The translations under genes and the position numbers were made by a program. Source: an uncultured Chromatiaceae bacterium (lineage in GTDB: Bacteria; Pseudomonadota; Gammaproteobacteria; Chromatiales; Chromatiaceae). From it: DNA of 64,000 nt. The stretch is from NCBI GenBank assembly GCA_937923175.1, contig CALALB010000001.1, positions 1 to 64,000 on the forward strand. Reading direction: 5' to 3'. Numbering within the stretch: the first letter of the stretch is position 1; each line of letters starts with the position of its first letter. The notes under the pieces are model-generated. The model worked only from the letters and a program-made list of their open reading frames with translations, ran no database searches and was not told the origin of the DNA. Of this stretch, positions 1-64,000 are shown in pieces.

Positions 1-10
1 CCCCTTACCC

Positions 11-129
11 CCCTGGCGGCCATAGAGACGTGGCACCACCTGATCCCATCCCGAACTCAGACGTGAAACACGCCTTCGCCTATCCTAGTCTGGCACCCAC
101 GCCAGGCCAACCTCGGCTACCGCCAGGGG
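11..129 (+). rRNA. rrf: 5S ribosomal RNA (divergent 3' half)
   Basis: The core 'cctgatcccatcccgaactc' is the hallmark of bacterial 5S rRNA. The terminal helix is closed by ccctggcgg (11-19) pairing with ccgccaggg (120-128), giving about 119 nt. A T-rich run follows (132-139) and probably acts as the operon terminator. The rest of the rRNA operon would lie upstream of the window. The 3' half departs from the usual form: where most gammaproteobacteria carry a conserved AGAGTAGG loop E strand, this copy reads AACCTCGG, and two bases of the opposite strand also differ. The identity is clear. Whether this copy is functional, diverged or decaying is open. Confidence 0.85.
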
Positions 130-174
130 TTCCTTTTTATAAGGCCGGCCACAGTCTCAGCTAGGAGTTTTATT

Positions 175-216
175 GATCTGCTCCATGGCGCATACGATCT
201 GCTCCATGGCGCATAC
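175..216. repeat. Perfect 21-bp tandem duplication
   Basis: Two identical 21-bp units lie head to tail (175-195 and 196-216), each starting gatctgctcc and ending gcgcatac. They sit in the 140-bp gap between the 5S rRNA and the convergent mutM gene. No gene is disrupted. It looks like a recent slippage or short duplication event, one of three perfect tandem duplications in the window. Confidence 0.9.
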
Positions 217-270
217 GCACGCTTGGCGCCTTGTATCCCTTGCTGACTGCTGCGATAGCCCGTTGATCTC

Positions 271-1098
271 TTATCCCTGACACCTAGGACAGTAAAAACT
301 CGCACGCCCTGAGATTTTGATTCTCTTGATGAGCGAGCCACAGAGTTTACAGGCTTTATCGGCGCGTCCATATATCATCAGCGACTGGGTAAAATAACCC
401 GGTGCCCCGGATTCTCCGACAAAATCGCGCAGCGTCGTTCCCCCGTGTTCGATAGCCTGTAACAGCACCAGGCGGATTGTTTCGGCTAAACGCTGATAGC
501 GATCCAAGTCGATCCGATCGCATGGGCAGGCAGGATGGATGCGGGCATGAAATAGCGATTCGGTGGCATAGATATTCCCGACCCCAACGACTACCCGCCC
601 ATCCATGATGAATGGCTTAATGGCGATGGAGCGTTTGCGGCTGGTTTGCCAGAGATACTGACCATCAAATCGATCGCTCAGGGGTTCAAGACCTAATTCA
701 CAGAGCAATGGATGGGTAATCATTGCTTGCTCAGGGGTTTGAGGAATCCAACAAAATAGACCAAATCGCCTTGGGTCATGGAAACGCAGTCCTTTCCCAT
801 TGACCAGCGCAAGCTCGAGATGATCATGCGGACGATAGGGCTCAGGCTCCTGAACCAGGCGCAGGCTACCTGACATCCCTAGATGGAGCAAAAGGCTTCC
901 TTGATCGAGCTCGACCAGGAGATATTTACCCCGCCTGGTCAGTGTCTTGATCATCCGCCCAGTGAGACGCTCGGCCAGATCGACAGGGACGGGTTGGCGG
1001 AGACGGGGCTGGCGTACCAGCATGCCGATGATTCTTTGACCCTCAAGATGCGGCCTTAGACCGCGCAGCGTTGTTTCAACCTCTGGCAATTCAGGCAT
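271..1098 (-). CDS. mutM: Formamidopyrimidine-DNA glycosylase MutM (Fpg)
   Basis: Bifunctional base-excision repair enzyme that removes 8-oxoguanine and formamidopyrimidines and nicks the abasic site. The mature N-terminus PELPEVET is diagnostic: after Met removal the Pro is the catalytic Schiff-base nucleophile and the following Glu is essential. I therefore start at the second Met (1098), not the one two codons upstream. The C-terminus holds the zinc finger CKLC...CPRC at about residues 245-272. Length of 275 aa is normal for the family. It faces the 5S rRNA convergently and lies 10 bp downstream of the DUF4340 gene on the same strand, so it may be the last gene of that transcription unit. 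Confidence 0.96.
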   Translation of the reverse strand: MPELPEVETTLRGLRPHLEGQRIIGMLVRQPRLRQPVPVDLAERLTGRMIKTLTRRGKYLLVELDQGSLLLHLGMSGSLRLVQEPEPYRPHDHLELALVNGKGLRFHDPRRFGLFCWIPQTPEQAMITHPLLCELGLEPLSDRFDGQYLWQTSRKRSIAIKPFIMDGRVVVGVGNIYATESLFHARIHPACPCDRIDLDRYQRLAETIRLVLLQAIEHGGTTLRDFVGESGAPGYFTQSLMIYGRADKACKLCGSLIKRIKISGRASFYCPRCQG

Positions 1099-1108
1099 CG
1101 GCAAGCCA

Positions 1109-2116
1109 TTAAGGGATGGATACGTCTGGAATCTCGAAAGCGGGCTCGGGGGCGAAAGGATCCTGGCCTAGTCCATCAGGTACGGGTTTGTCGGGTTCAC
1201 CGAGCAAGGGCATGGATTGCTCCCTCATCACTCCTTCAGCATCTGGGTTCAGGCGCACGGTTGGGGGGGCGGTAGGGGATGCTGTTTCGCTCGTTTGGAC
1301 CTGGGGCGCCGGCTCCTTATTTTCCGGCCATTCGTTCAACTCTGGGAAAGGGTCAGTGGCGTTGGAATCGAGGATGAGCTCAATCGGTTCAGCAAGCACA
1401 TAGAGCAACCGCTGATCTAGGCGCGCCCAGCGCCGCCGGTCTGCGGAAACCAGAAAATCCAGGATTGCATGTCCGTCAGATTTGAGTCTGAGCGGTGTTC
1501 CTGCTGGTGCCTCGGCCATGACCTCGACCCGCTCGGCATGCAGGGTAAGCAGGGTATTTAGGGTCTCAGCAGCAAGAGGGATCTCCCCAAGGCGCCCAAA
1601 GATGGGGGCAAACCCGAGCGGAATCAGTTTGGGAGAGACATAGTCGATCGGCGGTGCAATCAGGAGATGATAAAAATGATCGGGGATCAGGTGGACCACT
1701 CCATCGAGTGCCACATAGCGGGCCTGACCAATGGGGTCGGTAAGGCCGAATTGCAGCTCGCGCCCATCGACGCGTAGCCTCAGACGCGGTGGAGAAAGCC
1801 CCAGCTCGCGTAGGTCAACGCTCTGGGCCGGCAGGCTGCGCTCGACCGGGGATTCCAGAACGCCAAGTAGCCGGCTGACCCGGGCATTATCGGCATCAGT
1901 CTGAAAGGGTGTTTCAAGATGCCAGCCTAGGGCTGTTTGGATCAGGTTGAGATTTGGCTCGCCTGGGCGCAAAATCTCGACCCGGTAGACAGCGGCCGGA
2001 TTCAAGTCTGTCAGCACAGGGATAAAACGCGCCCGTTCCAATTCTGCCCGGATCAGGGCAATGAGCAGGATCAGAATCCCCAGGAGGATGCCATTGATCA
2101 GCCACCGTCTAATCAT
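1109..2116 (-). CDS. DUF4340 domain protein of an ABC export cassette
   Basis: Fourth gene of a tightly coupled cassette (ATPase, permease, GldG-like, DUF4340). The start at 2116 gives an ATGA overlap with the preceding gene; an ATG six codons upstream is less likely. The protein (335 aa) has one N-terminal membrane segment (about residues 5-24). A periplasmic beta-rich region of DUF4340 type follows, with the repeated pattern 'LGLSPPRLRLRV', and the C-terminus is Pro/Glu-rich and low complexity. In this family the protein always accompanies GldG-type ABC genes. The transported substrate is unknown. The call rests on context plus recognisable DUF4340 patterning. Confidence 0.8.
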   Translation of the reverse strand: MIRRWLINGILLGILILLIALIRAELERARFIPVLTDLNPAAVYRVEILRPGEPNLNLIQTALGWHLETPFQTDADNARVSRLLGVLESPVERSLPAQSVDLRELGLSPPRLRLRVDGRELQFGLTDPIGQARYVALDGVVHLIPDHFYHLLIAPPIDYVSPKLIPLGFAPIFGRLGEIPLAAETLNTLLTLHAERVEVMAEAPAGTPLRLKSDGHAILDFLVSADRRRWARLDQRLLYVLAEPIELILDSNATDPFPELNEWPENKEPAPQVQTSETASPTAPPTVRLNPDAEGVMREQSMPLLGEPDKPVPDGLGQDPFAPEPAFEIPDVSIP

Positions 2117-3480
2117 GTCCGCCTCATCCGCCACCGATGCAGCATCAGTCCAGCCAGCCCGAACCCGCCAGGCAGGACGACCAGGGTGCCAATCCCGATA
2201 AAGGCGCGCTGCTGTTCGCTTAAGATGAGCGGCGTAGCGCTTGTCGGTGGCGGCGGAAGCTCGGGAAGATCCTCTTCAGCGACCAACCAATGTATTAAGG
2301 CCAAGGCAAGCAGCCGATTATCGGGACGCTCAAAATAGGCATTAGAAAGAAAATCCCCATCACCAGCGATTACGAGGCGTTGTTCGGCTCCTCCTGGCAA
2401 TCGACGGTTGAGTGCTAGGATGACCGGCAAGGGACCCAAGCGCTCGCCGATCACCTCATCCTGACTCAGGGGTCTGTTGAGTGCACCAAGCTCGTTCCAG
2501 CCTTGAGGACTCGTTGTCAGGGCGGCTGCCAGGGTCCAATCGGGCTTTGTGCGCAGCCCGAAGGCTAAGGCGCCGGGTAGGACTGCCGGCCCTTTGCATC
2601 CCTCGGTCAAGGGTTGACCCGGGCCGATGGTCGCTGCCACGGGTGGATCAAACCCAAGCTGCCGGGCGGTGGGATCGATCACCCATCCAGGCAGGATGTC
2701 AAGCTGCAGATATTCCACCAGCAGTTCGAGACCCACCTGAGGGGCAGGGGGGTCCATCAGCCACAACAACGAGCCGCCGCGTTCAATGAACGAGCGCAGT
2801 GCTGTTTGCTCAGGCGGGGATAGCGGTCTTTGGGGTTGAGTCAGGATCACTAAACGGGCATTATCGGGCACGGCCTCGACCTGACTGAGATCCAGGGGGC
2901 GCGCCAGGAAGCCGAGCGCCTCTAGCTCTTGTCCCAGGCGTTTGAGATCAAACCCTGAATCGCCGTCGATCGACCGTTCGCCGTGTCCGGTAATCACCGC
3001 AATCCAGATCTGACGCGGTCGTTTTAGGCGGGCGATAGCCGCTGAAAGTGTGCGTTCGCTGATTTCGGTGAGGGCTTCGCGCCGGCCGCGGTAATCGACC
3101 AGGACCTGGCCTTCGATCTGGATGTCAGCGGCACGGGCCTGTTCGGGGAAACGCCTGGGATCAAGATAGCGGATCTCAAGATCAGGACGCTCGCGCAGAT
3201 AGCGTTGCAAGAATTGACCAATCCGCCGGGCGAGCGAAGACTGGGGATCCGCGAAGATTGTCAGACGCAAAGGCGCATCCAGCCGCTCGAGAATACGGCG
3301 ACTCTCGGCGCTTAGACGATTGGCATGCGTTTGACTCCAATCCCAATAGCGGTCATGACGCGCTGCCAACCAGCCGGAGGCGACCGCGCAGCCTAACAGC
3401 AGGATCGTAAAAAGGCTATCGGCAAGGAGCCGTTCAAACCGAGCGAGGAATAGGCGATAGGTTTGCTGGCTGTGGATCAT
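2113..3480 (-). CDS. GldG-like ABC transporter auxiliary protein
   Basis: A 455-residue membrane-anchored protein: a transmembrane segment near residues 20-40, a long periplasmic ABC_transp_aux domain (patterns ITGHGERS and SLLWLMDPP), and a C-terminal transmembrane segment (about 425-445). This layout is typical of GldG-type partners of ABC-2 exporters. The start at 3480 (MIHSQQTYR) forms an ATGA overlap with the permease stop. The open frame continues 45 codons upstream, but that part lies inside the permease gene and looks non-coding. A role in gliding is not implied: such cassettes are widespread in non-gliding proteobacteria, with unknown cargo. Confidence 0.82.
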   Translation of the reverse strand: MIHSQQTYRLFLARFERLLADSLFTILLLGCAVASGWLAARHDRYWDWSQTHANRLSAESRRILERLDAPLRLTIFADPQSSLARRIGQFLQRYLRERPDLEIRYLDPRRFPEQARAADIQIEGQVLVDYRGRREALTEISERTLSAAIARLKRPRQIWIAVITGHGERSIDGDSGFDLKRLGQELEALGFLARPLDLSQVEAVPDNARLVILTQPQRPLSPPEQTALRSFIERGGSLLWLMDPPAPQVGLELLVEYLQLDILPGWVIDPTARQLGFDPPVAATIGPGQPLTEGCKGPAVLPGALAFGLRTKPDWTLAAALTTSPQGWNELGALNRPLSQDEVIGERLGPLPVILALNRRLPGGAEQRLVIAGDGDFLSNAYFERPDNRLLALALIHWLVAEEDLPELPPPPTSATPLILSEQQRAFIGIGTLVVLPGGFGLAGLMLHRWRMRRT

Positions 3481-4214
3481 CCAAACCGCCGATTGACCAG
3501 AGACCGGTGGGCGAGGGTTAGGAAAAAAAGGGCAAAAACACCAAAATAAACAACATCGCTCAGACGCACCGTTCCCAGCAAGAACCAAAATAGATGCTCG
3601 TTCCAGGCCAACCACCCGAATAGGGAAAGCTCCTGGGTCGTCAAAGCCTCAGCGCGCCCAATGACTGAAAATAGCAGCAAGATACCCAGTGCAGTTAACA
3701 CTGCCGCGCCCGGCTGATCGGTGCGACTAGAGGCATAGAGGGCCACCGCACCAAAGAATAGAGCCGCACAGCCCAGGCCCACTGTGGCCGCTGCAATCTG
3801 GCCCCAATCAAGTTGGGCGCTATCCATCAGCAGGGTGATATTTGCCAAGGGGAGAAGAAATAGGGGTGCGATCAAAAGCTGGAGGGCTATAAATTTACCG
3901 AACAGGATGGTGCCAGGCGAGATCGGTGCGCTTGCAAGCAGGTCATAGGTCCCATCGCGAAACTCAGCGCTTAGCATCCGCATCGCCAGGATTGGAGCGG
4001 CGAACATTATCGGAACCGCGGCAAAGCCGAATAGATTAAGGCATAATTCCTGAGTGAGTGAGGCAAGCCGCTGTTCATCCCCGCGCTGGCTGAATGTCTC
4101 GATGACCTGGAGAAAGATCCAGGCGAGTACAATCTGTTGTGCAGTCAACAAGACCCACCACGGTGGGGTGACAAGAGCGGAACGGATCTCGCGCCCAGCG
4201 ATCGCCAAGATCAT
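3477..4214 (-). CDS. ABC-2 type permease (GldF-like)
   Basis: Integral membrane permease of 245 aa with about six hydrophobic segments. It includes the ABC-2 signature region around 'MRMLSAEFRDGTYDLLASAP' (residues 78-97), where the FRDGTYDLL motif is typical of GldF-type permeases. It overlaps the ATPase gene upstream by ATGA (4211-4214) and the GldG-like gene downstream by ATGA (3477-3480). Translational coupling of all cassette members is therefore likely. Substrate unknown. Confidence 0.87.
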   Translation of the reverse strand: MILAIAGREIRSALVTPPWWVLLTAQQIVLAWIFLQVIETFSQRGDEQRLASLTQELCLNLFGFAAVPIMFAAPILAMRMLSAEFRDGTYDLLASAPISPGTILFGKFIALQLLIAPLFLLPLANITLLMDSAQLDWGQIAAATVGLGCAALFFGAVALYASSRTDQPGAAVLTALGILLLFSVIGRAEALTTQELSLFGWLAWNEHLFWFLLGTVRLSDVVYFGVFALFFLTLAHRSLVNRRFG

Positions 4215-5128
4215 CGGTGCTCCTCCACCCCTACGAGGTCGAAAAAGGTGCGTTCGAGATCGGAGCGGGCAGGGGTGAGTTCAAGCAGATCCAACCCAGC
4301 CGCAAGAATGGCGCGGGCTAGATCGCCAGAGTGAGCGCCCGGCGCAAGATCGACCTGAAAACGATTCGGCCCCAGGGCGAGCACACTGATCACCGGTGCA
4401 AGCGCGCTGAGTTCCATCACCGTGATCTGGTTTCCCAAATGGATAAACCAGGCGTGATGCGGCGGAGCGGCGCTCAGATCAACGTCAAGGCGCACCTGGC
4501 CTTGATAAAGGATCAATACTCGGTCGCAAATAGCCTGCACCTCGGGCAAGAGATGGCTTGAAAGGATAATGCTAGACTCCTGGGCAAGCTCGCGGATTAG
4601 GGCGCGCAAGGCTCGTATCTGGATAGGATCCAAGCCCTCAGTCGGCTCATCGAGCAATAACACCGGCGGGCGATGAATGATCGCTTGGGCGAGTCCCAGG
4701 CGCTGGCGATAGCCCTTGGAAAGCTGGCTGATGAGGCGGCGGCCGTGATCGCTTAAACCGCAGCGCCCCTTGGCTGCAACGATGGCCTGGGGGATGGCGC
4801 GCCTGGGGATACGGCGCAGGCGGGCGCAATGGGCCAGATATTCATCGACCCGCAACTCGGGATAGAGTGGAGGGCGGTCGGGCAGATAGCCGAGATGCCG
4901 TTGAGCAGCGAGCGGGTAGCGCCCAAGATCGATCCCGGCTATCTCGATGTGGCCGCTGCTTGGGGTCAGCAGGCCGCTGAGCAACCTTAGGCAGGTCGTC
5001 TTTCCAGAGCCATTGGGTCCCAGAAGGCCCACAATCTGGCTCCGTTTAAGTTCCAGATTGATCCCCTGCAGGACAGGTTGCCCGCCCAGATGATAATTTA
5101 GATCAATGACGCGAACCAGGGTCTCCAT
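4211..5128 (-). CDS. ABC transporter ATP-binding protein
   Basis: Nucleotide-binding subunit of the export cassette, 305 aa. Walker A is GPNGSGKTT (residues 38-46), the signature is LSKGYRQR, Walker B is VLLLDEPTEGLDP, and the H-loop is SSHLL. The C-terminal 80 residues form an accessory domain common in drug- or GldA-type ATPases. It is the first gene of the cassette and lies 65 bp downstream of feoC, on the same strand. It could be co-transcribed with the feo operon, though no terminator was identified in the gap and this is only inference. Confidence 0.93.
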   Translation of the reverse strand: METLVRVIDLNYHLGGQPVLQGINLELKRSQIVGLLGPNGSGKTTCLRLLSGLLTPSSGHIEIAGIDLGRYPLAAQRHLGYLPDRPPLYPELRVDEYLAHCARLRRIPRRAIPQAIVAAKGRCGLSDHGRRLISQLSKGYRQRLGLAQAIIHRPPVLLLDEPTEGLDPIQIRALRALIRELAQESSIILSSHLLPEVQAICDRVLILYQGQVRLDVDLSAAPPHHAWFIHLGNQITVMELSALAPVISVLALGPNRFQVDLAPGAHSGDLARAILAAGLDLLELTPARSDLERTFFDLVGVEEHR

Positions 5129-5193
5129 AGCGGCTCAAGATAGCTGCTCTTGAGCCTATCTGCCACCGCCGGGCCATCAAGGGCCCTAGCACC

Positions 5194-5409
5194 TCAGTCT
5201 TGCCATTCATACAGCTCGATCTGGGTCGGATCACACTGGCAGCAGCCGCGGCAGTTTGTCCCTGGCGCGAGCCTGCGTACCCGGCCCTTGCGCTCTAAGA
5301 GCTCAAGCATGCCGCGCAGTGCCTCGGCGTCAATGTCAAAGCGATAGGCCAGATCCCTGAGGGCGGCGCGGCGCTGGCTCTGTAAAAAGGCGGAAAGTTC
5401 TCTGATCAT
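5194..5409 (-). CDS. feoC: FeoC-like winged-helix protein
   Basis: A 71-aa protein with a winged-helix fold (about residues 1-50) followed by a Cys cluster, NCRGCCQCD (52-60). That is the FeoC plan, where the cysteines can hold an Fe-S cluster. It overlaps feoB by ATGA (5406-5409). In other bacteria FeoC modulates FeoB stability or senses iron and redox state. Four cysteines within eight residues fit Fe-S binding, though ligation cannot be proven from sequence. Confidence 0.88.
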
Positions 5410-7736
5410 GAGCTGATCTCTTGGAAGATTGATTGAGCGGCCAGGTTAACCCGCCGCGCCCAGAACCGCATCATCATGATCAAAATGGCTATCAGACCGA
5501 GTATCCCGCCGATCCATAGGCCTGCGGTGATGGGGGTGCGTTCAAAGGTCGCCGCCTGATAGAACAGGGTTGCGGTCGAAAAGGCCAGGCTCGTGGTCCA
5601 GACCCCAACGAATATCGCCCAGCGCAGCCCTGCTTCACGCACCATAGCCCCCATGGTTGCTACACAGGGGAAATACAGCAATATAAACAGGAGATAGGCA
5701 AAAGCCCCCACGGTTCCATCGAAATGCTCGGCCATGGCCCCGAGGGTGGCAGCCCGGACCCCCTGTTCAGTCAAGGTCTGATCCGGTTCGCTCAGTTCGA
5801 TGATGCTCAGTGGGTCGAGCAGGCGTTCGCCCAATGCCCTGAAGTTCTCGCCGATAGAGGTAACCGCCTCAAGCAGTGCCTGTCCCAGGTCAAAGGGTTT
5901 AGGATCAGCGGTAGGTTCAGATTCCTCGGCCAACTGGCCGTAGAGCGCGTCCAAGGTACCTACGACCACCTCTTTGGCCAAGACCCCTGAAAGGACCCCG
6001 AGAACCGCCGGCCAGTTGTCCTCTTGAATGCCCATGGGGGCAAAGAGCGGGGTGGCGGCGCGGCTGATCTCGGCCAAAAGCGACTGCTCGCTGTCGCGAT
6101 TGCCAAGGGTTCCATCGCTGCCGATGGTCGACAATAGATTGAGGGCCAAGACCATGAGAATGATCACCTTGCCTGCCTGGTGCAAAAAGACCCGCAGCCG
6201 ATCCCAGGTGCGCAGCAGTAACCCTTTAATCGTTGGCAGATGATAGGGCGGAAGCTCCATTAAGAGACCCGAGCTTTCGCCTGGTAACAGGGTATGTTTC
6301 ATCGCCAAACCTGAGAGGATGGCGAGTACAATCCCCGTGAGATAAAGGGCAAAGACTAGGTTTTGTCCCGAATGGGGAAAGAATGCCGCAGCGAACAAGG
6401 CATAGACCGACAAGCGTGCCCCGCAGGACATAAAGGGGTTCATCAGGATGGTCAGCTTGCGTTCGCGTTCGCTCTCCAGGGTGCGAGTGGCCATTACGGC
6501 CGGCACATTGCAGCCAAAACCGACGATCAAGGGCACAAAGGCCTTGCCCGGCAGCCCGAGCGACCGCATGAATCGATCCATGACGAAGGCCGCCCGGGCC
6601 ATATAACCCGAATCCTCGAGAATCGAGAGGACGATATAGAGGCTGGCGACAATCGGGATAAAGGTCCCGACTACCTGGATCCCCCCCCCGATCCCCTCGG
6701 CCAGGATCAGGACCAACCACTCAGGCGCACCGACGCCGGTGAGCAGCGCGCCAAACCCATCGACGAATAGGGCCTGTCCCGCCTGATCGAAAAAATCGAC
6801 AAAGGCCCCACCGATGTTCATGGTAAAGACGAACATCAGATAGATCATCAGCAAAAATAGGGGGATACCGAGCCAACGGCTAAGCACCACCTGATCGATA
6901 CGGTCTGAAAGGGTGCGCTCGATCCGGCGGGTGCTGCGGATGACCTGGCGCGCCAAGGTATGAGCGTGGCTAAAGCGGGTATCGGCGATATGGAGATCGG
7001 CCTCTGTGCCGCTGCGTTCGCCGATCTGTTGGCGCAGGTTCTGGGCAAGCGCCAGAATCCCTGGACTGACCTGTTGTTCGGCAATGGGATCACCCTCTAA
7101 CAGCTTCAGGGCGAGCCAGCGGGCATTGGCGCGCCGAGCGCCTCCCTCGCCGTCGAGCAGGGGTAAAAGCTGCATGATCGCTGATTCAACGCACTCGCCA
7201 TGGATCAGGGGGGTGCCTGCAGGCGTGCGCCCCTCGACCACAGCCAGAAGACGCGCCTGAAGCTCGGTCATCCCCTCCTTGGTGACCGCGACCACTGGCA
7301 CCACCGGACAGCCCAGCGCCTGCGCGAGCCGCTCGGTATCGATCTGAAGCCCCCGCCGGCGGGCGACATCCATCATATTGAGCGCAATCAGGAGAGGCAC
7401 GCCCATCTCGAGGAGTTGAACGGTCAGATACAGATGCCGCTCCAGGTTGGTGGCGTCCAGGACATTGATGATCAGATCCGCCTCGCGCGCCAGAAGATAA
7501 TCGCGCGCCAGCCGCTCATCGACTGAGCTGGCATCGAGCGAATAGATCCCCGGCAGATCGATGACCCGGATCCTGCGCCCGTCCAGCTCAAGATGGCCCT
7601 CCTTGCGCTCGACGGTTACCCCGGGCCAATTACCGGTGGTTTGCCGGATACCGGTGAGTGCATTAAACAGCGCCGATTTGCCACAGTTGGGATTGCCGGC
7701 GAGGGCAACGGTCAGGGGCATTCCAGGAGGGATCAT
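5406..7736 (-). CDS. feoB: Ferrous iron transport GTPase FeoB
   Basis: Inner-membrane Fe(II) transporter of about 776 aa. The N-terminal G domain has G1 GNPNCGKS, a G3 DLPG motif and a G4-type NMMD. A helical GDI region follows, then the C-terminal membrane domain with two Gate repeats containing conserved cysteines ([21 protein letters not shown]). The chosen start at 7736 creates an ATGA overlap with feoA; the ATG five codons later (7721) is an alternative. It forms an operon with feoA upstream and feoC downstream, in the order usual for gammaproteobacteria. Confidence 0.97.
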
Positions 7737-8065
7737 TGCTCTAAATCCCATGGCTGGACAATCCCCGTTGGCTGAGAGCCAGTAGACCCCTGCGCAAGGC
7801 CTGTTGGCTGTATCTCGCTCGGCTCAGACTCAAGACTGACCCAGAGCTTATCGGCAATCCCCATACCTATCGCGATCCGCAGCGCGCCGCTTGCCACTAC
7901 CAGCCCTCTGCCGCGCCTTTGGATGACCTGCAGCAGCGATCCCTGGCGTAACCCCAGGGCCAGCAGACGCCGGGCGAGCTGGCGTCCAGCCTGGATCTGA
8001 ACCAGCCGGGCTGGGCAGTCCAGCGGCAGATCAATCAAACGAATCAACCGAGTGGCTTGGGACAT
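7733..8065 (-). CDS. feoA: Ferrous iron transport protein FeoA
   Basis: Small cytoplasmic SH3-like partner of FeoB. The core [12 protein letters not shown] ... [17 protein letters not shown] is typical, and a variable C-terminal tail extends the protein to 110 aa. I start at 8065 (MSQATRL). The frame stays open to 8281, but the extra 72 codons do not look like FeoA and the family is normally 75-90 aa. Its stop overlaps the feoB start by four bases. Expression is probably iron-repressed through the Fur-like box at 8583-8601. Confidence 0.92.
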
Positions 8066-9227
8066 GGGAGGGCGTGTCTTTATGCGCATGGAATGGGATA
8101 GGGCCTGATTAAATCCGAAGGATAACCCGATAGACCAAAGATTAGGCCTGAATGACCGTAGAAGAGGTTGCGGACAGCGTCCCCAAGGCCAGGGGCCGGC
8201 GCCGCGCTGATAGGCCGCACGGCCAGCCCGAAGACCCATGATTTGGCTGTACATACCTGGTTTGAGCATCTGCACTGCCATATTTCGGATAGGGTCTCTA
8301 CCAGGATCCTGGATGCTATGTCTCCACCGATCGCGAGACCCGATTCGCCCCGTCCAATTACCAGGTCTGCGCCTTATTGGGCGATGATCTCAATGCCGAC
8401 ATGCCACCCAAGTTCGGTCAGGCGCTACCTCGGCTTCCGACCGCCATACAGAGTCTAGATGTGTAACTCTCCTAGGGCGGCTGGAGAAAGCTGAAACCCT
8501 AACCCTCGGGGGGATGAACGGCTGAGAGGATGGCAGGCATATAGCCTGGGGGCGCATGGTGAATAATTCCAAGAATATACCAGAGAATGATTATTATTCT
8601 ATCGCCCTTTTCAGTAAATGCAAGCGCTTCTCATTTATTTTTCAGGGGCGCATCCACATCGGCGAGATGACCGTTGCGGCTGCCTGAACAGAGAGGGATC
8701 CCAAGCCGCTTGGGTTTTTAGACTGGGGCATATCACGCCAGGCCTTGGGTGACCGGCATCACTGGGCTGGGGTGGGCAAGGTTGATGCTGGCTCAGGAGA
8801 ACCGGGTTCGCTGGGTGGGGGCAGGGCGCATGGCCATGAGATCATCAAGACCGCATCTCTTTAGGCAAGGGTAATGCCAAACCGGTGCAGCACGCTCAGT
8901 CGGTTTGTTCATTCCAGGGCAGGCTGTATTTAACTTAGGCCACGAGCGAGCTCAAAAATGTCTGACTTGTTTGGGTCAACGCGAGCCAGAACCTAGCCAT
9001 CTAACGCCTGGATCCTGGTGCCTGTCTGCATGCAATCGACAGGTTCGCTGGCGTTAAAGTTCACCACCGATTTTCGCCAGTGATATCAGGTGATATTTCG
9101 AGATAGACCCTGGGCTATAGAGTAGCCGGTCGCGTATTGGTCAGCGCCCGACTGGCCGGTTGAGAGACGATGCAAGCAAGTTAATGGATTTTAGCTGGTG
9201 CTAGGGTTTTTGCGACCTTTTGATCGT
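8066..9227. other. Long region without a supported gene
   Basis: Apart from the Fur-like box, I see no convincing coding frame in these 1,160 bases on either strand. The few short open frames show no family resemblance. A short GC stem followed by five T (8700-8719) resembles a weak terminator on the plus strand but has no gene to terminate. The part nearest feoA would be the feo transcript leader. The rest may be decayed DNA. Confidence 0.5.
8574..8601 (-). promoter_or_regulatory. Putative Fur box with -10 element upstream of feoABC
   Basis: On the minus strand the 19-mer TAGAATAATAATCATTCTC (8583-8601) closely resembles the Fur consensus GATAATGATAATCATTATC. A TATATT hexamer (8574-8579) follows a few bases downstream and could be the -10 box, so Fur would occlude the promoter. 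Local AT content is much higher than the surroundings. The nearest downstream gene on this strand is feoA, about 510 nt away, implying a long 5' leader. Confidence 0.6.
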
Positions 9228-9956
9228 TTAGATATAAAGCGGTGCCATCCGTCGCCAATGATAACCCTGATGGGCCCTTCCGTCCCATTCATAGAGTGCA
9301 TGCCTAATCCCTTTTTCCCAGAGAATGCGGCTAAGATAACGATTATTGTCGAGAAAAGGATCTTCCCGACCGATCACGAGAATGATGTCCATGCGTCGCA
9401 GATTTCCAAGCCGCCCAGGGCAAGTTAGATTGGGAAGATAATGGATGGGTGTATTCAAATATACATTATCGTCCCGCCAGCCATCGAATAGATCGCGAAA
9501 ATTTTCAACATTCAGCGTTAAATCATAACGACCTGAAAATGCAACTAATTTTTGAAATAGATGGGGATGGCGAAAGGCGATATTTGCGGCGAGAAAGGCC
9601 CCAAGGCTTAGACCGTGGGAGATGGTGCAGGGATATGGATTTTTATGCTGCATAAGCGGCATTACCTCATTGAGGATATATTCCTCATAAGCGATGTAGC
9701 GGCGTACCCGATCGGCTGGGTGGCACCAAAAGCAATAAAAGCTTTCCCAGGCGATATTGTCTACGCAATAAAGCTGTAAATAACCAGCCTCGATCTTATG
9801 CCGCAATGCCTCCACCATGCGCAGATCTTCATATTCATAAAAGCGCCCATCACGGGTAGGAAAAATCAATACCTTTGCGCCCCCATACCCGAAGATCAAA
9901 AGCTCCATCTCTCGCCCGAGGTGTGGGCTATACCAGTGGTGATATTCGCGGTTCAT
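9228..9956 (-). CDS. Esterase-like alpha/beta hydrolase
   Basis: A 242-aa protein resembling the putative esterase family. The nucleophile elbow is GLSLG (in SHGLSLGAFLAAN, about residues 113-125), an Asp lies in IGREDPFLDN, and a His near the C-terminus (AHQGYHW) completes a plausible triad. No signal peptide is evident, so it is probably cytoplasmic. The substrate is not known. The gene is visibly more AT-rich than its neighbours (runs such as attcaaatatacattatc). This, with the adjacent non-coding stretch, hints at acquisition from elsewhere. It lies 28 bp downstream of the next hydrolase gene on the same strand. Confidence 0.8.
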   Translation of the reverse strand: MNREYHHWYSPHLGREMELLIFGYGGAKVLIFPTRDGRFYEYEDLRMVEALRHKIEAGYLQLYCVDNIAWESFYCFWCHPADRVRRYIAYEEYILNEVMPLMQHKNPYPCTISHGLSLGAFLAANIAFRHPHLFQKLVAFSGRYDLTLNVENFRDLFDGWRDDNVYLNTPIHYLPNLTCPGRLGNLRRMDIILVIGREDPFLDNNRYLSRILWEKGIRHALYEWDGRAHQGYHWRRMAPLYI

Positions 9957-9984
9957 GGCTCTCTTGCATCGAGATACCTATCGA

Positions 9985-10968
9985 CTACTCGCCAAGCGGC
10001 CTAAAGAAGTCCTGTAACTCGGCGAGCAGTTGGCGTTCCTGCTCTAGGCGTTCTGGATAATCAAAATGGCCGGCGCGCAATATAAAAAGCCGCCGTTCGC
10101 CGGAGAGCGCGTTATAGATCGCGAATTGGCCAGGCGGTGGCACCATGGGGTCGAACAGCGCTAAGGCCAGATGCATGGGCTGACGGATAAAGCGCGCCGC
10201 GACCGCTGCATCATACAGAGCCAAGTTGACGGCAAGATGACGGCCATGGCGGCGCACAAAATCCTGCACTGAGGCAGCGCTACCTGCAGTGGGCAGGGTC
10301 AGCCGCAAGGGCTGATGACCAAAGGTCGGGACATTGAGATGACCACGGGCGATCCGTTTTTCCCAGGCGAGGGCCAAGGCGCCGACACCGCCGCCAAAGC
10401 TGATCCCGAGGTAGCCAATCCGGCCAGCAAGCCAAGGGTAAAGGATCAGCAGGGCGCTGGTCGCAATCCACAGGTCCTCGACACAACCGCGCAGGATATA
10501 GCGGTCTGGTTGGTCGAGATTATGCAAGACATGCCAGCGCGGCTCGCTTGAAATGGGGGGGCGCGCGCTACGTCCAAGACCGCGAAAACAGGGCACGGCA
10601 TAGAGCGCATCTGGACAGGGTAAGGGGCCTTCGGGCTGGATTAGGCCGCCATAGCCATGGCCAAGGATCAGCGCCTTGGTCGGTGCCTGCTGCTGCGGTA
10701 ACAACAGCCAGCCGCGAATCGGAAAACCTTCGGTCGAGGTATAGGACCAATCGAGGACCCTAAAGCCTGGATATTGATCCCCGCTGATGATCACTTGGGG
10801 ACGAGGATCGATGGCAAGGGCGGCGCGATACCACTGCTGCCAGGTTGCAGCAAAGCCCGGCGGTTCGGGTGGTGGCTTAACCTGCTGCAAGGCAGCCAAA
10901 TCATAACCATAGCTTGGATCGAACGGATAATCGTGCCGCAGAGGCGGCCAGGTCGGTAGCCGTTCCAT
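9985..10968 (-). CDS. Acetyl xylan esterase / cephalosporin deacetylase-like hydrolase
   Basis: A 327-aa alpha/beta hydrolase of the AXE1-like (carbohydrate esterase 7-like) group. It has an N-terminal extension before the fold, the oxyanion region LILGHGYGG, and the family RG motif in CFRGLGRS. The nucleophile elbow is GISFGGG (about residue 195), the acidic residue lies near ALFDPMVPP, and the catalytic His in AGHFDYPE. No signal peptide is seen. Together with the following esterase it forms a two-gene unit upstream of, and divergent from, bchO. The physiological substrate cannot be told from sequence. Confidence 0.8.
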   Translation of the reverse strand: MERLPTWPPLRHDYPFDPSYGYDLAALQQVKPPPEPPGFAATWQQWYRAALAIDPRPQVIISGDQYPGFRVLDWSYTSTEGFPIRGWLLLPQQQAPTKALILGHGYGGLIQPEGPLPCPDALYAVPCFRGLGRSARPPISSEPRWHVLHNLDQPDRYILRGCVEDLWIATSALLILYPWLAGRIGYLGISFGGGVGALALAWEKRIARGHLNVPTFGHQPLRLTLPTAGSAASVQDFVRRHGRHLAVNLALYDAAVAARFIRQPMHLALALFDPMVPPPGQFAIYNALSGERRLFILRAGHFDYPERLEQERQLLAELQDFFRPLGE

Positions 10969-11348
10969 GTTTCAGGGGATTGTGGTTGAACCTGTGCTTA
11001 GTGAAATGGCAGGATCGCCGATCATCCTGCCTTAGGGTCCAGTGGTTAGGGTGTTGAGGTTGCGGATGTGCTCAAGGGTAGCATCTGGTTTCGCCTGCCA
11101 GACCTCTACAGCTCGATGACCAAGCCCACCTGTTCCCCTGATAGACCAAGGATAGCCACGGGGTTTGAGAATATCAGGTTTGGGAGCCGGTGAGGCTCGG
11201 TAGAGATGGGCTGCCGACAGCCGGTCGGTCAGACCGGATATTGACCCTGAAAAGATGTCATCGCCGTATAGATCGAAAAGATGTCATCGCCGTATAGATC
11301 GCCGTATAGAATTAAGGCCAGGTTGCAAGTGAATCTGGCCTCGGCATA
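10969..11348. other. Divergent intergenic region upstream of bchO
   Basis: No gene is supported here. The region holds a 6-bp hairpin CCGGTC-GGTCA-GACCGG (11221-11237) followed directly by the 26-bp tandem duplication. No exact TGT-N12-ACA operator was found, unlike upstream of crtI and pufB. Confidence 0.6.
11249..11311. repeat. Perfect 26-bp tandem duplication plus partial third copy
   Basis: Two identical 26-bp units (11249-11274 and 11275-11300), each starting gaaaagatgt and ending gtatagatc. They are followed by a partial third copy (cgccgtataga, 11300-11310). It lies 40 bp upstream of bchO, in the position where promoter elements would be expected, so the duplication could affect bchO expression. 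Confidence 0.9.
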
Positions 11349-12254
11349 ATGGCGACTATCGATAGACCGGATTGGGAACAGGTAAGCCGGGACTGGCCGA
11401 ACCGTTCGGCCAGTTGCTTTATATCCGCTGGCGGTTTGCGCTGGCATGTGCAGCGCATGGGACAGGGACCGCGTCTTCTCCTCCTGCATGGCACCGGGGC
11501 CTCGACCCATTCCTGGCGCGCCCTGGCGCCGCTTCTTGCCAAGGGGTTTACGGTTATCGCCCCGGATCTACCGGGCCATGGGTTTACTACGGCACCGCCC
11601 CCGCGTCAGATGACCTTGCCGGGGATGGCAGGCCTTGTCGGGGCCTTGCTCGGGGCGCTGGATGTGCAGCCAGATCTAATCTTAGGTCATTCGGCAGGAG
11701 CGGCTATTGCGATCCAATGTCGACTCGATGGCCATTGCGCCCCGCGCGGGATCATCAGTTTGAACGGTGCCCTACTCCCCTGGCGCGGTTTGCCTGGGCA
11801 TGCCTTTGCGCCCGCAGCCAAATTATTTGCCGCCAATGCCTGGGTGGCGCGTCTTTTTGCCTGGCGGGCGCGCGATCGGCGGGTCATCGAGCGCCTGATC
11901 GCCAGTACCGGCTCGACCCTGGATGCCCAAGGGGTCGAGCTCTATCAGCGTCTGATCCGCCATCCCTCGCATGTCTGGGCAGCATTGGCGATGATGGCCA
12001 ATTGGGACCTGGGGCTCATCGAGCGCGGTTTGGCTCGATTGGATATCCCGCTGTTTTTGGTCGTCGCACTCAATGACACCACGGTCTCACCGCGCGAGGC
12101 CCGGCGGGTGCGCGCCTGCTGCCGACCCGATGCCGAATTATTCGAATTGCCCGGGCTGGGCCATCTGGCCCATGAGGAACACCCCGAGGCGGTCCTGGAG
12201 CTCGTGGAGCACATCGCCGCCCAGCTCGGTCTGAAAGAGACCGCTCATTCTTGA
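11349..12254 (+). CDS. bchO: BchO-type alpha/beta hydrolase (magnesium chelatase accessory)
   Basis: A 301-aa alpha/beta hydrolase fold protein: oxyanion region LLLLHGTGASTHSW (about residues 43-56), DLPGHG, nucleophile elbow GHSAGAA (about 111-117), and C-terminal GLGHLAHEE His. This matches the BchO family, found only with bacteriochlorophyll genes and thought to assist magnesium chelatase or magnesium-porphyrin handling. Its usual partners bchD and bchI are not beside it here; it is followed at 76 bp by crtI. The exact biochemical role of BchO is not settled. Confidence 0.88.
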   Translation: MATIDRPDWEQVSRDWPNRSASCFISAGGLRWHVQRMGQGPRLLLLHGTGASTHSWRALAPLLAKGFTVIAPDLPGHGFTTAPPPRQMTLPGMAGLVGALLGALDVQPDLILGHSAGAAIAIQCRLDGHCAPRGIISLNGALLPWRGLPGHAFAPAAKLFAANAWVARLFAWRARDRRVIERLIASTGSTLDAQGVELYQRLIRHPSHVWAALAMMANWDLGLIERGLARLDIPLFLVVALNDTTVSPREARRVRACCRPDAELFELPGLGHLAHEEHPEAVLELVEHIAAQLGLKETAHS

Positions 12255-12293
12255 CCAATCTCTGGGGATGACGCGCGCCCGATCCTGTTATAC

Positions 12294-12311
12294 TGTCAAT
12301 AAATCTTGACA
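12294..12311 (+). promoter_or_regulatory. PpsR/CrtJ-type operator upstream of crtI
   Basis: Exact match to TGT-N12-ACA, with an extended palindrome TGTCA ... TGACA. It lies 20 bp before the TTG start proposed for crtI and just after bchO. In purple bacteria PpsR/CrtJ binds this motif and represses crt, bch and puf genes under oxygen. Its position would block transcription of crtIB. Confidence 0.65.
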
Positions 12312-12330
12312 CTCGGATGGGTAAACATAC

Positions 12331-13836
12331 TTGACAGTTGCAGTGCATGTTCCACGACCTCATGCGGTCGTCATTGGGAGCGGCTTCGGCGGTTTGGCGG
12401 CAGCGATCCGGCTGGCGGCCCGCGGCTATCGGGTGAGCATCCTGGAAAAGCTCGATGCAGCCGGGGGGCGCGCCTATGTCTATCGGCGCGATGGTTTTGC
12501 CTTCGATGCGGGCCCGACCATCATCACTGCGCCCTTTTTGCTTGAGGAACTCTGGCAGCTCTGCGGCAGGCGCCTCGCAGACGATGTCGAGCTGCGTCTC
12601 ATGGATCCCTTTTATCGCATCCGTTTTGATGACGGCCGGGTCTTTGATTACAGCGGCGATGCCGAGCGGGTCAGGGCGCAGATCGCCGAGTATTCACCTG
12701 CGGATGTCGCTGGCTATGACCGGTTCATGGCCTTCAGCGAGCAAGTATTCAAGGTCGGCTTCGAGCAACTCGCCCATGTGCCCTTTACCCATCTGACCGA
12801 TATGCTGCGGATCCTGCCTGACATGGTCAGGCTCCAGAGTTATCGCAGTGTCTATGGGATGGTGGCGCGCTATATCCAGGATCCCTTCATCCGTCAGGTG
12901 TTGTCGTTTCATCCGCTCTTGATCGGCGGCAATCCGTTCGTCGTGACCTCAATCTATGTCCTGATCTCCTATCTCGAACGCAAATGGGGGGTCTATTCGG
13001 CGATGGGTGGGACAGGTGCGGTGGTGAAGGGTCTAGTCAACCTGATCGAGGGGCAGGGGACCGAGATCCGCTATCAGGCTGAGGTCGAGCGTATCCTGGT
13101 CAAAGACGGCAGGGTGGTCGGCGTACGGCTGAGCTCCGGCGAGGAGATCCAGTCCGATATCGTGGTCTCTAATGTCGATCCCGCCTTTACCTATGGACGT
13201 CTGCTTGCCGATCATCCGCGCCGGCGCTGGACCGACCGGAGGATCAAAGAGGCACGTTATTCCAATGGTCTTTTCATCTGGTATTTCGGCACCAGGCGCC
13301 AGTACCCAGAGGTCAAACACCATAGCATTCTGCTGGGCCCGCGCTATCGCGGTCTGATCGAGGATATCTTTGAACACAGGCATCTGGCCGATGATTTCAG
13401 TCTCTATCTCTATCGGCCAACAGCGACCGATCCCAATCTGGCCCCGCCCGGCTGCGATACCTTTTATGTCTTGGCGCCCGTGCCGCATCTGGGCGGCGAT
13501 GTCGACTGGGAAAGCCAGGCTGAGCCCTATCGCGCCCGCATCGCCCGGTATCTCAGCGCTACGGTTCTGCCGGGTCTTGAGGAGTCAGTGACCACCTCTT
13601 TGGTCATGACCCCTCTGGATTTCCAAAACCGTCTCAATTCATATCTGGGGGCAGGCTTTAGCCTAGAGCCACTCTTGCTACAAAGCGCCTGGTTTCGCCC
13701 GCATAATCTCAGCGAAGAGGTCAAACATCTTTATCTGGTAGGCGCAGGGACCCATCCAGGCGCGGGTGTGCCTGGGGTGATCTCGTCTGCACGTGTTCTC
13801 GATCAGGTGGTGCCAGATGCTGCAAGACTCAGTTGA
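12331..13836 (+). CDS. crtI: Phytoene desaturase CrtI
   Basis: FAD-dependent carotenoid desaturase converting phytoene to lycopene (four steps in spirilloxanthin producers). The N-terminal dinucleotide-binding motif VIGSGFGGLAAAIRLAARGY occupies about residues 14-33. The C-terminal CrtI signature LYLVGAGTHPGAGVPGV is intact (about 467-483). Length of 501 aa is typical. The start is uncertain: the open frame begins at a TTG (12331), with an in-frame GTG at 12343 as alternative and no ATG near the expected N-terminus. The 3' end overlaps crtB by 20 bp, so the two are probably translationally coupled. A PpsR-type operator lies immediately upstream. Confidence 0.95.
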   Translation: MTVAVHVPRPHAVVIGSGFGGLAAAIRLAARGYRVSILEKLDAAGGRAYVYRRDGFAFDAGPTIITAPFLLEELWQLCGRRLADDVELRLMDPFYRIRFDDGRVFDYSGDAERVRAQIAEYSPADVAGYDRFMAFSEQVFKVGFEQLAHVPFTHLTDMLRILPDMVRLQSYRSVYGMVARYIQDPFIRQVLSFHPLLIGGNPFVVTSIYVLISYLERKWGVYSAMGGTGAVVKGLVNLIEGQGTEIRYQAEVERILVKDGRVVGVRLSSGEEIQSDIVVSNVDPAFTYGRLLADHPRRRWTDRRIKEARYSNGLFIWYFGTRRQYPEVKHHSILLGPRYRGLIEDIFEHRHLADDFSLYLYRPTATDPNLAPPGCDTFYVLAPVPHLGGDVDWESQAEPYRARIARYLSATVLPGLEESVTTSLVMTPLDFQNRLNSYLGAGFSLEPLLLQSAWFRPHNLSEEVKHLYLVGAGTHPGAGVPGVISSARVLDQVVPDAARLS

Positions 13837-14887
13837 TTCCTATCGAATCCAGACCCACGCCACGGCAGAGGATCTTAGCGCCTGTCGCAACCTCTTGCGC
13901 GGCGGCTCGCGCTCATTTTATGCGGCCTCCTTCCTGTTGCCACCGCGTTTTCGTGACCCAGCCATTGCCCTCTATGCCTTCTGCCGAATCGCCGACGATG
14001 CCATCGACTGCGTCGGCAATGACCCGGTGCTTCAGGCCGAGGCCCTCGCCTGGCTGCATGAGCGGCTCGATCGGATCTACGCGGGCTCTCCGATCGATGA
14101 TCCCGCCGACCGGGCCCTCGCCGATGTCGTCCATCCCTTCGCGATCCCTAAACTGCTGTTCGAGGCCTTGTTGGAGGGCTTTGCCTGGGATGCCGAGGGA
14201 CGGCGCTATGAGGATCTATCGGGGGTCTATGCCTATTCGGCGCGCGTGGCCGGCACAGTTGGGGCCATGATGGGGGCCTTGATGGGCGCACGCACCGAGG
14301 CCCTGGTAGCGCGTGCCTGCGACCTGGGTGTGGCCATGCAGATCACCAATATCTGCCGCGATGTCGGTGAGGATGCCCGCAACGGGCGGCTTTATCTGCC
14401 GCTGTCTTGGCTGCGCGAGTCTGGGATCGATCCGGATGTCTGGCTGAAGGACCCGCAGTTTAATCCGGCAATCGCTGCGATCGTCCAACGCCTGCTGGCA
14501 GTGGCCGATTGGCTTTACCAGCGCGCCGATGCCGGGATCGCCGGTTTGCCCCTGGGATGCCGGGCGGCGATCAATGCGGCGCGTTATCTCTATGCCGAGA
14601 TTGGGCGCCAGGTTGAACGCCAAGGTTTGGATTCGATCTCGCGCCGCGCCGTGGTCCCGCCCGGACGCAAGCTGCAATTGTTTGCGCCCATCCTCGGTCG
14701 GGCCGTTTTGACCTTGCAGCCGGTCAACGACCCGCCCCTTGCCGAAACCCGTTTCCTGGTAGAGGCCGTGGTTGCCGCAACCCCACGTCGGCAAGCGGCG
14801 AGCTTTGGCGACCGGTTAGTGTGGATGGTCGAGCTGTTCTACGAGCTTGACGAACGCCAGCGCGCCCTAGGGGCTACGCGCTCATAA
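13817..14887 (+). CDS. crtB: Phytoene synthase CrtB
   Basis: Condenses two GGPP to phytoene, the first committed carotenoid step. Both Asp-rich motifs are present: DDAID (in CRIADDAIDC) and DVGED (in NICRDVGEDARNGRLYLP), as is the squalene/phytoene synthase signature around YAYSARVAGTVG. The start at 13817 (MLQDSVDSY) lies inside the crtI 3' end; the open frame extends eight codons further upstream. Length of 356 aa is normal. It is the second gene of the crtIB operon and is convergent with crtC. Confidence 0.96.
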   Translation: MLQDSVDSYRIQTHATAEDLSACRNLLRGGSRSFYAASFLLPPRFRDPAIALYAFCRIADDAIDCVGNDPVLQAEALAWLHERLDRIYAGSPIDDPADRALADVVHPFAIPKLLFEALLEGFAWDAEGRRYEDLSGVYAYSARVAGTVGAMMGALMGARTEALVARACDLGVAMQITNICRDVGEDARNGRLYLPLSWLRESGIDPDVWLKDPQFNPAIAAIVQRLLAVADWLYQRADAGIAGLPLGCRAAINAARYLYAEIGRQVERQGLDSISRRAVVPPGRKLQLFAPILGRAVLTLQPVNDPPLAETRFLVEAVVAATPRRQAASFGDRLVWMVELFYELDERQRALGATRS

Positions 14888-14900
14888 CTGTCACTGACCC

Positions 14901-14983
14901 GTCATGCCGGCGAAGGCCGGTCCCAGGGAATCCCAGGTATCGCCGGCGGCTCTCTCTAGATTCTGGCGTGTCCCGGAATGACG
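14901..14983. repeat. Dispersed palindromic repeat (GTCATNCCGG family), copy 1
   Basis: Opens with gtcatgccggcgaaggccgg (14901-14920) and closes with the inverted ccggaatgac (14973-14982). It lies in the gap between the convergent crtB and crtC genes. Related copies occur around 37.8-37.95 kb, 40.37-40.43 kb and 54.96-55.1 kb, all intergenic. It resembles the REP-like palindromes common in proteobacteria. Confidence 0.7.
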
Positions 14984-15076
14984 AAAGGGGGAAGGGGTCG
15001 CAATGACAGAGCAGGTGCAGGCCCGTCACCTCGGCGCAAGCCAGCTTGACGGGCGCCAGCGCACCTCAGAGACCCG

Positions 15077-16012
15077 CTAGCGCGCCAGCCGCGGCATCCG
15101 AAAGGGCAGCAGGCGCTTGACCCAGTCCTTGCTGAAACGATCGAGGCAGAGACTTTCGTGGACCGCTGCGGTGTCCCGTCCCAGTAAGCGTGTCTCCACC
15201 ACCGATCGGGCATAGAAAGGGGTATCCTCGAGTGTCTCGATCACCTTGGGTCGTTGATCCGGATCGCAATGGGTCCGGCGGGCAATACGCCATACAGGCG
15301 TTTTGGGCAGGGATACGCGCGGGGGTAGATCCATCGCCTCGATTTCGGCCTGGGGATTGATCCGCAAGGCCAGCTGGGCACCTTGCCCCCCCCGTGCCCG
15401 GGTGTCATACAGGATCACCGCCTCTTGTCTGAGATCGGCACGCGACCAGTCCCAGCCCTGAAAGGCAAGCTCTAAGGGCTCGGTGCCGCGGTTTGAATCG
15501 AGATAGCCGCTGCCCTGCCAGCGCAGCCTGGGATGGGAAAAATCGACCTCCACCCGCGCCAGGGGGGCGATTGGCTGCCAGAGATGTTTACCCGCCGGAT
15601 CCAGCCTAAACTCGCGCGCATTCAGCCCGCGCGGATAAACCCGCACCTGACCTTTAAGCCGGCTGGGGATGGGGGCGGTGCGCTCATCGATCGCGATGAT
15701 CAGCGTTTCGTCCTGCCAGCGCAGAGAGCTCGGCCCGATGGCGAGATGGGTTGGATCGCGCTGCAGCGACGCGCGCCCGCGTTCGGTCATCGCCCAGCGC
15801 CGGGCGCGCCGCCCATACAGCGCGACATTGAGCGCGCAATGATCGAGCGGATCGGCGGTGCCGCGCTCCCGCGACCAGGCGTAATAGGGCGAAAAGACGC
15901 TGCCGATCAGGGCGATGATGGTCAGACCATTGGCGCCGTCATCGCTTAGGGCATCGACATACCACCACAGATAACCATCCCGGGCGACCTCTAGATCGAA
16001 TGCAGGTCCTGG
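15077..16012 (-). CDS. crtC: Acyclic carotenoid 1,2-hydratase CrtC
   Basis: Adds water to the terminal psi end of lycopene or neurosporene to give the 1-hydroxy carotenoid. The core YLWWYVDALSDDGANGLTII followed by GSVFSPYYAW is characteristic. Family resemblance begins near residue F at 16000 and runs to the stop at 15077. It overlaps the 3' end of crtD. No ATG, GTG or TTG exists in frame near the homology start: the only in-frame ATG is at 16294, which would add about 95 unrelated residues inside crtD. I give the left edge of the homology as an approximate start. A rare start codon, read-in from crtD, or an assembly error are all possible. Confidence 0.88.
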   Translation of the reverse strand, partial: PGPAFDLEVARDGYLWWYVDALSDDGANGLTIIALIGSVFSPYYAWSRERGTADPLDHCALNVALYGRRARRWAMTERGRASLQRDPTHLAIGPSSLRWQDETLIIAIDERTAPIPSRLKGQVRVYPRGLNAREFRLDPAGKHLWQPIAPLARVEVDFSHPRLRWQGSGYLDSNRGTEPLELAFQGWDWSRADLRQEAVILYDTRARGGQGAQLALRINPQAEIEAMDLPPRVSLPKTPVWRIARRTHCDPDQRPKVIETLEDTPFYARSVVETRLLGRDTAAVHESLCLDRFSKDWVKRLLPFRMPRLAR

Positions 16013-17487
16013 AGGATGGCTTGGGCTGCCAGCCGCCCCGAGGTCGCTGCCATGGGGAGACCCGCCCCGGGATGCGTCCCCCCGCCCGCTAGATACAGAC
16101 CCGGAATCCGCGTGCGCGCGGCTGGCCTCCTGAATGAGGCCTGCCAGCCGTGGATCGCCTGACCATAAAGCGCCCCGCCGGTTGCTGGAAATAGCCGGTC
16201 GAAGTCGGTCGGGGTGGTAACCAGGCTCTGGTCGGAATGAGGCTGGATCTTCAGGCCACAGGATTCCAGGTGTGAGAAGACCCGCTGTGCGCATGGTTCG
16301 ATCTCCGCTTTGTCATAGGCATGTCGATCCCCGCAAGCCGGGGCGTTCACCAGCATCAATAACCGTTCCGGTCCGCCCGACCAGCTCGACCCGTCCGGTC
16401 CGCGATCCTGGGCGCAGACATAAATCGTCCCCTCCTGGGGTAGTTGGCCTTGGTCAAGGATATCCGTAAACTCTTTTGCATAATCGCGACAGAAAAAGAC
16501 ATTGTGCCGCTCTAAGGGAAAGCCCTGGGTCTCGGCGACCAGACACCAGGTCAAGGCCGATAGCGAGCGCTGCTCAGGTCGTTGGGCTGGGATCGCGCCC
16601 TGGACAGCAGCACCGAATCGCCCGCTGGTTAGGGCGGCGGGATCGGCATTGAGGATAACTGCCTGGGCCCCCAGCTGTTCACCATCGGCTAGCTGTACCC
16701 CTCGGGCGCGCCCACCCTGAACTAGGATCTCGTTGACCTCGCACCCATAGCGGATGACCACCCCCAACCGCTCGGCGAGCTGGGCGAGCGCCTGGGCGAT
16801 CTGATGCATCCCACCTTGGACCGACCAGACCCCCTCTTGTTCGACATGGGCGATCAACATGAGGGTCCCGGGTGCCAAAAAGGGCGAGGAGCCACAATAG
16901 GTGGCATAGCGTCCGAAGAGTTGGCGCAGGCGTTCGTCTTTGAAATGGATTCCCAATACGCTCCACAGGCTTGCGAATGGCCGGGCGGACGACAATGGTG
17001 CTAGGCCCCTGAGGCCACAGCGGCCGACAAGACCCCAAACGCTTGGACGTTGGGCCCGGATAAAGGTCCGCTCCAAGGTCTGATAGAGGGCTTGGGCCTG
17101 GTCACAGAAGGCGCGATAACCCCGTGCAGCAGCCAGGCCGGCAAAATCACCGATCGCCTCGATGCTGTGTTCGCGATCGGCATAGAGGTCCAATCGCTCT
17201 TCAGGGCCCCAGACATGGCGGGCGATGATCGGCAAGGGCTCTAAGACCAGATAATCGCTGAGCCTGGCCCCTGCCTCGGCAAAGAGCTCCTCGAAGATCC
17301 AGCGCATGGTCATGACGGTGGGGCCGGCATCGATGCGGGATGATCCGAGCGCGACCTCGCGCAGCTTTCCCCCGGGGGTCGGGGCGCGTTCGCAGATCTG
17401 TACCGCTAGACCGCGTGCAGCAAGCTGGATGGCCGCAGTAAGCCCGCCCACACCAGCGCCCACCACGATCGCACCTGTCTCTGTCAT
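15991..17487 (-). CDS. crtD: Hydroxyneurosporene/rhodopin C-3,4 desaturase CrtD
   Basis: CrtI-family FAD enzyme that introduces the 3,4 double bond in 1-hydroxy carotenoids on the way to spirilloxanthin. It has an N-terminal dinucleotide-binding motif VVGAGVGGLTAAIQLAARGL and a C-terminal GLYLAGGGTHPGAGLPMA signature. It is separated from the bona fide CrtI by its own sequence and its pairing with crtC. The start at 17487 (MTETGAIVV) is preferred; the frame is open 41 codons further upstream with no family resemblance. Length is 498 aa. It is divergent from crtE across about 112 bp. Confidence 0.93.
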   Translation of the reverse strand: MTETGAIVVGAGVGGLTAAIQLAARGLAVQICERAPTPGGKLREVALGSSRIDAGPTVMTMRWIFEELFAEAGARLSDYLVLEPLPIIARHVWGPEERLDLYADREHSIEAIGDFAGLAAARGYRAFCDQAQALYQTLERTFIRAQRPSVWGLVGRCGLRGLAPLSSARPFASLWSVLGIHFKDERLRQLFGRYATYCGSSPFLAPGTLMLIAHVEQEGVWSVQGGMHQIAQALAQLAERLGVVIRYGCEVNEILVQGGRARGVQLADGEQLGAQAVILNADPAALTSGRFGAAVQGAIPAQRPEQRSLSALTWCLVAETQGFPLERHNVFFCRDYAKEFTDILDQGQLPQEGTIYVCAQDRGPDGSSWSGGPERLLMLVNAPACGDRHAYDKAEIEPCAQRVFSHLESCGLKIQPHSDQSLVTTPTDFDRLFPATGGALYGQAIHGWQASFRRPAARTRIPGLYLAGGGTHPGAGLPMAATSGRLAAQAILQDLHSI

Positions 17488-17599
17488 CGGTGATTTAACT
17501 CCTGAGGCGCGTTGACGTAGGGGATCTAGCCGCCTATTGTACATGATCCAGGGTGTGAACTTGGTTTTACCGCATGAGCATCTTGCCAGGGGAGTCTTG

Positions 17600-18478
17600 A
17601 TGGAGGCCATAACGAGAATCGAACAGGCGCTGGCTGCGGCTATCGAGGTCGTGATCGTCCCTGGCTGCCCCAGGCGTTTGGCCGAGGCGGTGCGTCATGC
17701 AGTTTTTCCTGGAGGGGCGCGGGTGCGCCCGCGTCTGTGTCTGGCGGTGGCCGCGGCCTGCGGTCAGCCTGAGTCCCCCGCGGCCATGGCGGCAGCCGTG
17801 GCGATCGAGCTGCTGCATTGCGCCTCCTTGGTCCATGATGATCTCCCCTGTTTTGATGACTCGCCGCTGCGCCGCGGACTGCCCTCAGTCCATCGCGCCT
17901 TCGGCGAGCCTTTGGCGGTCCTGGCCGGGGATGCATTGATCATCCTGGCCTTTGAACACCTGGCGCGCGCTCTTGCTGATCAGCCAAAGCTCATGGCACC
18001 TATGCTGCTCACTATCAGCCGTTCGGTTGGTCTCCCGGTTGGGATCACCGCGGGCCAGGCCTGGGAGTGTGAGCCCCAGGTCAGGGTCGAGGACTATCAT
18101 CGTGCCAAGACCGGCTCGCTCTTTACCGCCGCCACCGCCGCCGGTGCCCTGGCAGTGGGCGCGGATGTTGCTGCCTGGGGTCTGGTCGGCGACAAGATTG
18201 GCGCGGCCTACCAGGTGGCCGATGATCTGCGCGATGTGGCGGCCAGCGCCCAGGAGCTCGGCAAACCGGTCGGGCGCGATGCCCTGCTCAATCGTCCGAG
18301 CGCAGCTGGCGAGCTGGGGGTGGATGGGGCTATTGCCCGGCTGAGGTCGCTGGTGATCGAGGCGATCGAGGCCATTCCCGACTGCCCGGGGCGCGCCCAG
18401 TTTGCCGAGGTCCTCAAGGCCGAGGCCCAGCGTATTCTCCCCAAGGAGCTCGCCCAGCGGGCGGGGACATGGATCTGA
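17600..18478 (+). CDS. crtE: Geranylgeranyl diphosphate synthase CrtE
   Basis: Prenyltransferase supplying GGPP for carotenoids and for the phytyl tail of bacteriochlorophyll. The first Asp-rich motif is DDLPCFDD (about residues 81-88), and the second Asp-rich region DDLRDVAAS is near residue 211. The start at 17600 is supported by the preceding purine-rich ggggag; the open frame upstream to 17537 lacks family resemblance. Length of 292 aa is normal. Its end overlaps crtF by 10 bp, starting the long crtEF-bchCXYZ-puf colinear array. Confidence 0.95.
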   Translation: MEAITRIEQALAAAIEVVIVPGCPRRLAEAVRHAVFPGGARVRPRLCLAVAAACGQPESPAAMAAAVAIELLHCASLVHDDLPCFDDSPLRRGLPSVHRAFGEPLAVLAGDALIILAFEHLARALADQPKLMAPMLLTISRSVGLPVGITAGQAWECEPQVRVEDYHRAKTGSLFTAATAAGALAVGADVAAWGLVGDKIGAAYQVADDLRDVAASAQELGKPVGRDALLNRPSAAGELGVDGAIARLRSLVIEAIEAIPDCPGRAQFAEVLKAEAQRILPKELAQRAGTWI

Positions 18479-19608
18479 TCACAACTAGGGCTGCCGTGTG
18501 GCTCCCCGAATCACTGGTGCGTTTGCGCAATCGGGTGCTCTCTAACCCGGCCTTTCAGCGTTGGGCAGCAAGCTTTCCCCTGACCCGCTGGCGGGCGCGC
18601 CGGCGGGCGCGCGAGCTTTTCGACATCGTCGCCGGCTTTGTCTATTCGCAGATCCTCTATGCCTGCGTCCGGCTGAATCTATTTGAGATCCTGGCTGAGG
18701 GGACCCAATCGCTCGATGAGTTAGCCGCGCGTCTGAAACTGCCGCGCGAAGGGGCGCGGCGGTTATTGCGCGCTGCAGCCAGTCTCAGGCTGGTCGAGTC
18801 CCGTGGCCGGGACCGCTATAGCCTGGGTGAGCTCGGTACTGCTATGCTTGGCAATCCCCCCATTGCCGCCATGGTCGAACATCATGCGCTGGCCTACGCG
18901 GATCTCCGGGATCCGGTGGCCTTGTTGCGCGGCGAGCTCGATACACGGGCCCTCCGAGCCTATTGGGCCTATGTCGGACAGGCGGAACCGGCCAAGGTCG
19001 ATCCCCATGCAGTCAGCGCCTATAGCCAATTGATGGCCGACTCCCAATGTCTGATCGCCGACGATATCCTGGATGCCTATCCCTTGGATCGGCATCGCTG
19101 TCTGCTCGATATCGCTGGAGGGGAGGGGGCCTTTTTGAGCCGGGTCGCGCAACGCTGGCCGCATCTCCAGCTAATCCTCTTTGATCTGCCTGCGGTGGCC
19201 GAACGGGCGCGGGCCCGTTTTGCCCGCGAGGGTCTGAGCGGGCGTGCCCAGACCATCGGGGGCGATGTCCATCGCGATCCTCTCCCCCGCGGCGCCGATC
19301 TGGTCTCGCTGGTGCGGGTTTTGCATGATCACGACGACCAGCGCGCGGAGGGTTTTGCCCGCGCTGCCTATGAGGCGCTTGTCCCGGCCGGGCGTCTGTT
19401 GGTGGCCGAGCCAATGGCAGGCACCCCAGGTGCAGAGCCGATCGGCGACGCCTATTTTGGGTTTTATCTGCTTGCCATGGGCAGCGGGCGCCCGCGCACC
19501 CCGGCTGAGATCGCCCAGCTGCTCAAGCAGGTCGGTTTTAAAAAGGTGCGCAAACTCCCGACCCGCCGTCCTATTCTGACCCAGGTCATCTTAGCCCAGC
19601 GCGACTGA
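18469..19608 (+). CDS. crtF: Hydroxycarotenoid O-methyltransferase CrtF
   Basis: SAM-dependent methyltransferase that methylates the 1-hydroxy group to give methoxy carotenoids such as spirilloxanthin. It has an N-terminal winged-helix dimerisation domain (ELAARLKLPREGARRLL) and an SAM-binding motif DIAGGEGAFLSRV. The C-terminal catalytic region VRVLHDHDD is characteristic of O-methyltransferases of this class. Length of 379 aa is typical. It overlaps crtE. A 105-bp gap separates it from bchC and shows no exact TGT-N12-ACA motif. Confidence 0.94.
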   Translation: MDLITTRAAVWLPESLVRLRNRVLSNPAFQRWAASFPLTRWRARRRARELFDIVAGFVYSQILYACVRLNLFEILAEGTQSLDELAARLKLPREGARRLLRAAASLRLVESRGRDRYSLGELGTAMLGNPPIAAMVEHHALAYADLRDPVALLRGELDTRALRAYWAYVGQAEPAKVDPHAVSAYSQLMADSQCLIADDILDAYPLDRHRCLLDIAGGEGAFLSRVAQRWPHLQLILFDLPAVAERARARFAREGLSGRAQTIGGDVHRDPLPRGADLVSLVRVLHDHDDQRAEGFARAAYEALVPAGRLLVAEPMAGTPGAEPIGDAYFGFYLLAMGSGRPRTPAEIAQLLKQVGFKKVRKLPTRRPILTQVILAQRD

Positions 19609-19713
19609 GTCTAAAAAGCCTGCTAATTGTCTGTATTAGCTCGGCGCGCAGCGCGCTATGGTTTCGTTTGCTCATAAACTTTCCTAAACTCTGCCGCTGG
19701 ATCGATTGAGACT

Positions 19714-20784
19714 GTGAGAGACCCGGTGAATACCGCCCTGCCCCCACTTAAGGCCCTGGCCGTTGTTTTTGAGCAGCCCGAACACCTGAGTCTCAAGCGT
19801 TTGACCCTCGACCCGCCGGGTCCCGCTGAGGTTGTCGTCGAGATCGAATGGAGCGGGATTAGCACGGGTACCGAGCGTCTGCTATGGCTGGGGACCATGC
19901 CGCCCTTTCCTGGGATGGGTTATCCCTTGGTGCCAGGCTATGAATCGGTCGGTCGGGTGATCTATGCCGGGCCTGAGGCGGGGCTGCCCCTCGGCCAACG
20001 GGTCTTTGTGCCAGGGGCGCGCTGCTATGGCGAGGTGCGCGGGCTATTCGGGGGGGCGGCCTCGCGGGTTGTGGTGCCAGCGGCCCGGGTCTTTCCGGTG
20101 CCCGAGTCGCTCGAGGAGGAGGCGGTGCTTTTGACCCTGGCTGCGACTGCCTATCACGCCCTGGTCCCGCCGGCGCAGGCACCTGTCCATGCTGCCCTGC
20201 GCGGCGAACACACCCAGGCCGCTGCACCCGCCTTCGAATTGCCTCAAACGGATGCAGTGGTGCAGCTTCCTGCCCTTGAGCTGATCGTCGGCCATGGTGT
20301 CTTGGGACGCCTGTTGGCGCGGCTTGCGGCCTTGAGCGAGGGAGGTGCCCCGACCGTTTGGGAGATCAATCCGCTCCGCCGCGCCGGGGCCGAGGGCTTC
20401 GGTTATCAGGTGATGGCGCCTGAGGATGATCCGCGGCGCGATTATCGCTCGATCTGCGATATGAGCGGCGATCATCGGATCCTGGATACCCTGATCGCGC
20501 GTCTGGCGCGCGGCGGCGAGATCATCCTGGGGGGCTTTTATCACGAGCCCTTGTGTTTCAATTTCCCCCCGGCATTCATGCGCGAGCTGCGTCTGCGTAT
20601 CGCCGCTGAGTTTCAGCCGTCTGACCTGGCGGCGGTGCAGACCCTGATCAACGGCAAACGCCTATCGCTGGCTGGATTGATCACCCATCGTTTACCTGCG
20701 ACCGAGGCTGAGCAGGCCTATCGCGTCGCCTTCACAGACCCGAGCTGCCTCAAGATGATCCTCGACTGGAGAACATGCGCGTGA
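19714..20784 (+). CDS. bchC: Bacteriochlorophyllide a dehydrogenase BchC
   Basis: Oxidises the 3-hydroxyethyl group of the chlorin ring to the 3-acetyl of bacteriochlorophyllide a. Recognised by the N-terminal ALAVVFEQPEHLSLKRL and the medium-chain dehydrogenase-like IEWSGISTGTERLLW. Other family patterns are VPGYESVGRV and ELIVGHGVLGRLLARL. The start is a GTG at 19714; a second in-frame GTG follows at 19726. Length is 356 aa, slightly longer than family members I recall (about 310-320). It overlaps bchX by 10 bp. Confidence 0.94.
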   Translation: MRDPVNTALPPLKALAVVFEQPEHLSLKRLTLDPPGPAEVVVEIEWSGISTGTERLLWLGTMPPFPGMGYPLVPGYESVGRVIYAGPEAGLPLGQRVFVPGARCYGEVRGLFGGAASRVVVPAARVFPVPESLEEEAVLLTLAATAYHALVPPAQAPVHAALRGEHTQAAAPAFELPQTDAVVQLPALELIVGHGVLGRLLARLAALSEGGAPTVWEINPLRRAGAEGFGYQVMAPEDDPRRDYRSICDMSGDHRILDTLIARLARGGEIILGGFYHEPLCFNFPPAFMRELRLRIAAEFQPSDLAAVQTLINGKRLSLAGLITHRLPATEAEQAYRVAFTDPSCLKMILDWRTCA

Positions 20785-21722
20785 CCCCATCCGTCACCCT
20801 CGATACCCCAAGCAACACACAGACCCAGATCATCGCCATCTATGGCAAGGGCGGGATCGGCAAAAGCTTTACACTCGCCAATCTGTCCTACATGATGGCC
20901 CAACAGGGTAAAAAGGTCTTGCTGATCGGCTGCGATCCCAAGAGCGATACTGCGACCCTCCTCTTTAGCGGTCGGACCATCCCGACCATCCTCGGGGTTG
21001 CCGGCGATAAAAAGCGGTCCGGCGAGCCGGTTACGGTCAGCGATATCTGTTTCAAACGCGACGGGGTCTTTGCCATGGAGCTGGGTGGCCCCGATGTTGG
21101 GCGCGGTTGTGGTGGGCGCGGTATCATCCATGGCTTTGAACTCTTGGAAGAGCTGGGCTTTCATCAGTGGAATTTCGACTATGTCCTGCTCGATTTTCTG
21201 GGCGATGTGGTCTGCGGGGGATTTGGGCTGCCGATCGCCCGCGATCTGTGCCAGAAGGTGATCGTGGTCGGATCCAATGACCTGCAGTCGCTCTATGTCG
21301 CCAACAATGTCTGTTCGGCGGTGGAATATTTCCGGCGACTAGGGGGCAATGTCGGGATCGCGGGGATGGTGATCAATAAGGACGATGGGACTGGTGAGGC
21401 CCAGGCCTTCGCGGCTGCCGTCGGCATCCCGATCCTGGCGACCATCCCGGCCAATGAGGAGATCCGCCGCAAGAGCGCCAATTATGAGATCATCGCGCGC
21501 CCTGACGGCCCCTGGGGTCCCTTGTTCGCCGAGCTTGCCACCAATGTCGCCACCGCTCCCCCTGTCCATCCCAAGCCATTGAGCCACGAAGACCTGCTCG
21601 GTCTATTCAAGGGCGAGGCGGTCGGACGGCACATCGCGCTCGAACCGGCCCAGCCGGAGGATATGTGCGACCTTAGCCTCGTCTCCAAACCCTCGCTTGA
21701 GGTCATCTACGACGACGCCTGA
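20775..21722 (+). CDS. bchX: Chlorophyllide reductase iron protein BchX
   Basis: ATP-dependent, nitrogenase Fe-protein-like reductase component that feeds electrons to BchYZ. The P-loop is YGKGGIGKSFT (about residues 23-33), with a switch motif CDPKSD. The [4Fe-4S] cysteines are expected within the GCGGRG region and near DVVCGGFGLP. Length of 315 aa is lower than the approximately 330 aa I recall for other purple bacteria but contains the full core. It starts within the last codons of bchC and is followed at 14 bp by bchY with a good Shine-Dalgarno (gagggga). Confidence 0.97.
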   Translation: MRVTPSVTLDTPSNTQTQIIAIYGKGGIGKSFTLANLSYMMAQQGKKVLLIGCDPKSDTATLLFSGRTIPTILGVAGDKKRSGEPVTVSDICFKRDGVFAMELGGPDVGRGCGGRGIIHGFELLEELGFHQWNFDYVLLDFLGDVVCGGFGLPIARDLCQKVIVVGSNDLQSLYVANNVCSAVEYFRRLGGNVGIAGMVINKDDGTGEAQAFAAAVGIPILATIPANEEIRRKSANYEIIARPDGPWGPLFAELATNVATAPPVHPKPLSHEDLLGLFKGEAVGRHIALEPAQPEDMCDLSLVSKPSLEVIYDDA

Positions 21723-21736
21723 GGGGAGTAGGCCAG

Positions 21737-23140
21737 ATGCAAGAGATGACAGCCTTGACCTCGCCTACAGATCGGGCGGGGGCAGCGGGGGGAATGGACA
21801 GGACGCCTCAGGGATTAAGACAGGATACCCCCCTACCAGCCGGCAAGCTGCAGGGGCCGCACGATCAGCCGCAGACCATGTGCCCCGCCTTTGGGTCGCT
21901 GCGGGTGGGGCTACGCATGCGCCGCACGGCGATGGTCCTGATCGGTTCGGGCTGCTGTGTCTATGGATTGAGCTTTACCGCCCATTTCTATGGCGCCCGG
22001 CGTTCGATCGGCTATGTCCCCTTCGACTCCGAGTCCTTGGTCTCGGGGCGGCTGTTTGAGGACGTGCGCGAGGCGGTCTTCAAGCTCGCTGACCCCAATC
22101 GTCTCGACACCCTGATTCTGGTCAATCTCTGTGTCCCCACTGCCTCTGGGGTACCCCTACGTTTGCTGCCCAAGGAGCTCAATGGGGTGCGGATCATCGG
22201 GATTGATGTCCCGGGATTTGGCGTACCCACCCACGCCGAGGCCAAGGATGTACTGGCAGGGGCCATGCTCCAATATGCTCGGCTCGAGGCCGAACAGGGG
22301 CCGGTTCAGGCCCCGCGTGGTGGGCGCAGCCTACGCCCGACGATTACCCTGGTTGGCGAGATGTTCCCTGCAGATCCAGTGACCATCGGTCGACTGCTCG
22401 ATCCTTTGGGGTTGGATATTGGACCAGTGGTGCCGACGCGCGAATGGCGCGAGCTCTATGCCGCTCTAGACTGTCGTGCTGCGGCGATGATCCATCCGCA
22501 CTATCAGGCGAGCGCCCGTGAGTTCGTTGCCGCTGGCCGGCCATTGATCGGTTCGGCCCCTGTGGGGCGTGAGGGGACCGCGGCTTGGCTGGATGAGCTG
22601 GGTCGGGTCTGCGGGATTGCCCAAACCCAGATCGATTGCGCCAAAAACGCCATTCTACCGGCGATCGATGAGGCGCTTAAACGCGCGCCGATTCAGGGGC
22701 GGATCATCGTCTCGGGCTATGAGGGCTCGGAGCTGTTGGTTGCCCGCCTGTTGATCGAATCCGGTGCCTCTGTCCCCTATGTCGGGACGGCCTGCCCACG
22801 CACCCCCTGGAATGAGGCGGATTGCGCCTGGCTTGAGGAACGGGGTGTGAGCGTCCAATTCCGCGCTACCCTCGAACAGGACCTGGCTGCGGTCGATTCC
22901 CTGGAGCCGGATCTAGCCATCGGTACCACCCCCCTGGTCCAGGCCGCCAAGGAGCGCAAGATCCCCGCCCTTTATTTCACCAATCTCATCTCGGCGCGCC
23001 CCCTGATGGGCCCCGCCGGCGCCGGCTCGATTGCCCAGGTGATCAATACGGCATTAGCGAATAAAGGGCGCTTTGCGGCGATGCGGGACTTCTTTGCCGG
23101 TGTCGGTCAGGGTAAAACCAGCGGGGTGTGGCCTGGCTGA
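21737..23140 (+). CDS. bchY: Chlorophyllide reductase subunit BchY
   Basis: Catalytic subunit of chlorophyllide reductase, which forms the bacteriochlorin ring by reducing the C7-C8 double bond. Recognised by GSGCCVYGLSFTAHFYGARR (cluster cysteines) and SIGYVPFDSESLVSG, with FxGARRSIGYVPF typical of BchY. Length of 467 aa, with a non-conserved Gln/Pro-rich N-terminal segment of about 40 residues. The start at 21737 has a purine-rich ribosome site upstream. An unusual 209-nt spacer separates it from bchZ. Confidence 0.96.
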   Translation: MQEMTALTSPTDRAGAAGGMDRTPQGLRQDTPLPAGKLQGPHDQPQTMCPAFGSLRVGLRMRRTAMVLIGSGCCVYGLSFTAHFYGARRSIGYVPFDSESLVSGRLFEDVREAVFKLADPNRLDTLILVNLCVPTASGVPLRLLPKELNGVRIIGIDVPGFGVPTHAEAKDVLAGAMLQYARLEAEQGPVQAPRGGRSLRPTITLVGEMFPADPVTIGRLLDPLGLDIGPVVPTREWRELYAALDCRAAAMIHPHYQASAREFVAAGRPLIGSAPVGREGTAAWLDELGRVCGIAQTQIDCAKNAILPAIDEALKRAPIQGRIIVSGYEGSELLVARLLIESGASVPYVGTACPRTPWNEADCAWLEERGVSVQFRATLEQDLAAVDSLEPDLAIGTTPLVQAAKERKIPALYFTNLISARPLMGPAGAGSIAQVINTALANKGRFAAMRDFFAGVGQGKTSGVWPG

Positions 23141-23159
23141 TGGTAGAGTATGCGGGCCC

Positions 23160-23185
23160 GGCCATTGCCAGGGCGGGCAATGGCC
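23160..23185 (+). promoter_or_regulatory. Perfect 10-bp hairpin between bchY and bchZ
   Basis: GGCCATTGCC (23160-23169) and GGCAATGGCC (23176-23185) form a perfect 10-bp stem with a 6-nt loop, 20 nt after the bchY stop. No T-tract follows, so it is not an obvious intrinsic terminator. It could stabilise the upstream mRNA or shape BchY:BchZ stoichiometry. It lies within the 209-nt spacer, which has no supported gene. Confidence 0.7.
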
Positions 23186-23349
23186 ATCCCAAGCAACATT
23201 GAATCCATGTCAGTTCTTTCCCGATCGGTTAGAGAACAGCGGCTTGAGGATGTCTGGCATATTGTGGTTTTATCCATGGCGCCTGTCCCCTGGTGGGGTC
23301 TTTTAGACCATTGCCAGACCGCTCAGCCCTCTGTGCTATAGGAAATACC

Positions 23350-24792
23350 ATGTTGATCCAAGACCTCGACCGTGCTGGCGGTTATTGGGGCGCTGTCTAT
23401 GTCTTTACCGCAGTCAAGGGGCTCCAGGTGATCATCGACGGGCCAGTGGGCTGCGAGAACCTGCCGGTGACCGCGGTCTTGCACTATACTGATGGCTTGC
23501 CCCCCCATGAGCTGCCGGTGGTGGTGACCGGTTTAAGCGATGAAGAGCTCGGGCAAAAGGGAACTGAGGAGGCGATGCGTCGCGCCTTCACCACCCTCGA
23601 CCCCAATCAGCCAGCGGTGGTGGTGACCGGCTCGATCGCCGAGATGATCGGCGGCGGGGTGACGCCCGAAGGGACGGGGATCGTGCGGTTTCTCCCGCGC
23701 ACCATCGATGAGGATCAGTGGCAAAGCGCCAACCGCGCCCTCTATTGGCTTTGGACCCAGTATGGCCAACCCAAGGCCAAGGTCTCGAAGCGACGGGCAG
23801 GATCTGGGGGTGCCAAACCCAAGGTCAATCTTATCGGTCCCTGTTATGGAACCTTCAACATGCCCTCGGATCTCGCCGAGATCAAACGCCTGGTGGAGGG
23901 GATTGGCGCCGAGGTCAATCTGATCTTCCCCCTAGGCTGTCATCTCGATGAGATCCCCAGGCTTGCCGAGGCCGATGCCAATATCTGTATGTATCGCGAA
24001 TTCGGCCGGCTGCTGTGCGAGGCGCTCGATAGGCCCTATCTGCAGGCGCCGATCGGACTGCATAGCACCACTCAGTTTTTACGGGCCCTGGGCGAGGTTT
24101 TGGGGCTTGATCCCGAGCCTTTCATTGAACACGAAAAACACACCACCCTGAAACCCATCTGGGACCTGTGGCGTTCGGTAACCCAGGATTTCTTTGGCAC
24201 GGCAAGCTTTGGGATCGCAGCGGGTGAGACCTATACGCGGGGGGTACGTCATTATCTTGAGGATGAATTGGGCATGCCCTGCCATTTTGCCTTCGTGCGC
24301 CGCCCTGGGGTCAAGATCGACAACGAGGCAATCCGGGTGGCAGTGCATGACAAGACCCCGCTGCTGCTCTTTGGCAGTTATAATGAGCGGATGTATCTCG
24401 CTGAAAAGGGGGCGCGGGCAAGCTATATCCCCGCATCCTTCCCTGGGACCGTAATCCGCCGCCATCCGGGGACGCCCTTTATGGGCTATGGCGGCGCGAC
24501 CTATCTCTTCCAGGAGGTCTGTAACGCCCTGTTCGATGCCCTATTCAATATCCTACCTTTGGGCACTGATCTCGATCAGGTCGATCCAACCCCGGCGCGC
24601 CTGCACCGCGAACTTCCCTGGGATGAGGATGCGCGGGCCCATTTTGAGGCAATCATCGAGGCGCAACCCGTCCTGGTGCGGATCTCGGCAGCCAAACGCC
24701 TGCGCGATGCGATCGAGCGGGCAGCGCGGGCAGCAGGCGAGGAGCGGGTGACCCTTGCCCGGGTCGAGGCAAGCCGAGTGCTGGTGAACTAA
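23350..24792 (+). CDS. bchZ: Chlorophyllide reductase subunit BchZ
   Basis: Second catalytic subunit of chlorophyllide reductase. The N-terminus [19 protein letters not shown] followed by [19 protein letters not shown] is strongly conserved in BchZ, and I start at that Met (23350). The frame is open for 19 codons upstream with no family resemblance. Length of 480 aa is normal. It ends the bch array; the next gene is pufB, 475 bp away. Confidence 0.97.
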
Positions 24793-24810
24793 CCCATCCC
24801 TTTCGGTCCT

Positions 24811-24837
24811 CCCTGCCCGATCCTGCTCGAGGCAGGG
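24811..24837 (+). terminator. Hairpin downstream of bchZ
   Basis: CCCTGCC (24811-24817) pairs with GGCAGGG (24831-24837). The loop itself can form a small cga/tcg pairing. There is no downstream T-run, so this may protect the bchZ 3' end or attenuate read-through into puf rather than terminate strongly. Confidence 0.45.
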
Positions 24838-24975
24838 CCAACAGTCCCTATCTTCCGCCTCAACCCGAACCCCCCGACCCTAGATCAGTAGATCAGTGAT
24901 CTCGGCGCGCGGCTCGCATCGGAGTAAGCGCCTGCGGGTCCAGTCTTGACCTCGATCAGTGCCCTACAAATCCGA

Positions 24976-25015
24976 TGTAAATTTGACTTGACATCTAAGT
25001 TAGTCAAGCTAGACT
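24976..25015 (+). promoter_or_regulatory. puf promoter with overlapping PpsR/CrtJ operator
   Basis: TGT-N12-ACA matches exactly at 24976-24993. Its right half contains TTGACA (24988-24993), a perfect sigma-70 -35 box. After a 16-bp spacer comes TAGACT (25010-25015), a plausible -10 box. Repressor binding would therefore cover the -35 element. The predicted transcript starts near 25022 and reads pufBALMC after a leader of about 245 nt. Confidence 0.7.
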
Positions 25016-25267
25016 GACATTCGATTTCAGCCTAGCCCGCGTAGGCGAGTCTCTTTAAGTAAAGCCCTGCTATTGTCGCTCAAGTAGGTACCGAGAGGCT
25101 GGATAGGCTGGATCCTAGTCCTGAATAGGCTGTGCTCGAGTTCGACGCCTTGATTTCACTCGGGCTCAGGACTTGGCCGTGTGTCGGTCAAGGTTCACGG
25201 CACCCCAGCCGCCGGGGGATGGCGGTGTAACCCTAAGGTTAACTCTCCAGATACGGAGGATTACGCA

Positions 25268-25411
25268 ATGGCTGAACAGAAGAGCTTGACCGGTCTGACT
25301 GAGCAAGAGGCCCAAGAGTTTCATGGCATCTTCGTGCAGACGATGGGTGCCTTCTTTGGGCTGGTGGTTTTGGCCCACCTACTGGCCTGGCTGTATCGTC
25401 CCTGGCTTTGA
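25268..25411 (+). CDS. pufB: LH1 beta polypeptide PufB
   Basis: A 47-aa core light-harvesting beta subunit, nearly identical in pattern to that of Thermochromatium. It has a polar N-terminus [19 protein letters not shown], one membrane helix with the BChl-ligating His in [16 protein letters not shown], and a C-terminal Trp-Leu end. In calcium-binding LH1 complexes the beta C-terminal region contributes to the metal site. The start is at 25268 with CGGAGGA just upstream. It is the first gene of the puf operon. Confidence 0.97.
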
Positions 25412-25479
25412 TCGTCGCCTCCTTATTGGGAGGTTGAAGCCAGCAAACCCTATGTTGATTTCCGAGAGGAGAGCCCACT

Positions 25480-25680
25480 ATGTCCCCCAATATGTGGAAG
25501 ATTTGGCTGCTGCTTGATCCGCGTCGCACCCTGGTTGCCATATTCAGCTTCCAGATCGTTTTGGGTCTGCTGATCCATATGATCGTGCTCAGCACCGACC
25601 TGAACTGGCTGGATGACGGGATTCCGGTCAGCTATCAGAAGATGGGCGAGCAGATCAATGCCAAGAAGTTTGGGCAGTGA
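25480..25680 (+). CDS. pufA: LH1 alpha polypeptide PufA
   Basis: A 66-aa core light-harvesting alpha subunit. N-terminal [12 protein letters not shown] is followed by a membrane helix with the BChl-ligating His33 ([12 protein letters not shown]), then [10 protein letters not shown] at 43-52. W43, D46 and I48 fit the WxxDxI pattern reported for calcium-binding LH1. Thermochromatium has Asn in place of Gly47. The start at 25480 follows a GAGAGGAG ribosome site; Met5 is a possible alternative. Only one pufBA pair is present here. Confidence 0.97.
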
Positions 25681-25720
25681 TAGCTGCTGTTCCTCAGCGC
25701 TGATTGCGTCTTTGTGAGGG

Positions 25721-25796
25721 GGTGGCGAACGGTGGGTCGATTTGCTCAGCCCCGTTCGCCACCAGCACTAGCAGTGCCAGAAGGGGTGGCCCCTTC
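25721..25796 (+). promoter_or_regulatory. Two stable hairpins between pufA and pufL
   Basis: Stem 1: ggtggcgaacgg (25721-25732) with ccgttcgccacc (25752-25763), perfect 12 bp with a 19-nt loop. Stem 2: gaagggg (25780-25786) with ccccttc (25790-25796), 7 bp with a 3-nt loop. Such intercistronic structures are known in puf operons to protect pufBA mRNA from 3' decay, so that LH1 is made in excess over reaction centres. No T-tract follows. Confidence 0.75.
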
Positions 25797-25826
25797 GGCT
25801 GCCTCTACAGCAGAGGATCATTGACC

Positions 25827-26666
25827 ATGGCCATGCTCAGTTTTGAGAAAAAATACCGCGTTCGGGGCGGGACGCTGATAGGGGGAGATCTGTTCGATTT
25901 CTGGGTGGGGCCGTTTTATGTCGGCTTCTTTGGGGTTACCACCTTTATCTTTGCGTCCCTGGGGGTATTGCTCATCGTCTGGGGGGCAACCCTCGGCCCT
26001 ACACCTGAATTACAAAGCTATAACCTGTGGCAAATTAGCATCGCGCCCCCTGATATAAGCTATGGGCTTGGGATGGCCCCGCTTAGGGAAGGCGGGTTGT
26101 GGCAGATCATTACCCTATGTGCGATCGGCGCCTTTGTGTCTTGGGCGCTCCGAGAGGTTGAGATCTGCCGTAAGCTTGGTATCGGCTACCATGTTCCCTT
26201 TGCCTTTTCGTTTGCGATCGGCGCTTACCTGGTGCTCGTGGTGGTGCGGCCGATCCTGCTGGGCGCCTGGGGCCATGGTTTCCCCTATGGCATCCTGAGT
26301 CACCTCGATTGGGTGTCAAATGTAGGTTATCAGTTCCTGCATTTCCACTACAACCCCGCCCATATGCTCGCCATCGCCTTCTTCTTCACCAACTGTTTGG
26401 CGTTGTCGATGCACGGCTCGCTGATCCTGTCGGTGATGAATCCGGCAGAGGGCGAGACGGTCAAGACCAGCGAGCATGAAAACACCTTTTTCCGTGACCT
26501 GGTGGGGTATTCGATCGGTGCGCTTGCCATCCATCGTTTGGGTCTGTTTTTGTCGCTGAGCGCCGTGTTCTGGAGCGCGGTCTGCATCCTGATCAGCGGC
26601 CCCTTCTGGACCCGCGGCTGGCCAGAGTGGTGGAATTGGTGGCTTGAGCTGCCGATCTGGAAATAA
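25827..26666 (+). CDS. pufL: Photosynthetic reaction centre L subunit PufL
   Basis: Integral membrane subunit (279 aa) of the type II reaction centre, with five helices binding the special-pair and accessory BChl, BPhe and quinones. The N-terminus [15 protein letters not shown] is the family hallmark. Ligand histidines lie in [14 protein letters not shown] and in ALSMHGS, and further on HEN and IHRLGLF match the non-haem iron and QB region. The start at 25827 is preferred over an open frame reaching 25704. An MAM start allows Met3 as alternative. It is followed by pufM at 12 bp with an AAAGGAG site. Confidence 0.97.
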
Positions 26667-26678
26667 AGGAGACACACG

Positions 26679-27656
26679 ATGGCCGAATATCAAAATATCT
26701 TTACGGCGATTCAAGTGCGCGCGCCGGCCTATCCAGGGGTGCCGCTCCCCAAGGGTAGCCTGCCGCGACTCGGGAAGCCGGTCTTCTGGTATTGGCTCGG
26801 TAAGATCGGCGATGCCCAGATTGGTCCGATCTATCTCGGTTTTGCCGGGACCATGTCGATCATCTTTGGGTTGATCGCAATCGCGATCATCGGTCTTAAC
26901 ATGCTGGCCTCGGTGAATTGGAATGTCATCGAGTTTCTCAAGCATTTCTACTGGTTGGCCTTAGAGCCACCGGCACCCCAATATGGCTTGCATATCCCGC
27001 CGTTGTCGGAAGGTGGCTGGTGGCTGATCGCGGGGTTGTTTTTGACCCTCTCAATCCTGCTCTGGTGGGTGCGGACCTATAATCGCGCGAAGGCTCTGGG
27101 GATGGGGACGCATCTGTCCTGGGCCTTTGCGGCAGCGATCTTCTTCTATCTGGTCCTGGGCTTTATTCGTCCGGTGATGATGGGAAGCTGGGCTGAGGCC
27201 GTTCCCTTTGGCATCTTCCCGCATCTCGACTGGACGGCGGCCTTCTCGATCCGCTATGGCAACCTGTACTACAACCCCTTCCATATGCTGTCGATCGCCT
27301 TCCTGTATGGTTCGGCCCTGCTGTTTGCGATGCATGGCGGGACAATCCTGGCGGTCAGCCGGTTTGGGGGTGACCGAGAGATCGATCAGATCACCCATCG
27401 CGGTACGGCAGCCGAGCGTGCGGCCCTGTTTTGGCGGTGGACCATGGGCTTCAATGCGACCATGGAATCCATTCATCGCTGGGCATGGTGGTTTGCGGTG
27501 CTCACAGTGATCACGGCAGGCATTGGTATCCTGTTGAGCGGTACAGTGGTCGATAACTGGTATCTCTGGGCGATGAAGCATGGGATGGTCCCGCCCTATC
27601 CCGAGGTCGTCACTGCTCAGGACCCATACGCCATGACCGCGGGGGTGTCACAATGA
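26679..27656 (+). CDS. pufM: Photosynthetic reaction centre M subunit PufM
   Basis: Partner of PufL (325 aa), starting [16 protein letters not shown]. Histidines in [21 protein letters not shown] and in [10 protein letters not shown] match the special-pair/accessory BChl and iron-site ligands, and [11 protein letters not shown] is typical. The Shine-Dalgarno AAAGGAG lies 8 nt upstream. Its stop overlaps the pufC start by four bases (ATGA at 27653-27656), so the cytochrome is translationally coupled. Confidence 0.98.
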
Positions 27657-28891
27657 AGATCGAGAAACAAATCGCGCTGCCTGTTGTCGCTGTCATCGCA
27701 TCCGTCGTGTTGCTCGGCTGCGAGCGGCCACCACCGCAAAGCACCCAGATCGGTTATCGCGGCGTGGGGATGGAGCAATATGACAATCCGCGTACGCTTG
27801 CTGCGAAACGCTGGGCAAACCGGCCGGTCGAATCGCTCCCGCCCGCGGCTGAAGGTGGTCCGATGGCAAAGGACGTTTATCAGAACGTTCAGGTCTTGAA
27901 TGACCTGACGGTTGCTGAGTTCACTCGGACCATGGTCGCCGTCACGACCTGGGTGTCGCCGAAGCAGGGTTGCAATTATTGCCATGTGCCAGGCAACTGG
28001 GCCTCCGACGACATCTATACCAAGGTCGTGTCGCGTCGGATGTTCGAGATGGTCCGTGCGGCCAACACCGACTGGAAGCAGCATGTGGCGGTCAATGGGG
28101 TAGGGGTGACTTGCTATACCTGTCACCGCGGCAATCCGGTGCCCAAATATGTCTGGGTGACGGATCCGGGTCCCAAACATCCATCGGTTGTGACCCCGAC
28201 TGGCCAAAACTATGGTTCGCCAACCGTGGCTTATACCTCCTTGCCCTATGATCCATTGACACCCTTCCTGGATCAGAGCAATGAGATCCGGATCACCGGC
28301 ACCAAGCCGTTGGCAGGGAGCAATCCGGCCTCCCTCAAGCAGGCGGAGTGGACCTTTGGCCTCATGGCATATATCTCCGATTCGCTTGGGGTCGGCTGCA
28401 ACTTCTGCCATAACACCCGGGCATTCAACGACTGGAAGCAGAGCACGCCGCAACGCGCCACTGCCTGGTATGCGATTCGGCATGTTCGCGACATCAACCA
28501 GAACTATATCTGGCCACTCAATGATGTGCTTCCGGCATCGCGCAAAGGCCCCTATGGCGATCCGATGCGGGTCGGCTGCATGACCTGCCATCAGGGTGTC
28601 AATAAGCCGCTCTTTGGCGCGCAGATGGCCAAGGACTACCCCGGCCTTTATCGGACGGCTGTTGCTGAGACGCCGGCTGAAACCCCTGCCGAAGCTGCTG
28701 CCGCTGAGGCTTCAGCCGCGGTAGAGGCAGTAGCGACCGCAGAGGCCGCTGCTCCTGCGCAGGAGGCTGCTCCTGAGGCGGCACCGGCTGAGGCACCGCC
28801 GGCTGAGGCGGCACCCGCTGAGGCGGCACCCGCTGAGGCGGCCCAGGGTGGCGAAGCGTCCTCACCTGCCCCTGTGCCTCAGCAGCTCTAA
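27653..28891 (+). CDS. pufC: Reaction-centre tetrahaem cytochrome c subunit PufC
   Basis: Periplasmic electron donor to the special pair. The N-terminal signal ends in a lipobox LLGC (Cys23), so it is a lipoprotein anchored to the membrane. Four CXXCH haem sites appear at C107NYCH, C154YTCH, C249NFCH and C309MTCH. Methionine or histidine sixth ligands are expected from the family. Residues 340-412 form an Ala/Pro/Glu-rich tail with PAEAAPAE-type repeats, an extension not needed for haem binding. Length is 412 aa. It is the last gene of the puf operon and is followed by a strong terminator. Confidence 0.97.
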
Positions 28892-28999
28892 AGTATAAAG
28901 CAGCCAAGGGCAGGGACGCTCTTGGGGAATTGAGGGGTGGGGGATGTCTATGCAGCAAACTTAGGTTGCTGACTCGTGCATCAGCCGGAAGTATGCCTG

Positions 29000-29023
29000 G
29001 GGCGGGATCTTCCCGCCCTTTTT
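29000..29023 (+). terminator. Intrinsic terminator of the puf operon
   Basis: GGGCGGGA (29000-29007), loop TCT, TCCCGCCC (29011-29018), then TTTTT (29019-29023). An 8-bp GC-rich stem with a U-tract is a classic intrinsic terminator. It lies about 110 nt after the pufC stop and 8 nt before the yjbQ start. Confidence 0.9.
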
Positions 29024-29030
29024 ATGTCTT

Positions 29031-29465
29031 ATGTCCATGCAGTTTTATATCGATCAGATCCGTCTCTCTAGCCAGTCTCCCATTGAGCTCATCGATTTGA
29101 CAGCCCGGCTCAGGGATCTCTTTGCGCTTCACCCCATCCGCCAAGGCTGGATCAATCTGGCAACCGCCCATACTACTGGTTTCATTGCCATTAATGAGCG
29201 CGAACCCGAGCTTCAGCGCGACATGCTTGATTTTTTAAGGCGCATCGCCCCGCCTGGCCGAGGCTATCGGCATGATCGCAATCCGGTCGATGACCGCCCT
29301 AATACCCATGCCCATCTGATCGGTCTGTTCATGAACGCCTCCGAGACCATTCTGGTCGAGGAAGGGCGGCTGCTGCTTGGCGATTGGCAGTCGGTCTTCT
29401 TCATCGAGCTCGACGGACCCCGAGCCGAGCGGCTTATCCATGTCCAGATCGCTGGTATTACCTAA
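29031..29465 (+). CDS. yjbQ: YjbQ family protein (UPF0047)
   Basis: A 144-aa member of the small trimeric YjbQ/UPF0047 family. Family marks are TAHTTGFIAINE (His cluster), DRPNTHAHLIGLFMNAS and LLLGDWQSVFFIELDGPR. Members have been reported to have weak thiamine-phosphate synthase activity. The main role is unknown. The start is at 29031, or Met3 at 29037. It lies directly behind the puf terminator, so it must have its own promoter or depend on read-through. Confidence 0.88.
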   Translation: MSMQFYIDQIRLSSQSPIELIDLTARLRDLFALHPIRQGWINLATAHTTGFIAINEREPELQRDMLDFLRRIAPPGRGYRHDRNPVDDRPNTHAHLIGLFMNASETILVEEGRLLLGDWQSVFFIELDGPRAERLIHVQIAGIT

Positions 29466-29492
29466 CCCCTTGCCGGATAATCGCCATTCATG

Positions 29493-29538
29493 GAGATCCC
29501 CGCAAGGAAAACCGCGCCTTCGGTCGCGGGGGAATCTC
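29493..29538 (+). promoter_or_regulatory. Structured RNA element upstream of the RLP gene
   Basis: GAGATCCCCGC (29493-29503) can pair with GCGGGG..ATCTC (29526-29538, with a two-base bulge). A small inner ACCG...CGGT stem lies between the arms. It sits in the 278-nt gap between yjbQ and the RuBisCO-like gene, which otherwise has no supported gene. It may be a leader element or a terminator without a U-tract. Confidence 0.4.
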
Positions 29539-29743
29539 GAGCATGTTGTCACCAACCGCAATTGTGTCTATGGTCTGCGGGCGCACAGCGATTTGACTGC
29601 AAGTCGGAACCTTGGATGGGCGGAACTGCCGTTTCGCCCAGGGCGGTTGTCAATACGCCTGATGTCAGGGAGGAGCAGGGGCTTGTCCGACGATAAGGCC
29701 TGCGAGTTCGGTCGCGGGTTATTGACCTCAGCAGGTTGAGCCG

Positions 29744-31090
29744 ATGGAGACATTCGACTGGGCCGGTTTTTTTGCAGATGGGTTTGATCTCGATCGAGAG
29801 GCATATCTATTCCTTGATTACTACATCGAATGCAGCGGCGATCCCAGGATTGCAGCCGCCCATTTCTGCGCCGAACAATCCACCGCTCAATGGCGACGGG
29901 TCGGATATGACGAGGACCTACGGCCGCGGTTCGGGGCGCGGGTCATCGATCTTGAGGTCCTCCGAGAGCTTCCCAGTTTTAGCTATGGGTTGAGCCCAGC
30001 GGCCGAGGGTCCTATCAACGCCTGCCGGCTGCGTATCGCCCATCCGCATGGCAATTTCGGCCCGCGTTTGCCAAATCTCTTAAGCGCTATCTGCGGCGAG
30101 GGGACCTTTTTTGCCCCTGGGATTCCGGTCGTTAAGCTACTCGATATCGCCTTTCCCAATTCCTATCTGTCTGCTTTTGAAGGCCCGCAGTTTGGGGTCG
30201 AGGGGCTGCGCGCGTGTCTGAGGGTCTATGAACGGCCGATCCTGTTTGGCGTCATCAAACCCAATATCGGTCTGCCTCCCGAGGCATTCAGCGCCCTCGG
30301 CTATGAGGGCTGGGTCGGCGGGCTTGATATCGCCAAGGACGACGAGATGCTCGCGGATACCCCTTGGTGCCCCCTTGCTCGCCGGGCTGAGCTTTTGGGT
30401 GAGGCACGCCGACATGCCGAGGCATCGACCGGTATGCCTAAGATCTATCTGGCCAATATCACCGATGAGGTGGACCTTCTGATTGATCTTCACGACCTAG
30501 CGGTAGCCCGGGGTGCCAATGCCTTATTGCTTAATGCCTTGCCGGTGGGACTCAGCGGGGTGCGGCTGCTGCGCAAGCATGCCGAGGTCCCCTTGGTCGC
30601 CCATTTCCCGCTAATCGCCGCATTGAGCCGATTGGCCCATTTCGGCATCCATACCCGGGTCATCACCAAGCTCCAGCGTCTGGCAGGCTTTGACGCCATC
30701 ATCATGCCGGGCTTTGGAAGACGCATGCAGATGACCGACGACGAGGTGTTATCTTGCGTGCGCGCCTGTCTTGAACCCATGGGCCCAATTAAACCAAGCC
30801 TGCCAGTACCTGGCGGCAGCGACTGGGCAGGGACCTTGCCATCCCTCTATGAGAAACTCGGTACGGTCGATTTCGGTTTTGTGCCTGGGCGCGGGGTCTT
30901 TGGGCATCCCCAGGGGCCACGCGCCGGTGCTGCAAGCATTCGCCAGGCCTGGGAGGCGATCGTTTCGGGTAAAGGCTTAGAGGAGTACGCCTTGGGTCAT
31001 CCCGAGCTTGCTGTAGCCCTCGCTGCCTTTGGCAAACGCACCGCCCAGACTCCCGTACCTGAAGCGCCCTTGACCGGAGCTGTGTCTTGA
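29744..31090 (+). CDS. RuBisCO-like protein (form IV, photo type)
   Basis: A 448-aa member of the RuBisCO superfamily lacking carboxylase features. It keeps Lys172 (GVIKPNIGL, equivalent to the catalytic Lys of IIKPKLGL) and the carbamylation-site region [10 protein letters not shown] (Lys198, Asp199, Asp200). The loop-6 region, however, reads [18 protein letters not shown] rather than the GxVxGKLEG of true RuBisCO, so the loop-6 Lys is absent. This fits the form IV-photo RLPs of Chlorobaculum and Allochromatium, linked to sulfur metabolism and oxidative stress. It overlaps idi by four bases (TTGA). Confidence 0.9.
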
Positions 31091-31659
31091 GCGCTGAGAT
31101 CTTGCCCCCCCTATCCGATGAGGCGCGGGCCCGTGTTGCCCAGCGCGACGCCCAAGAGCAGGTGATCCTGGTCGATGAACGGGACCAGGCCATTGGGATT
31201 GGAGGCAAGCTTGAGGCCCATCGGCTTGGGCAGCTCCATCGTGCCTTCTCGATCCTGATCTTCAATCGAAGAGGCGAGCTATTGCTCCAGCGCCGGGCCG
31301 CGGTCAAATATCATTTCGGCTGTCTGTGGTCGAATACCTGTTGCGGGCATCCCCGCCCCGGTGAGCCGACCGAGGACGCAGCCAGGCGCAGGCTTGATGA
31401 GGAATTTGGCCTACAGGTTGGGCTCAGGGAACGGATGCGATTGATCTATCGGGCCGAGGATCCGGCAAGTGGCCTGATCGAGCATGAATATCTCCATGTC
31501 TTTCAGGGTCTCTGCGCCGATCCACCGCGGCCCGATCCAGCCGAGATCGGCGCCTGGCGAATGCTTGCGCCTACCCAGATCCAACGGGCGCTGAGGCTGC
31601 ATCCCGAATGGTTTACCCCCTGGTTTAGATTGCTCGCCGACCGGCTGCTGTTTTCCTAG
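31087..31659 (+). CDS. idi: Isopentenyl-diphosphate delta-isomerase, type 1
   Basis: Interconverts IPP and DMAPP, the isoprenoid precursors for carotenoids and the BChl tail. Nudix fold with catalytic Cys in [12 protein letters not shown], the Nudix-like RRLDEEFG, and catalytic Glu in IEHEYLHVF. The start is a TTG at 31087, inside the RLP stop (TTGA overlap), indicating translational coupling. Length of 190 aa is normal. Its place next to the photosynthesis cluster supports a role in pigment supply. Confidence 0.93.
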
Positions 31660-31737
31660 CGCTGACCGGCCTTGAACGCCGCTTGGGTATTACCCAAATC
31701 ACCTTTCCAGGATGCTTTCCAGCAAGGCCCTTTAGAG

Positions 31738-32751
31738 ATGCCCGATCGATTGCAAGCGCCATCGCGCGCAACCCCAAAGACCCATCAACGCGGACGAGAG
31801 AAGGTGGCCCCTGTCCTCGACAGGGAGGGGGTAGGGGGAGTGGCCGCGCCCTTGCCAACTGTCCAGGCCATGCCCAAGCCAGGATGGATCCGCGTCCGCG
31901 CCGCGCTTGGTCCGCATGTGGTCCGCATGAAGTCGCTACTGCGCGCCCAGGGTCTTGCCACTGTCTGCGAGGAGGCCCAATGCCCAAACCTCGGCGAGTG
32001 TTTTCAGCAAGGCACGGCTACCTTCATGATCCTGGGCGACCGCTGCACCCGCCGCTGCCCGTTTTGCGACGTTGCCCATGGGCGGCCTGTACCGCCTGAC
32101 CCTGAGGAACCTGAGCATTTGGCCGAATCGATCGCCCATTTGGGTCTGCGCTATGTGGTGCTCACCTCGGTCAACCGAGATGATCTCCGCGATGGCGGAG
32201 CGGGGCATTTTGCGGCATGCGTGCGCGCTATCCGCGCCCGCACCCCCGGGGTTAAGATCGAATGTCTAGTGCCAGACTTTCGCGGGCGCGAGAACAGTGC
32301 GCTGAATCAATTGGGCGGCGATGCCCTGCCTGATGTCTTTAACCATAATCTCGAAAGCGTCCCGCGTCTCTATTCCCTGGTACGCCCGGGTGCCGATTAT
32401 CAAGGCTCATTGCGTTTGCTTGCGGCATTCAAGGCGCGCCACCCCCAGGTTCCGACCAAGTCTGGGCTCATGCTCGGTTTGGGTGAGACCTGGGAGGAGC
32501 TGATCGGGGTGCTGCGGGATCTATGCGCCCATGGCTGTACCATGCTGACGCTTGGCCAGTATCTGCAACCCTCACCGGCCCATCTGCCGGTCCAGCGCTA
32601 TTGGACGCCGGATGAGTTTCGCGAGCTTCGCCAGATCGCCGAGGGGATGGGGTTTGTAAGCGTCGCGAGCGGTCCCCTGATCCGCTCGTCTTATCAGGCC
32701 GAGCAGCAGGCCCGAGGGATCTTAGCGGGCCGGGCCATGAGATCCCGCTAG
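31738..32751 (+). CDS. lipA: Lipoyl synthase LipA
   Basis: Radical SAM enzyme inserting two sulfurs into octanoyl groups of lipoyl domains. The auxiliary cluster motif is [12 protein letters not shown] (CX4CX5C), the radical SAM cluster is CTRRCPFC (CX3CX2C), and the C-terminal RSSY motif is present. The start at 31738 (MPDRLQAPS) is favoured; the frame is open from 31672 and another Met occurs at 31870. Length is 337 aa. The last 30 bp overlap the convergent murU gene. Confidence 0.96.
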
Positions 32752-33399
32752 GTATTGGTTGAGCGCTGCCAGCCGCTCGGGTGTACCGATGTCAAACCAT
32801 CGCCCGCGATGATGCTGGCCGCTGACCTTGCCCTGGTCAGCTGCCCTGCGCAACAGGGGGGCGAGCGGAAAGATACCGGGCGCGCAGCCTGCAAACAGCT
32901 CGGGCCGGTAAATCCCGATGCCGGCGAAGGTCAAACGCGGTTCACCCTGGTTGGATACACGCCCTGCCTGCAGGGCAAAATCGCCTTGCGGATGATGGGG
33001 CGGACGATCGACCAAGACCAGATGGGCAAGGTCATCTGGCTCAATGGCGAGTTCTGCAAGGTCCAGGTCGCACCAAATATCGCCGTTGATGACCAAAAAG
33101 GGTCCAGGTCCGAGCCAACCCAGGGCCTGGTAGATCCCGCCGCCGGTCTCTAGGGCTGGATTCTCTGGTGAATACTGGATCTGAACCCCAAATTGGGCGC
33201 CATTCCCCAAGGCTGCCTCGATCATCCAACCCAGATAAGCCCGGTTGATCACGATCGATCGGATGCCAGCCTGGGCAAGGCGTTCGAGGTGATACTGGAT
33301 CAGCGGTTTACCGCCGACCTCAACCAAGGGTTTGGGAAGATCATCGGTCAGCGGGCGCAGGCGCTCGCCGCGCCCAGCGGCTAGGATCATCGCCTTCAT
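32722..33399 (-). CDS. murU: N-acetylmuramate-1-phosphate uridylyltransferase (MurU-like)
   Basis: Nucleotidyltransferase of 225 aa. The signature [24 protein letters not shown] carries the conserved GxGxRxxPxT pattern and Lys. It also has [10 protein letters not shown] (metal Asp) and [10 protein letters not shown]. This subgroup of gammaproteobacteria uses the enzyme in cell-wall sugar recycling (MurU with AmgK). AmgK is not in the window, so a mannose-1-phosphate guanylyltransferase-like role cannot be excluded. It overlaps sulP by ATGA, at a 16-bp duplication. Confidence 0.82.
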
Positions 33400-33420
33400 C
33401 TTGAATCGCCTTCATCTTGA
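33389..33420. repeat. Perfect 16-bp tandem duplication at the sulP-murU junction
   Basis: Two identical units, atcgccttcatcttga, at 33389-33404 and 33405-33420. On the minus strand they carry the sequence around the murU start and the sulP stop, so the sulP C-terminus and the murU initiation context are duplicated. Since 16 is not a multiple of three, the duplication changed the sulP reading end. Confidence 0.9.
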
Positions 33421-35264
33421 GCAGCGCCTGCCGGCACAGAGCGGGAACCCAAATCTGAGTGACATTCGCTAAAGATCCGCTGAGTGCAGCTTCTGCAGAT
33501 CCCTTTGTCGAGCTTTTGATAGATGGCACGGATCGCCGCAGTCTTGGACTGAAAGATATTGCGTGCTGCGCTGTCCTCTAGATAGCCGAACTGGTCGAGC
33601 GATTCCCACAGACCCTGTTTGACATTGATGAGATAAAGCCCGCCCCCAGCCATCCGCCGGCGCTCAGATTCAGCGACCAGGGTTTGGCCACCCTGGAGAT
33701 CGACGAAATTGATCCCATTGGCGATCAGCGCCAGATGTCTTTGTTCGGGATGGGTCGCACGCAGCCAATCGAAATACTGCTCGACATGCGCCACCGACCC
33801 GAAAAACAGTGAACCATCGATGCGGACAAAGCGAAGCTGCGGGCACTGGGTGATCTCAGGGTCGCTCGAGAAGGCCTGCTTGGGTAGGCGCGGATCAGGG
33901 GCAAGGGTCACGATGCGCGGTTTGGAGGTGCGTTCGAGATAGAGCACCAAGGACAGAAGCACCCCGGCAAAGATCGCAAATTCAAGCTCCAGGAACAGGG
34001 CTGCACAAAAGGTCACTGCCAAGACCGCGCTCTCGCGCCTAGATGAATGCAGGATATGGCGGATCTCGTCGAAATCGATCAGACCCCAGGCCACTAGAAA
34101 CAACACGCCAGCCATGGCCGCCTTGGGTAGATAACCCGCATAGGGGGCGATCAAGAGCACGATCGCCATCAAAAATAAGGCGGCAAAGATGGCTGCCAGG
34201 GGGGTACGGGCCCCTGACTCATAGTTGACCCCGCTGCGGTTGAATGAGCCTGTTGCGACATAGCCCGAAAAGAATGATCCGGCGATATTAGAGAGACCCT
34301 GGGCGATGAATTCCTGATTGCCGTCGATGCGATATCCCCCCCGCGCGGCCAAGGCTCGGGCGATCGAGACCGCCTCGGTGAGGGCAAAGAGGGTCACTGC
34401 CAGGGCCGCTGGCGCCAGCTCGCGGATATGATCCAGGGTAAGCGCGGGTGCAGATAAGGGGGGAAGCTGGGCGGGGAGGGCACCGACAGCGGCAATCCGG
34501 ATCGTCTCCGGACCAAGCCAGTGGTTGAGCCCCAAGGCCACCAGGCTCCCGCCGAGGATTGCGATGATCATATAAGGGATGCGCGGCAGCCAGCGCCGAC
34601 AGGCGATCCCTATCCCCAGGGTCGTTAAACCTACCAGGGTTGCTGCCGGGTTGAGGCTCGGCAGATGCAAGATAAACTGCCAGAGGAGCTCATGGAGATG
34701 GCCGCTGGCATCCATCTCGATCCCGAAGAAATGTTTGAGCTGTTTGGCGGCGATCAGAACTGCCGCCCCAGCGGTAAAGCCCACCACGACCGAATGCGAG
34801 ATGAAATTGACCAGCGCCCCTAGCCGGGCCAGACCCAAGGCAAGCTCGATCAGCCCAACCATGAAGGTCAGGGTCAGGGCGAGCGCGACATAATCTGGGC
34901 TTCCAGGGGCAGCGAGCGGCGCAAGCGCCGAAAACAAGACTACGGATGCAGCAGTGGTGGGCCCAGAGACCAGGTGACGCGATGAGCCAAACCAGGCGGC
35001 CACAATCGCTGGGATCATCCCGGCATAGAGCCCATATTCGGGCGGCATACCGGCGATGGTGGCAAAGGCCACCCCTTGCGGCAGAACGACGATGGCGCCG
35101 GTCAAACCGGCGATGAGATCGGCACGCAGGTCTCGCCCACTCACCTGGGGCAGCCAGGTTTGATAGTGCCTTGTCCAGGACCAGTCGAGCGAGTGCAGGG
35201 TGCGGCCCAGGGTCTGCAAAGGTTTAGCGCGCAGGTCTTGGTAAAACGCTCGTAATCTGGGCAT
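33396..35264 (-). CDS. SulP family anion permease with STAS domain
   Basis: A 622-aa membrane transporter of the SLC26/SulP family. The SulP core has about 11-14 helices starting after residue 50; patterns are LPQGVAFATIAGMPPEYGLYAGMIPAIVAAWFGSSRHL (given in part) and NIAGSFFSGYVATGSFNRSGVNYESGARTPLA. A C-terminal STAS domain (about 440-550) contains FVDLQGGQTL. Substrates may be sulfate, bicarbonate or other anions and cannot be fixed from sequence. The very C-terminus carries a CRSCTQ...SEC cysteine cluster. The gene shares an ATGA overlap with murU. Confidence 0.9.
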   Translation of the reverse strand: MPRLRAFYQDLRAKPLQTLGRTLHSLDWSWTRHYQTWLPQVSGRDLRADLIAGLTGAIVVLPQGVAFATIAGMPPEYGLYAGMIPAIVAAWFGSSRHLVSGPTTAASVVLFSALAPLAAPGSPDYVALALTLTFMVGLIELALGLARLGALVNFISHSVVVGFTAGAAVLIAAKQLKHFFGIEMDASGHLHELLWQFILHLPSLNPAATLVGLTTLGIGIACRRWLPRIPYMIIAILGGSLVALGLNHWLGPETIRIAAVGALPAQLPPLSAPALTLDHIRELAPAALAVTLFALTEAVSIARALAARGGYRIDGNQEFIAQGLSNIAGSFFSGYVATGSFNRSGVNYESGARTPLAAIFAALFLMAIVLLIAPYAGYLPKAAMAGVLFLVAWGLIDFDEIRHILHSSRRESAVLAVTFCAALFLELEFAIFAGVLLSLVLYLERTSKPRIVTLAPDPRLPKQAFSSDPEITQCPQLRFVRIDGSLFFGSVAHVEQYFDWLRATHPEQRHLALIANGINFVDLQGGQTLVAESERRRMAGGGLYLINVKQGLWESLDQFGYLEDSAARNIFQSKTAAIRAIYQKLDKGICRSCTQRIFSECHSDLGSRSVPAGAAQDEGDSR

Positions 35265-35330
35265 GGACAGAGTGTTTTTAGGGTTAATACAGTAAGCCTG
35301 CGGGTGTGGGTTGGCTTGGGATCTCGCGGT

Positions 35331-36221
35331 TTAAAGACCTGCTGAGGTCAGCCGCTGCTCAGCCTCGCGATATTTAGCAGCGGTGCGGGCGATGATCTCT
35401 GCAGGGAGCTGGGGGGCGGGGGGGCGCTTGTCCCAGCCGATGGACTCCAGATGATCGCGCACGAATTGCTTATCGAAGCTCGGCGGGCTTATGCCGATCC
35501 GATGTTGATCCGCTGGCCAGAAGCGCGATGAGTCTGGGGTTAGGATCTCATCGATCAGATACAGGCGTCCGGCCCTATCCAGACCGAACTCAAACTTGGT
35601 GTCTGCAATGAGGATCCCCCGTCTGAGCGCATACTCGGCGCAGCGCTTATAGATGGCGAGGCTGAGATCGCGTATCTCCTGGGCGAGTTTAGAACCCAAT
35701 AGCCGGATCACCTCGTCAAAGGGGATGTTTGCGTCATGGGTGCCCGCTGCGGCCTTGGTTGAAGGGGTAAAGATTGGCTCAGGCAGGCGTTCAGCCAGCT
35801 GTAAACCTGCCGGCAGGGCGATGCCGCAGACTGCGCCTGTTGCCTGATAGTCCTGCCAACCGGAGCCGATCAGATAGCCGCGCACGATCGCCTCGACTGG
35901 CAGGGGTTTGAGGCGCCGCACGACCAGGGCGCGGTCACCGAGCTCAGCCAACAGGTTGGGGTCTTGGATGACGGCGGAGACTGGGATCTCGCTGAGATGA
36001 TTAAGGACCAGATCCTGGGTTTGCCCAAACCAAAAGCGCGACAGGCGGGTTAGGACCTCACCTTTGCCGGGGATGGGCTGGGGCAGGACCACATCGAATG
36101 CCGAAAGGCGATCGGTGGTGACAAAGAGCAGGTGCTCGTCATCGATCCAATAGAGATCGCGGACCTTGCCGCGTCCGATTAATTTAAGGCCGGGTAGATT
36201 GGAATGATAAAGTGCAGGCAT
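35331..36221 (-). CDS. purC: Phosphoribosylaminoimidazole-succinocarboxamide synthase PurC
   Basis: ATP-dependent SAICAR synthetase of purine biosynthesis (296 aa). Recognised by [25 protein letters not shown] (N-terminal part) and the SAICAR signatures [19 protein letters not shown] and [11 protein letters not shown]. Monocistronic as far as seen, divergent from ridA across a 71-bp gap. The start at 36221 is the only sensible Met. Confidence 0.96.
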
Positions 36222-36292
36222 GATGGGTTGATCTAGTCATCAGCGGGCTGAGATTATAACGGTTTATTATGGTTTTGCTTGCGCCCTTGGCC

Positions 36293-36673
36293 ATGAAACA
36301 GATTCTCTGCACTGATCAAGCCCCGCGCGCTATCGGCACCTATTCCCAGGCGGTGCGCGTCGGCAATACTGTATATCTCTCAGGTCAGATCCCGCTGGTC
36401 CCAGAGACCATGGAGTTGATTGCAGGCGATATGGCCGCCCAGATCAGGCGGGTCTTTGATAACCTACGCGCGCTGGCCCGAGCAGCTGGGGGGGATCTCC
36501 AGGATATCGTCAAGCTCAATGTCTTTCTGGTGGATCTCGGCGATTTTGCCTTAGTCAATCAGATCATGGCTGAGTATTTTCAAGAACCCTATCCGGCCCG
36601 GGCGGCGGTTGGGGTGGCGGCGCTGCCGCGCGGGGCGCGCGTCGAGATGGATGCCATCCTGGTGTTGGAATAA
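36293..36673 (+). CDS. ridA: RidA family reactive imine/enamine deaminase
   Basis: A 126-aa protein that hydrolyses reactive 2-aminoacrylate and other enamine intermediates from PLP enzymes. Family marks: [32 protein letters not shown], and the C-terminal [23 protein letters not shown] with the conserved Arg and Glu. I start at 36293 (MKQILCTDQ); an upstream in-frame start at 36269 adds eight non-conserved residues. It is followed at 11 bp by mltB. Confidence 0.95.
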
Positions 36674-36684
36674 GGCATGTCTGG

Positions 36685-37830
36685 ATGGCGCGCGGGTTTT
36701 ACTCTCCCAAAGGGGGTGAGGGCGGCCGACAGGGTAGGGCACGGCGTACCAACTGGCTTGGTCTGCTACCTGGGCTTGGGTTTTCCTTGGTGTTCATTGC
36801 CAGTTGTAGCAGCACCCCCCCGCGCTCGGAACCGCCCCCAGTTTTGCCTATTTCGCCCGGCCTGCCGGGCACGGCTGATCTGACCCAAAGCCCGGGCTTT
36901 GCCCCATTCATCGAGCGTATGCGGCGGCACGGCTTTGCGCCTGCCCAGACGCGGGCGATCCTGGCCGGGGCGCGTTATCAGCCGGCGGTCATCGAGTTGA
37001 TGGATCGCCAGGCCCCGCGCGCCTCTGGTCCCAGCGGCGCCTGGACCCGCTATCGCGCCAAATTCGTCAATGAGGCGGTGATTGGGGCTGGATTGGGGTT
37101 TTGGGATCGCTATGCCTTAGCCCTGGCGCGTGCCGAATCGCGCTACGGTGTCCCCCCTGAATATATCCTAGCCATCATTGGGATAGAGACCCATTATGGT
37201 CGGGTCCTCGGCAAGACGCGCATTATCGATGCGCTCGCCACCCTCGCCTTCGCCTATCCGCGCCGCGCCGACTATTTCAGCCAAGAGCTCGAGCAGTATC
37301 TGCTGATGGTCCGCGAGGAGGGGCTTGATCCCTATACCCCGCGCGGGTCCTTTGCCGGGGCGATGGGGTTGGGTCAGTTCATGCCCTCGAGTTTCAGGCG
37401 CTATGCCGTCGATTTCGACGGCGATGGGCACCGCAATCTCTGGGATCCAGTCGATGCTATCGGCAGTGTCGCCCATTATTTCGCGCAAAACGGCTGGCAG
37501 CGCAATGGGTTGGTAGCCATACCCGCCCAGGTCCAGTCTAGGGAGAAGGCAGATACCTTGCCGAGCGGCCTGGATACCCGCTATACCCTGGCCAAATTGG
37601 CCCAGGCAGGGATCCGGCCGAGTATCCAGCTGGGGTCTAGCGAGGGCATCAGCCTGCTTAAGCTCGATGCCCAAGGCGGTTATGAATATTGGCTGGGATT
37701 GGCAAACTTCCGGGTCATCACCCGCTATAACCGCAGCATCTATTATGCGATGGCGGTGCATCAGCTCGCTCAGGCCCTTCAGACAGGGCGGATGACCCAA
37801 AGGACTCATTCCGGCGCGTCACCCCAGTGA
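36685..37830 (+). CDS. mltB: Membrane-bound lytic murein transglycosylase B (MltB)
   Basis: Outer-membrane lipoprotein that cleaves peptidoglycan glycan strands. The N-terminal signal ends in an ASC lipobox (VFIASC, about residues 36-41). The SLT_2 catalytic domain contains the catalytic Glu in IIGIETHYG, followed by RRADYFSQELEQYLL and GAMGLGQFMPSSF, all typical of MltB. Length is 381 aa. It sits 11 bp behind ridA, so a bicistronic unit is likely. Confidence 0.93.
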   Translation: MARGFYSPKGGEGGRQGRARRTNWLGLLPGLGFSLVFIASCSSTPPRSEPPPVLPISPGLPGTADLTQSPGFAPFIERMRRHGFAPAQTRAILAGARYQPAVIELMDRQAPRASGPSGAWTRYRAKFVNEAVIGAGLGFWDRYALALARAESRYGVPPEYILAIIGIETHYGRVLGKTRIIDALATLAFAYPRRADYFSQELEQYLLMVREEGLDPYTPRGSFAGAMGLGQFMPSSFRRYAVDFDGDGHRNLWDPVDAIGSVAHYFAQNGWQRNGLVAIPAQVQSREKADTLPSGLDTRYTLAKLAQAGIRPSIQLGSSEGISLLKLDAQGGYEYWLGLANFRVITRYNRSIYYAMAVHQLAQALQTGRMTQRTHSGASPQ

Positions 37831-37950
37831 AACGGGGGCCGGAACGGAATCTAGGGCTGCGGGCACGGCCGGCAAAGTCTTTCTGGACCCCGCCCTGGCT
37901 TGCGCCGGGGGGACGGTCGGGGTGCCCCGCTTTTGAAGCGGGGTGACGGA
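37806..37950. repeat. Dispersed palindromic repeat, copy 2 (upstream of recG)
   Basis: Contains ATTCCGGCGCGTCACCCC, TGGACCCCGCCCTGG and the perfect hairpin CCCCGCTT-TTG-AAGCGGGG (37925-37943) followed by TGACGG. These elements are shared with the other copies at 14.9, 40.4 and 55 kb. It begins at the end of mltB and fills most of the 292-bp gap before recG. No gene was seen in this gap. Confidence 0.65.
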
Positions 37951-38122
37951 GGGCACGCCCGAGGTACAGGTCGATTGGGCGACCCTCAAGTGAAGATGAG
38001 GTTTAACGGAGGTACCGAACCGACAGGTTTTGCAATGGATGCCTGGATTTGGATAAGGCGGGGCAGCTGATCGAGCGCCGGCTTACGCCTATCCATCGGC
38101 TAGACGAGATCCCTGCGCCACG

Positions 38123-40231
38123 ATGATCCGACCCCTGGAGCAGTTGTCCCTTGCCATCCTCAAAGGGGTTGGACCTAGACAGCTCAAGCGACTTGAGCGG
38201 CTTGGTCTGCGCACCCTGGGGGATCTCCTGTTTCATCTGCCGCTGCGTTATCAGGATCGCAGCCGCCTAACCCCCCTGGCCGACCTATATCCAGGGCTTG
38301 AAACCTGGGTGGAGGGTCAGATCCTGGAGTCCGGCATTGCGGCTGGGCGCAAGCGCACGCTTAAGGTGTGGCTGGGGCCGGTCGATCTGCAACCGGGTCA
38401 GATGGCCTTTGGTCAAGGTTTATTGCTCCGGTTTTTCCATTTTTCAGCCCAGCAAGCGGCCGCATTCAAACCTGGCGAGCGGCTCTATTGTTATGGCGAG
38501 GTCAGGCTTGGGCCGCAGTCGCTCGAGATGATCCATCCCGAATGCCGGTTTCAACGCGGCCAGAATCCGCCGCCGCTTGGGGCCCATCTCACCCCGGTAT
38601 ATCCATCGACCGAAGGGTTTTCCCAGCGCCAGTGGTGGGCGCTGATCGAGCAGGCCTTGGCGCTCCTAAAGACCCAACCGCTCGCCGAGCTTTTGCCGCC
38701 CGAGGTCTTGGAACCCTTGGGTTTGCCTGGCCTCAGTGCCGCCTTAGCCCTCATCCATCGCCCGCCTCTAAATACCCCGCTTGCCGAGCTCGCCGAGGGC
38801 CGGCATCCGGCGATCCAACGCCTAGCCTTTGAGGAGCTGGTCGCTCACCAAACCAGCTTGCGCCGGCTGCGGCATACTGCCCGCCAGCAGAGCGCGCCAG
38901 CCTTAAGGGGCGATGGCAGCCTGGTTGCTCGCCTGCGCGCCAGTCTCCCATTCCAGCTCACGGCGGCCCAGGAGCGCGTCATCGCCGAGATTGCAGCCGA
39001 TCTCGGCCAATCCAGACCGATGCGCCGGCTATTGCAGGGAGATGTGGGGTCGGGCAAGACCATTGTTGCTGCCCTGGCTGCAGTGCAGACAGTCGAGTCT
39101 GGCCTGCAGGCAGCGCTCATGGCCCCGACCGAGCTGCTTGCCGAGCAACATCAGCGCAACCTAGCCAAATGGCTTGCGCCTCTGGGGATCGCGCCTGTGC
39201 TGCTTGCCGGTCGGCACAAGGGGCGGGAGCGTGAGCTGCGTTTGCAGGCGATTGCCTCAGGTGAGGCCCAGATCGTCGTCGGGACCCACGCCCTGATCCA
39301 AGAGGATGTCGTCTTTCGGGGGCTTGGGCTGATCATCATCGATGAGCAGCATCGCTTCGGGGTCCATCAGCGCCTCAAGCTACGCGAAAAGGGACGGACC
39401 CAGGGTCTGCATCCGCATCAGCTCATCATGACTGCCACTCCTATCCCGCGCTCGCTCGCCATGACCCTGTATGCGGATCTGGATCTCTCGGTCATCGACA
39501 GCCTGCCCCCAGGCCGCACGCCGGTGATTACCCGCGCCATTCCCGACACCCGACGCGACGAGGTCATTGAGCGGGTGCGCGTTGCCTGTCTTTCCGGCCG
39601 CCAGGCCTATTGGGTCTGCACCTTGATCGAGGAATCCGAGGTCCTGAGCGCTCAAGCCGCCGAGGAGACGGCGCGCGCGCTCCAGGCGCGTCTTCAAGGG
39701 GTACGGGTAGGCTTGGTCCATGGCAGGCTGAAGGCCCAGGAGCGGGATAGCGTAATGGGTGAGTTTGCCGCGGGTCGGCTGGATCTATTGGTTGCGACCA
39801 CTGTCATCGAGGTCGGGGTCGATGTGCCCAATGCCAGCCTGATGATCATCGAAAACCCCGAGCGGCTTGGGCTGGCCCAACTCCATCAATTGCGCGGCCG
39901 GGTGGGACGGGGTGCAGTGGAAAGCTATTGCCTGCTGCTCTATCACCCGCCCTTATCCGAGATCGCCCGCGAGCGCCTTGCGATCATCCGCAACCTCAAT
40001 GATGGCTTCGCCATTGCCGAGCGCGATCTTGCCATCCGAGGCGCTGGCGAGCTTTTAGGAACCCGCCAGACCGGCAGCGTCCAGTTGCGCATCGCCCAAC
40101 CCCTGCGCGATCACTCTCTCATTGCGCCTGCCCAACGCGCTGCCGATCTCCTGTTGGAGCGCTACCCCGGGCGCGTCCAGCCCCTGATCGAGCGCTGGTT
40201 AGGGGGGCGCGAGCATTATGGGGGGGTATAG
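38123..40231 (+). CDS. recG: ATP-dependent DNA helicase RecG
   Basis: Superfamily 2 helicase that remodels stalled forks and Holliday junctions. An N-terminal wedge (OB) domain occupies about residues 1-150. The helicase motifs are motif I GDVGSGKT, motif II DEQH, motif III TATPIPRSL and motif VI QLRGRVGRG. Length of 702 aa matches the family. The start at 38123 (MIRPLEQL) gives the normal N-terminus. It is flanked on both sides by the dispersed palindromic repeats. Confidence 0.97.
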   Translation: MIRPLEQLSLAILKGVGPRQLKRLERLGLRTLGDLLFHLPLRYQDRSRLTPLADLYPGLETWVEGQILESGIAAGRKRTLKVWLGPVDLQPGQMAFGQGLLLRFFHFSAQQAAAFKPGERLYCYGEVRLGPQSLEMIHPECRFQRGQNPPPLGAHLTPVYPSTEGFSQRQWWALIEQALALLKTQPLAELLPPEVLEPLGLPGLSAALALIHRPPLNTPLAELAEGRHPAIQRLAFEELVAHQTSLRRLRHTARQQSAPALRGDGSLVARLRASLPFQLTAAQERVIAEIAADLGQSRPMRRLLQGDVGSGKTIVAALAAVQTVESGLQAALMAPTELLAEQHQRNLAKWLAPLGIAPVLLAGRHKGRERELRLQAIASGEAQIVVGTHALIQEDVVFRGLGLIIIDEQHRFGVHQRLKLREKGRTQGLHPHQLIMTATPIPRSLAMTLYADLDLSVIDSLPPGRTPVITRAIPDTRRDEVIERVRVACLSGRQAYWVCTLIEESEVLSAQAAEETARALQARLQGVRVGLVHGRLKAQERDSVMGEFAAGRLDLLVATTVIEVGVDVPNASLMIIENPERLGLAQLHQLRGRVGRGAVESYCLLLYHPPLSEIARERLAIIRNLNDGFAIAERDLAIRGAGELLGTRQTGSVQLRIAQPLRDHSLIAPAQRAADLLLERYPGRVQPLIERWLGGREHYGGV

Positions 40232-40608
40232 GGCAACCGCGCCCTGAGCTGCCCTCTGACAGGCCTGCAGGCCGCCCCCGCTCAAGGTGGCATTGGAGCC
40301 AGAGGGGGTCTCTGGGACAGGCGGAAGGACGAGGCCTAGACGGCTGGGTTGCCCAATCCCTGGGCTGTCATTCCGGCGCAGGCCGGACTCCAAAGGCCAC
40401 TGGGCCCCGCCCCGACTTTCGCCGGGGTGACGGGGAATGTGTCACTTGCAAGTAGGGCGGCAAAAACTGGCCGGTCCGGCAGCAACCGGTCAGGGCAAGC
40501 AGGTTCCCTCGGCTGGGTAAGAGCAGGCGGTTTTATGCCGATTCGCATGGGGCTAGGGCCGATGCGCAGCGGATTGCCTCAAATCGAGGGAGATGGATTG
40601 ACCCTTTA
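40232..40608. other. Intergenic region downstream of recG
   Basis: A 377-bp gap between recG (plus) and the AmmeMemoRadiSam A gene (minus), i.e. a convergent end. It holds the palindromic repeat copy at 40367-40432. I see no gene and no clear T-tract terminator. Confidence 0.6.
40367..40432. repeat. Dispersed palindromic repeat, copy 3
   Basis: Runs from gtcattccggcgcaggccgg (40367-40386) through CCCCGCCCCGACTTTCGCCGGGGTGACGG-type sequence to 40432, with inverted GTCA and TGAC ends. It has the same architecture as the copies at 14.9 and 55.0 kb. Confidence 0.7.
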
Positions 40609-41217
40609 CTAAGTCCGCCTGAGGTTGGAGATCAGCGCCCCAAAGGATTCGGTCTCATAGCGGGCAACCTGCAGGCTGTCCGACCAATAGCCAAACGGCA
40701 GCCCCGCCTTCCATTTGAGGTGCTCCCAAAAATCGCGGGGGTTGGGCAATTGTTCCCAAACTGAGGGCAAAAAGGTGCCGCGGTGCCGGCCCTCGCTCAG
40801 GATTAGACCATCGACTCCCGGGCGAAGCTGGGCCAGGAGCTCCGCCTCGGAGCTAAATCTCAAGGACTCTGGGGGGGTCAGGATCGAGATCTTCAGACTC
40901 AGCTCTGGATATTCATCGGCGCCTAAGGGCGGAAAGCGCGGGTCCTCAAAGGCCGCAGCAAAGGCATTCTGCGCTACATCCGCAACGAGCGGTCGGATTG
41001 CCTCTAGGACCCCGATACAACCGCGCAGCTGGCCCCTGAGTTCCAGAGTAACAAAGCTGGCCCGCCGGGCCCGCAGTGGCTCGGGATAGTCCTGGACGTT
41101 TGGCACACGCGCGCGCCCGCTGTGCAGGCCATGGGCGATCGATTGCGCTGCCACCTGCAACAGGAGGGTGCGCTGGTCCTGGTCATAGATCCCAGCGGTC
41201 TGATCAGTGGAAGGCAT
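40609..41217 (-). CDS. AmmeMemoRadiSam system protein A (AMMECR1 family)
   Basis: A 202-aa AMMECR1-domain protein: FVTLELRGQLRGCIGVLEAIRPL contains the LRGCIG signature, and ARVPN...DPRFPPLG...YPELSLKISIL follows. The start at 41217 (MPSTDQT) overlaps the MEMO gene by 14 bp; an upstream Met at 41226 is possible. It pairs with the MEMO-family gene next to it. The third partner of this system, a radical SAM protein, is not in the window. Function unknown. Confidence 0.9.
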   Translation of the reverse strand: MPSTDQTAGIYDQDQRTLLLQVAAQSIAHGLHSGRARVPNVQDYPEPLRARRASFVTLELRGQLRGCIGVLEAIRPLVADVAQNAFAAAFEDPRFPPLGADEYPELSLKISILTPPESLRFSSEAELLAQLRPGVDGLILSEGRHRGTFLPSVWEQLPNPRDFWEHLKWKAGLPFGYWSDSLQVARYETESFGALISNLRRT

Positions 41218-41992
41218 AGGCGCCATACCCAACCACCTGATCGCGCCCGCCTGCTGTATCGCCTGAATTGCGCCGATCCAGGGTCTGGGCCCTAAGCCCA
41301 AGCCGGCGGGCCAGGGTCAAAAGACCGCGCAAGGGCACCCGACCACAGGCCTGATCATCGCCAATTGCCTCAGGACGCAAGGCCTCGATCGCCTGCGAGG
41401 TTGCGGTATCGATGCGCTGCGCAGTGTGATAATCCAGATAATGGGTCAGATCCGAGCTCACCAGGATGAGTGTCTCGGGGCCGCCCCAGAGCAGCTCCAG
41501 GACCTCGGCGACGCCCTCGGATTCGGCCTCGCCGACCACCAATGGAACCAGCTTGAAATCGGCGAGCACCCGCTGCAAAAAGGGCAATTGAACCTCCAGG
41601 CTATGCTCCCAGGCATGGGCCGCATCCAGGATCTGGACCTGGGGGAGGGCGAGAATGCGTTCGATCGCTGCCCGATCGATAGGCACCAGGCCCAAGGGGG
41701 TTGCGAATGAGTCGGCGCTTGGGGCCGCCAGACCTGCAAAGGGCACCCGATGCGAGGGCCCCAACAACACCACCTGCCTGATCTGATCCCGAACCGGTGT
41801 CAGGGTTGCATAGGCCGTGGCTGCAACAGGGCCGGAATAGACATAACCTGCATGGGGTACGATCAGCGCCTTGGGCGCGGGGGCATCCGGGGGATGGGCA
41901 CCTCCCAGCAGCTGATCGAGCATGCGGTTAAGCTCATCGGCATCGCCTGGATAGAAACGGTTAGCAACCGCCGGCTGTCTTACCTTTAGCAT
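41204..41992 (-). CDS. AmmeMemoRadiSam system protein B (MEMO family)
   Basis: A 262-aa MEMO-family protein resembling LigB-type dioxygenase folds without proven activity. Marks: AVANRFYPGDADEL, VPHAGYVYSGPVAATAY (His), LLGPSHRVPF (His), HSLEVQLPFLQ, and SSDLTHYLDY. These His and Asp residues could bind metal. It overlaps the AMMECR1 gene and diverges from slt with only 56 bp between translation starts. Confidence 0.92.
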   Translation of the reverse strand: MLKVRQPAVANRFYPGDADELNRMLDQLLGGAHPPDAPAPKALIVPHAGYVYSGPVAATAYATLTPVRDQIRQVVLLGPSHRVPFAGLAAPSADSFATPLGLVPIDRAAIERILALPQVQILDAAHAWEHSLEVQLPFLQRVLADFKLVPLVVGEAESEGVAEVLELLWGGPETLILVSSDLTHYLDYHTAQRIDTATSQAIEALRPEAIGDDQACGRVPLRGLLTLARRLGLRAQTLDRRNSGDTAGGRDQVVGYGAYAFH

Positions 41993-42048
41993 TGCGCATC
42001 TCTCCTTTGGGATCGGTCGCTGGGATGTTATCCATTATAGATTTTGGC

Positions 42049-44004
42049 ATGGCAGGGGGTGGGGTACGGCTGAAACTCCAGGGCGCCCTGGCGCTGGTCT
42101 TGGCGGTCTGCCTAGCGCCGAGTGGAGGTGCTGATCCAAGATCCGATTTTCTGGCTGCTGAATCCGCGCTCAAGCGCGGCGATCTGGCGGCCTTTAGACT
42201 GCAGGCAGATCGTCTGCGCGATAATCCGCTGTATCCATATCTGCGTTTCGCCGAGCTGACCCGAGATCTGACCCAGGTCCCGGATGCAGCGATCGAGTCG
42301 TTTTTGAACGATTATGCCAGCACGCCTTTGGCCGGGCGTCTGCGCCTGGCCTATCTGGAGCGCCTGGCTAAGGCAGGGCGCTGGGCTGATTATGCGCGTC
42401 TCTATCGGCCCGATGACTCGGTCGAGCGGCGCTGTCTGTATCTGCATGCCCTGGTTGAGATCGGGCGCGCCGATGAGGCCTGGTCCCAGCTCGAACCTCT
42501 GTGGCTGACCGGGCAGGCGCAACCAAAGAGCTGTGAGCGGCTCTTTACGCGCTGGCAGGCGGCGGGCCTTCTGGCAACCGAGCTGCTGTGGGCGCGGATT
42601 CGTCTGGCATTTGCCGCGGGTAATTTGGGGTTGGCCCAGCGGATTGGCGTCTGGCTTCCAGGGGCAGAGCGGATCTGGTTTGAACGCTGGCTGGGCATCG
42701 ACCGGGATCCGGCCCAGCTGATGCGCGCGGCTTGGTTGAATGAGGAAAACCCTGTGCGGGCCGCGCTTCTGGCGCATGGCATTGTGCGTCTGGCTCAGAC
42801 CAATCCGACCCAGGCAGTTGCGGCCTTACAGCAGCTGGATCAGGATCTGCAGCAGGACCTCAGCGCTCGCGAGCGGGCCTATGCCGCGGTCGGTCAGGCC
42901 CTCACTGAGCTGGGCGATCGCCGAGGTCTGATCTATTGGGATCGGATCGGCGCCCGTCTCGACAACCTCCCTGAACAGGAGCGGCGGCTGCGGGCGGCTA
43001 TCCGCCTGGGGGCCTGGGAATGGATCGCCGTCTGGGTCAAACAGATGCCCGAGTGCGAGCTCAAACGGGAGCGCTGGCTTTATTGGCAGGGGATTGCTGA
43101 ATCGGCCCTGGGTCAGGAGGCGGCGGCGCGGGCGAGCTGGGCCGAGGCGGCAAGGTCGCACAGCCTCTGGGGGCTGCTGGCTGCTGATCGGCTAGAGCAG
43201 CCCTATCCCCTCGCCTCCCGTCCCCTGACCTTGGCATCCGAGCGGATCGAGTCGATGAAACAGGATGTGGCCTATCGGCGTATCCAGGCGCTTGCGGATC
43301 TTGGACGCGAGCTCGAGGTAAGGCGCGAATGGCGCGCGCTTGCCCAAGGTCTTGATCCTGATGGGCTTAAGGCAGCCGCGCTCCTGGCCCATGCCGGCGG
43401 CTGGCACGATCAGGCGATCGCCCTGCTCGCCCAGGCCGGTGTCTGGGATGACCTGGATGTCCGTTTCCCGCTCGCCTATCGCGATCAGGTGATGGAGCTC
43501 TCCTGGCAGATCGGGATCGAGCCGGACTGGATCCAGGCAATCATCCGTCAGGAGAGCCTCTTTGCCCCGCATCTTGCCTCTTCGGCAGGGGCCCTGGGTC
43601 TGATGCAGGTGCTGCCGACGACGGCTGCCGAGCTTGCCGCTGAGCTGCATTTGCCTAAGCCTAGCCGCTGGGAGCTACTCGATCCAGGGCGCAATATCCT
43701 GCTGGGCAGCACCTATCTTGCCAAGCTGCGCGATCGTTTCGGTCATGTCGCCCTCGCCACTGCCGCCTATAACGCTGGTCCTGCGCGCGTCAGCCGCTGG
43801 CTGCCTGAGGTCTGCATGGAGGCCGACCAATGGATCGCCACCATCCCATTCGCCGAAACCCGCACCTATGTCGAGCGGGTCCTCAGCTACCGGATCATCT
43901 ATGCAGCGCGTTTAGGCCTTGAGCCCAAACGGTTGCGCGAGCTCTTGCCGCCGATCCCGGGGCGTGATCAGCCCAGGCCCCAGCTGCTCGGCCAGACGCC
44001 TTAA
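42049..44004 (+). CDS. slt: Soluble lytic murein transglycosylase (Slt70-like)
   Basis: Periplasmic peptidoglycan hydrolase of about 651 aa. A signal peptide spans residues 1-27 if translation starts at 42049 (MAGGGVRLKLQGALALVLAV). A long alpha-superhelical U domain follows, then the SLT catalytic domain near residue 490 with the Glu in IIRQESLFAPHL, and GALGLMQVLPTTA and AYNAGPARV. Earlier in-frame starts (41992, 42025) would bury the signal peptide and overlap the divergent gene, so I reject them. Confidence 0.93.
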   Translation: MAGGGVRLKLQGALALVLAVCLAPSGGADPRSDFLAAESALKRGDLAAFRLQADRLRDNPLYPYLRFAELTRDLTQVPDAAIESFLNDYASTPLAGRLRLAYLERLAKAGRWADYARLYRPDDSVERRCLYLHALVEIGRADEAWSQLEPLWLTGQAQPKSCERLFTRWQAAGLLATELLWARIRLAFAAGNLGLAQRIGVWLPGAERIWFERWLGIDRDPAQLMRAAWLNEENPVRAALLAHGIVRLAQTNPTQAVAALQQLDQDLQQDLSARERAYAAVGQALTELGDRRGLIYWDRIGARLDNLPEQERRLRAAIRLGAWEWIAVWVKQMPECELKRERWLYWQGIAESALGQEAAARASWAEAARSHSLWGLLAADRLEQPYPLASRPLTLASERIESMKQDVAYRRIQALADLGRELEVRREWRALAQGLDPDGLKAAALLAHAGGWHDQAIALLAQAGVWDDLDVRFPLAYRDQVMELSWQIGIEPDWIQAIIRQESLFAPHLASSAGALGLMQVLPTTAAELAAELHLPKPSRWELLDPGRNILLGSTYLAKLRDRFGHVALATAAYNAGPARVSRWLPEVCMEADQWIATIPFAETRTYVERVLSYRIIYAARLGLEPKRLRELLPPIPGRDQPRPQLLGQTP

Positions 44005-44216
44005 GGGCCTATAAAAACCCAACAGGCCTGCCTCAGGGTCGCACACTCATCCTGGCCCAGGCGCAGCGGGATCCGGGATGAACCTTGCGGTTTGGCCGGC
44101 GAGTGGGTGTGATGATGAGCGGATGGATTTTAATTTTTGGGCCAGCTTCTAGACTGAAGCTAGGATGAGAACCCAATTTGAGCCCTGGTGCGGTTTGGCG
44201 CTGCCCTTAGGCTGAG

Positions 44217-44522
44217 ATGCAGATCATTGGCTCACTGGTTTCGCTGACCCATGCCGCCGTTTCCGAGTCTGCCTGGGAGCGGCGGGACTCGATCGTCTCG
44301 CCGCCAGTCGTTCAGAGCGACGCCCAGGCCCTGATCGAACGCCCGGTGGCGGGGATCGAGCGCCCTGAGACTGTGGCAAACCATCGACCCTATAGCAGCC
44401 CGGTGCGGGCCTTGAACGCCGGGGGCAAGATGCGGCGCGCACTCGACGCCTACGAGTCCGTCCAGCGGTTGCAGGCAGGTGAGGAACTCATGGCATTCGC
44501 CGGCATTGATGTTTACGCTTAA
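44217..44522 (+). CDS. Small hypothetical protein
   Basis: A 101-aa protein, not recognised with confidence. It is mainly polar, with a helical C-terminal segment ALDAYESVQRLQAGEELMAFAGIDVYA. The ending in GIDVYA resembles a class of small conserved gammaproteobacterial proteins I recall but cannot name. No signal peptide or cysteines. It sits alone between slt and a convergent DnaJ-like gene. A short GAGGCC/GGCCTC hairpin (44562-44581) lies about 40 nt downstream. Confidence 0.55.
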   Translation: MQIIGSLVSLTHAAVSESAWERRDSIVSPPVVQSDAQALIERPVAGIERPETVANHRPYSSPVRALNAGGKMRRALDAYESVQRLQAGEELMAFAGIDVYA

Positions 44523-44627
44523 AGCCGACGGGTCGAGGCATGATCCAAGGATCCCCTGCAAGAGGCCTTCTATTAGGCCTCCCCGCCGGATGATGAGGGA
44601 GATGACTGCAATGACATCGCGCCCGCC

Positions 44628-46169
44628 TCAATAACGTGCCTCTAGGATCAACCAGTCCGAGCCCTTGGATTCAAGGACGAGATTGAGGTCACCCGTTTGG
44701 GTCGCAAGACGCGCCTGCTGATCGAGATAACCCACCTGGTAACGGGCGCGGAGTGCGCAAAGCCGCTCCTTGGGGAGCGGCTGGATCTCGATCTGGCTGA
44801 AATCGATGCGCCGCAGCAAGGTGAGTTTAAACCAGGTCTCATAGGCCTGGCGGATTGCAAACCAGCTTGTCAGATCGTTTTCCCTGGCAAGTGGACTATA
44901 GAGGGTCATGAGTTGGTCGAGCGCGCCATCCTGATAGGCATTTTTAAAGCGTTCGAGCAGTTCGAGAGCAGCCAGGCAGCCACCGGGATCCGTGAGGCTG
45001 GAGGGGGGGGAGGCGAGATCGACCTCGGCAGCTGGGGGAAGAGGGATCAAGGGCGGGCTGGGCGGCTCTGGAACCGGGATCAGGGCTGGAAAGCGTCTAG
45101 GGGTATCCATCAGGGGCGGTCGATCCCAGGGCGGTGGCAGGTGCCAATCCGGGCTGGGGGGAGACAGAACCGGTTCCCCTAGACCCTCAGCAATGGGCAA
45201 CTGTGGCGAAACAGCAGGTTGATCCGCAACCGCCGGTGGAGGCGATGGCGCTGGGCGGGTCTCTGGGCTGCCCTGTTTCCGGCGAATAGGCTCCGGTTGA
45301 TCGGCCTGGGCTTTAACCCCAGATCCGGGAGGCGGCGGGTTTGGCCGCTCGGGGGCGGTTTGGGCGGATGCCTGGGCTGGCTGCTCCTGGGGAGGCGAGG
45401 GCTCGGGCTGGTTGAGACCGATAATCCTGGGTGTCTCAGCGCTGAGCGGCTGATGGAGAATCCGCGGCGCCGGTTTGGGGCGCTCCTTGGGCCAGAATAG
45501 CCCAGCCAGGGCAAAGAGACCGACCAGGGTCAGGATGACAAGCAGGCGCCGATCGAACAGGGGGCGGGCCTGGAGCCGGGATTGGGCCCAGGCCCAAAAC
45601 AGCATCGGCCAGTCGCCGATGCGGGCTGCCGACCCGGGGCTGCCTTGCTGTTGGGTCTGGTGCTCAGCGGTGCGCTGGGTTGGCGGTCGACCAGGTCTAG
45701 CCCTGTCATCACCGCGCTGGATGGCGGCAAAGGCGCGGTTGAGCTGTTCAGTGCGCCGGGTCGCCCAGTCGGTGCGATCAGGGTGTCGATCGGGGTGATA
45801 GACCTTGATCAGCCGCCGATAACGCTGTTTAGCGACCTCCGGATCGACCCCTGGCTCCAAACCCAGGGTCTGGGCAGGTGAGCGATTCTCCCCTGCGAAC
45901 AGGCGCTGATCCAGCAGGAGAAAGGCGATAGCCCTGGCCTGAGCTGGATCGAGTTGCTGGCGGATGGCCTGATCCAGGGCGGCGGCGCCCGGATGCCTGG
46001 GGTTGCCGAGCCACAGGAGCAACGCGTCTAGATGCTGATCAAGGATGGGGTTGAAACGACCCCGACGCAGCGATTGCACCAGTTCGCCCATCCAGGATGG
46101 ATGCATGCCAGGGATCGCTCGCTTGATTGCGGGGTAGCAGAAACGAATCAGGGTGCGCAGCTCGGGCAT
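44628..46169 (-). CDS. DnaJ-domain membrane protein
   Basis: A 513-aa protein with a J domain at about residues 98-150 (LGLEPGVDPEVAKQRYRRLI, then HPD in KVYHPDRHPD). One transmembrane helix follows (LLVILTLVGLFALAGLFW, about 208-226), then a long Pro/Glu/Gln-rich linker (about 230-390), and a C-terminal NTF2-like or SnoaL-like domain (ALELLERFKNAYQDGALDQL...). The J domain is cytoplasmic and the linker and C-terminal domain are probably periplasmic. J-domain proteins recruit Hsp70; the specific client is unknown. It lies 11 bp downstream of fxsA. Confidence 0.8.
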   Translation of the reverse strand: MPELRTLIRFCYPAIKRAIPGMHPSWMGELVQSLRRGRFNPILDQHLDALLLWLGNPRHPGAAALDQAIRQQLDPAQARAIAFLLLDQRLFAGENRSPAQTLGLEPGVDPEVAKQRYRRLIKVYHPDRHPDRTDWATRRTEQLNRAFAAIQRGDDRARPGRPPTQRTAEHQTQQQGSPGSAARIGDWPMLFWAWAQSRLQARPLFDRRLLVILTLVGLFALAGLFWPKERPKPAPRILHQPLSAETPRIIGLNQPEPSPPQEQPAQASAQTAPERPNPPPPGSGVKAQADQPEPIRRKQGSPETRPAPSPPPAVADQPAVSPQLPIAEGLGEPVLSPPSPDWHLPPPWDRPPLMDTPRRFPALIPVPEPPSPPLIPLPPAAEVDLASPPSSLTDPGGCLAALELLERFKNAYQDGALDQLMTLYSPLARENDLTSWFAIRQAYETWFKLTLLRRIDFSQIEIQPLPKERLCALRARYQVGYLDQQARLATQTGDLNLVLESKGSDWLILEARY

Positions 46170-46180
46170 CTGTTCGGCGA

Positions 46181-46594
46181 TCAGTCCTCGCGTTGATAGT
46201 CGACCTCGATCACCCGCGGTTCAGGATCAAGGCGCCGGTCGGGGTGATCAGGATAGAACCGGCAGGTATGGGTGATCAGGGCATGGCGTACCGCCGGGAT
46301 CAGGAGGACAAGACCCAGGGCATCGGTTAACAGCCCCGGCACAAGCAGACACAGACCTGCTACCAGCAACAGGGCCCCATCGAGCAGGTCGAGCGCGAGT
46401 AATTGACCCTCGGCAAGCGCTGCCTGCACCCTCAGGGCAATCCCGAATCCTTGTTGCTGCACCAGCCAGACGCCGAGCGCTGCGGTCAAGAGCGAGAGCC
46501 CAATGGTCGAGAGCGCCCCGATCCGGGCGCCGACCTGGATCAGGACGAACAGCTCGATCAAGGGAAATAGGATCAACAGCCAAAGCAGTGGCAC
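46181..46594 (-). CDS. fxsA: FxsA family membrane protein
   Basis: A 137-aa cytoplasmic-membrane protein with about four hydrophobic segments. FxsA marks are FPLIELFVLIQVGARIG and LLDGALLLVAGLCLLVPGLLTDALGLVLLIP. I start at GTG 46594, which has a GGAGG ribosome site 8 nt upstream (46603-46607); the ATG at 46630 would place that site inside the gene. In E. coli, FxsA modulates phage exclusion by the F factor; its normal role is unknown. Confidence 0.87.
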   Translation of the reverse strand: MPLLWLLILFPLIELFVLIQVGARIGALSTIGLSLLTAALGVWLVQQQGFGIALRVQAALAEGQLLALDLLDGALLLVAGLCLLVPGLLTDALGLVLLIPAVRHALITHTCRFYPDHPDRRLDPEPRVIEVDYQRED

Positions 46595-46687
46595 GGTGGT
46601 ATCCTCCGGTTCAAGCGGCCCTGGGCTCATCGCCCAGCGGGCCCATAGACGGCAAAACTTAACCTGTTGAAGAGGGCAAGTCCAAAG

Positions 46688-47023
46688 ATGGCGAGCACTG
46701 TCGTAGTGTTATGCACCTGTCCAGATCCGGAGACCGGAAGACGTCTGGCTGAATCCCTGGTTGGAGACCGTCTGGCTGCCTGTGTCAATCTGATTCCCGG
46801 GCTGACCTCGATCTATCTCTGGGAGGGACGGATCCAGACCGAGGCGGAGGTCTTGCTGCTGATCAAGACCACCGACGAACGGCTCGATGCCCTGATCGCC
46901 CGTTTGCGGGCCTTGCATCCCTATCAGGTTCCCGAGATTATCGCCCTTCCGATCGTCGTTGGATTGCCTGAATATCTCGATTGGGTGAAGACATGCGTGA
47001 ATATAGTGGAGCCAGGGCCTTAG
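46688..47023 (+). CDS. cutA: Divalent-cation tolerance protein CutA
   Basis: Small trimeric cytoplasmic protein of 111 aa: LAACVNLIPGLTSIYLWEGRIQ and LLIKTTDERLDALIARLRALHPYQVPEIIALPI are family-defining. The start at ATG 46688 (MASTVVV) is preferred over the TTG at 46667. Its 3' end overlaps the dsbD start by 31 bp, which is a common gammaproteobacterial arrangement. Precise function is debated. Confidence 0.93.
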   Translation: MASTVVVLCTCPDPETGRRLAESLVGDRLAACVNLIPGLTSIYLWEGRIQTEAEVLLLIKTTDERLDALIARLRALHPYQVPEIIALPIVVGLPEYLDWVKTCVNIVEPGP

Positions 47024-49299
47024 TGGGGCTGATCCTGTTGTCGCTCTGGCTGGCGGCAGGCGCCTGGGGCGATGAGTTTCTGCCCCAGGGGCAGGCATTT
47101 CCCATGCGCGCCGAGGTCGTGGATGCTGAACGCATTCGGGTCAGCTGGGAGATTGCGCCTGGTTATTATCTCTATCGCAGCAAGCTTCGCTTCGTCTCCA
47201 AGACTGAGGGGATCGATCTGGGGTCACCCAAGCTGCCAGCAGCTGAGACTAAGCAGGATGAGTTCTTCGGTGTAGTCGAGATCTACCGAGGCCAGCTGGC
47301 GGTTGAGCTTCCGGTTAAACGCGCAGGGAACGCAGGCAATCGATTCGAGCTTGAGGTCGGCACTCAGGGCTGTGCCGAGGCCGGCTTTTGTTACCCGCCG
47401 CACCGCGAGCAGGTCGTGCTCGATCTACCGCCAGCCATGGTCTCATCGGCTCAGGCTGGCGGCGTCGGCAGCGAGGCGGGCGTATCCAGGGTCGATCGCC
47501 CCGGCTCGAAACGGCTGGCCGCATTGCTCGCCTCTGTCTCCCAAGAGGGCCAACCCGAGATCCCCGACGTCGATACCGCCTTTGTCTTCGAGTCCCAGCA
47601 GATCAGCCCCGATCGCCTGCAGCTGGGCTGGACGATCGCCCCTGGTACCTATCTCTATGCCGAGCAGGTTAAGGTTGCAGTCGCCGATCAGGGGGTTGAA
47701 ATCGGCTCGATCCAGCGCCCACCGGGGGTCATCAGACCCAAGGGTGTGCGTCCCGATGGCAGCCTGGGACCAGTCGAGATCTATGAAGGCCAGATCGAGA
47801 TCGAGGTCTCCTTGGTGCGCTCCGATCCAAGGTTGACCGAGGCGCGGTTGAGCGTCAACTATCAGGGCTGCGCCGAGGTTGGGATCTGTTATCCGCCCCA
47901 AACCCGCGAGATTCGGGTTGCGCTGGGCGAGTTGCCGGTTAGTTCCCAAACGGCTGTCCCAGGGTCTGTGGCAGGGACAGCCCCTCCCTCGCCCGCCGCC
48001 CCCCCTTCCGCAGAGCAGGATCGGATCGCCGAGGTGCTAGTGAACGGCAAGCTCTGGGCGATCATCGCTGCCTTTTTTGGCTTTGGTCTGCTGTTGGCCT
48101 TTACCCCCTGTGTCTTTCCGATGATCCCAATCCTGGCGGGCATCATCGTTGGACAGGGAAAGGGGATTACAACCCGGCGCGCCTTTGTGCTTTCGCTCGT
48201 TTATGTCCTAGCGATGGCCCTGACCTATACACTCGCCGGTATCCTGGCAGGATTGGTGGGCGCCAATCTCCAGGCGGCTTTGCAAAATCCTTGGGTCTTG
48301 AGCACCTTTGCAGCGATCTTTGGGTTTTTGGCGCTGTCCATGTTTGGATTTTATGAGCTTCAGCTCCCCTCTGGCCTGCAATCGCGGCTTGCGGAATTCA
48401 GCAACCGCCAGCAGCAAGGAACCCTGCTCGGGGTCGCCATCATGGGCGTACTTTCGGCCCTGATCGTCGGGCCCTGTGTCGCGCCCCCCTTGTTCGGGGC
48501 CCTGATCTATATCGGTCAGACCGGGGATGCGCTGTTGGGTGGGCTTGCGCTCTTTAGCCTAAGCCTGGGGATGGGCGCGCCTTTGCTTGCCATCGGCACC
48601 TCGGCGGGTAGGCTATTGCCGCGCGCTGGGGCCTGGATGGAATCGGTCAAGGCGGTTTTTGGGGTCTTGCTGTTAGGGGTCGCCATCCTGATGCTCGAGC
48701 GCATCCTGCCGGCTGCAGTAGCGATGCTCCTTTGGGGTCTGTTACTGATCTGTTCGGCGGTCTATCTGGGGGCGCTCAGCCCAGTTGCGCCGGAGGCGAG
48801 CGGTTGGCGCAGGCTATGGAAGGGGCTAGGGGTGGCGCTGTTGATCTATGGGGCCCTGATGTTGGTGGGCGCGGCTGGGGGTGGTCGAGATACGCTTCAG
48901 CCGCTGCGCGGGCTTGGGGCAAGTGGCTCTGGCGGCGGCGAGGAGGTATCCTTCAGGCGTATCAAGACGCTCGCCGACCTTGAACTTGAGCTCGCCCAGG
49001 CAACCCGCCCAGTGCTGCTCGATCTCTATGCCGACTGGTGTCTCTCATGCAAGGAGATGGAACGCTATACCTTCAGCGATCCAGAGGTTCAACGGGAACT
49101 CAGGCGTTTTGTCCTCTTGCAGGCCGATGTCACGGCCAATGATGCCGAGGATCGCGCCTTGCAAAGACGTTTTGGTATCCTGGGTCCACCTGCCATCCTG
49201 TTTTTCGACCGCCGCGGTCAGGAGCGGCCTGAATATCGGGTCATCGGCTTTCGGCCGGCAGCAGCCTTCCTCGATCATCTGCACCGGATTCAGCTATGA
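46993..49299 (+). CDS. dsbD: Thiol:disulfide interchange protein DsbD (two N-terminal domains)
   Basis: Transfers reducing equivalents from cytoplasmic thioredoxin to periplasmic partners. A signal peptide spans residues 1-27. Two nDsbD-like domains lie in tandem (about residues 28-145 and 180-315); both end in near-identical cysteine motifs, CAEAGFCYPP and CAEVGICYPP. A membrane domain of about eight helices contains FTPCVFPM and GPCVAPP. The C-terminal thioredoxin domain has ADWCLSCKEME. At 768 aa it is far longer than E. coli DsbD (565 aa) because of the extra domain. It overlaps cutA upstream and tlpA downstream (ATGA). Confidence 0.95.
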   Translation: MREYSGARALVGLILLSLWLAAGAWGDEFLPQGQAFPMRAEVVDAERIRVSWEIAPGYYLYRSKLRFVSKTEGIDLGSPKLPAAETKQDEFFGVVEIYRGQLAVELPVKRAGNAGNRFELEVGTQGCAEAGFCYPPHREQVVLDLPPAMVSSAQAGGVGSEAGVSRVDRPGSKRLAALLASVSQEGQPEIPDVDTAFVFESQQISPDRLQLGWTIAPGTYLYAEQVKVAVADQGVEIGSIQRPPGVIRPKGVRPDGSLGPVEIYEGQIEIEVSLVRSDPRLTEARLSVNYQGCAEVGICYPPQTREIRVALGELPVSSQTAVPGSVAGTAPPSPAAPPSAEQDRIAEVLVNGKLWAIIAAFFGFGLLLAFTPCVFPMIPILAGIIVGQGKGITTRRAFVLSLVYVLAMALTYTLAGILAGLVGANLQAALQNPWVLSTFAAIFGFLALSMFGFYELQLPSGLQSRLAEFSNRQQQGTLLGVAIMGVLSALIVGPCVAPPLFGALIYIGQTGDALLGGLALFSLSLGMGAPLLAIGTSAGRLLPRAGAWMESVKAVFGVLLLGVAILMLERILPAAVAMLLWGLLLICSAVYLGALSPVAPEASGWRRLWKGLGVALLIYGALMLVGAAGGGRDTLQPLRGLGASGSGGGEEVSFRRIKTLADLELELAQATRPVLLDLYADWCLSCKEMERYTFSDPEVQRELRRFVLLQADVTANDAEDRALQRRFGILGPPAILFFDRRGQERPEYRVIGFRPAAAFLDHLHRIQL

Positions 49300-49892
49300 A
49301 GGCGCTCAGGGTCATCCTGATTACGGTGCTGGCTGCCGGCATCAGCATCGGTACCGCCCTGCTGGGGCAGCGCCTGCTCGGCGCTCGCCCCCAGGAACAG
49401 ACAGCGGTGCTGGAGCCGGTCAAGGGTCAGCTCGAAAGCCTGCCGGACTTGCGTTTAAACGATCTCGAAGGCCATGAGGTGGCAAGCAATGCCTGGGCGG
49501 GCAAGGTCCTGGTGCTCAATTTTTGGGCCACCTGGTGCCCGCCCTGTTTGGAGGAGATCCCGGGTTTTATTGCGCTCCAGGAACGCCTGCGTCCGTTCGG
49601 CGTCCAGGTCGTCGGGATCGCGGTGAATGAGGTCGAGGAGGTACGCGCCTTTGTTGCCGCCCATCCGCTCAATTATCCGGTTCTTTTGGCAAATCCCGAG
49701 GCCCTGGATGCGGCCGTCCAATTGGGCAATTGGCTCGAGATCCTGCCCTTTACCGTGATCTTTGACCGCCAGGGACGGCGTATCCATAGCCAGCTCGGTC
49801 CATTCGGCGAGGCGGAGCTTGAGCGGTGGCTCGCCCCTCTGTTGATCCGGGCTGAGGGACGGCTGGGGCGAGCCTCCTCGAATGCCCCCTAG
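49296..49892 (+). CDS. TlpA-like thioredoxin family protein
   Basis: A 198-aa membrane-anchored thioredoxin: an N-terminal hydrophobic segment (residues 4-25) and the active site FWATWCPPCLEEIP (about residue 75). A cis-Pro lies in ILPFTVIFDRQG. It is likely a reduced partner of DsbD or part of cytochrome c maturation. The ATGA overlap with dsbD supports a joint role in periplasmic redox. The C-terminus ends in a short polar tail. Confidence 0.88.
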   Translation: MKALRVILITVLAAGISIGTALLGQRLLGARPQEQTAVLEPVKGQLESLPDLRLNDLEGHEVASNAWAGKVLVLNFWATWCPPCLEEIPGFIALQERLRPFGVQVVGIAVNEVEEVRAFVAAHPLNYPVLLANPEALDAAVQLGNWLEILPFTVIFDRQGRRIHSQLGPFGEAELERWLAPLLIRAEGRLGRASSNAP

Positions 49893-50033
49893 GCCCCCGC
49901 CCCAGGGCAGGGGAGACGAGCGGTGTTTTCCCAGATGCTCTGGACAGGGTTTAGCGAAATCCGGACAATTCGCCGTGATTTGCTACCTATTGGCGGCGGC
50001 AAGCGCAAAACCCAACCGCTTTGAAAAATCTTA

Positions 50034-50495
50034 ATGGCCTCGATCCTGGTCCTAAACGGCCCCAACCTCAATCTGCTTGGCACCCGCGAGCCGGCCCATT
50101 ATGGGCGCGTGACCCTTGCCGAGATCGAACATGAACTCAGGGCGATAGCAGACGCAGCTGGGCATAGACTTGCCTTCATCCAAAGCAATGCCGAATCGGT
50201 CCTGATCGAGGCCGTTCACCAGGCTGGACGCGATGGCTTTGATTTCATCATCATCAATCCAGCCGCCTTTACCCACACCAGCATCGCCCTGCGCGATGCG
50301 CTCCTGGCTGTCGCCATCCCCTTTATCGAGGTGCACCTATCGAACATCTATGCCCGCGAACCATTTCGCGCCCATTCCTATTTTTCGGATATCGCCTTGG
50401 GCGTGATCTCTGGGCTCGGTGCCGAGGGATATGCGCTGGCGCTGCGCGCCGCGCTGGGCCGACTGAATCAGGGGCCAACCGACGAGACCCGTTGA
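50034..50495 (+). CDS. aroQ: 3-dehydroquinate dehydratase, type II
   Basis: Shikimate-pathway enzyme of 153 aa. [17 protein letters not shown] is the type II signature with catalytic Tyr and Arg region; also [19 protein letters not shown] (catalytic region) and the His in [13 protein letters not shown]. It is the first gene of a colinear block with accB 3 bp downstream. Upstream 140 bp has no gene; a promoter could lie there. Confidence 0.97.
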
Positions 50496-50498
50496 ACG

Positions 50499-50954
50499 AT
50501 GGACATCCGTAAGGTCAAGAAGCTGATTGAACTGCTCGCGCAATCCGATATCGCCGAAATCGAGATCCATGAGGGCGAGGAGTCGGTACGCATCAGCCGT
50601 CAGACCGGTCAACCGATGCCGGTCTATCTGCCGCAAGGTCCGGCCCTGGCCGCCCCCTCACTCCCTCCGCCCAACCCAGGCGCTGCGCCTGCACCCTCCC
50701 AGGAGGAGGAAGAGCTGGCAGGTAAGGTGGTGCGCTCGCCCATGGTCGGTACCTTTTATCGCGCGCCCGCCCCGGGGGCCAAGCCATTCGTCGAAGAGGG
50801 GCAGGCGGTTAAGCCAGGCGATATCCTGTGCATCATCGAGGCGATGAAGATCCTCAATCAGATCGAGTGCGAGTATACAGGGGTGATCAAGCGGATCCTG
50901 GTCGAAAACGGTCAGCCGGTCGAATATAACCAGCCGTTGTTTTTGATCGCCTGA
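50499..50954 (+). CDS. accB: Biotin carboxyl carrier protein of acetyl-CoA carboxylase
   Basis: A 151-aa BCCP. The N-terminal [23 protein letters not shown] is followed by a Pro/Ala-rich linker (about 47-70) and a C-terminal biotinyl domain. The biotin Lys lies in [12 protein letters not shown] (about residue 116), and the thumb-like PAPGAKPF is also present. Precedes accC by about 103 bp. Confidence 0.97.
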
Positions 50955-51057
50955 GGGGTCCTTGGCAGTTGATTGACCGGCGAGACGCCGGCGCAACCCC
51001 GCAAAAACGCTGGCGGCATCCCTAGCCCCGGCGCCATGAGACATCTCCATGCCAGCC

Positions 51058-52398
51058 ATGATCGAAAAGATTTTGATCGCTAACCGCGGCGAGATCGCCC
51101 TGCGTATCCTGCGCGCCTGCCGCGAGCTCGGGATCAAGACGGTCGCGGTACATTCCGAGGCCGACCGGCATCTCAAGCATGTGCTTTTGGCCGATGAATC
51201 GGTCTGTATCGGGCCAGCGCCGGCCCAGCAGAGCTATCTCAATATCCCCGCCATCATCAGCGCCGCTGAGATCACGGATACGGTCGCCATCCATCCAGGC
51301 TATGGTTTCTTGTCCGAGAACGCCGATTTCGCCGAGCGGGTCGAGCGCTCCGGATTCATCTTCATCGGGCCGCGCCCCGAGACCATCCGGCTGATGGGTG
51401 ACAAGGTCTCGGCGATCGCCGCCATGAAGGAGTCAGGCGTACCCTGTGTCCCGGGTTCGGATGGTCCGCTCGACGACAATCCCAAACGGACCTTGGAGAT
51501 CGCCCGTCAGATCGGCTATCCGATCATGATCAAGGCCGCAGGAGGCGGTGGTGGGCGGGGGATGCGGGTGGTCCATTCCGAGGCAGCGCTTCTCAATGCC
51601 ATCGCCTTGACCCGCGCCGAGGCGGCCGCAGCCTTCAACAATGATACGGTGTATCTGGAGAAATTCCTGGAAAACCCCAGGCACATCGAGTTTCAGGTGC
51701 TAGCCGATCAGTTCGGCAATGCCATCTATCTTGGCGAGCGCGATTGTTCGATGCAAAGGCGACATCAGAAGGTGGTGGAGGAGGCGCCGGCACCTGGGAT
51801 CACTGAGGAACAGCGCCGAGCCATCGGCGAGCGCTGCGCCGCTGCCTGTCGGGCGATCGGCTATCGCGGGGCTGGGACCTTTGAGTTTCTTTATGAAAAC
51901 GGTCAGTTTTATTTCATCGAAATGAATACCCGGATCCAGGTCGAACACCCAGTCACCGAGATGGTCACTGGTGTCGATATCGTCAAGGAACAGATCCTGA
52001 TCGCCGCGGGCGAACCCTTGCGTTACCAACAAGAAGATATCCGGATTCGCGGCCACGCGATCGAGTGCCGGATCAATGCCGAGCATCCCGAGACCTTTAT
52101 GCCGAGCCCAGGCAAGGTCACCGACTTTCACGCTCCGGGTGGCCCAGGGGTGCGGATCGATACCCATCTGTATTCCGGCTATACCGTGCCCTGTCACTAT
52201 GACTCGATGATCGGCAAATTGATTGCCCATGGCGAGGACCGTGCCTCGGCGATCGCCCGTATGTGCAATGCCCTGCGCGAGCTGGTGATCGAGGGGATCG
52301 AGACCAATATCAAGCTGCATCGCATGATCCTGCGCGATGGCGGGTTTCTGGCCGGCGGGACCAATATCCATTATCTGGAAAAGATGCTCGGGCGATGA
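51058..52398 (+). CDS. accC: Acetyl-CoA carboxylase biotin carboxylase subunit
   Basis: ATP-grasp biotin carboxylase of 446 aa. Marks: [34 protein letters not shown], the glycine-rich [31 protein letters not shown] and [15 protein letters not shown] prefer the Met at 51058 (MIEKILIA, the family N-terminus) over the one at 51049. The stop overlaps the MoxR start (ATGA at 52395-52398), joining fatty-acid synthesis to the next operon. Confidence 0.97.
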
Positions 52399-53420
52399 AC
52401 CGGACCGGCCGCCGCACAGGCGGTGATTCGGTGGCTACTGAGGTTCAGGGGGTGCCTGACCCTGCCGAACTGAATCAGCGCTTTCAGGCCTTGCGCCGCC
52501 AGTTGGCCGAGACCGTGCTCGGTCAGCCCCAATTGATCGAACGCCTCTTGATCGCCCTCCTGGCTGATGGCCATCTGTTGGTCGAAGGGGCGCCGGGGTT
52601 GGCCAAGACTACGGCGATCAAATCACTGGCCGCAGGGCTCCAGGCCGATTTCCACCGCCTTCAATTTACCCCTGACCTGCTGCCAGCCGACCTCATTGGC
52701 ACCGAGGTCTATCGCCCTCAGGAAGGCAGCTTTCGCTTCGAACCAGGGCCGATCTTCCACCAGCTGCTTTTGGCCGACGAGGTCAACCGGGCCCCGGCCA
52801 AGGTCCAATCGGCGCTTCTCGAGGCCATGGCCGAACGCCAGGTCACTGTGGGTCGTCAGACCTATCGCCTGCCTGAGCTCTTTTTGGTTATGGCGACCCA
52901 AAATCCGATCGAACAGGAAGGGACCTATCCCCTGCCCGAGGCCCAGCTCGATCGGTTTCTGATGCTGGTGCGCGTCGATTATCCGGATCTTCCGACCGAA
53001 CGTGCGATCTTGAGGATCAATCGCGTTCAGGCCAAAGGACCTGCCCAACCGGCAGTGATCCTCAGTCAAGCCGAGGTCTTTGCTGCCCGGCGACTGCTTC
53101 TGGATCTCTATATGGCGCCCGAGGTCGAGGAGTATCTGTTGCATCTGGTCATGGCGACCCGTGCGCCAGGACGCTATGGACACGAGCTGGTTGGCTGGCT
53201 GAGGTTTGGGGCAAGCCCCCGGGCGACCCTGGCGCTCGATCGCTGTGCCCGGGCACGCGCCTGGCTGTTGGGACGCGATTTCGTCTCGCCCGAGGATATC
53301 CAGGCCATTGCCCCCGATATCCTGCGCCATCGGCTGCTGCTGACCTATGAGGCCGAGGCCGAGGGGCGCCGTCCGGATGACTTCATCAATCTGCTGCTCA
53401 AACACCTGCCTGCACCCTAG
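52395..53420 (+). CDS. MoxR family AAA+ ATPase
   Basis: A 341-aa AAA+ ATPase of the MoxR group. Walker [10 protein letters not shown] (about residues 66-74), Walker B LLADEVNR, sensor region [24 protein letters not shown]. It starts at 52395, inside the accC stop. Such ATPases act as chaperones for the VWA-domain proteins encoded next to them; the neighbours are exactly a DUF58 and a batABD set. Confidence 0.93.
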
Positions 53421-53428
53421 CGCTGACC

Positions 53429-54361
53429 ATGATCCAGGTCGCTCAGGCCTCTTCCTCAGGCGTGCGTCCGCCCCTCAGCTGGTTGATCGGCTTGCGCGCC
53501 CAGGCGCGACGGCTGGATCTGTTGCCGCGGGCCTTCTGCCTGACTGCCTGCAGCGGCGCGCATCGCTCACCTTTGCGTGGACGCGGCCTGGAATATCTGG
53601 AATCTCGGCCTTATCTGCCAGGCGATGAGCCGCGCCAGATGGACTGGCGTCTGACCGCGCGCCGTTTTTCCCCTCATGTCAAGGTCTTTGCCGAGGAGCG
53701 CGAACGCCCCCTATGGCTGGTAGTCGATCAGGGACCATCGATGCGCTTTGGGACGCAAGTTGCCTTTAAATCTGCCGTGGCTGCCCAGGTTGCAGCCATT
53801 CTGGGTTGGGCAGCGGTCGAGAGTGGGGATCGGGTTGGCGGCTTGGTGTTTGACGAACGCCGTCTATTCAGACAACAGCCGGTTCCCCGGGAGCGGGGGT
53901 TATTGGCGCTGCTGGCCCGGTTGAGCGATACATTGGGACCGGCCGCGGGGGGTCAATCGCTGTTGCTAGAGTCGATCAGACACTTGGCCAACAGCGTCCG
54001 CCCCGGCGGGCTCATCATCATGATCAGCGATTTCATGGGTCTAGATGACTCCTTGGCAGCCTGGGCGGCGCGTTTGCGGCTGGGCAATGAGCTGATCTTT
54101 GTCCTGATCCATGACTTACTCGAATCTGAGCCCCCGCCGGCTGGATATTATCCGGTGTTTTGGGAAGGGCGGCATTGGCTGGTGGATCTCAGTCACAGCG
54201 CGACGCGTCTGCGCTATCGGGCCTGTTTCGAGCAGCGCTGCGCGCTGCTCGCCACCCTTGCTCGCCGCTCTGGCGCCCATTGGCTGCGTCTGGCGACCCA
54301 TGAGCCGGTTGGGCCGGCCCTCGCAAAGGGCCTCGGTGGACATATCCCGGGGCGAGCATGA
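53429..54361 (+). CDS. DUF58 (VWA-like) protein
   Basis: A 310-aa cytoplasmic protein. The DUF58 signature RPYLPGDEPRQMDWRLTAR lies at about 64-82, then a VWA-like fold with VVDQGPSMRFG. The metal-site motif reads DxGxS rather than the canonical DxSxS, common among DUF58. It overlaps the next gene by ATGA (54358-54361) and is part of the moxR-bat operon. Confidence 0.9.
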   Translation: MIQVAQASSSGVRPPLSWLIGLRAQARRLDLLPRAFCLTACSGAHRSPLRGRGLEYLESRPYLPGDEPRQMDWRLTARRFSPHVKVFAEERERPLWLVVDQGPSMRFGTQVAFKSAVAAQVAAILGWAAVESGDRVGGLVFDERRLFRQQPVPRERGLLALLARLSDTLGPAAGGQSLLLESIRHLANSVRPGGLIIMISDFMGLDDSLAAWAARLRLGNELIFVLIHDLLESEPPPAGYYPVFWEGRHWLVDLSHSATRLRYRACFEQRCALLATLARRSGAHWLRLATHEPVGPALAKGLGGHIPGRA

Positions 54362-54918
54362 ATCCAGCGCTGTTAGGCGAGCTTCGCGGCTGGCACCTGC
54401 CTGAACCGCCCCCCTGGTGGCCACCGGCGCCGGGCTGGTGGATAATGGCTGGCTTGGGAGTGGGTGCCTTGCTCCTCGGGGTGTGGTTGTGGCCAAGGCG
54501 AGGGATCCGGCAGGTGCAGCGCGCCGCACGCCAGGAGCTTGCTCGTCTCGACCAAGCCTTTGCTGCGAGCGGCGACCGACGCCGCTATGTGGCAGCCTTG
54601 GCGCAGCTGGTGCGCCGCCTCGCCTTGGCCTGTTATCCCCGCACTACCGTCGCCGGCCTCATCGGCGAGGACTGGTTGGGCTTTTTGGATCAAACCGGCG
54701 GGGGCGGGGCCTTCAGCCGGGGGGTAGGACGCGCCCTCGTCGATGCCGCCTACCGGCCGGTCGCCGAGGATCTGGACCTTCAAGCGCTGCATGACCTAAT
54801 CGCCCAGTGGATCGAATGGCAGGGTCGGCGGAAGGCCCCCGGGGGATGGTCGAGGCGACCCCGGCCCAGCCTGATTGCGCCCTGGCTCAAATGGCACGAC
54901 AGGCGGGGCCGAATCTAA
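54358..54918 (+). CDS. DUF4381 domain protein
   Basis: A 186-aa protein with one membrane helix (WWIMAGLGVGALLLGVWLW, about residues 27-45) and a cytoplasmic domain including QELARLDQAF and LAQLVRRLALACYPR. This is the layout of DUF4381 proteins, always found between DUF58 and the first VWA gene of Bat-type operons. Function within the complex is unknown. The C-terminus is Arg/Pro-rich. Confidence 0.82.
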   Translation: MNPALLGELRGWHLPEPPPWWPPAPGWWIMAGLGVGALLLGVWLWPRRGIRQVQRAARQELARLDQAFAASGDRRRYVAALAQLVRRLALACYPRTTVAGLIGEDWLGFLDQTGGGGAFSRGVGRALVDAAYRPVAEDLDLQALHDLIAQWIEWQGRRKAPGGWSRRPRPSLIAPWLKWHDRRGRI

Positions 54919-54956
54919 AAGGGCTTGCAGCTTTGATCTGGATCCGCTCCGACCGC

Positions 54957-55095
54957 GGGTTTCGCCGGGGTTGGCGTTCCTACGCCGGAATGACATCTTC
55001 TTCATCGTCACCCCGGCGAAGGCCGGGGTCCAGAAAAGACCGTCCCGCTATGGCCGATGGCCCTGGATTCCGTTCCGGCCTACACCGGAATGATC
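54957..55095. repeat. Dispersed palindromic repeat, copy 4
   Basis: Contains TACGCCGGAATGACATC, gtcaccccggcgaaggccgg (55007-55026) and, at the end, CACCGGAATGATCC. It interrupts the otherwise overlapping bat operon between the DUF4381 and BatA genes. Same family as the copies at 14.9, 37.9 and 40.4 kb. Confidence 0.7.
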
Positions 55096-55139
55096 CACCC
55101 CTCGGTTGGAATCATGCACTCAGGAATTTCTAATATCGA

Positions 55140-56147
55140 ATGATCGGTCTTGAGTCGCCCTGGGTCTTGCTGGGGTTGCCCCTACCCTGGTTGGTCATGC
55201 GTCTGCTGCCGCCAGCCCAGGGGGGACCGGGGCTGGCCTTATACTTTCCTCTGTCCCCGGGCGTCGAGGTCCAGGGGATCAACCAACAAACCGCAAGGCG
55301 ACCGATCTATCGATTGGCCCTGGGGATACTCGCCTGGGTCGCCTTGGTTCTGGCAGCGGCCGGGCCCTATTGGGCCGGCCCGCCGATCGATCTGCCGGTC
55401 AGCGGGCGCGATCTCATGCTTGCCGTCGATGTCTCAGGAAGCATGGAGCAACGAGATTATGAGCTCAATGGACGCCCTATCTCGCGTCTCCAGGCGGTCC
55501 AGGCGGTAGCTAGTCTGTTTATCGAACGCCGGGTTGGGGATCGGCTTGGGCTCGTCCTGTTCGGCAGCCGACCCTATTTGCAGGTCCCCTTGACCTTCGA
55601 CCGGCAGACGGTGACTGAGCTGTTGCAGGAGGCCATCGTGGGGCTTGCTGGGCGCGAGACAGCGCTTGGGGATGCCATCGGGCTTGCGGTCAGGCATCTG
55701 CGGGACCAACCGCCTGGTGGGAAGATCTTGATCCTTTTGACCGATGGGGCAAACAATGCCGGGGTGCTCGCACCCTTGGAGGCCGCTGGGTTTGCAGCTC
55801 AACTCGGGGTTAAGATCTATCCAATCGGGATCGGCGGGGGTGAACTCGGGATGCGTTCATTGTTGGGACTGCGCTGGCAGGGGAGGGGAGATGATTTCGA
55901 TCCCGAGACGCTCAGGGGGATTGCACGAGTCACCGGCGGGCGCGCCTTTTTTGTCGGCAGCCGCGAGGATCTGGAGGAGGTCTATGCCGAGATCGATCGC
56001 TTGGAACCAAGGGTCCGCGCTGCCCAGCCCTATCGTCCGAAACGGGCGCTGTTCGTTTGGCCGGCATCCTTGACCTTGATGCTCTCTGTGCTGATTGCGC
56101 TTGATCTCGCCATCCCCAGCTCCCTTGGGCAGCCAGGAGCGGGATAG
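55140..56147 (+). CDS. batA: VWA-domain membrane protein BatA
   Basis: A 335-aa protein with N-terminal membrane helices (about 5-20 and 62-80), a von Willebrand A domain with metal-site motif DVSGSMEQRD (about residue 98), and a C-terminal helix near residue 310. LILLTDGANNAG and GDRLGLVLFG fit. Bat proteins occur in aerotolerance operons. The start at 55140 follows the repeat element and has no strong ribosome site. Confidence 0.9.
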   Translation: MIGLESPWVLLGLPLPWLVMRLLPPAQGGPGLALYFPLSPGVEVQGINQQTARRPIYRLALGILAWVALVLAAAGPYWAGPPIDLPVSGRDLMLAVDVSGSMEQRDYELNGRPISRLQAVQAVASLFIERRVGDRLGLVLFGSRPYLQVPLTFDRQTVTELLQEAIVGLAGRETALGDAIGLAVRHLRDQPPGGKILILLTDGANNAGVLAPLEAAGFAAQLGVKIYPIGIGGGELGMRSLLGLRWQGRGDDFDPETLRGIARVTGGRAFFVGSREDLEEVYAEIDRLEPRVRAAQPYRPKRALFVWPASLTLMLSVLIALDLAIPSSLGQPGAG

Positions 56148-56243
56148 CCGGTTTAGGGGCGCCTGATCTGACCAGAGGGCGCCCGGTCAATCCCTGCCGG
56201 AAGGCCGAGGGCGACCTCTGATAAAGGGGCGGCGGTAGCGGTT

Positions 56244-56285
56244 CGCTCAGCCTGGCTGAGCGCAAGGGCCGTCCGCCAAGCGGAC
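56244..56285 (+). promoter_or_regulatory. Tandem hairpins between batA and batB/C
   Basis: Two perfect small stems: CGCTCAGC-CTG-GCTGAGCG (56244-56262) and GTCCGC-CAA-GCGGAC (56271-56285). They lie in the 233-bp gap, which has no supported gene. No T-run follows. They might tune relative batA and batB expression. Confidence 0.55.
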
Positions 56286-56380
56286 CTGCCAAGGTCAAGC
56301 ACAAGCAAAAAACCGGCGCCTCTGTCCTGAAGAGGATCGCTAAGGTCTATAGATTGAGGGTGAGTACAGAGAGTACAGCC

Positions 56381-58339
56381 ATGACCTGGTTGCGGCCCTG
56401 GTGGTTGTTGGCCCTGATCCCATTGGCAGGCTTGCTCTGGTCGATTTGGCGCAGCCGGCCCAAGGCCGATGCCGGCCCTTGGGTGCGCCTGGTTGATCCA
56501 CACCTGTTGCCCTATCTTCTAGTCGGCAATCCTCACCCACTCCCCCGCTGGCCGGTATACCTGCTTGGGCTCGGTTGGCTGATCCTGGTGATTGCGCTGG
56601 CAGGTCCGGTCTGGCGCAAGCTACCCCAACCAGTCTTCGCTCTCGCTGAGCGTACCCTGATCCTCATAGACCTTTCACCGAGCATGAATGCCTCAGATAT
56701 TGCACCCTCGCGCCTGGGCCGGGCGCGTTTTGAGACGCTCGATCTATTGCGGGCGGGTCAGGGTCAGGTGGGATTGCTCGCCTTTGGCCCCGAGCCCTTT
56801 GTGGTCTCACCCATGACCACAGACGCCAAGACCATCCTCCCCCAGGTGACTCTATTAAGCAGCGATCTGATCCCCTTTCCAGGGCCGCGCCGAACCGATC
56901 GGGCATTGAGCGAGGCGCGCACCCTGCTTGAACGCAGTCCGGGCGGTGCAGCTCAGGTTGTGCTGATCAGCGATGGGGTGGGCGAGTTCGCTGGTGCCTT
57001 GGCTGAGGCGCGACGGCTCAGTGCTGCCGGCCATCGGCTGTCGGTGCTTGGGGTGGGGGGTGCCGAGGGGGTGGCGGGAACCTTGGCGAGGGGCGATTTT
57101 GCGTCTGGGCCGGATGGAACCCTGGCTCTAACGCCGTTTGAACGTGAGTCTTTGCAGGCACTAGCGCGCGCCGGGCAAGGGATCTATGTCGAGTCGGTGC
57201 CGGGCGATTCTGACACCCAGGCCCTGCTCGCCGCGACCCCCCGACCAAATCAAGCTCTCCTCAGCGCGGCGCTTCAATCGGATCAATGGCACGAGGAGGG
57301 TCCTTGGCTGATCCTATTACTCCTGCCCTTGGCCGCCTTGGCCTTTCGGCGCGGCTGGTTGACCCAGGCAAGACGCTCGTCCCAACCCCTATTCGTCCTC
57401 TTATTATTCTTTAGCAGTGCCTGGCTGTGGCCGGCGCCCGAGTCCGAGGCCTTCGATTGGAAGGCGCTTTGGCTTCGACCCGAGCAGCAGGCAGCACACG
57501 CCTTGGCTGCGGATCAGCTGGTCGATGCCGCATCTTTGACCGATCCCAGGTGGCGGGCTGCGGCGCGCTATCGCGCCGGTGATCTTGAGGGCGCGCTGGC
57601 AGAGCTCGCGGGCTTGGAAGGACCGGAGATCGACTATAACCGTGGGGTGGCGCTCGCGCGCCTCGGGCGCTTTGCCGAGGCGGCGGCCCTCTTCGAGCAA
57701 ACCCTGAAACAGGACCCGGAGCATGCCGATGCCCGGCATAACCTGGAACTCATGCGCCGGTTGTTGGCCCAACCAGCCGAGGCAAACCCGGAGGCTGCCC
57801 CCATGGCGCCTGATCCGGACCGCCCCTTTCCCCCAGGGGGGATAGGCGGCCCTCCCAGTCGGGATCTGGCGAGTCATCCAGGCTCTGCCCGCCAATCCCA
57901 ATCCGATGAGGACGAGGCCGGGCAAGGCTCAACGGATGCTGGCCCTAGGCCTGGCCAGGCTCCAGGACTCGCTCAGGCCCAGTCAGGGGGGGAGAGCGCA
58001 GATCAGGACGCCAGCGCCCAAGCCCACCCGGGAGGAAGCGGCCCATTTGGGTTAACCGAGTTCGCACGCGGGCAGGGTCAGGGTATCCAGGATGATTCAG
58101 GGACCAGCAGATCTGAGCACGCTGATCTTGGATCTACCCAGGCGAGCGCCGGTGCCTGGTCAATCTCTCGGCATTCTGGCGATCGGCAGGATGTGTGGGC
58201 TGAAGGATCGTGGGGCGCGGACGCTGAGCAGGCCCAGTCAATGGAGATACGCCTGCGCGCCATCCCGGATGACCCGGCAGGTCTATTGCGTCAGCGTTTT
58301 TTTCTGCAACACCTAAGGCGCAAGGAGGAAGGAGGGTGA
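56381..58339 (+). CDS. VWA and TPR protein BatB/BatC fusion
   Basis: A 652-aa protein: N-terminal helices (about 5-25, 60-77), a VWA domain with metal motif DLSPSMNAS (about 93-101), another helix pair near residues 300-350, then TPR-like repeats (DYNRGVALARLGRFAEAA, ALFEQTLKQDPEHADARHNLEL). A Gln/Gly/Ala/Ser-rich low-complexity tail runs from about residue 480. This joins BatB and BatC of other bacteria in one chain. The start at 56381 (MTWLRPWWLL) is preferred over the TTG at 56354. Overlaps batD by GTGA. Confidence 0.88.
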   Translation: MTWLRPWWLLALIPLAGLLWSIWRSRPKADAGPWVRLVDPHLLPYLLVGNPHPLPRWPVYLLGLGWLILVIALAGPVWRKLPQPVFALAERTLILIDLSPSMNASDIAPSRLGRARFETLDLLRAGQGQVGLLAFGPEPFVVSPMTTDAKTILPQVTLLSSDLIPFPGPRRTDRALSEARTLLERSPGGAAQVVLISDGVGEFAGALAEARRLSAAGHRLSVLGVGGAEGVAGTLARGDFASGPDGTLALTPFERESLQALARAGQGIYVESVPGDSDTQALLAATPRPNQALLSAALQSDQWHEEGPWLILLLLPLAALAFRRGWLTQARRSSQPLFVLLLFFSSAWLWPAPESEAFDWKALWLRPEQQAAHALAADQLVDAASLTDPRWRAAARYRAGDLEGALAELAGLEGPEIDYNRGVALARLGRFAEAAALFEQTLKQDPEHADARHNLELMRRLLAQPAEANPEAAPMAPDPDRPFPPGGIGGPPSRDLASHPGSARQSQSDEDEAGQGSTDAGPRPGQAPGLAQAQSGGESADQDASAQAHPGGSGPFGLTEFARGQGQGIQDDSGTSRSEHADLGSTQASAGAWSISRHSGDRQDVWAEGSWGADAEQAQSMEIRLRAIPDDPAGLLRQRFFLQHLRRKEEGG

Positions 58340-60195
58340 GGGGACAAGGCATCAAGCCTATCTTGATCCTGCTCCTGTCCTTGTTCGTCGGCCCGGTATG
58401 GGCCGACGGCGGCCTGAGTGTCCAGGTCGATCGGCAACATCTGACCCTCGGCGACTCATTTGAGCTGACCCTGACCGCCGAAGGCGATGTGCCAGGCGAA
58501 CCCGATTGGGGCCCTTTGAGGCAGGATCTAGAGGTCCTCGGCCAAACCCAAAGCGAGATCACCCGCATCATCAATGGGCGGGTCAGCCACCGCCGCCAAT
58601 GGCGCCTGCGGCTTGCGCCAAAACGGGCGGGTCGCTTGACCATTCCCGCTATCCAGATCGGTCGTGCCCACAGCCTGCCGGTGACCATAGAGGTGACCGA
58701 GGCCGCGCCGAGCACGGGTTCGAGCCCTATCCAGACCCAGGGCACCCCGCCCCAGATCCTGGTGACTGCCGAGGCCGAGACCACCTCGCCCTATGTCCAG
58801 CAGCCGATCGAGTACCGGGTCAAGGTCTATTACCAGCAGACCCCGCACCGGGCGACCCTGTCCGAGCCTGAGGCCGAGGGTGCCTGGATCCAGCGTCTCG
58901 GTGAGGATCGCCAGTCTGAGGAGATCTATCAAGGGCGGGCCTACCGGGTGATCGAACGGCGCTACCGCCTGATCCCTCAGCGTAGCGGCAGGATCACCAT
59001 CCGCCCGCCGCAGCTCGAGGCCTGGATCCCAGGGCCAAGCCGCGATCCTTTTTCCGATCTCGACCGGCTGTTCGGCCAATTGGTGCCGGATCTCTCGGCC
59101 TTGAGTCAGCCGAGCCAGCGGATCAGCGGGCGTGCCCCAGAGATCATCCTCCAGGTTCGGCCCCAGCCACCAGGCGCCAAGGGTCAGTGGCTGCCTGCGA
59201 CCTCGGTGCAACTGACCGAGGAATGGACCCCTGATCCGCCCCTGGGGCGGGTCGGCGAACCCATCACCCGCACCCTGACCCTGACCGCCGAGGGAATCAC
59301 CGCCGCCCAGCTTCCTGAGCTGGATCTCGGTCCGATCGCCGGGCTTAAGGTCTATCCCGACCGACCCCAGGCCGAGGATCTCGAGCAGGGGCCAAGGCCA
59401 GCAGCGGTCAAGACCTTCAGATTCGCCCTGGTCCCCACCCAGCCTGGGGTCCTGACCCTGCCCGAGATCCGCATCCATTGGTGGGATACCCAGGCCGACC
59501 ACGCCCGGGTGGCGGTGATCCCAGGGCGCAGCCTTCAAGTAGTAGGTACCGCCTTGGGCCAGCCGGATGGCGGCCAGGCAGCGGGCGAGACCGGCCAGGG
59601 GAGCGCGGATCAGGTGCAGGATCGACAGGCAACCGGGCAGACCCCAGACTTGGAAAAACACCCGCCTCGCCAGGGCGCTGGCGCTGGGATCTGGCCTTGG
59701 GTCTCTCTCTTGCTTGGGCTTGGCTGGCTGGCGACGCTTTGGATCTGGCGGCGCGAGCGCCGCAGATCCGGTGAGCCAGCGGGGAATGGCGGGGCACCTG
59801 CCGCGGTATACCGGCAGGGGCGGGTCATATCCAACCCTAGCTCGGCAACCGAGCAAGAACGGCAGAAGGCGTTTGCCCGGGCGCGCCAGTCCATTCACAC
59901 CGCCTGTCTTGCCCATGACCCACGGGCGGCACGGGCGGCCTTGCTGGAATGGGGACGGCTGCGTTGGCCAGATCGGCCCCCTATTGGGCTCCATGATCTG
60001 GCTGAACGCCTTGATCATCCCGAGATCCGCCCCCTTTTACAGGCGATCGATGCCGCAATCTATGCCCCGCCCGCTCGGAGCTGGGACGGTGGCCTGGTAT
60101 GGGAGCAATTGGCACCCCATCTGGGGCCGCCTGCCGAGCCAGACCAGGCTCGGAATCCACCACTCCCTAGGCTTTATCCCGAATCCGGTGGATGA
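58336..60195 (+). CDS. batD: BatD-like oxygen tolerance protein
   Basis: A 619-aa periplasmic/membrane protein starting at GTG 58336, inside the batB/C stop. Signal peptide about 1-23 (ILILLLSLFVGPVWA). BatD features: SVQVDRQHLTLGDSFELTLTAEGD, RVSHRRQWRLRLAPKRAG, and a repeat with VQQPIEYRVKVYY. A membrane helix lies near residue 460 (WPWVSLLLGLGWLATLWIW), followed by a cytoplasmic tail. Likely part of a membrane complex with BatA/B. The 3' end overlaps convergent folK by 29 bp. Confidence 0.88.
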   Translation: MRGQGIKPILILLLSLFVGPVWADGGLSVQVDRQHLTLGDSFELTLTAEGDVPGEPDWGPLRQDLEVLGQTQSEITRIINGRVSHRRQWRLRLAPKRAGRLTIPAIQIGRAHSLPVTIEVTEAAPSTGSSPIQTQGTPPQILVTAEAETTSPYVQQPIEYRVKVYYQQTPHRATLSEPEAEGAWIQRLGEDRQSEEIYQGRAYRVIERRYRLIPQRSGRITIRPPQLEAWIPGPSRDPFSDLDRLFGQLVPDLSALSQPSQRISGRAPEIILQVRPQPPGAKGQWLPATSVQLTEEWTPDPPLGRVGEPITRTLTLTAEGITAAQLPELDLGPIAGLKVYPDRPQAEDLEQGPRPAAVKTFRFALVPTQPGVLTLPEIRIHWWDTQADHARVAVIPGRSLQVVGTALGQPDGGQAAGETGQGSADQVQDRQATGQTPDLEKHPPRQGAGAGIWPWVSLLLGLGWLATLWIWRRERRRSGEPAGNGGAPAAVYRQGRVISNPSSATEQERQKAFARARQSIHTACLAHDPRAARAALLEWGRLRWPDRPPIGLHDLAERLDHPEIRPLLQAIDAAIYAPPARSWDGGLVWEQLAPHLGPPAEPDQARNPPLPRLYPESGG

Positions 60196-60664
60196 TCTGG
60201 TGATAGAGGATCTGCCCCTGAAGCTCAGCGACTGGGCGCCCCTGTTCAGGATGCAGGGTCTCGGGAGCGATCTCGATCAGCGGGAGCAGCATAAAGTCGC
60301 GGACCACCAACCCTGGATGCGGGACCCTAAGATCCGGCCCATCGATGATCTCTTCGCCATATAGCAAGAGATCGAGGTCCAGGGTGCGGGGGCCATTCGG
60401 CTGGGTGCGCACCCGCCCCAATCGATCCTCGATGGCGCGCAACTCGGCGACTAACCTCTTGGCTGAAAGACCTGTCCAAACCTCTGCGACCAGGTTGATG
60501 AACTCGGGCTGGGTCTCCAGGCCCCAGGGTCGGGTGAGATACCAGGACGAGACCGCACCCAGCCGGCTCATGATAAGCCTGGATAGGGCGCGCAAACCCT
60601 GGCGAATGCACTGCTGGGGCGCGATATTCGATCCCAAGGCGATGAAGGTGCGCGTTTGATTCAT
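60167..60664 (-). CDS. folK: HPPK, 2-amino-4-hydroxy-6-hydroxymethyldihydropteridine pyrophosphokinase
   Basis: Folate biosynthesis kinase of 165 aa. Marks: TFIALGSNIAP, SSWYLTRPWGL, the FINLVAEVWTGL strand, and the signature GPRTLDLDLLLYGEE, with VPHPGLVVRDFMLLPL. It occupies the strand opposite batD with a 29-bp tail-to-tail overlap and is divergent from the response regulator. Confidence 0.96.
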   Translation of the reverse strand: MNQTRTFIALGSNIAPQQCIRQGLRALSRLIMSRLGAVSSWYLTRPWGLETQPEFINLVAEVWTGLSAKRLVAELRAIEDRLGRVRTQPNGPRTLDLDLLLYGEEIIDGPDLRVPHPGLVVRDFMLLPLIEIAPETLHPEQGRPVAELQGQILYHQIIHRIRDKA

Positions 60665-60790
60665 AATGCAAGACCTAAGACAACCCTGCTTGCCCGATCA
60701 TACCGATCTTGATGGCGGATGGTTCGGCCCAATCGCCCGGTGTCCATCCCATCAAGACTATCCCCTGCTTGAGAGAGGTGATCTAAACAG

Positions 60791-61405
60791 ATGCATGGAG
60801 ACCAGACCATCTTTCTGGTCGATGATGATCAGGCGTTCCAGGAGTCATTGACCCTCGTTCTAATCGGTGCGGGTTATCGCGTCCGTGGTTTCATGACCGG
60901 GGGCGCTTTCCTTGAATCATACGGCCTGGAGATGTCAGGCTGTTTGCTGCTCGATCTGCGCTTGCCGGATATGAGCGGACTTGAACTGCAGTCCAGGCTT
61001 CTGGAAAGCGGCAGCCGCATCCCAGTGATCTTTATCTCCGCCTTTGGTGATGTCCAAACCGCCGTGAGCGCCATGCGCAAGGGGGCGCTGGATTTCATCG
61101 AAAAGCCGGTGGACATTGATCATTTGCTCCAGCGGCTCGCAGAGGCCCTAGAGCTGGAGCGCTGCCGGCGGGCAACCGCAGATGCCGAACACGCTGTCCT
61201 GGCGCGCTTTCGCCAGCTCACGCCGCGCCAGCAAGAGGTCCTGATCCTCACCACCCGCGGCTTGACCAACAAGGATATCGCCCGTCAGCTTGGGATCAGC
61301 CCCCGCACTGTTGAGAACCATCGCGCCCGTATGATGGAAAAGATGGGTGCAGGCAATCTGGCCGAGCTCTGCCGTCTATCTGCCATCTGCAAGTCCGCAC
61401 GCTGA
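60791..61405 (+). CDS. FixJ-type (LuxR-HTH) response regulator
   Basis: A 204-aa two-component regulator. Receiver domain: VDDDQ acidic pair, the phosphoacceptor Asp in LLLDLRLPDMSG, and Lys in FIEKPVD. Its C-terminal LuxR/FixJ HTH reads LTPRQQEVLILTTRGLTNKDIARQLGISPRTVENHR. No histidine kinase lies nearby in the window, so it is an orphan here. The target genes are unknown. It diverges from folK across about 126 bp. Confidence 0.93.
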   Translation: MHGDQTIFLVDDDQAFQESLTLVLIGAGYRVRGFMTGGAFLESYGLEMSGCLLLDLRLPDMSGLELQSRLLESGSRIPVIFISAFGDVQTAVSAMRKGALDFIEKPVDIDHLLQRLAEALELERCRRATADAEHAVLARFRQLTPRQQEVLILTTRGLTNKDIARQLGISPRTVENHRARMMEKMGAGNLAELCRLSAICKSAR

Positions 61406-61610
61406 TCCCCTTTGATTAAGTGATTCTACGGATAGCGTGGCAACCATATGCTGATCTAGCCTTGACCTTCAATCTAAGCGATTGAATTATTCTATTCATT
61501 GCGGTGGATCCGTTTGATCGGGAAGAAGACGAGGAGGGACCTCGGCATCAGCCAGGGTCGATCGCATAAGGCGCCCCGCACCCATAAAAACCAGGGCGTT
61601 ATCCATCCAA
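61406..61610 (+). other. Candidate 3' UTR or small RNA before a strong terminator
   Basis: The region between the regulator stop (61405) and the terminator (61611) has no supported gene. It begins AT-rich (61406-61500) and then contains short GC palindromes, e.g. around GGCGCCCCGCACCC. Either the regulator mRNA has a 200-nt 3' UTR or a separate small RNA begins in the AT-rich stretch. Confidence 0.35.
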
Positions 61611-61642
61611 GACCCCTCAATTGCCTCGAGGGGTCTTTCTTT
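61611..61642 (+). terminator. Intrinsic terminator
   Basis: GACCCCTC (61611-61618) pairs perfectly with GAGGGGTC (61628-61635), loop AATTGCCTC, followed by TTTCTTT. It ends the unit of the FixJ-type regulator and isolates the yceD operon. Confidence 0.85.
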
Positions 61643-61700
61643 ATCGATTTACCGCCGTTTCTTGACGAACATCGGCGTTATCGGTTACTTTGCCTTATTT

Positions 61701-62219
61701 ATGTCGGCTAGGTTGCCTGATTTTATCGATCCCTGGCGCGCGGCGAGCACAGCCCTGTCGCTCACAGGCGAGTTGCCGGCGTGCGAGCTACCGCGGCTCG
61801 TCGAGTTTGGATTTGTAGGCGCGGGCGATGACCGGGCGCTTGGTTATCGGCTCGACTTCAGACGCGATGAAGGCGGTCAGGCGTATTTAGAGGGTTGGCT
61901 TCGGCTGCGCCTGGGTCTCGTCTGCCAGCGCTGTCTGGCGGATCTGTGGCTCGACCTGGAGGCGCCGCTCGGTTTTATCCTGGCGCGTTCGGAATCTGCG
62001 GTGATGGATAATCAGGATCAAGGCGAGATCCTAATCGTCCAGGAATCCCTCGATCTACGTGCGCTTATTGAGGACGAGATCCTGCTGGCTATCCCGAGTT
62101 TTCCGCGACATGCAGCCGGTGAATGTCAACCGCCCCCTCAGACGCGCTATGCGCCAGCCTTAGCCCCCAGTCCTCCTGAGCATCCCTTTGCCGTCCTGGC
62201 GCGGCTCAAGAAGCGCTGA
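61701..62219 (+). CDS. yceD: YceD family protein (DUF177)
   Basis: A 172-aa DUF177 protein: the core GWLRLRLGLVCQRCLADLWLDL has the conserved CxxC pair. A second conserved acidic stretch is ESLDLRALIEDEILLAIPSFPRH. Its genomic partner rpmF and a link to 23S rRNA and large-subunit assembly are known from other bacteria. I start at 61701 (MSARLPDF); upstream in-frame starts at 61662 lack resemblance. Confidence 0.9.
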   Translation: MSARLPDFIDPWRAASTALSLTGELPACELPRLVEFGFVGAGDDRALGYRLDFRRDEGGQAYLEGWLRLRLGLVCQRCLADLWLDLEAPLGFILARSESAVMDNQDQGEILIVQESLDLRALIEDEILLAIPSFPRHAAGECQPPPQTRYAPALAPSPPEHPFAVLARLKKR

Positions 62220-62328
62220 TGTCGCCTGGCTCCGGGACTGGTTCGCGGCCAGGGCGCAGGTTATGATCATGATGTGACAGACTGGCTTGGCGCAGGTTTT
62301 AATGCGCTGGCCACCCAGGAGAATCGAG

Positions 62329-62505
62329 ATGGCCGTTCAACAAAATCGTAAAACCCCTTCCAAACGCGGGATGCGCCGTTCGCATGATGCCTTAACCAAG
62401 CCGACTCTGTCGGTCGATCCAACCAGCGGCGAGGTCCACCGCCGTCATCATGTCACTGCCGATGGTTTTTATCGCGGGCGTAAGGTCATCGACCGGACCA
62501 GATGA
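62329..62505 (+). CDS. rpmF: 50S ribosomal protein L32
   Basis: A 58-aa ribosomal protein: [20 protein letters not shown] and the C-terminal [15 protein letters not shown] are diagnostic. The start at 62329 follows CAGGAGAA. The stop overlaps the plsX start (ATGA at 62502-62505). This L32 lacks the zinc-ribbon cysteines of some forms. Confidence 0.97.
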
Positions 62506-63590
62506 TGGCTGCTTCGGGTCGTTTAGGCCTTGTCCGTAGCCCCGCTGATGGCGGGGGGCTGGAATGCACCATCGCCCTGGATGCTATGGGCGGTGATCAT
62601 GGTCCGCGCAGCGTAGTCCCTGCCGCCCTGAGTTACCTCAAACAGCATCCCCGCGTCTCCTTGATCCTGGTCGGAGACGAGACGCGGATTCGCGCCTATC
62701 TCGGCGGCGCAGACTCAGCCCTGATGAAACGCCTGCGGATTCGGCATACTACCCAGGAGGTGGCTATGGATGAGTTACCCTCCAAGGCGCTGCGCAACAA
62801 AAAGGACTCATCGATGCGGGTCGCGATCGACCTGATCAAGAACGGTGAGGCGGATGCCTGTGTGAGCGCCGGCAATACCGGTGCGCTCATGGCCACTGCC
62901 CGCTTTGTCCTCAAGACGCTGCCCCATATCGACCGCCCAGCGATCTGTACCGCCGTCCCCTCGCTGCGCGGTCACACCCATATGTTGGATCTAGGCGCCA
63001 ATGTCGATTGCACCGCCGAGCACCTGTTCCAGTTCGCGGTCATGGGCAGCGAGCTGGTTGCAGCGGTCGATGGGATCGAGCGCCCCAAGGTCGCCTTGCT
63101 GAATATCGGTCAGGAAGAGATCAAGGGCAACGAGCAGGTCAAGCAGGCCCATGAACTCCTCAGCCACAGCCAGCTCAACTACGTCGGCTATGTCGAGGGG
63201 GATGGGATCTATCTCGAGGATGTCGATGTCATCGTCACGGATGGCTTCGTCGGCAATGTGGCGCTGAAAAGCAGCGAGGGTGTGGCCAAGTATATCGGCC
63301 GGATGCTCAAGTCCCATTTCAACCGCGACTGGCTTGCCCGGCTCGCGGGGTTGGCGGCCCTGCCTGTCCTGAGGGGCTTTCGGCGCGCCACCGACCCGCG
63401 CCGGTACAATGGTGCAAGCCTCCTGGGACTGCGCGGGATCGTCGTCAAGAGCCATGGGGGAGCAGATGAACTGGCCTTCGAGCATGCGATCGCCATCGCC
63501 GAGCAAGAGATCCAGGTCAATATCCCCCAGCGGATCGGCGAGCAGGTCGGCCGTCATCTCGCTCAGGCGCAATATCGGGAATCGGCCTGA
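62502..63590 (+). CDS. plsX: Phosphate acyltransferase PlsX
   Basis: Converts acyl-ACP to acyl-phosphate, an early step of phospholipid synthesis (362 aa). Marks: [20 protein letters not shown] and [35 protein letters not shown] is also characteristic. The start at 62502 overlaps rpmF; the conserved core begins about 22 residues in, so a later start is possible but no better one was seen. fabH follows with a single-base overlap of TGATG. Confidence 0.96.
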
Positions 63591-64000
63591 TGCGGTTTGC
63601 ACGTATTCTGGGGACCGGTAGCTATCTGCCGGAGCGGGTCCTGACGAACGCCGATCTGGAACAGCTGGTCGATACCAGCGATGCCTGGATTCGCGAGCGC
63701 ACTGGAATTGAAAAACGCCATCTGGTCTCAGAAGGCGAGACTTGTTGCGATTTGGCTGAACAGGCAGCCTGGCGGGCGCTGGCGGCAGCTAAGCTTGATC
63801 CAACCCAGCTCGATCTGATCCTGGTGGCAACCACCACTCCAGATCAGTTTTTTCCGAGCACTGCCTGTTTGCTGCAACAGCGTCTGGATGTCCACGGTTG
63901 CCCGGCCTTTGACCTGCAAGCGGTCTGCGCTGGCTTTGTCTATGCCCTGGATATCGCCGATAAATATATCCGCACCGGTGCCGCACGCTATGTCCTGGTG
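63590..64000 (+). CDS. fabH: Beta-ketoacyl-ACP synthase III FabH (5' part)
   Basis: The gene runs off the window end; 137 codons are seen. The start ATG at 63590 shares one base with the plsX stop. The translation begins [20 protein letters not shown], then [17 protein letters not shown]. The catalytic Cys lies in the [10 protein letters not shown] motif near residue 112. FabH starts type II fatty-acid synthesis by condensing acetyl-CoA with malonyl-ACP. The catalytic His and Asn lie beyond the window. Confidence 0.95.

What the first reader, a model, noticed from the sequence alone, without database searches (positions are those of the whole stretch)
29744..31659. RuBisCO-like protein gene translationally coupled to idi beside the puf operon
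The RLP and idi genes overlap by TTGA and follow puf closely. RLPs of this type have been linked to sulfur and redox physiology, while idi serves isoprenoid (pigment) synthesis. Coupling hints at an unrecognised link between the RLP and isoprenoid or pigment metabolism.
Basis: partly seen in the sequence, partly recalled or inferred. Interest (0 to 1): 0.55.

Follow-up and report, generated by a model that had tools for sequence, protein, structure and literature searches.

The report
RuBisCO-like protein linked to isoprenoid genes
In purple sulfur bacteria an enigmatic RuBisCO-like protein is read together with an isoprenoid gene and travels with a second small unknown protein, which points to a testable role in feeding the pathway that makes photosynthetic pigments.

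Summary
Window 29744-31090 is a Form IV-Photo RuBisCO-like protein (RLP); 31087-31659 is a type I IPP isomerase (idi) starting on TTG inside the rlp stop (TTGA), behind a GGAG. In the window's order, idi follows rlp on the same strand in 42 of 77 rlp loci; the 4-base overlap is kept in 24 of those 42 with changing start codons, so the coupling looks selected. But idi is a lineage-local partner. This YjbQ is a distinct group; its ortholog sits beside dxs in 10 of 10 Chlorobiaceae genomes examined. Both partners point to 1-deoxyxylulose-5-phosphate (DXP)/isoprenoid supply. My mechanism (inferred, unassayed): RLP turns 5-deoxyribulose-1-phosphate, salvaged from the radical-SAM by-product 5'-deoxyadenosine, into DXP for pigments and quinones. 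Papers seen call the Photo RLP's role open. Interpretation partly supported; interest moderate to high.

The parts
25704..28891 (+). pufL, pufM, pufC (reaction centre genes) at the end of a crt-bch-puf cluster
   Evidence: TIGR01157 pufL 430 bits and BchZ 784 bits; Photo_RC and CytoC_RC Pfam; bchO, crtI/crtB/crtC/crtD-family genes, an FPP/GGPP-synthase-family gene, bchC, bchX upstream, some of the crt models below their cut-offs
28999..29019 (+). terminator-like hairpin (9 pairs, T-run) between pufC and yjbQ
   Evidence: consensus match only (7 found in the region, 3.8 +/- 2.2 in shuffles)
29031..29465 (+). yjbQ/UPF0047, the RLP-associated group (called YjbQ-P here); deepest conserved partner of rlp
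   Evidence: Pfam UPF0047 109.6 bits; TIGR00149 93.6 bits, cut-off 67.75; directly upstream of rlp in relatives; own group in the tree
29744..31090 (+). rlp, Form IV-Photo RuBisCO-like protein, 448 aa
31076..31079 (+). GGAG, likely ribosome-binding site of idi inside the 3' end of rlp
   Evidence: read from sequence; the same bases at the same place in 20 of the 24 loci with the 4-nt overlap
31087..31090 (+). TTGA, 4-nt overlap of idi start (TTG) and rlp stop (TGA)
   Evidence: 4-nt overlap in 24 of 42 loci with idi downstream
31087..31659 (+). idi, type I isopentenyl-diphosphate delta-isomerase, 190 aa
31672..32751 (+). lipA, lipoyl synthase (a radical SAM enzyme), next gene on the same strand; true start probably further in
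   Evidence: TIGR00510 405 bits, cut-off 310; on the same strand downstream of idi in 38 of the 42 loci with idi downstream of rlp

Best explanation
yjbQ-rlp(-idi) is a module of anoxygenic phototrophs that acts at the entry of the MEP (isoprenoid) pathway. Shown: the gene order and its conservation, the separate YjbQ group, the dxs link in Chlorobiaceae, the kept enolisation site of the RLP, and the presence of mtnA and an MTAP-family phosphorylase in the genomes tested. [quoted passage not shown] the RLP then moves the carbonyl by two enolisations, the chemistry that the R. rubrum RLP performs on the 5-methylthio analogue, which with this substrate gives 1-deoxyxylulose-5-phosphate (DXP) in one step with no desulfurising cupin. 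YjbQ-P would assist at the same node, for example as epimerase of a by-product epimer (the least certain step). In the window's group, coupling to idi balances the resulting IPP/DMAPP for carotenoid, bacteriochlorophyll tail and quinone synthesis.
For: Partners converge on DXP/isoprenoids: idi coupled to rlp; YjbQ-P ortholog beside dxs, same strand, in 10 of 10 Chlorobiaceae genomes fetched, against 0 of 9 for the other Chlorobiota YjbQ copies fetched. rlp and YjbQ-P co-occur: 75 of 210 genomes have a YjbQ of 124 bits or more and all 75 are among the 76 rlp genomes; the best of any rlp-less genome is 92.8 bits. rlp tracks phototrophy: 74 genomes have both rlp (76) and pufL (77). In 139 of 139 RLPs the lysine and metal-ligand motifs of RuBisCO (K172, K198, D200, E201) and H287 are kept, while the arginine that in RuBisCO holds the second phosphate is Phe (residue roles recalled): fits a monophosphate with a non-polar far end. 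mtnA over cut-off in 20 of 20 carriers tested outside the order, of 23 with handles; phosphorylase family in 41 of 41, 17 over cut-off. In Chlorobiota the RLP stretch holds an LsrF-like thiolase and a RhaD-like aldolase, families that act on deoxy-ketose phosphates (substrates recalled). R. palustris Photo RLP was once reported to convert a little of the methylthio analogue (passage). BchE is over cut-off in 40 of 41 genomes tested; the one lacking it, G189, is one of the two phototrophs without rlp.
Against: No activity on 5-deoxyribulose-1-phosphate has been measured here or in the passages read. R. [quoted passage not shown] tepidum effects (passages). mtnA is near universal in the order (199 of 210), so it does not discriminate. 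The other rlp-less phototroph, G192, does have BchE. In Chlorobiaceae rlp sits with catabolic-looking genes, not with yjbQ or dxs. No type I idi near rlp in Ectothiorhodospira or Rhodopseudomonas. The dxs link is seen in one family and may be a single event; DXS uses thiamine diphosphate and YjbQ has a secondary thiamine-phosphate synthase activity, so that link has another reading. The YjbQ tree is rooted at the midpoint only and carries long-branch warnings. Some phototrophs such as Rhodobacter have BchE but, as I recall, no Photo RLP.
Confidence: 0.32

Rival explanations
1. Cluster effect: rlp, yjbQ and idi sit together because all are expressed with the photosynthesis genes; Photo RLP works in sulfur oxidation or redox stress and has no metabolic tie to isoprenoids.
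For: All 48 loci with pufL within 6 kb have idi beside the yjbQ-rlp pair, and of the 29 others only one truncated contig does. The C. [quoted passage not shown]
Against: Does not explain the kept 4-nt overlap with changing start codon, the yjbQ-rlp pair away from puf in many genomes or the YjbQ-P/dxs pair in Chlorobiaceae.
Confidence: 0.28
2. Catabolic salvage: Photo RLP handles a deoxypentulose phosphate for breakdown, as a carbonyl-shifting isomerase like LsrG or in a DHAP-shunt-like route, with an LsrF-like thiolase and a RhaD-like aldolase finishing the job; isoprenoid neighbours are incidental.
For: LsrF-like thiolase (505.9 bits, cut-off 297), RhaD-like aldolase/SDR and an SDR are each on 64 of 65 Chlorobiota rlp stretches. 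The DHAP shunt for 5'-deoxyadenosine is established in other bacteria (passage).
Against: tblastn found these three genes near rlp in no other lineage, apart from one weak opposite-strand aldolase-like hit, 27% identity, in L169 (the SDR was counted only above 45% identity). Does not explain YjbQ-P/dxs or rlp/idi.
Confidence: 0.2
3. Thiamine link: YjbQ-P is a thiamine-phosphate synthase-like enzyme; with RLP it supplies thiazole phosphate or thiamine diphosphate, the cofactor of DXS.
For: The YjbQ family has secondary thiamine-phosphate synthase activity (title seen in a reference list); NCBIfam name of TIGR00149; YjbQ-P/dxs adjacency.
Against: The activity is described as secondary; I know of no role of an RLP in thiazole synthesis; the phototroph restriction is unexplained.
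Confidence: 0.1

Closest known systems
Form IV-Photo RLPs (C. tepidum RLP 1ykw/1tel, R. palustris RLP2 2qyg, A. vinosum Alvin_2545)
   Same: Same clade by sequence: 672 and 616 bits against 203 for the next solved RLP; A. vinosum gene numbers (RLP Alvin_2545, puf Alvin_2547-2555; passages) fit the order seen here
   Different: No difference found in the protein; the yjbQ partner, the coupled idi and the dxs link were not in the passages I read
MTA-isoprenoid shunt (DeepYkr RLP plus cupin) of R. rubrum and R. palustris
   Same: An RLP that feeds DXP by a carbonyl shift on a 5-substituted ribulose-1-phosphate (passages)
   Different: Different RLP clade; R. palustris Photo RLP does not do that reaction (passage); the substrate proposed here lacks the methylthio group, so no cupin is needed
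DHAP shunt / 5-deoxyribose salvage of the radical SAM by-product
   Same: Same upstream intermediates to 5-deoxyribulose-1-phosphate (passages; start of the abstract of PMC6079011)
   Different: Ends in aldol cleavage to DHAP and an aldehyde, not in DXP
AI-2 (Lsr) breakdown
   Same: LsrF-like thiolase NF006081 in Chlorobiota RLP loci
   Different: Other Lsr genes were not searched for; the thiolase was found near rlp in Chlorobiota only

Membership tests
Form IV-Photo RLP | Closest sequence kinship to C. tepidum RLP and R. palustris RLP2, away from DeepYkr, YkrW/MtnW and true RuBisCO | tested here: met
   672/616 bits against 203 and below among solved structures; 63-67% identity to C. tepidum RLP across alignment A1
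Form IV-Photo RLP | Lacks RuBisCO residues while keeping the enolisation lysine and metal site | tested here: met
   K172, K198, D200, E201, H287 in 139 of 139; F288 in place of the RuBisCO arginine in 139 of 139, aligned to RuBisCO 6hun. Residue roles recalled
Form IV-Photo RLP | Found in phototrophs | tested here: met
   74 of 76 rlp genomes of the order also have pufL; the other two are 87% and 76% complete
Type I IPP isomerase | Passes curated equivalog cut-off | tested here: met
   NF002995 and TIGR02150 over cut-off
YjbQ/UPF0047 | Passes curated cut-off | tested here: met
   TIGR00149 93.6 bits against 67.75; Pfam UPF0047
MTA-isoprenoid shunt | RLP of the DeepYkr clade | tested here: not met
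   Photo clade by best matches
MTA-isoprenoid shunt | Cupin methylsulfurylase in the genome | not tested
   No cupin query was run
Proposed 5'-deoxyadenosine to DXP route | MtnA and an MTAP-family phosphorylase present in the window's genome | tested here: met
   G000 mtnA 459 bits, cut-off 279; MTAP family 269.5 bits, just under its cut-off of 274.85
Proposed 5'-deoxyadenosine to DXP route | RLP converts 5-deoxyribulose-1-phosphate to DXP | not testable with these tools
   Needs an enzyme assay

The most novel reading that the evidence does not exclude
Photo RLP with its dedicated YjbQ is a second, sulfur-free RLP route to DXP: anoxygenic phototrophs recycle the radical-SAM by-product 5'-deoxyadenosine straight into isoprenoids, closing a loop between tetrapyrrole synthesis (BchE, HemN make the by-product) and the isoprenoid tails and carotenoids that the same pigments need. 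From recalled stoichiometry, about three by-product molecules arise per bacteriochlorophyll, against four C5 units in its tail.
Probability: 0.22. Interest if true: 0.88.

Novelty: new variant of a known kind. Interest (0 to 1): 0.62.

Why it matters
The function of Photo RLPs is open in the papers I saw: a 2018 R. palustris study (PMC5893883, passages) says further experiments are needed and a 2024 A. vinosum study (PMC11267869, passages) says the role is unclear. A conserved partner (YjbQ, itself listed as of unknown function in PMC7954711, passage) and a concrete substrate make it directly testable. If right, it also gives YjbQ/UPF0047 a metabolic setting and could explain why loss of the RLP has broad effects in C. 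tepidum, since quinones and pigment tails are both isoprenoids (my inference; I did not read the mutant papers).

Tried and rejected
Idea that idi is the universal partner: rejected (28 of 77 rlp loci of the order have no idi directly beside the pair; none found in other lineages by tblastn with type I idi). Caveat: in L178, L180 and L184 the contig ends within 700 nt downstream of rlp, so idi there cannot be judged. Idea that idi follows rlp even away from puf: weak support only, two genera with a divergent idi about 1.4 kb from rlp on the other strand, and three genomes with idi 4.3-6.2 kb away. mtnA as discriminating marker: useless, nearly universal. Neighbours of the sister YjbQ rows in non-phototrophs: no common pattern seen by eye in six loci. 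Virus contigs: no relative. Natural test with AcsF (oxygen-dependent cyclase): 8 of 210 genomes have it (7 over the cut-off), all 8 have pufL, and both rlp-less phototrophs (G189, G192) are among them; 28/2926 = 0.0096, worked out by hand, if the 77 were independent, but the test was chosen after seeing the first genomes and both belong to one genus whose third phototroph G191 has AcsF and rlp. LipA beside idi as a radical-SAM hint: suggestive only. A structure prediction was not run because Photo RLPs and YjbQ relatives have solved structures.

Limits: the genome-contig scan kept the best 80 of 223 relatives and was led by the C. tepidum sequence, so it is rich in Chlorobiota and poor in Alphaproteobacteria; no Gemmatimonadota were among the 80. 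In the YjbQ tree 71 of 132 sequences were used (all 42 unlinked, 29 of 90 linked); in the RLP tree 49 of 139. Of the 11 Chlorobiaceae genomes, YjbQ loci of one (G214) were not fetched. L205 and L093 are the same place, as are L109 and L128. Hanson and Tabita 2001 and Tabita 2007 are not held; Erb 2012 and Warlick 2012 were seen only as cited in other papers. The 124-bit line for YjbQ-P was drawn after seeing the gap in the scores.

Full report
What is there. The window genome belongs to an order in which 77 of 210 held genomes have pufL at E <= 0.001. The window carries a photosynthesis cluster: bchO, crtI-, crtB-, crtC- and crtD-family genes, an FPP/GGPP-synthase-family gene, bchC, bchX (some crt models below their cut-offs), bchZ and pufL, pufM and pufC. 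Downstream of pufC, on the same strand, come yjbQ/UPF0047 (29031-29465), rlp (29744-31090), idi (31087-31659) and lipA (31672-32751). The RLP is Form IV-Photo: 672 bits to R. palustris RLP2 (2qyg) and 616 to C. tepidum RLP (1tel), the next solved RLP only 203. idi passes two equivalog cut-offs.

The junction. idi starts on TTG at 31087, one base before the rlp stop TGA (31088-31090), so the two share TTGA; GGAG at 31076-31079 is 7 nt before the start. I fetched up to 20 kb around rlp (or puf, or idi) in 78 other genomes of the order and measured distances by tblastn. Of 77 loci of the order with rlp sequence (the 76 plus a fragment at a contig end in G059), idi lies within 300 nt downstream on the same strand in 42, in 10 of the 20 rlp-bearing genera, and within 600 nt upstream on the same strand in 7. 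In 24 of the 42 (8 genera) the overlap is exactly 4 nt, with TTG in 14, GTG in 7 and ATG in 3 (counted by hand from the rows; starts were chosen by closeness to the window's start); the other 18 have gaps of 43 to 239 nt. A kept overlap with a changing start codon is what selection for coupled translation leaves. Against a simple operon: the 278-nt yjbQ-rlp gap of the window holds a promoter-like match, though one such match is no more than chance (1.7 expected), and transcription was not tested.

But idi is not the general partner. All 48 loci with pufL within 6 kb of rlp have idi beside the yjbQ-rlp pair; of the other 29 only the truncated contig of G059 does (in L178, L180 and L184 the contig ends too soon to tell). 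In the 28 remaining loci idi, where found on the stretch, is a divergent copy about 1.4 kb away on the other strand (two genomes, two genera) or 4.3-6.2 kb away (three genomes). tblastn with the window's type I idi found none near rlp in Ectothiorhodospira (6 loci), Rhodopseudomonas (7), Rhodopila (1) or Chlorobiota (65); type II idi was not searched. In the RLP tree (49 of 139 rows) the loci with idi downstream fall in one group of 14 rows (100/98) apart from genus g32, so this order may have arisen only once or twice.

The deep partner is YjbQ. yjbQ is directly upstream of rlp on the same strand (within 450 nt) in 73 of 77 loci of the order; the four exceptions are L159 (1,278 nt away), L180 (not on the 5.3-kb contig) and L187 and L188 (contig begins at rlp). 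It is likewise upstream in 15 of 15 further loci outside Chlorobiaceae from the genome-contig scan: Ectothiorhodospira 6, Rhodopseudomonas 7, Rhodopila 1 and one Chloroherpetonaceae genome (a sixteenth, Thiorhodococcus drewsii, is the same place as L128 of the order set). It is beside rlp in none of the 64 other Chlorobiota loci. Many genomes have other YjbQ copies: 182 of 210 in the order have some YjbQ. Yet 75 genomes have one of 124 bits or more and all 75 are among the 76 rlp genomes (only G056, 76% complete, lacks it); the best in an rlp-less genome is 92.8 bits. A tree of 71 of 132 YjbQ sequences sets the rlp-linked ones (29 used) apart together with one of the copies of Chlorobiaceae (10 used; support of the split 98/94; the only other row, L205, is the same place as L093) (midpoint root, long-branch warnings elsewhere in the tree). 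I call this group YjbQ-P.

YjbQ-P meets dxs. In Chlorobiaceae, where YjbQ-P is not beside rlp, it is beside dxs: 10 of 10 genomes fetched, same strand, 20 to 598 nt apart by alignment ends; the other YjbQ copies fetched from Chlorobiota are near dxs in 0 of 9. The neighbour was confirmed as DXS in two of these (TIGR00204, 771 and 808 bits, cut-off 466) and found by tblastn in the rest. So the two partners of Photo RLP, one local (idi) and one deep (YjbQ-P), both lead to the MEP pathway. The dxs link is vertical inheritance within one family and may be a single event. No dxs was found near rlp on any stretch searched.

Who has it. rlp and pufL coincide in 74 genomes of the order. pufL without an rlp hit: G059 (which has an rlp fragment at a contig end), G189 and G192. 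rlp without pufL: G054 and G056, 87% and 76% complete. G189 and G192 have puf and a puf-adjacent idi but neither rlp nor yjbQ on that stretch, and only low-scoring YjbQ elsewhere. BchE, the radical SAM cyclase, is over cut-off in 40 of 41 genomes tested; G189 is the exception, but G192 has BchE. AcsF, the oxygen-dependent cyclase, is in 8 of 210 genomes (one of them below the cut-off), among them both G189 and G192, but also G191, which has rlp and belongs to the same genus. This leans towards a tie between rlp and oxygen-independent, radical-SAM-based pigment synthesis, but it is post hoc and rests on one genus.

The enzyme. In 139 of 139 Photo RLPs the lysine base and the metal motif of RuBisCO are kept (window K172, K198, D200, E201) and so is H287; the next residue, arginine in RuBisCO and a ligand of the second phosphate (role recalled), is Phe in 139 of 139 (alignment to RuBisCO 6hun, counts). 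That suits enolisation of a sugar monophosphate whose other end is not polar. In Chlorobiota the RLP stretch also holds a RhaD-like aldolase/dehydrogenase, an LsrF-like thiolase (505.9 bits, cut-off 297, one member scanned) and an SDR, each on 64 of 65 stretches, the exception being the Chloroherpetonaceae locus. The known substrates of those families (recalled) are deoxy-ketose phosphates; a C4-oxidised 5-deoxyribulose-1-phosphate would be the LsrF substrate (my inference).

Mechanism proposed. R. rubrum RLP isomerises 5-methylthioribulose-1-phosphate to 1-methylthioxylulose-5-phosphate, which a cupin desulfurises to DXP (passages of PMC6302742 and PMC4958253). The Photo RLP of R. palustris does not take part in this and had no detectable activity on that substrate, although an earlier study reported slight conversion (passages of PMC5893883). 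The same carbonyl shift on the substrate without sulfur, 5-deoxyribulose-1-phosphate, gives DXP directly (my inference). That substrate is made by MtnA from 5-deoxyribose-1-phosphate (passage). MtnA is over cut-off in 20 of 20 carriers tested outside the order and found in 199 of 210 genomes of the order; an MTAP-family phosphorylase was found in 41 of 41 genomes tested (17 over cut-off), and in 8 of 9 Chlorobiaceae tested it lies next to mtnA. The presence of these genes shows feasibility, not function.

Novelty. Searches of the held library found no paper with both 'RubisCO-like' and 'YjbQ' (0 papers), and one with 'deoxyribulose', 'xylulose 5-phosphate' and 'deoxyadenosine' together (PMC6302742), whose passages propose aldol cleavage, not an RLP, for 5-deoxyribulose-1-phosphate. 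Two wider searches listed no further paper that I recognised as proposing it, from titles, abstract starts and passages only. The library holds only open-licence papers, so absence there is weak. Photo RLPs in phototrophs, and the A. vinosum RLP close to puf, are known (passages).

Verdict. A real, selected gene coupling, part of a broader and, as far as I could search, undescribed pairing of Photo RLP with a dedicated YjbQ. It makes an open question directly testable. The exact reaction remains a hypothesis.

Noticed in passing
window 29466-29743: The gap between yjbQ and rlp is 278 nt here, against about 73 nt between alignment ends in the closest relative (L111) and mostly 10-36 nt in others; roughly 200 nt look inserted in this genome.
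   Followed up: partly
window 31672-32751: lipA (radical SAM lipoyl synthase) follows idi on the same strand here and in 38 of the 42 loci with idi downstream of rlp; reason unknown.
   Followed up: partly
Chlorobiota loci (e.g. L080 6795-8912, L088 8979-9860, L052 2664-3488): Chlorobiaceae RLP locus: RhaD-like aldolase/SDR, LsrF-like thiolase, rlp, SDR, with bchF on 53 of 65 stretches: an apparently conserved deoxy-ketose-phosphate operon of unknown purpose.
   Followed up: partly
G189 and G192 (L185, L186): Two phototrophs of one genus with puf and idi but no rlp and no high-scoring YjbQ-P; both have AcsF, G189 lacks BchE: natural rlp-less strains for comparison.
   Followed up: partly
L183 (G155): rlp is covered by two matches in the same frame in which query residues 243-359 appear twice: an internal duplication or an assembly error.
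   Followed up: no
Chlorobiaceae genomes G210-G213, G215, G216, G218, G219: An MTAP-family phosphorylase far below the family cut-off lies 30-46 nt (between match ends) from mtnA in 8 of 9 Chlorobiaceae tested (G220 is the exception): a likely nucleoside salvage pair with unknown specificity.
   Followed up: no
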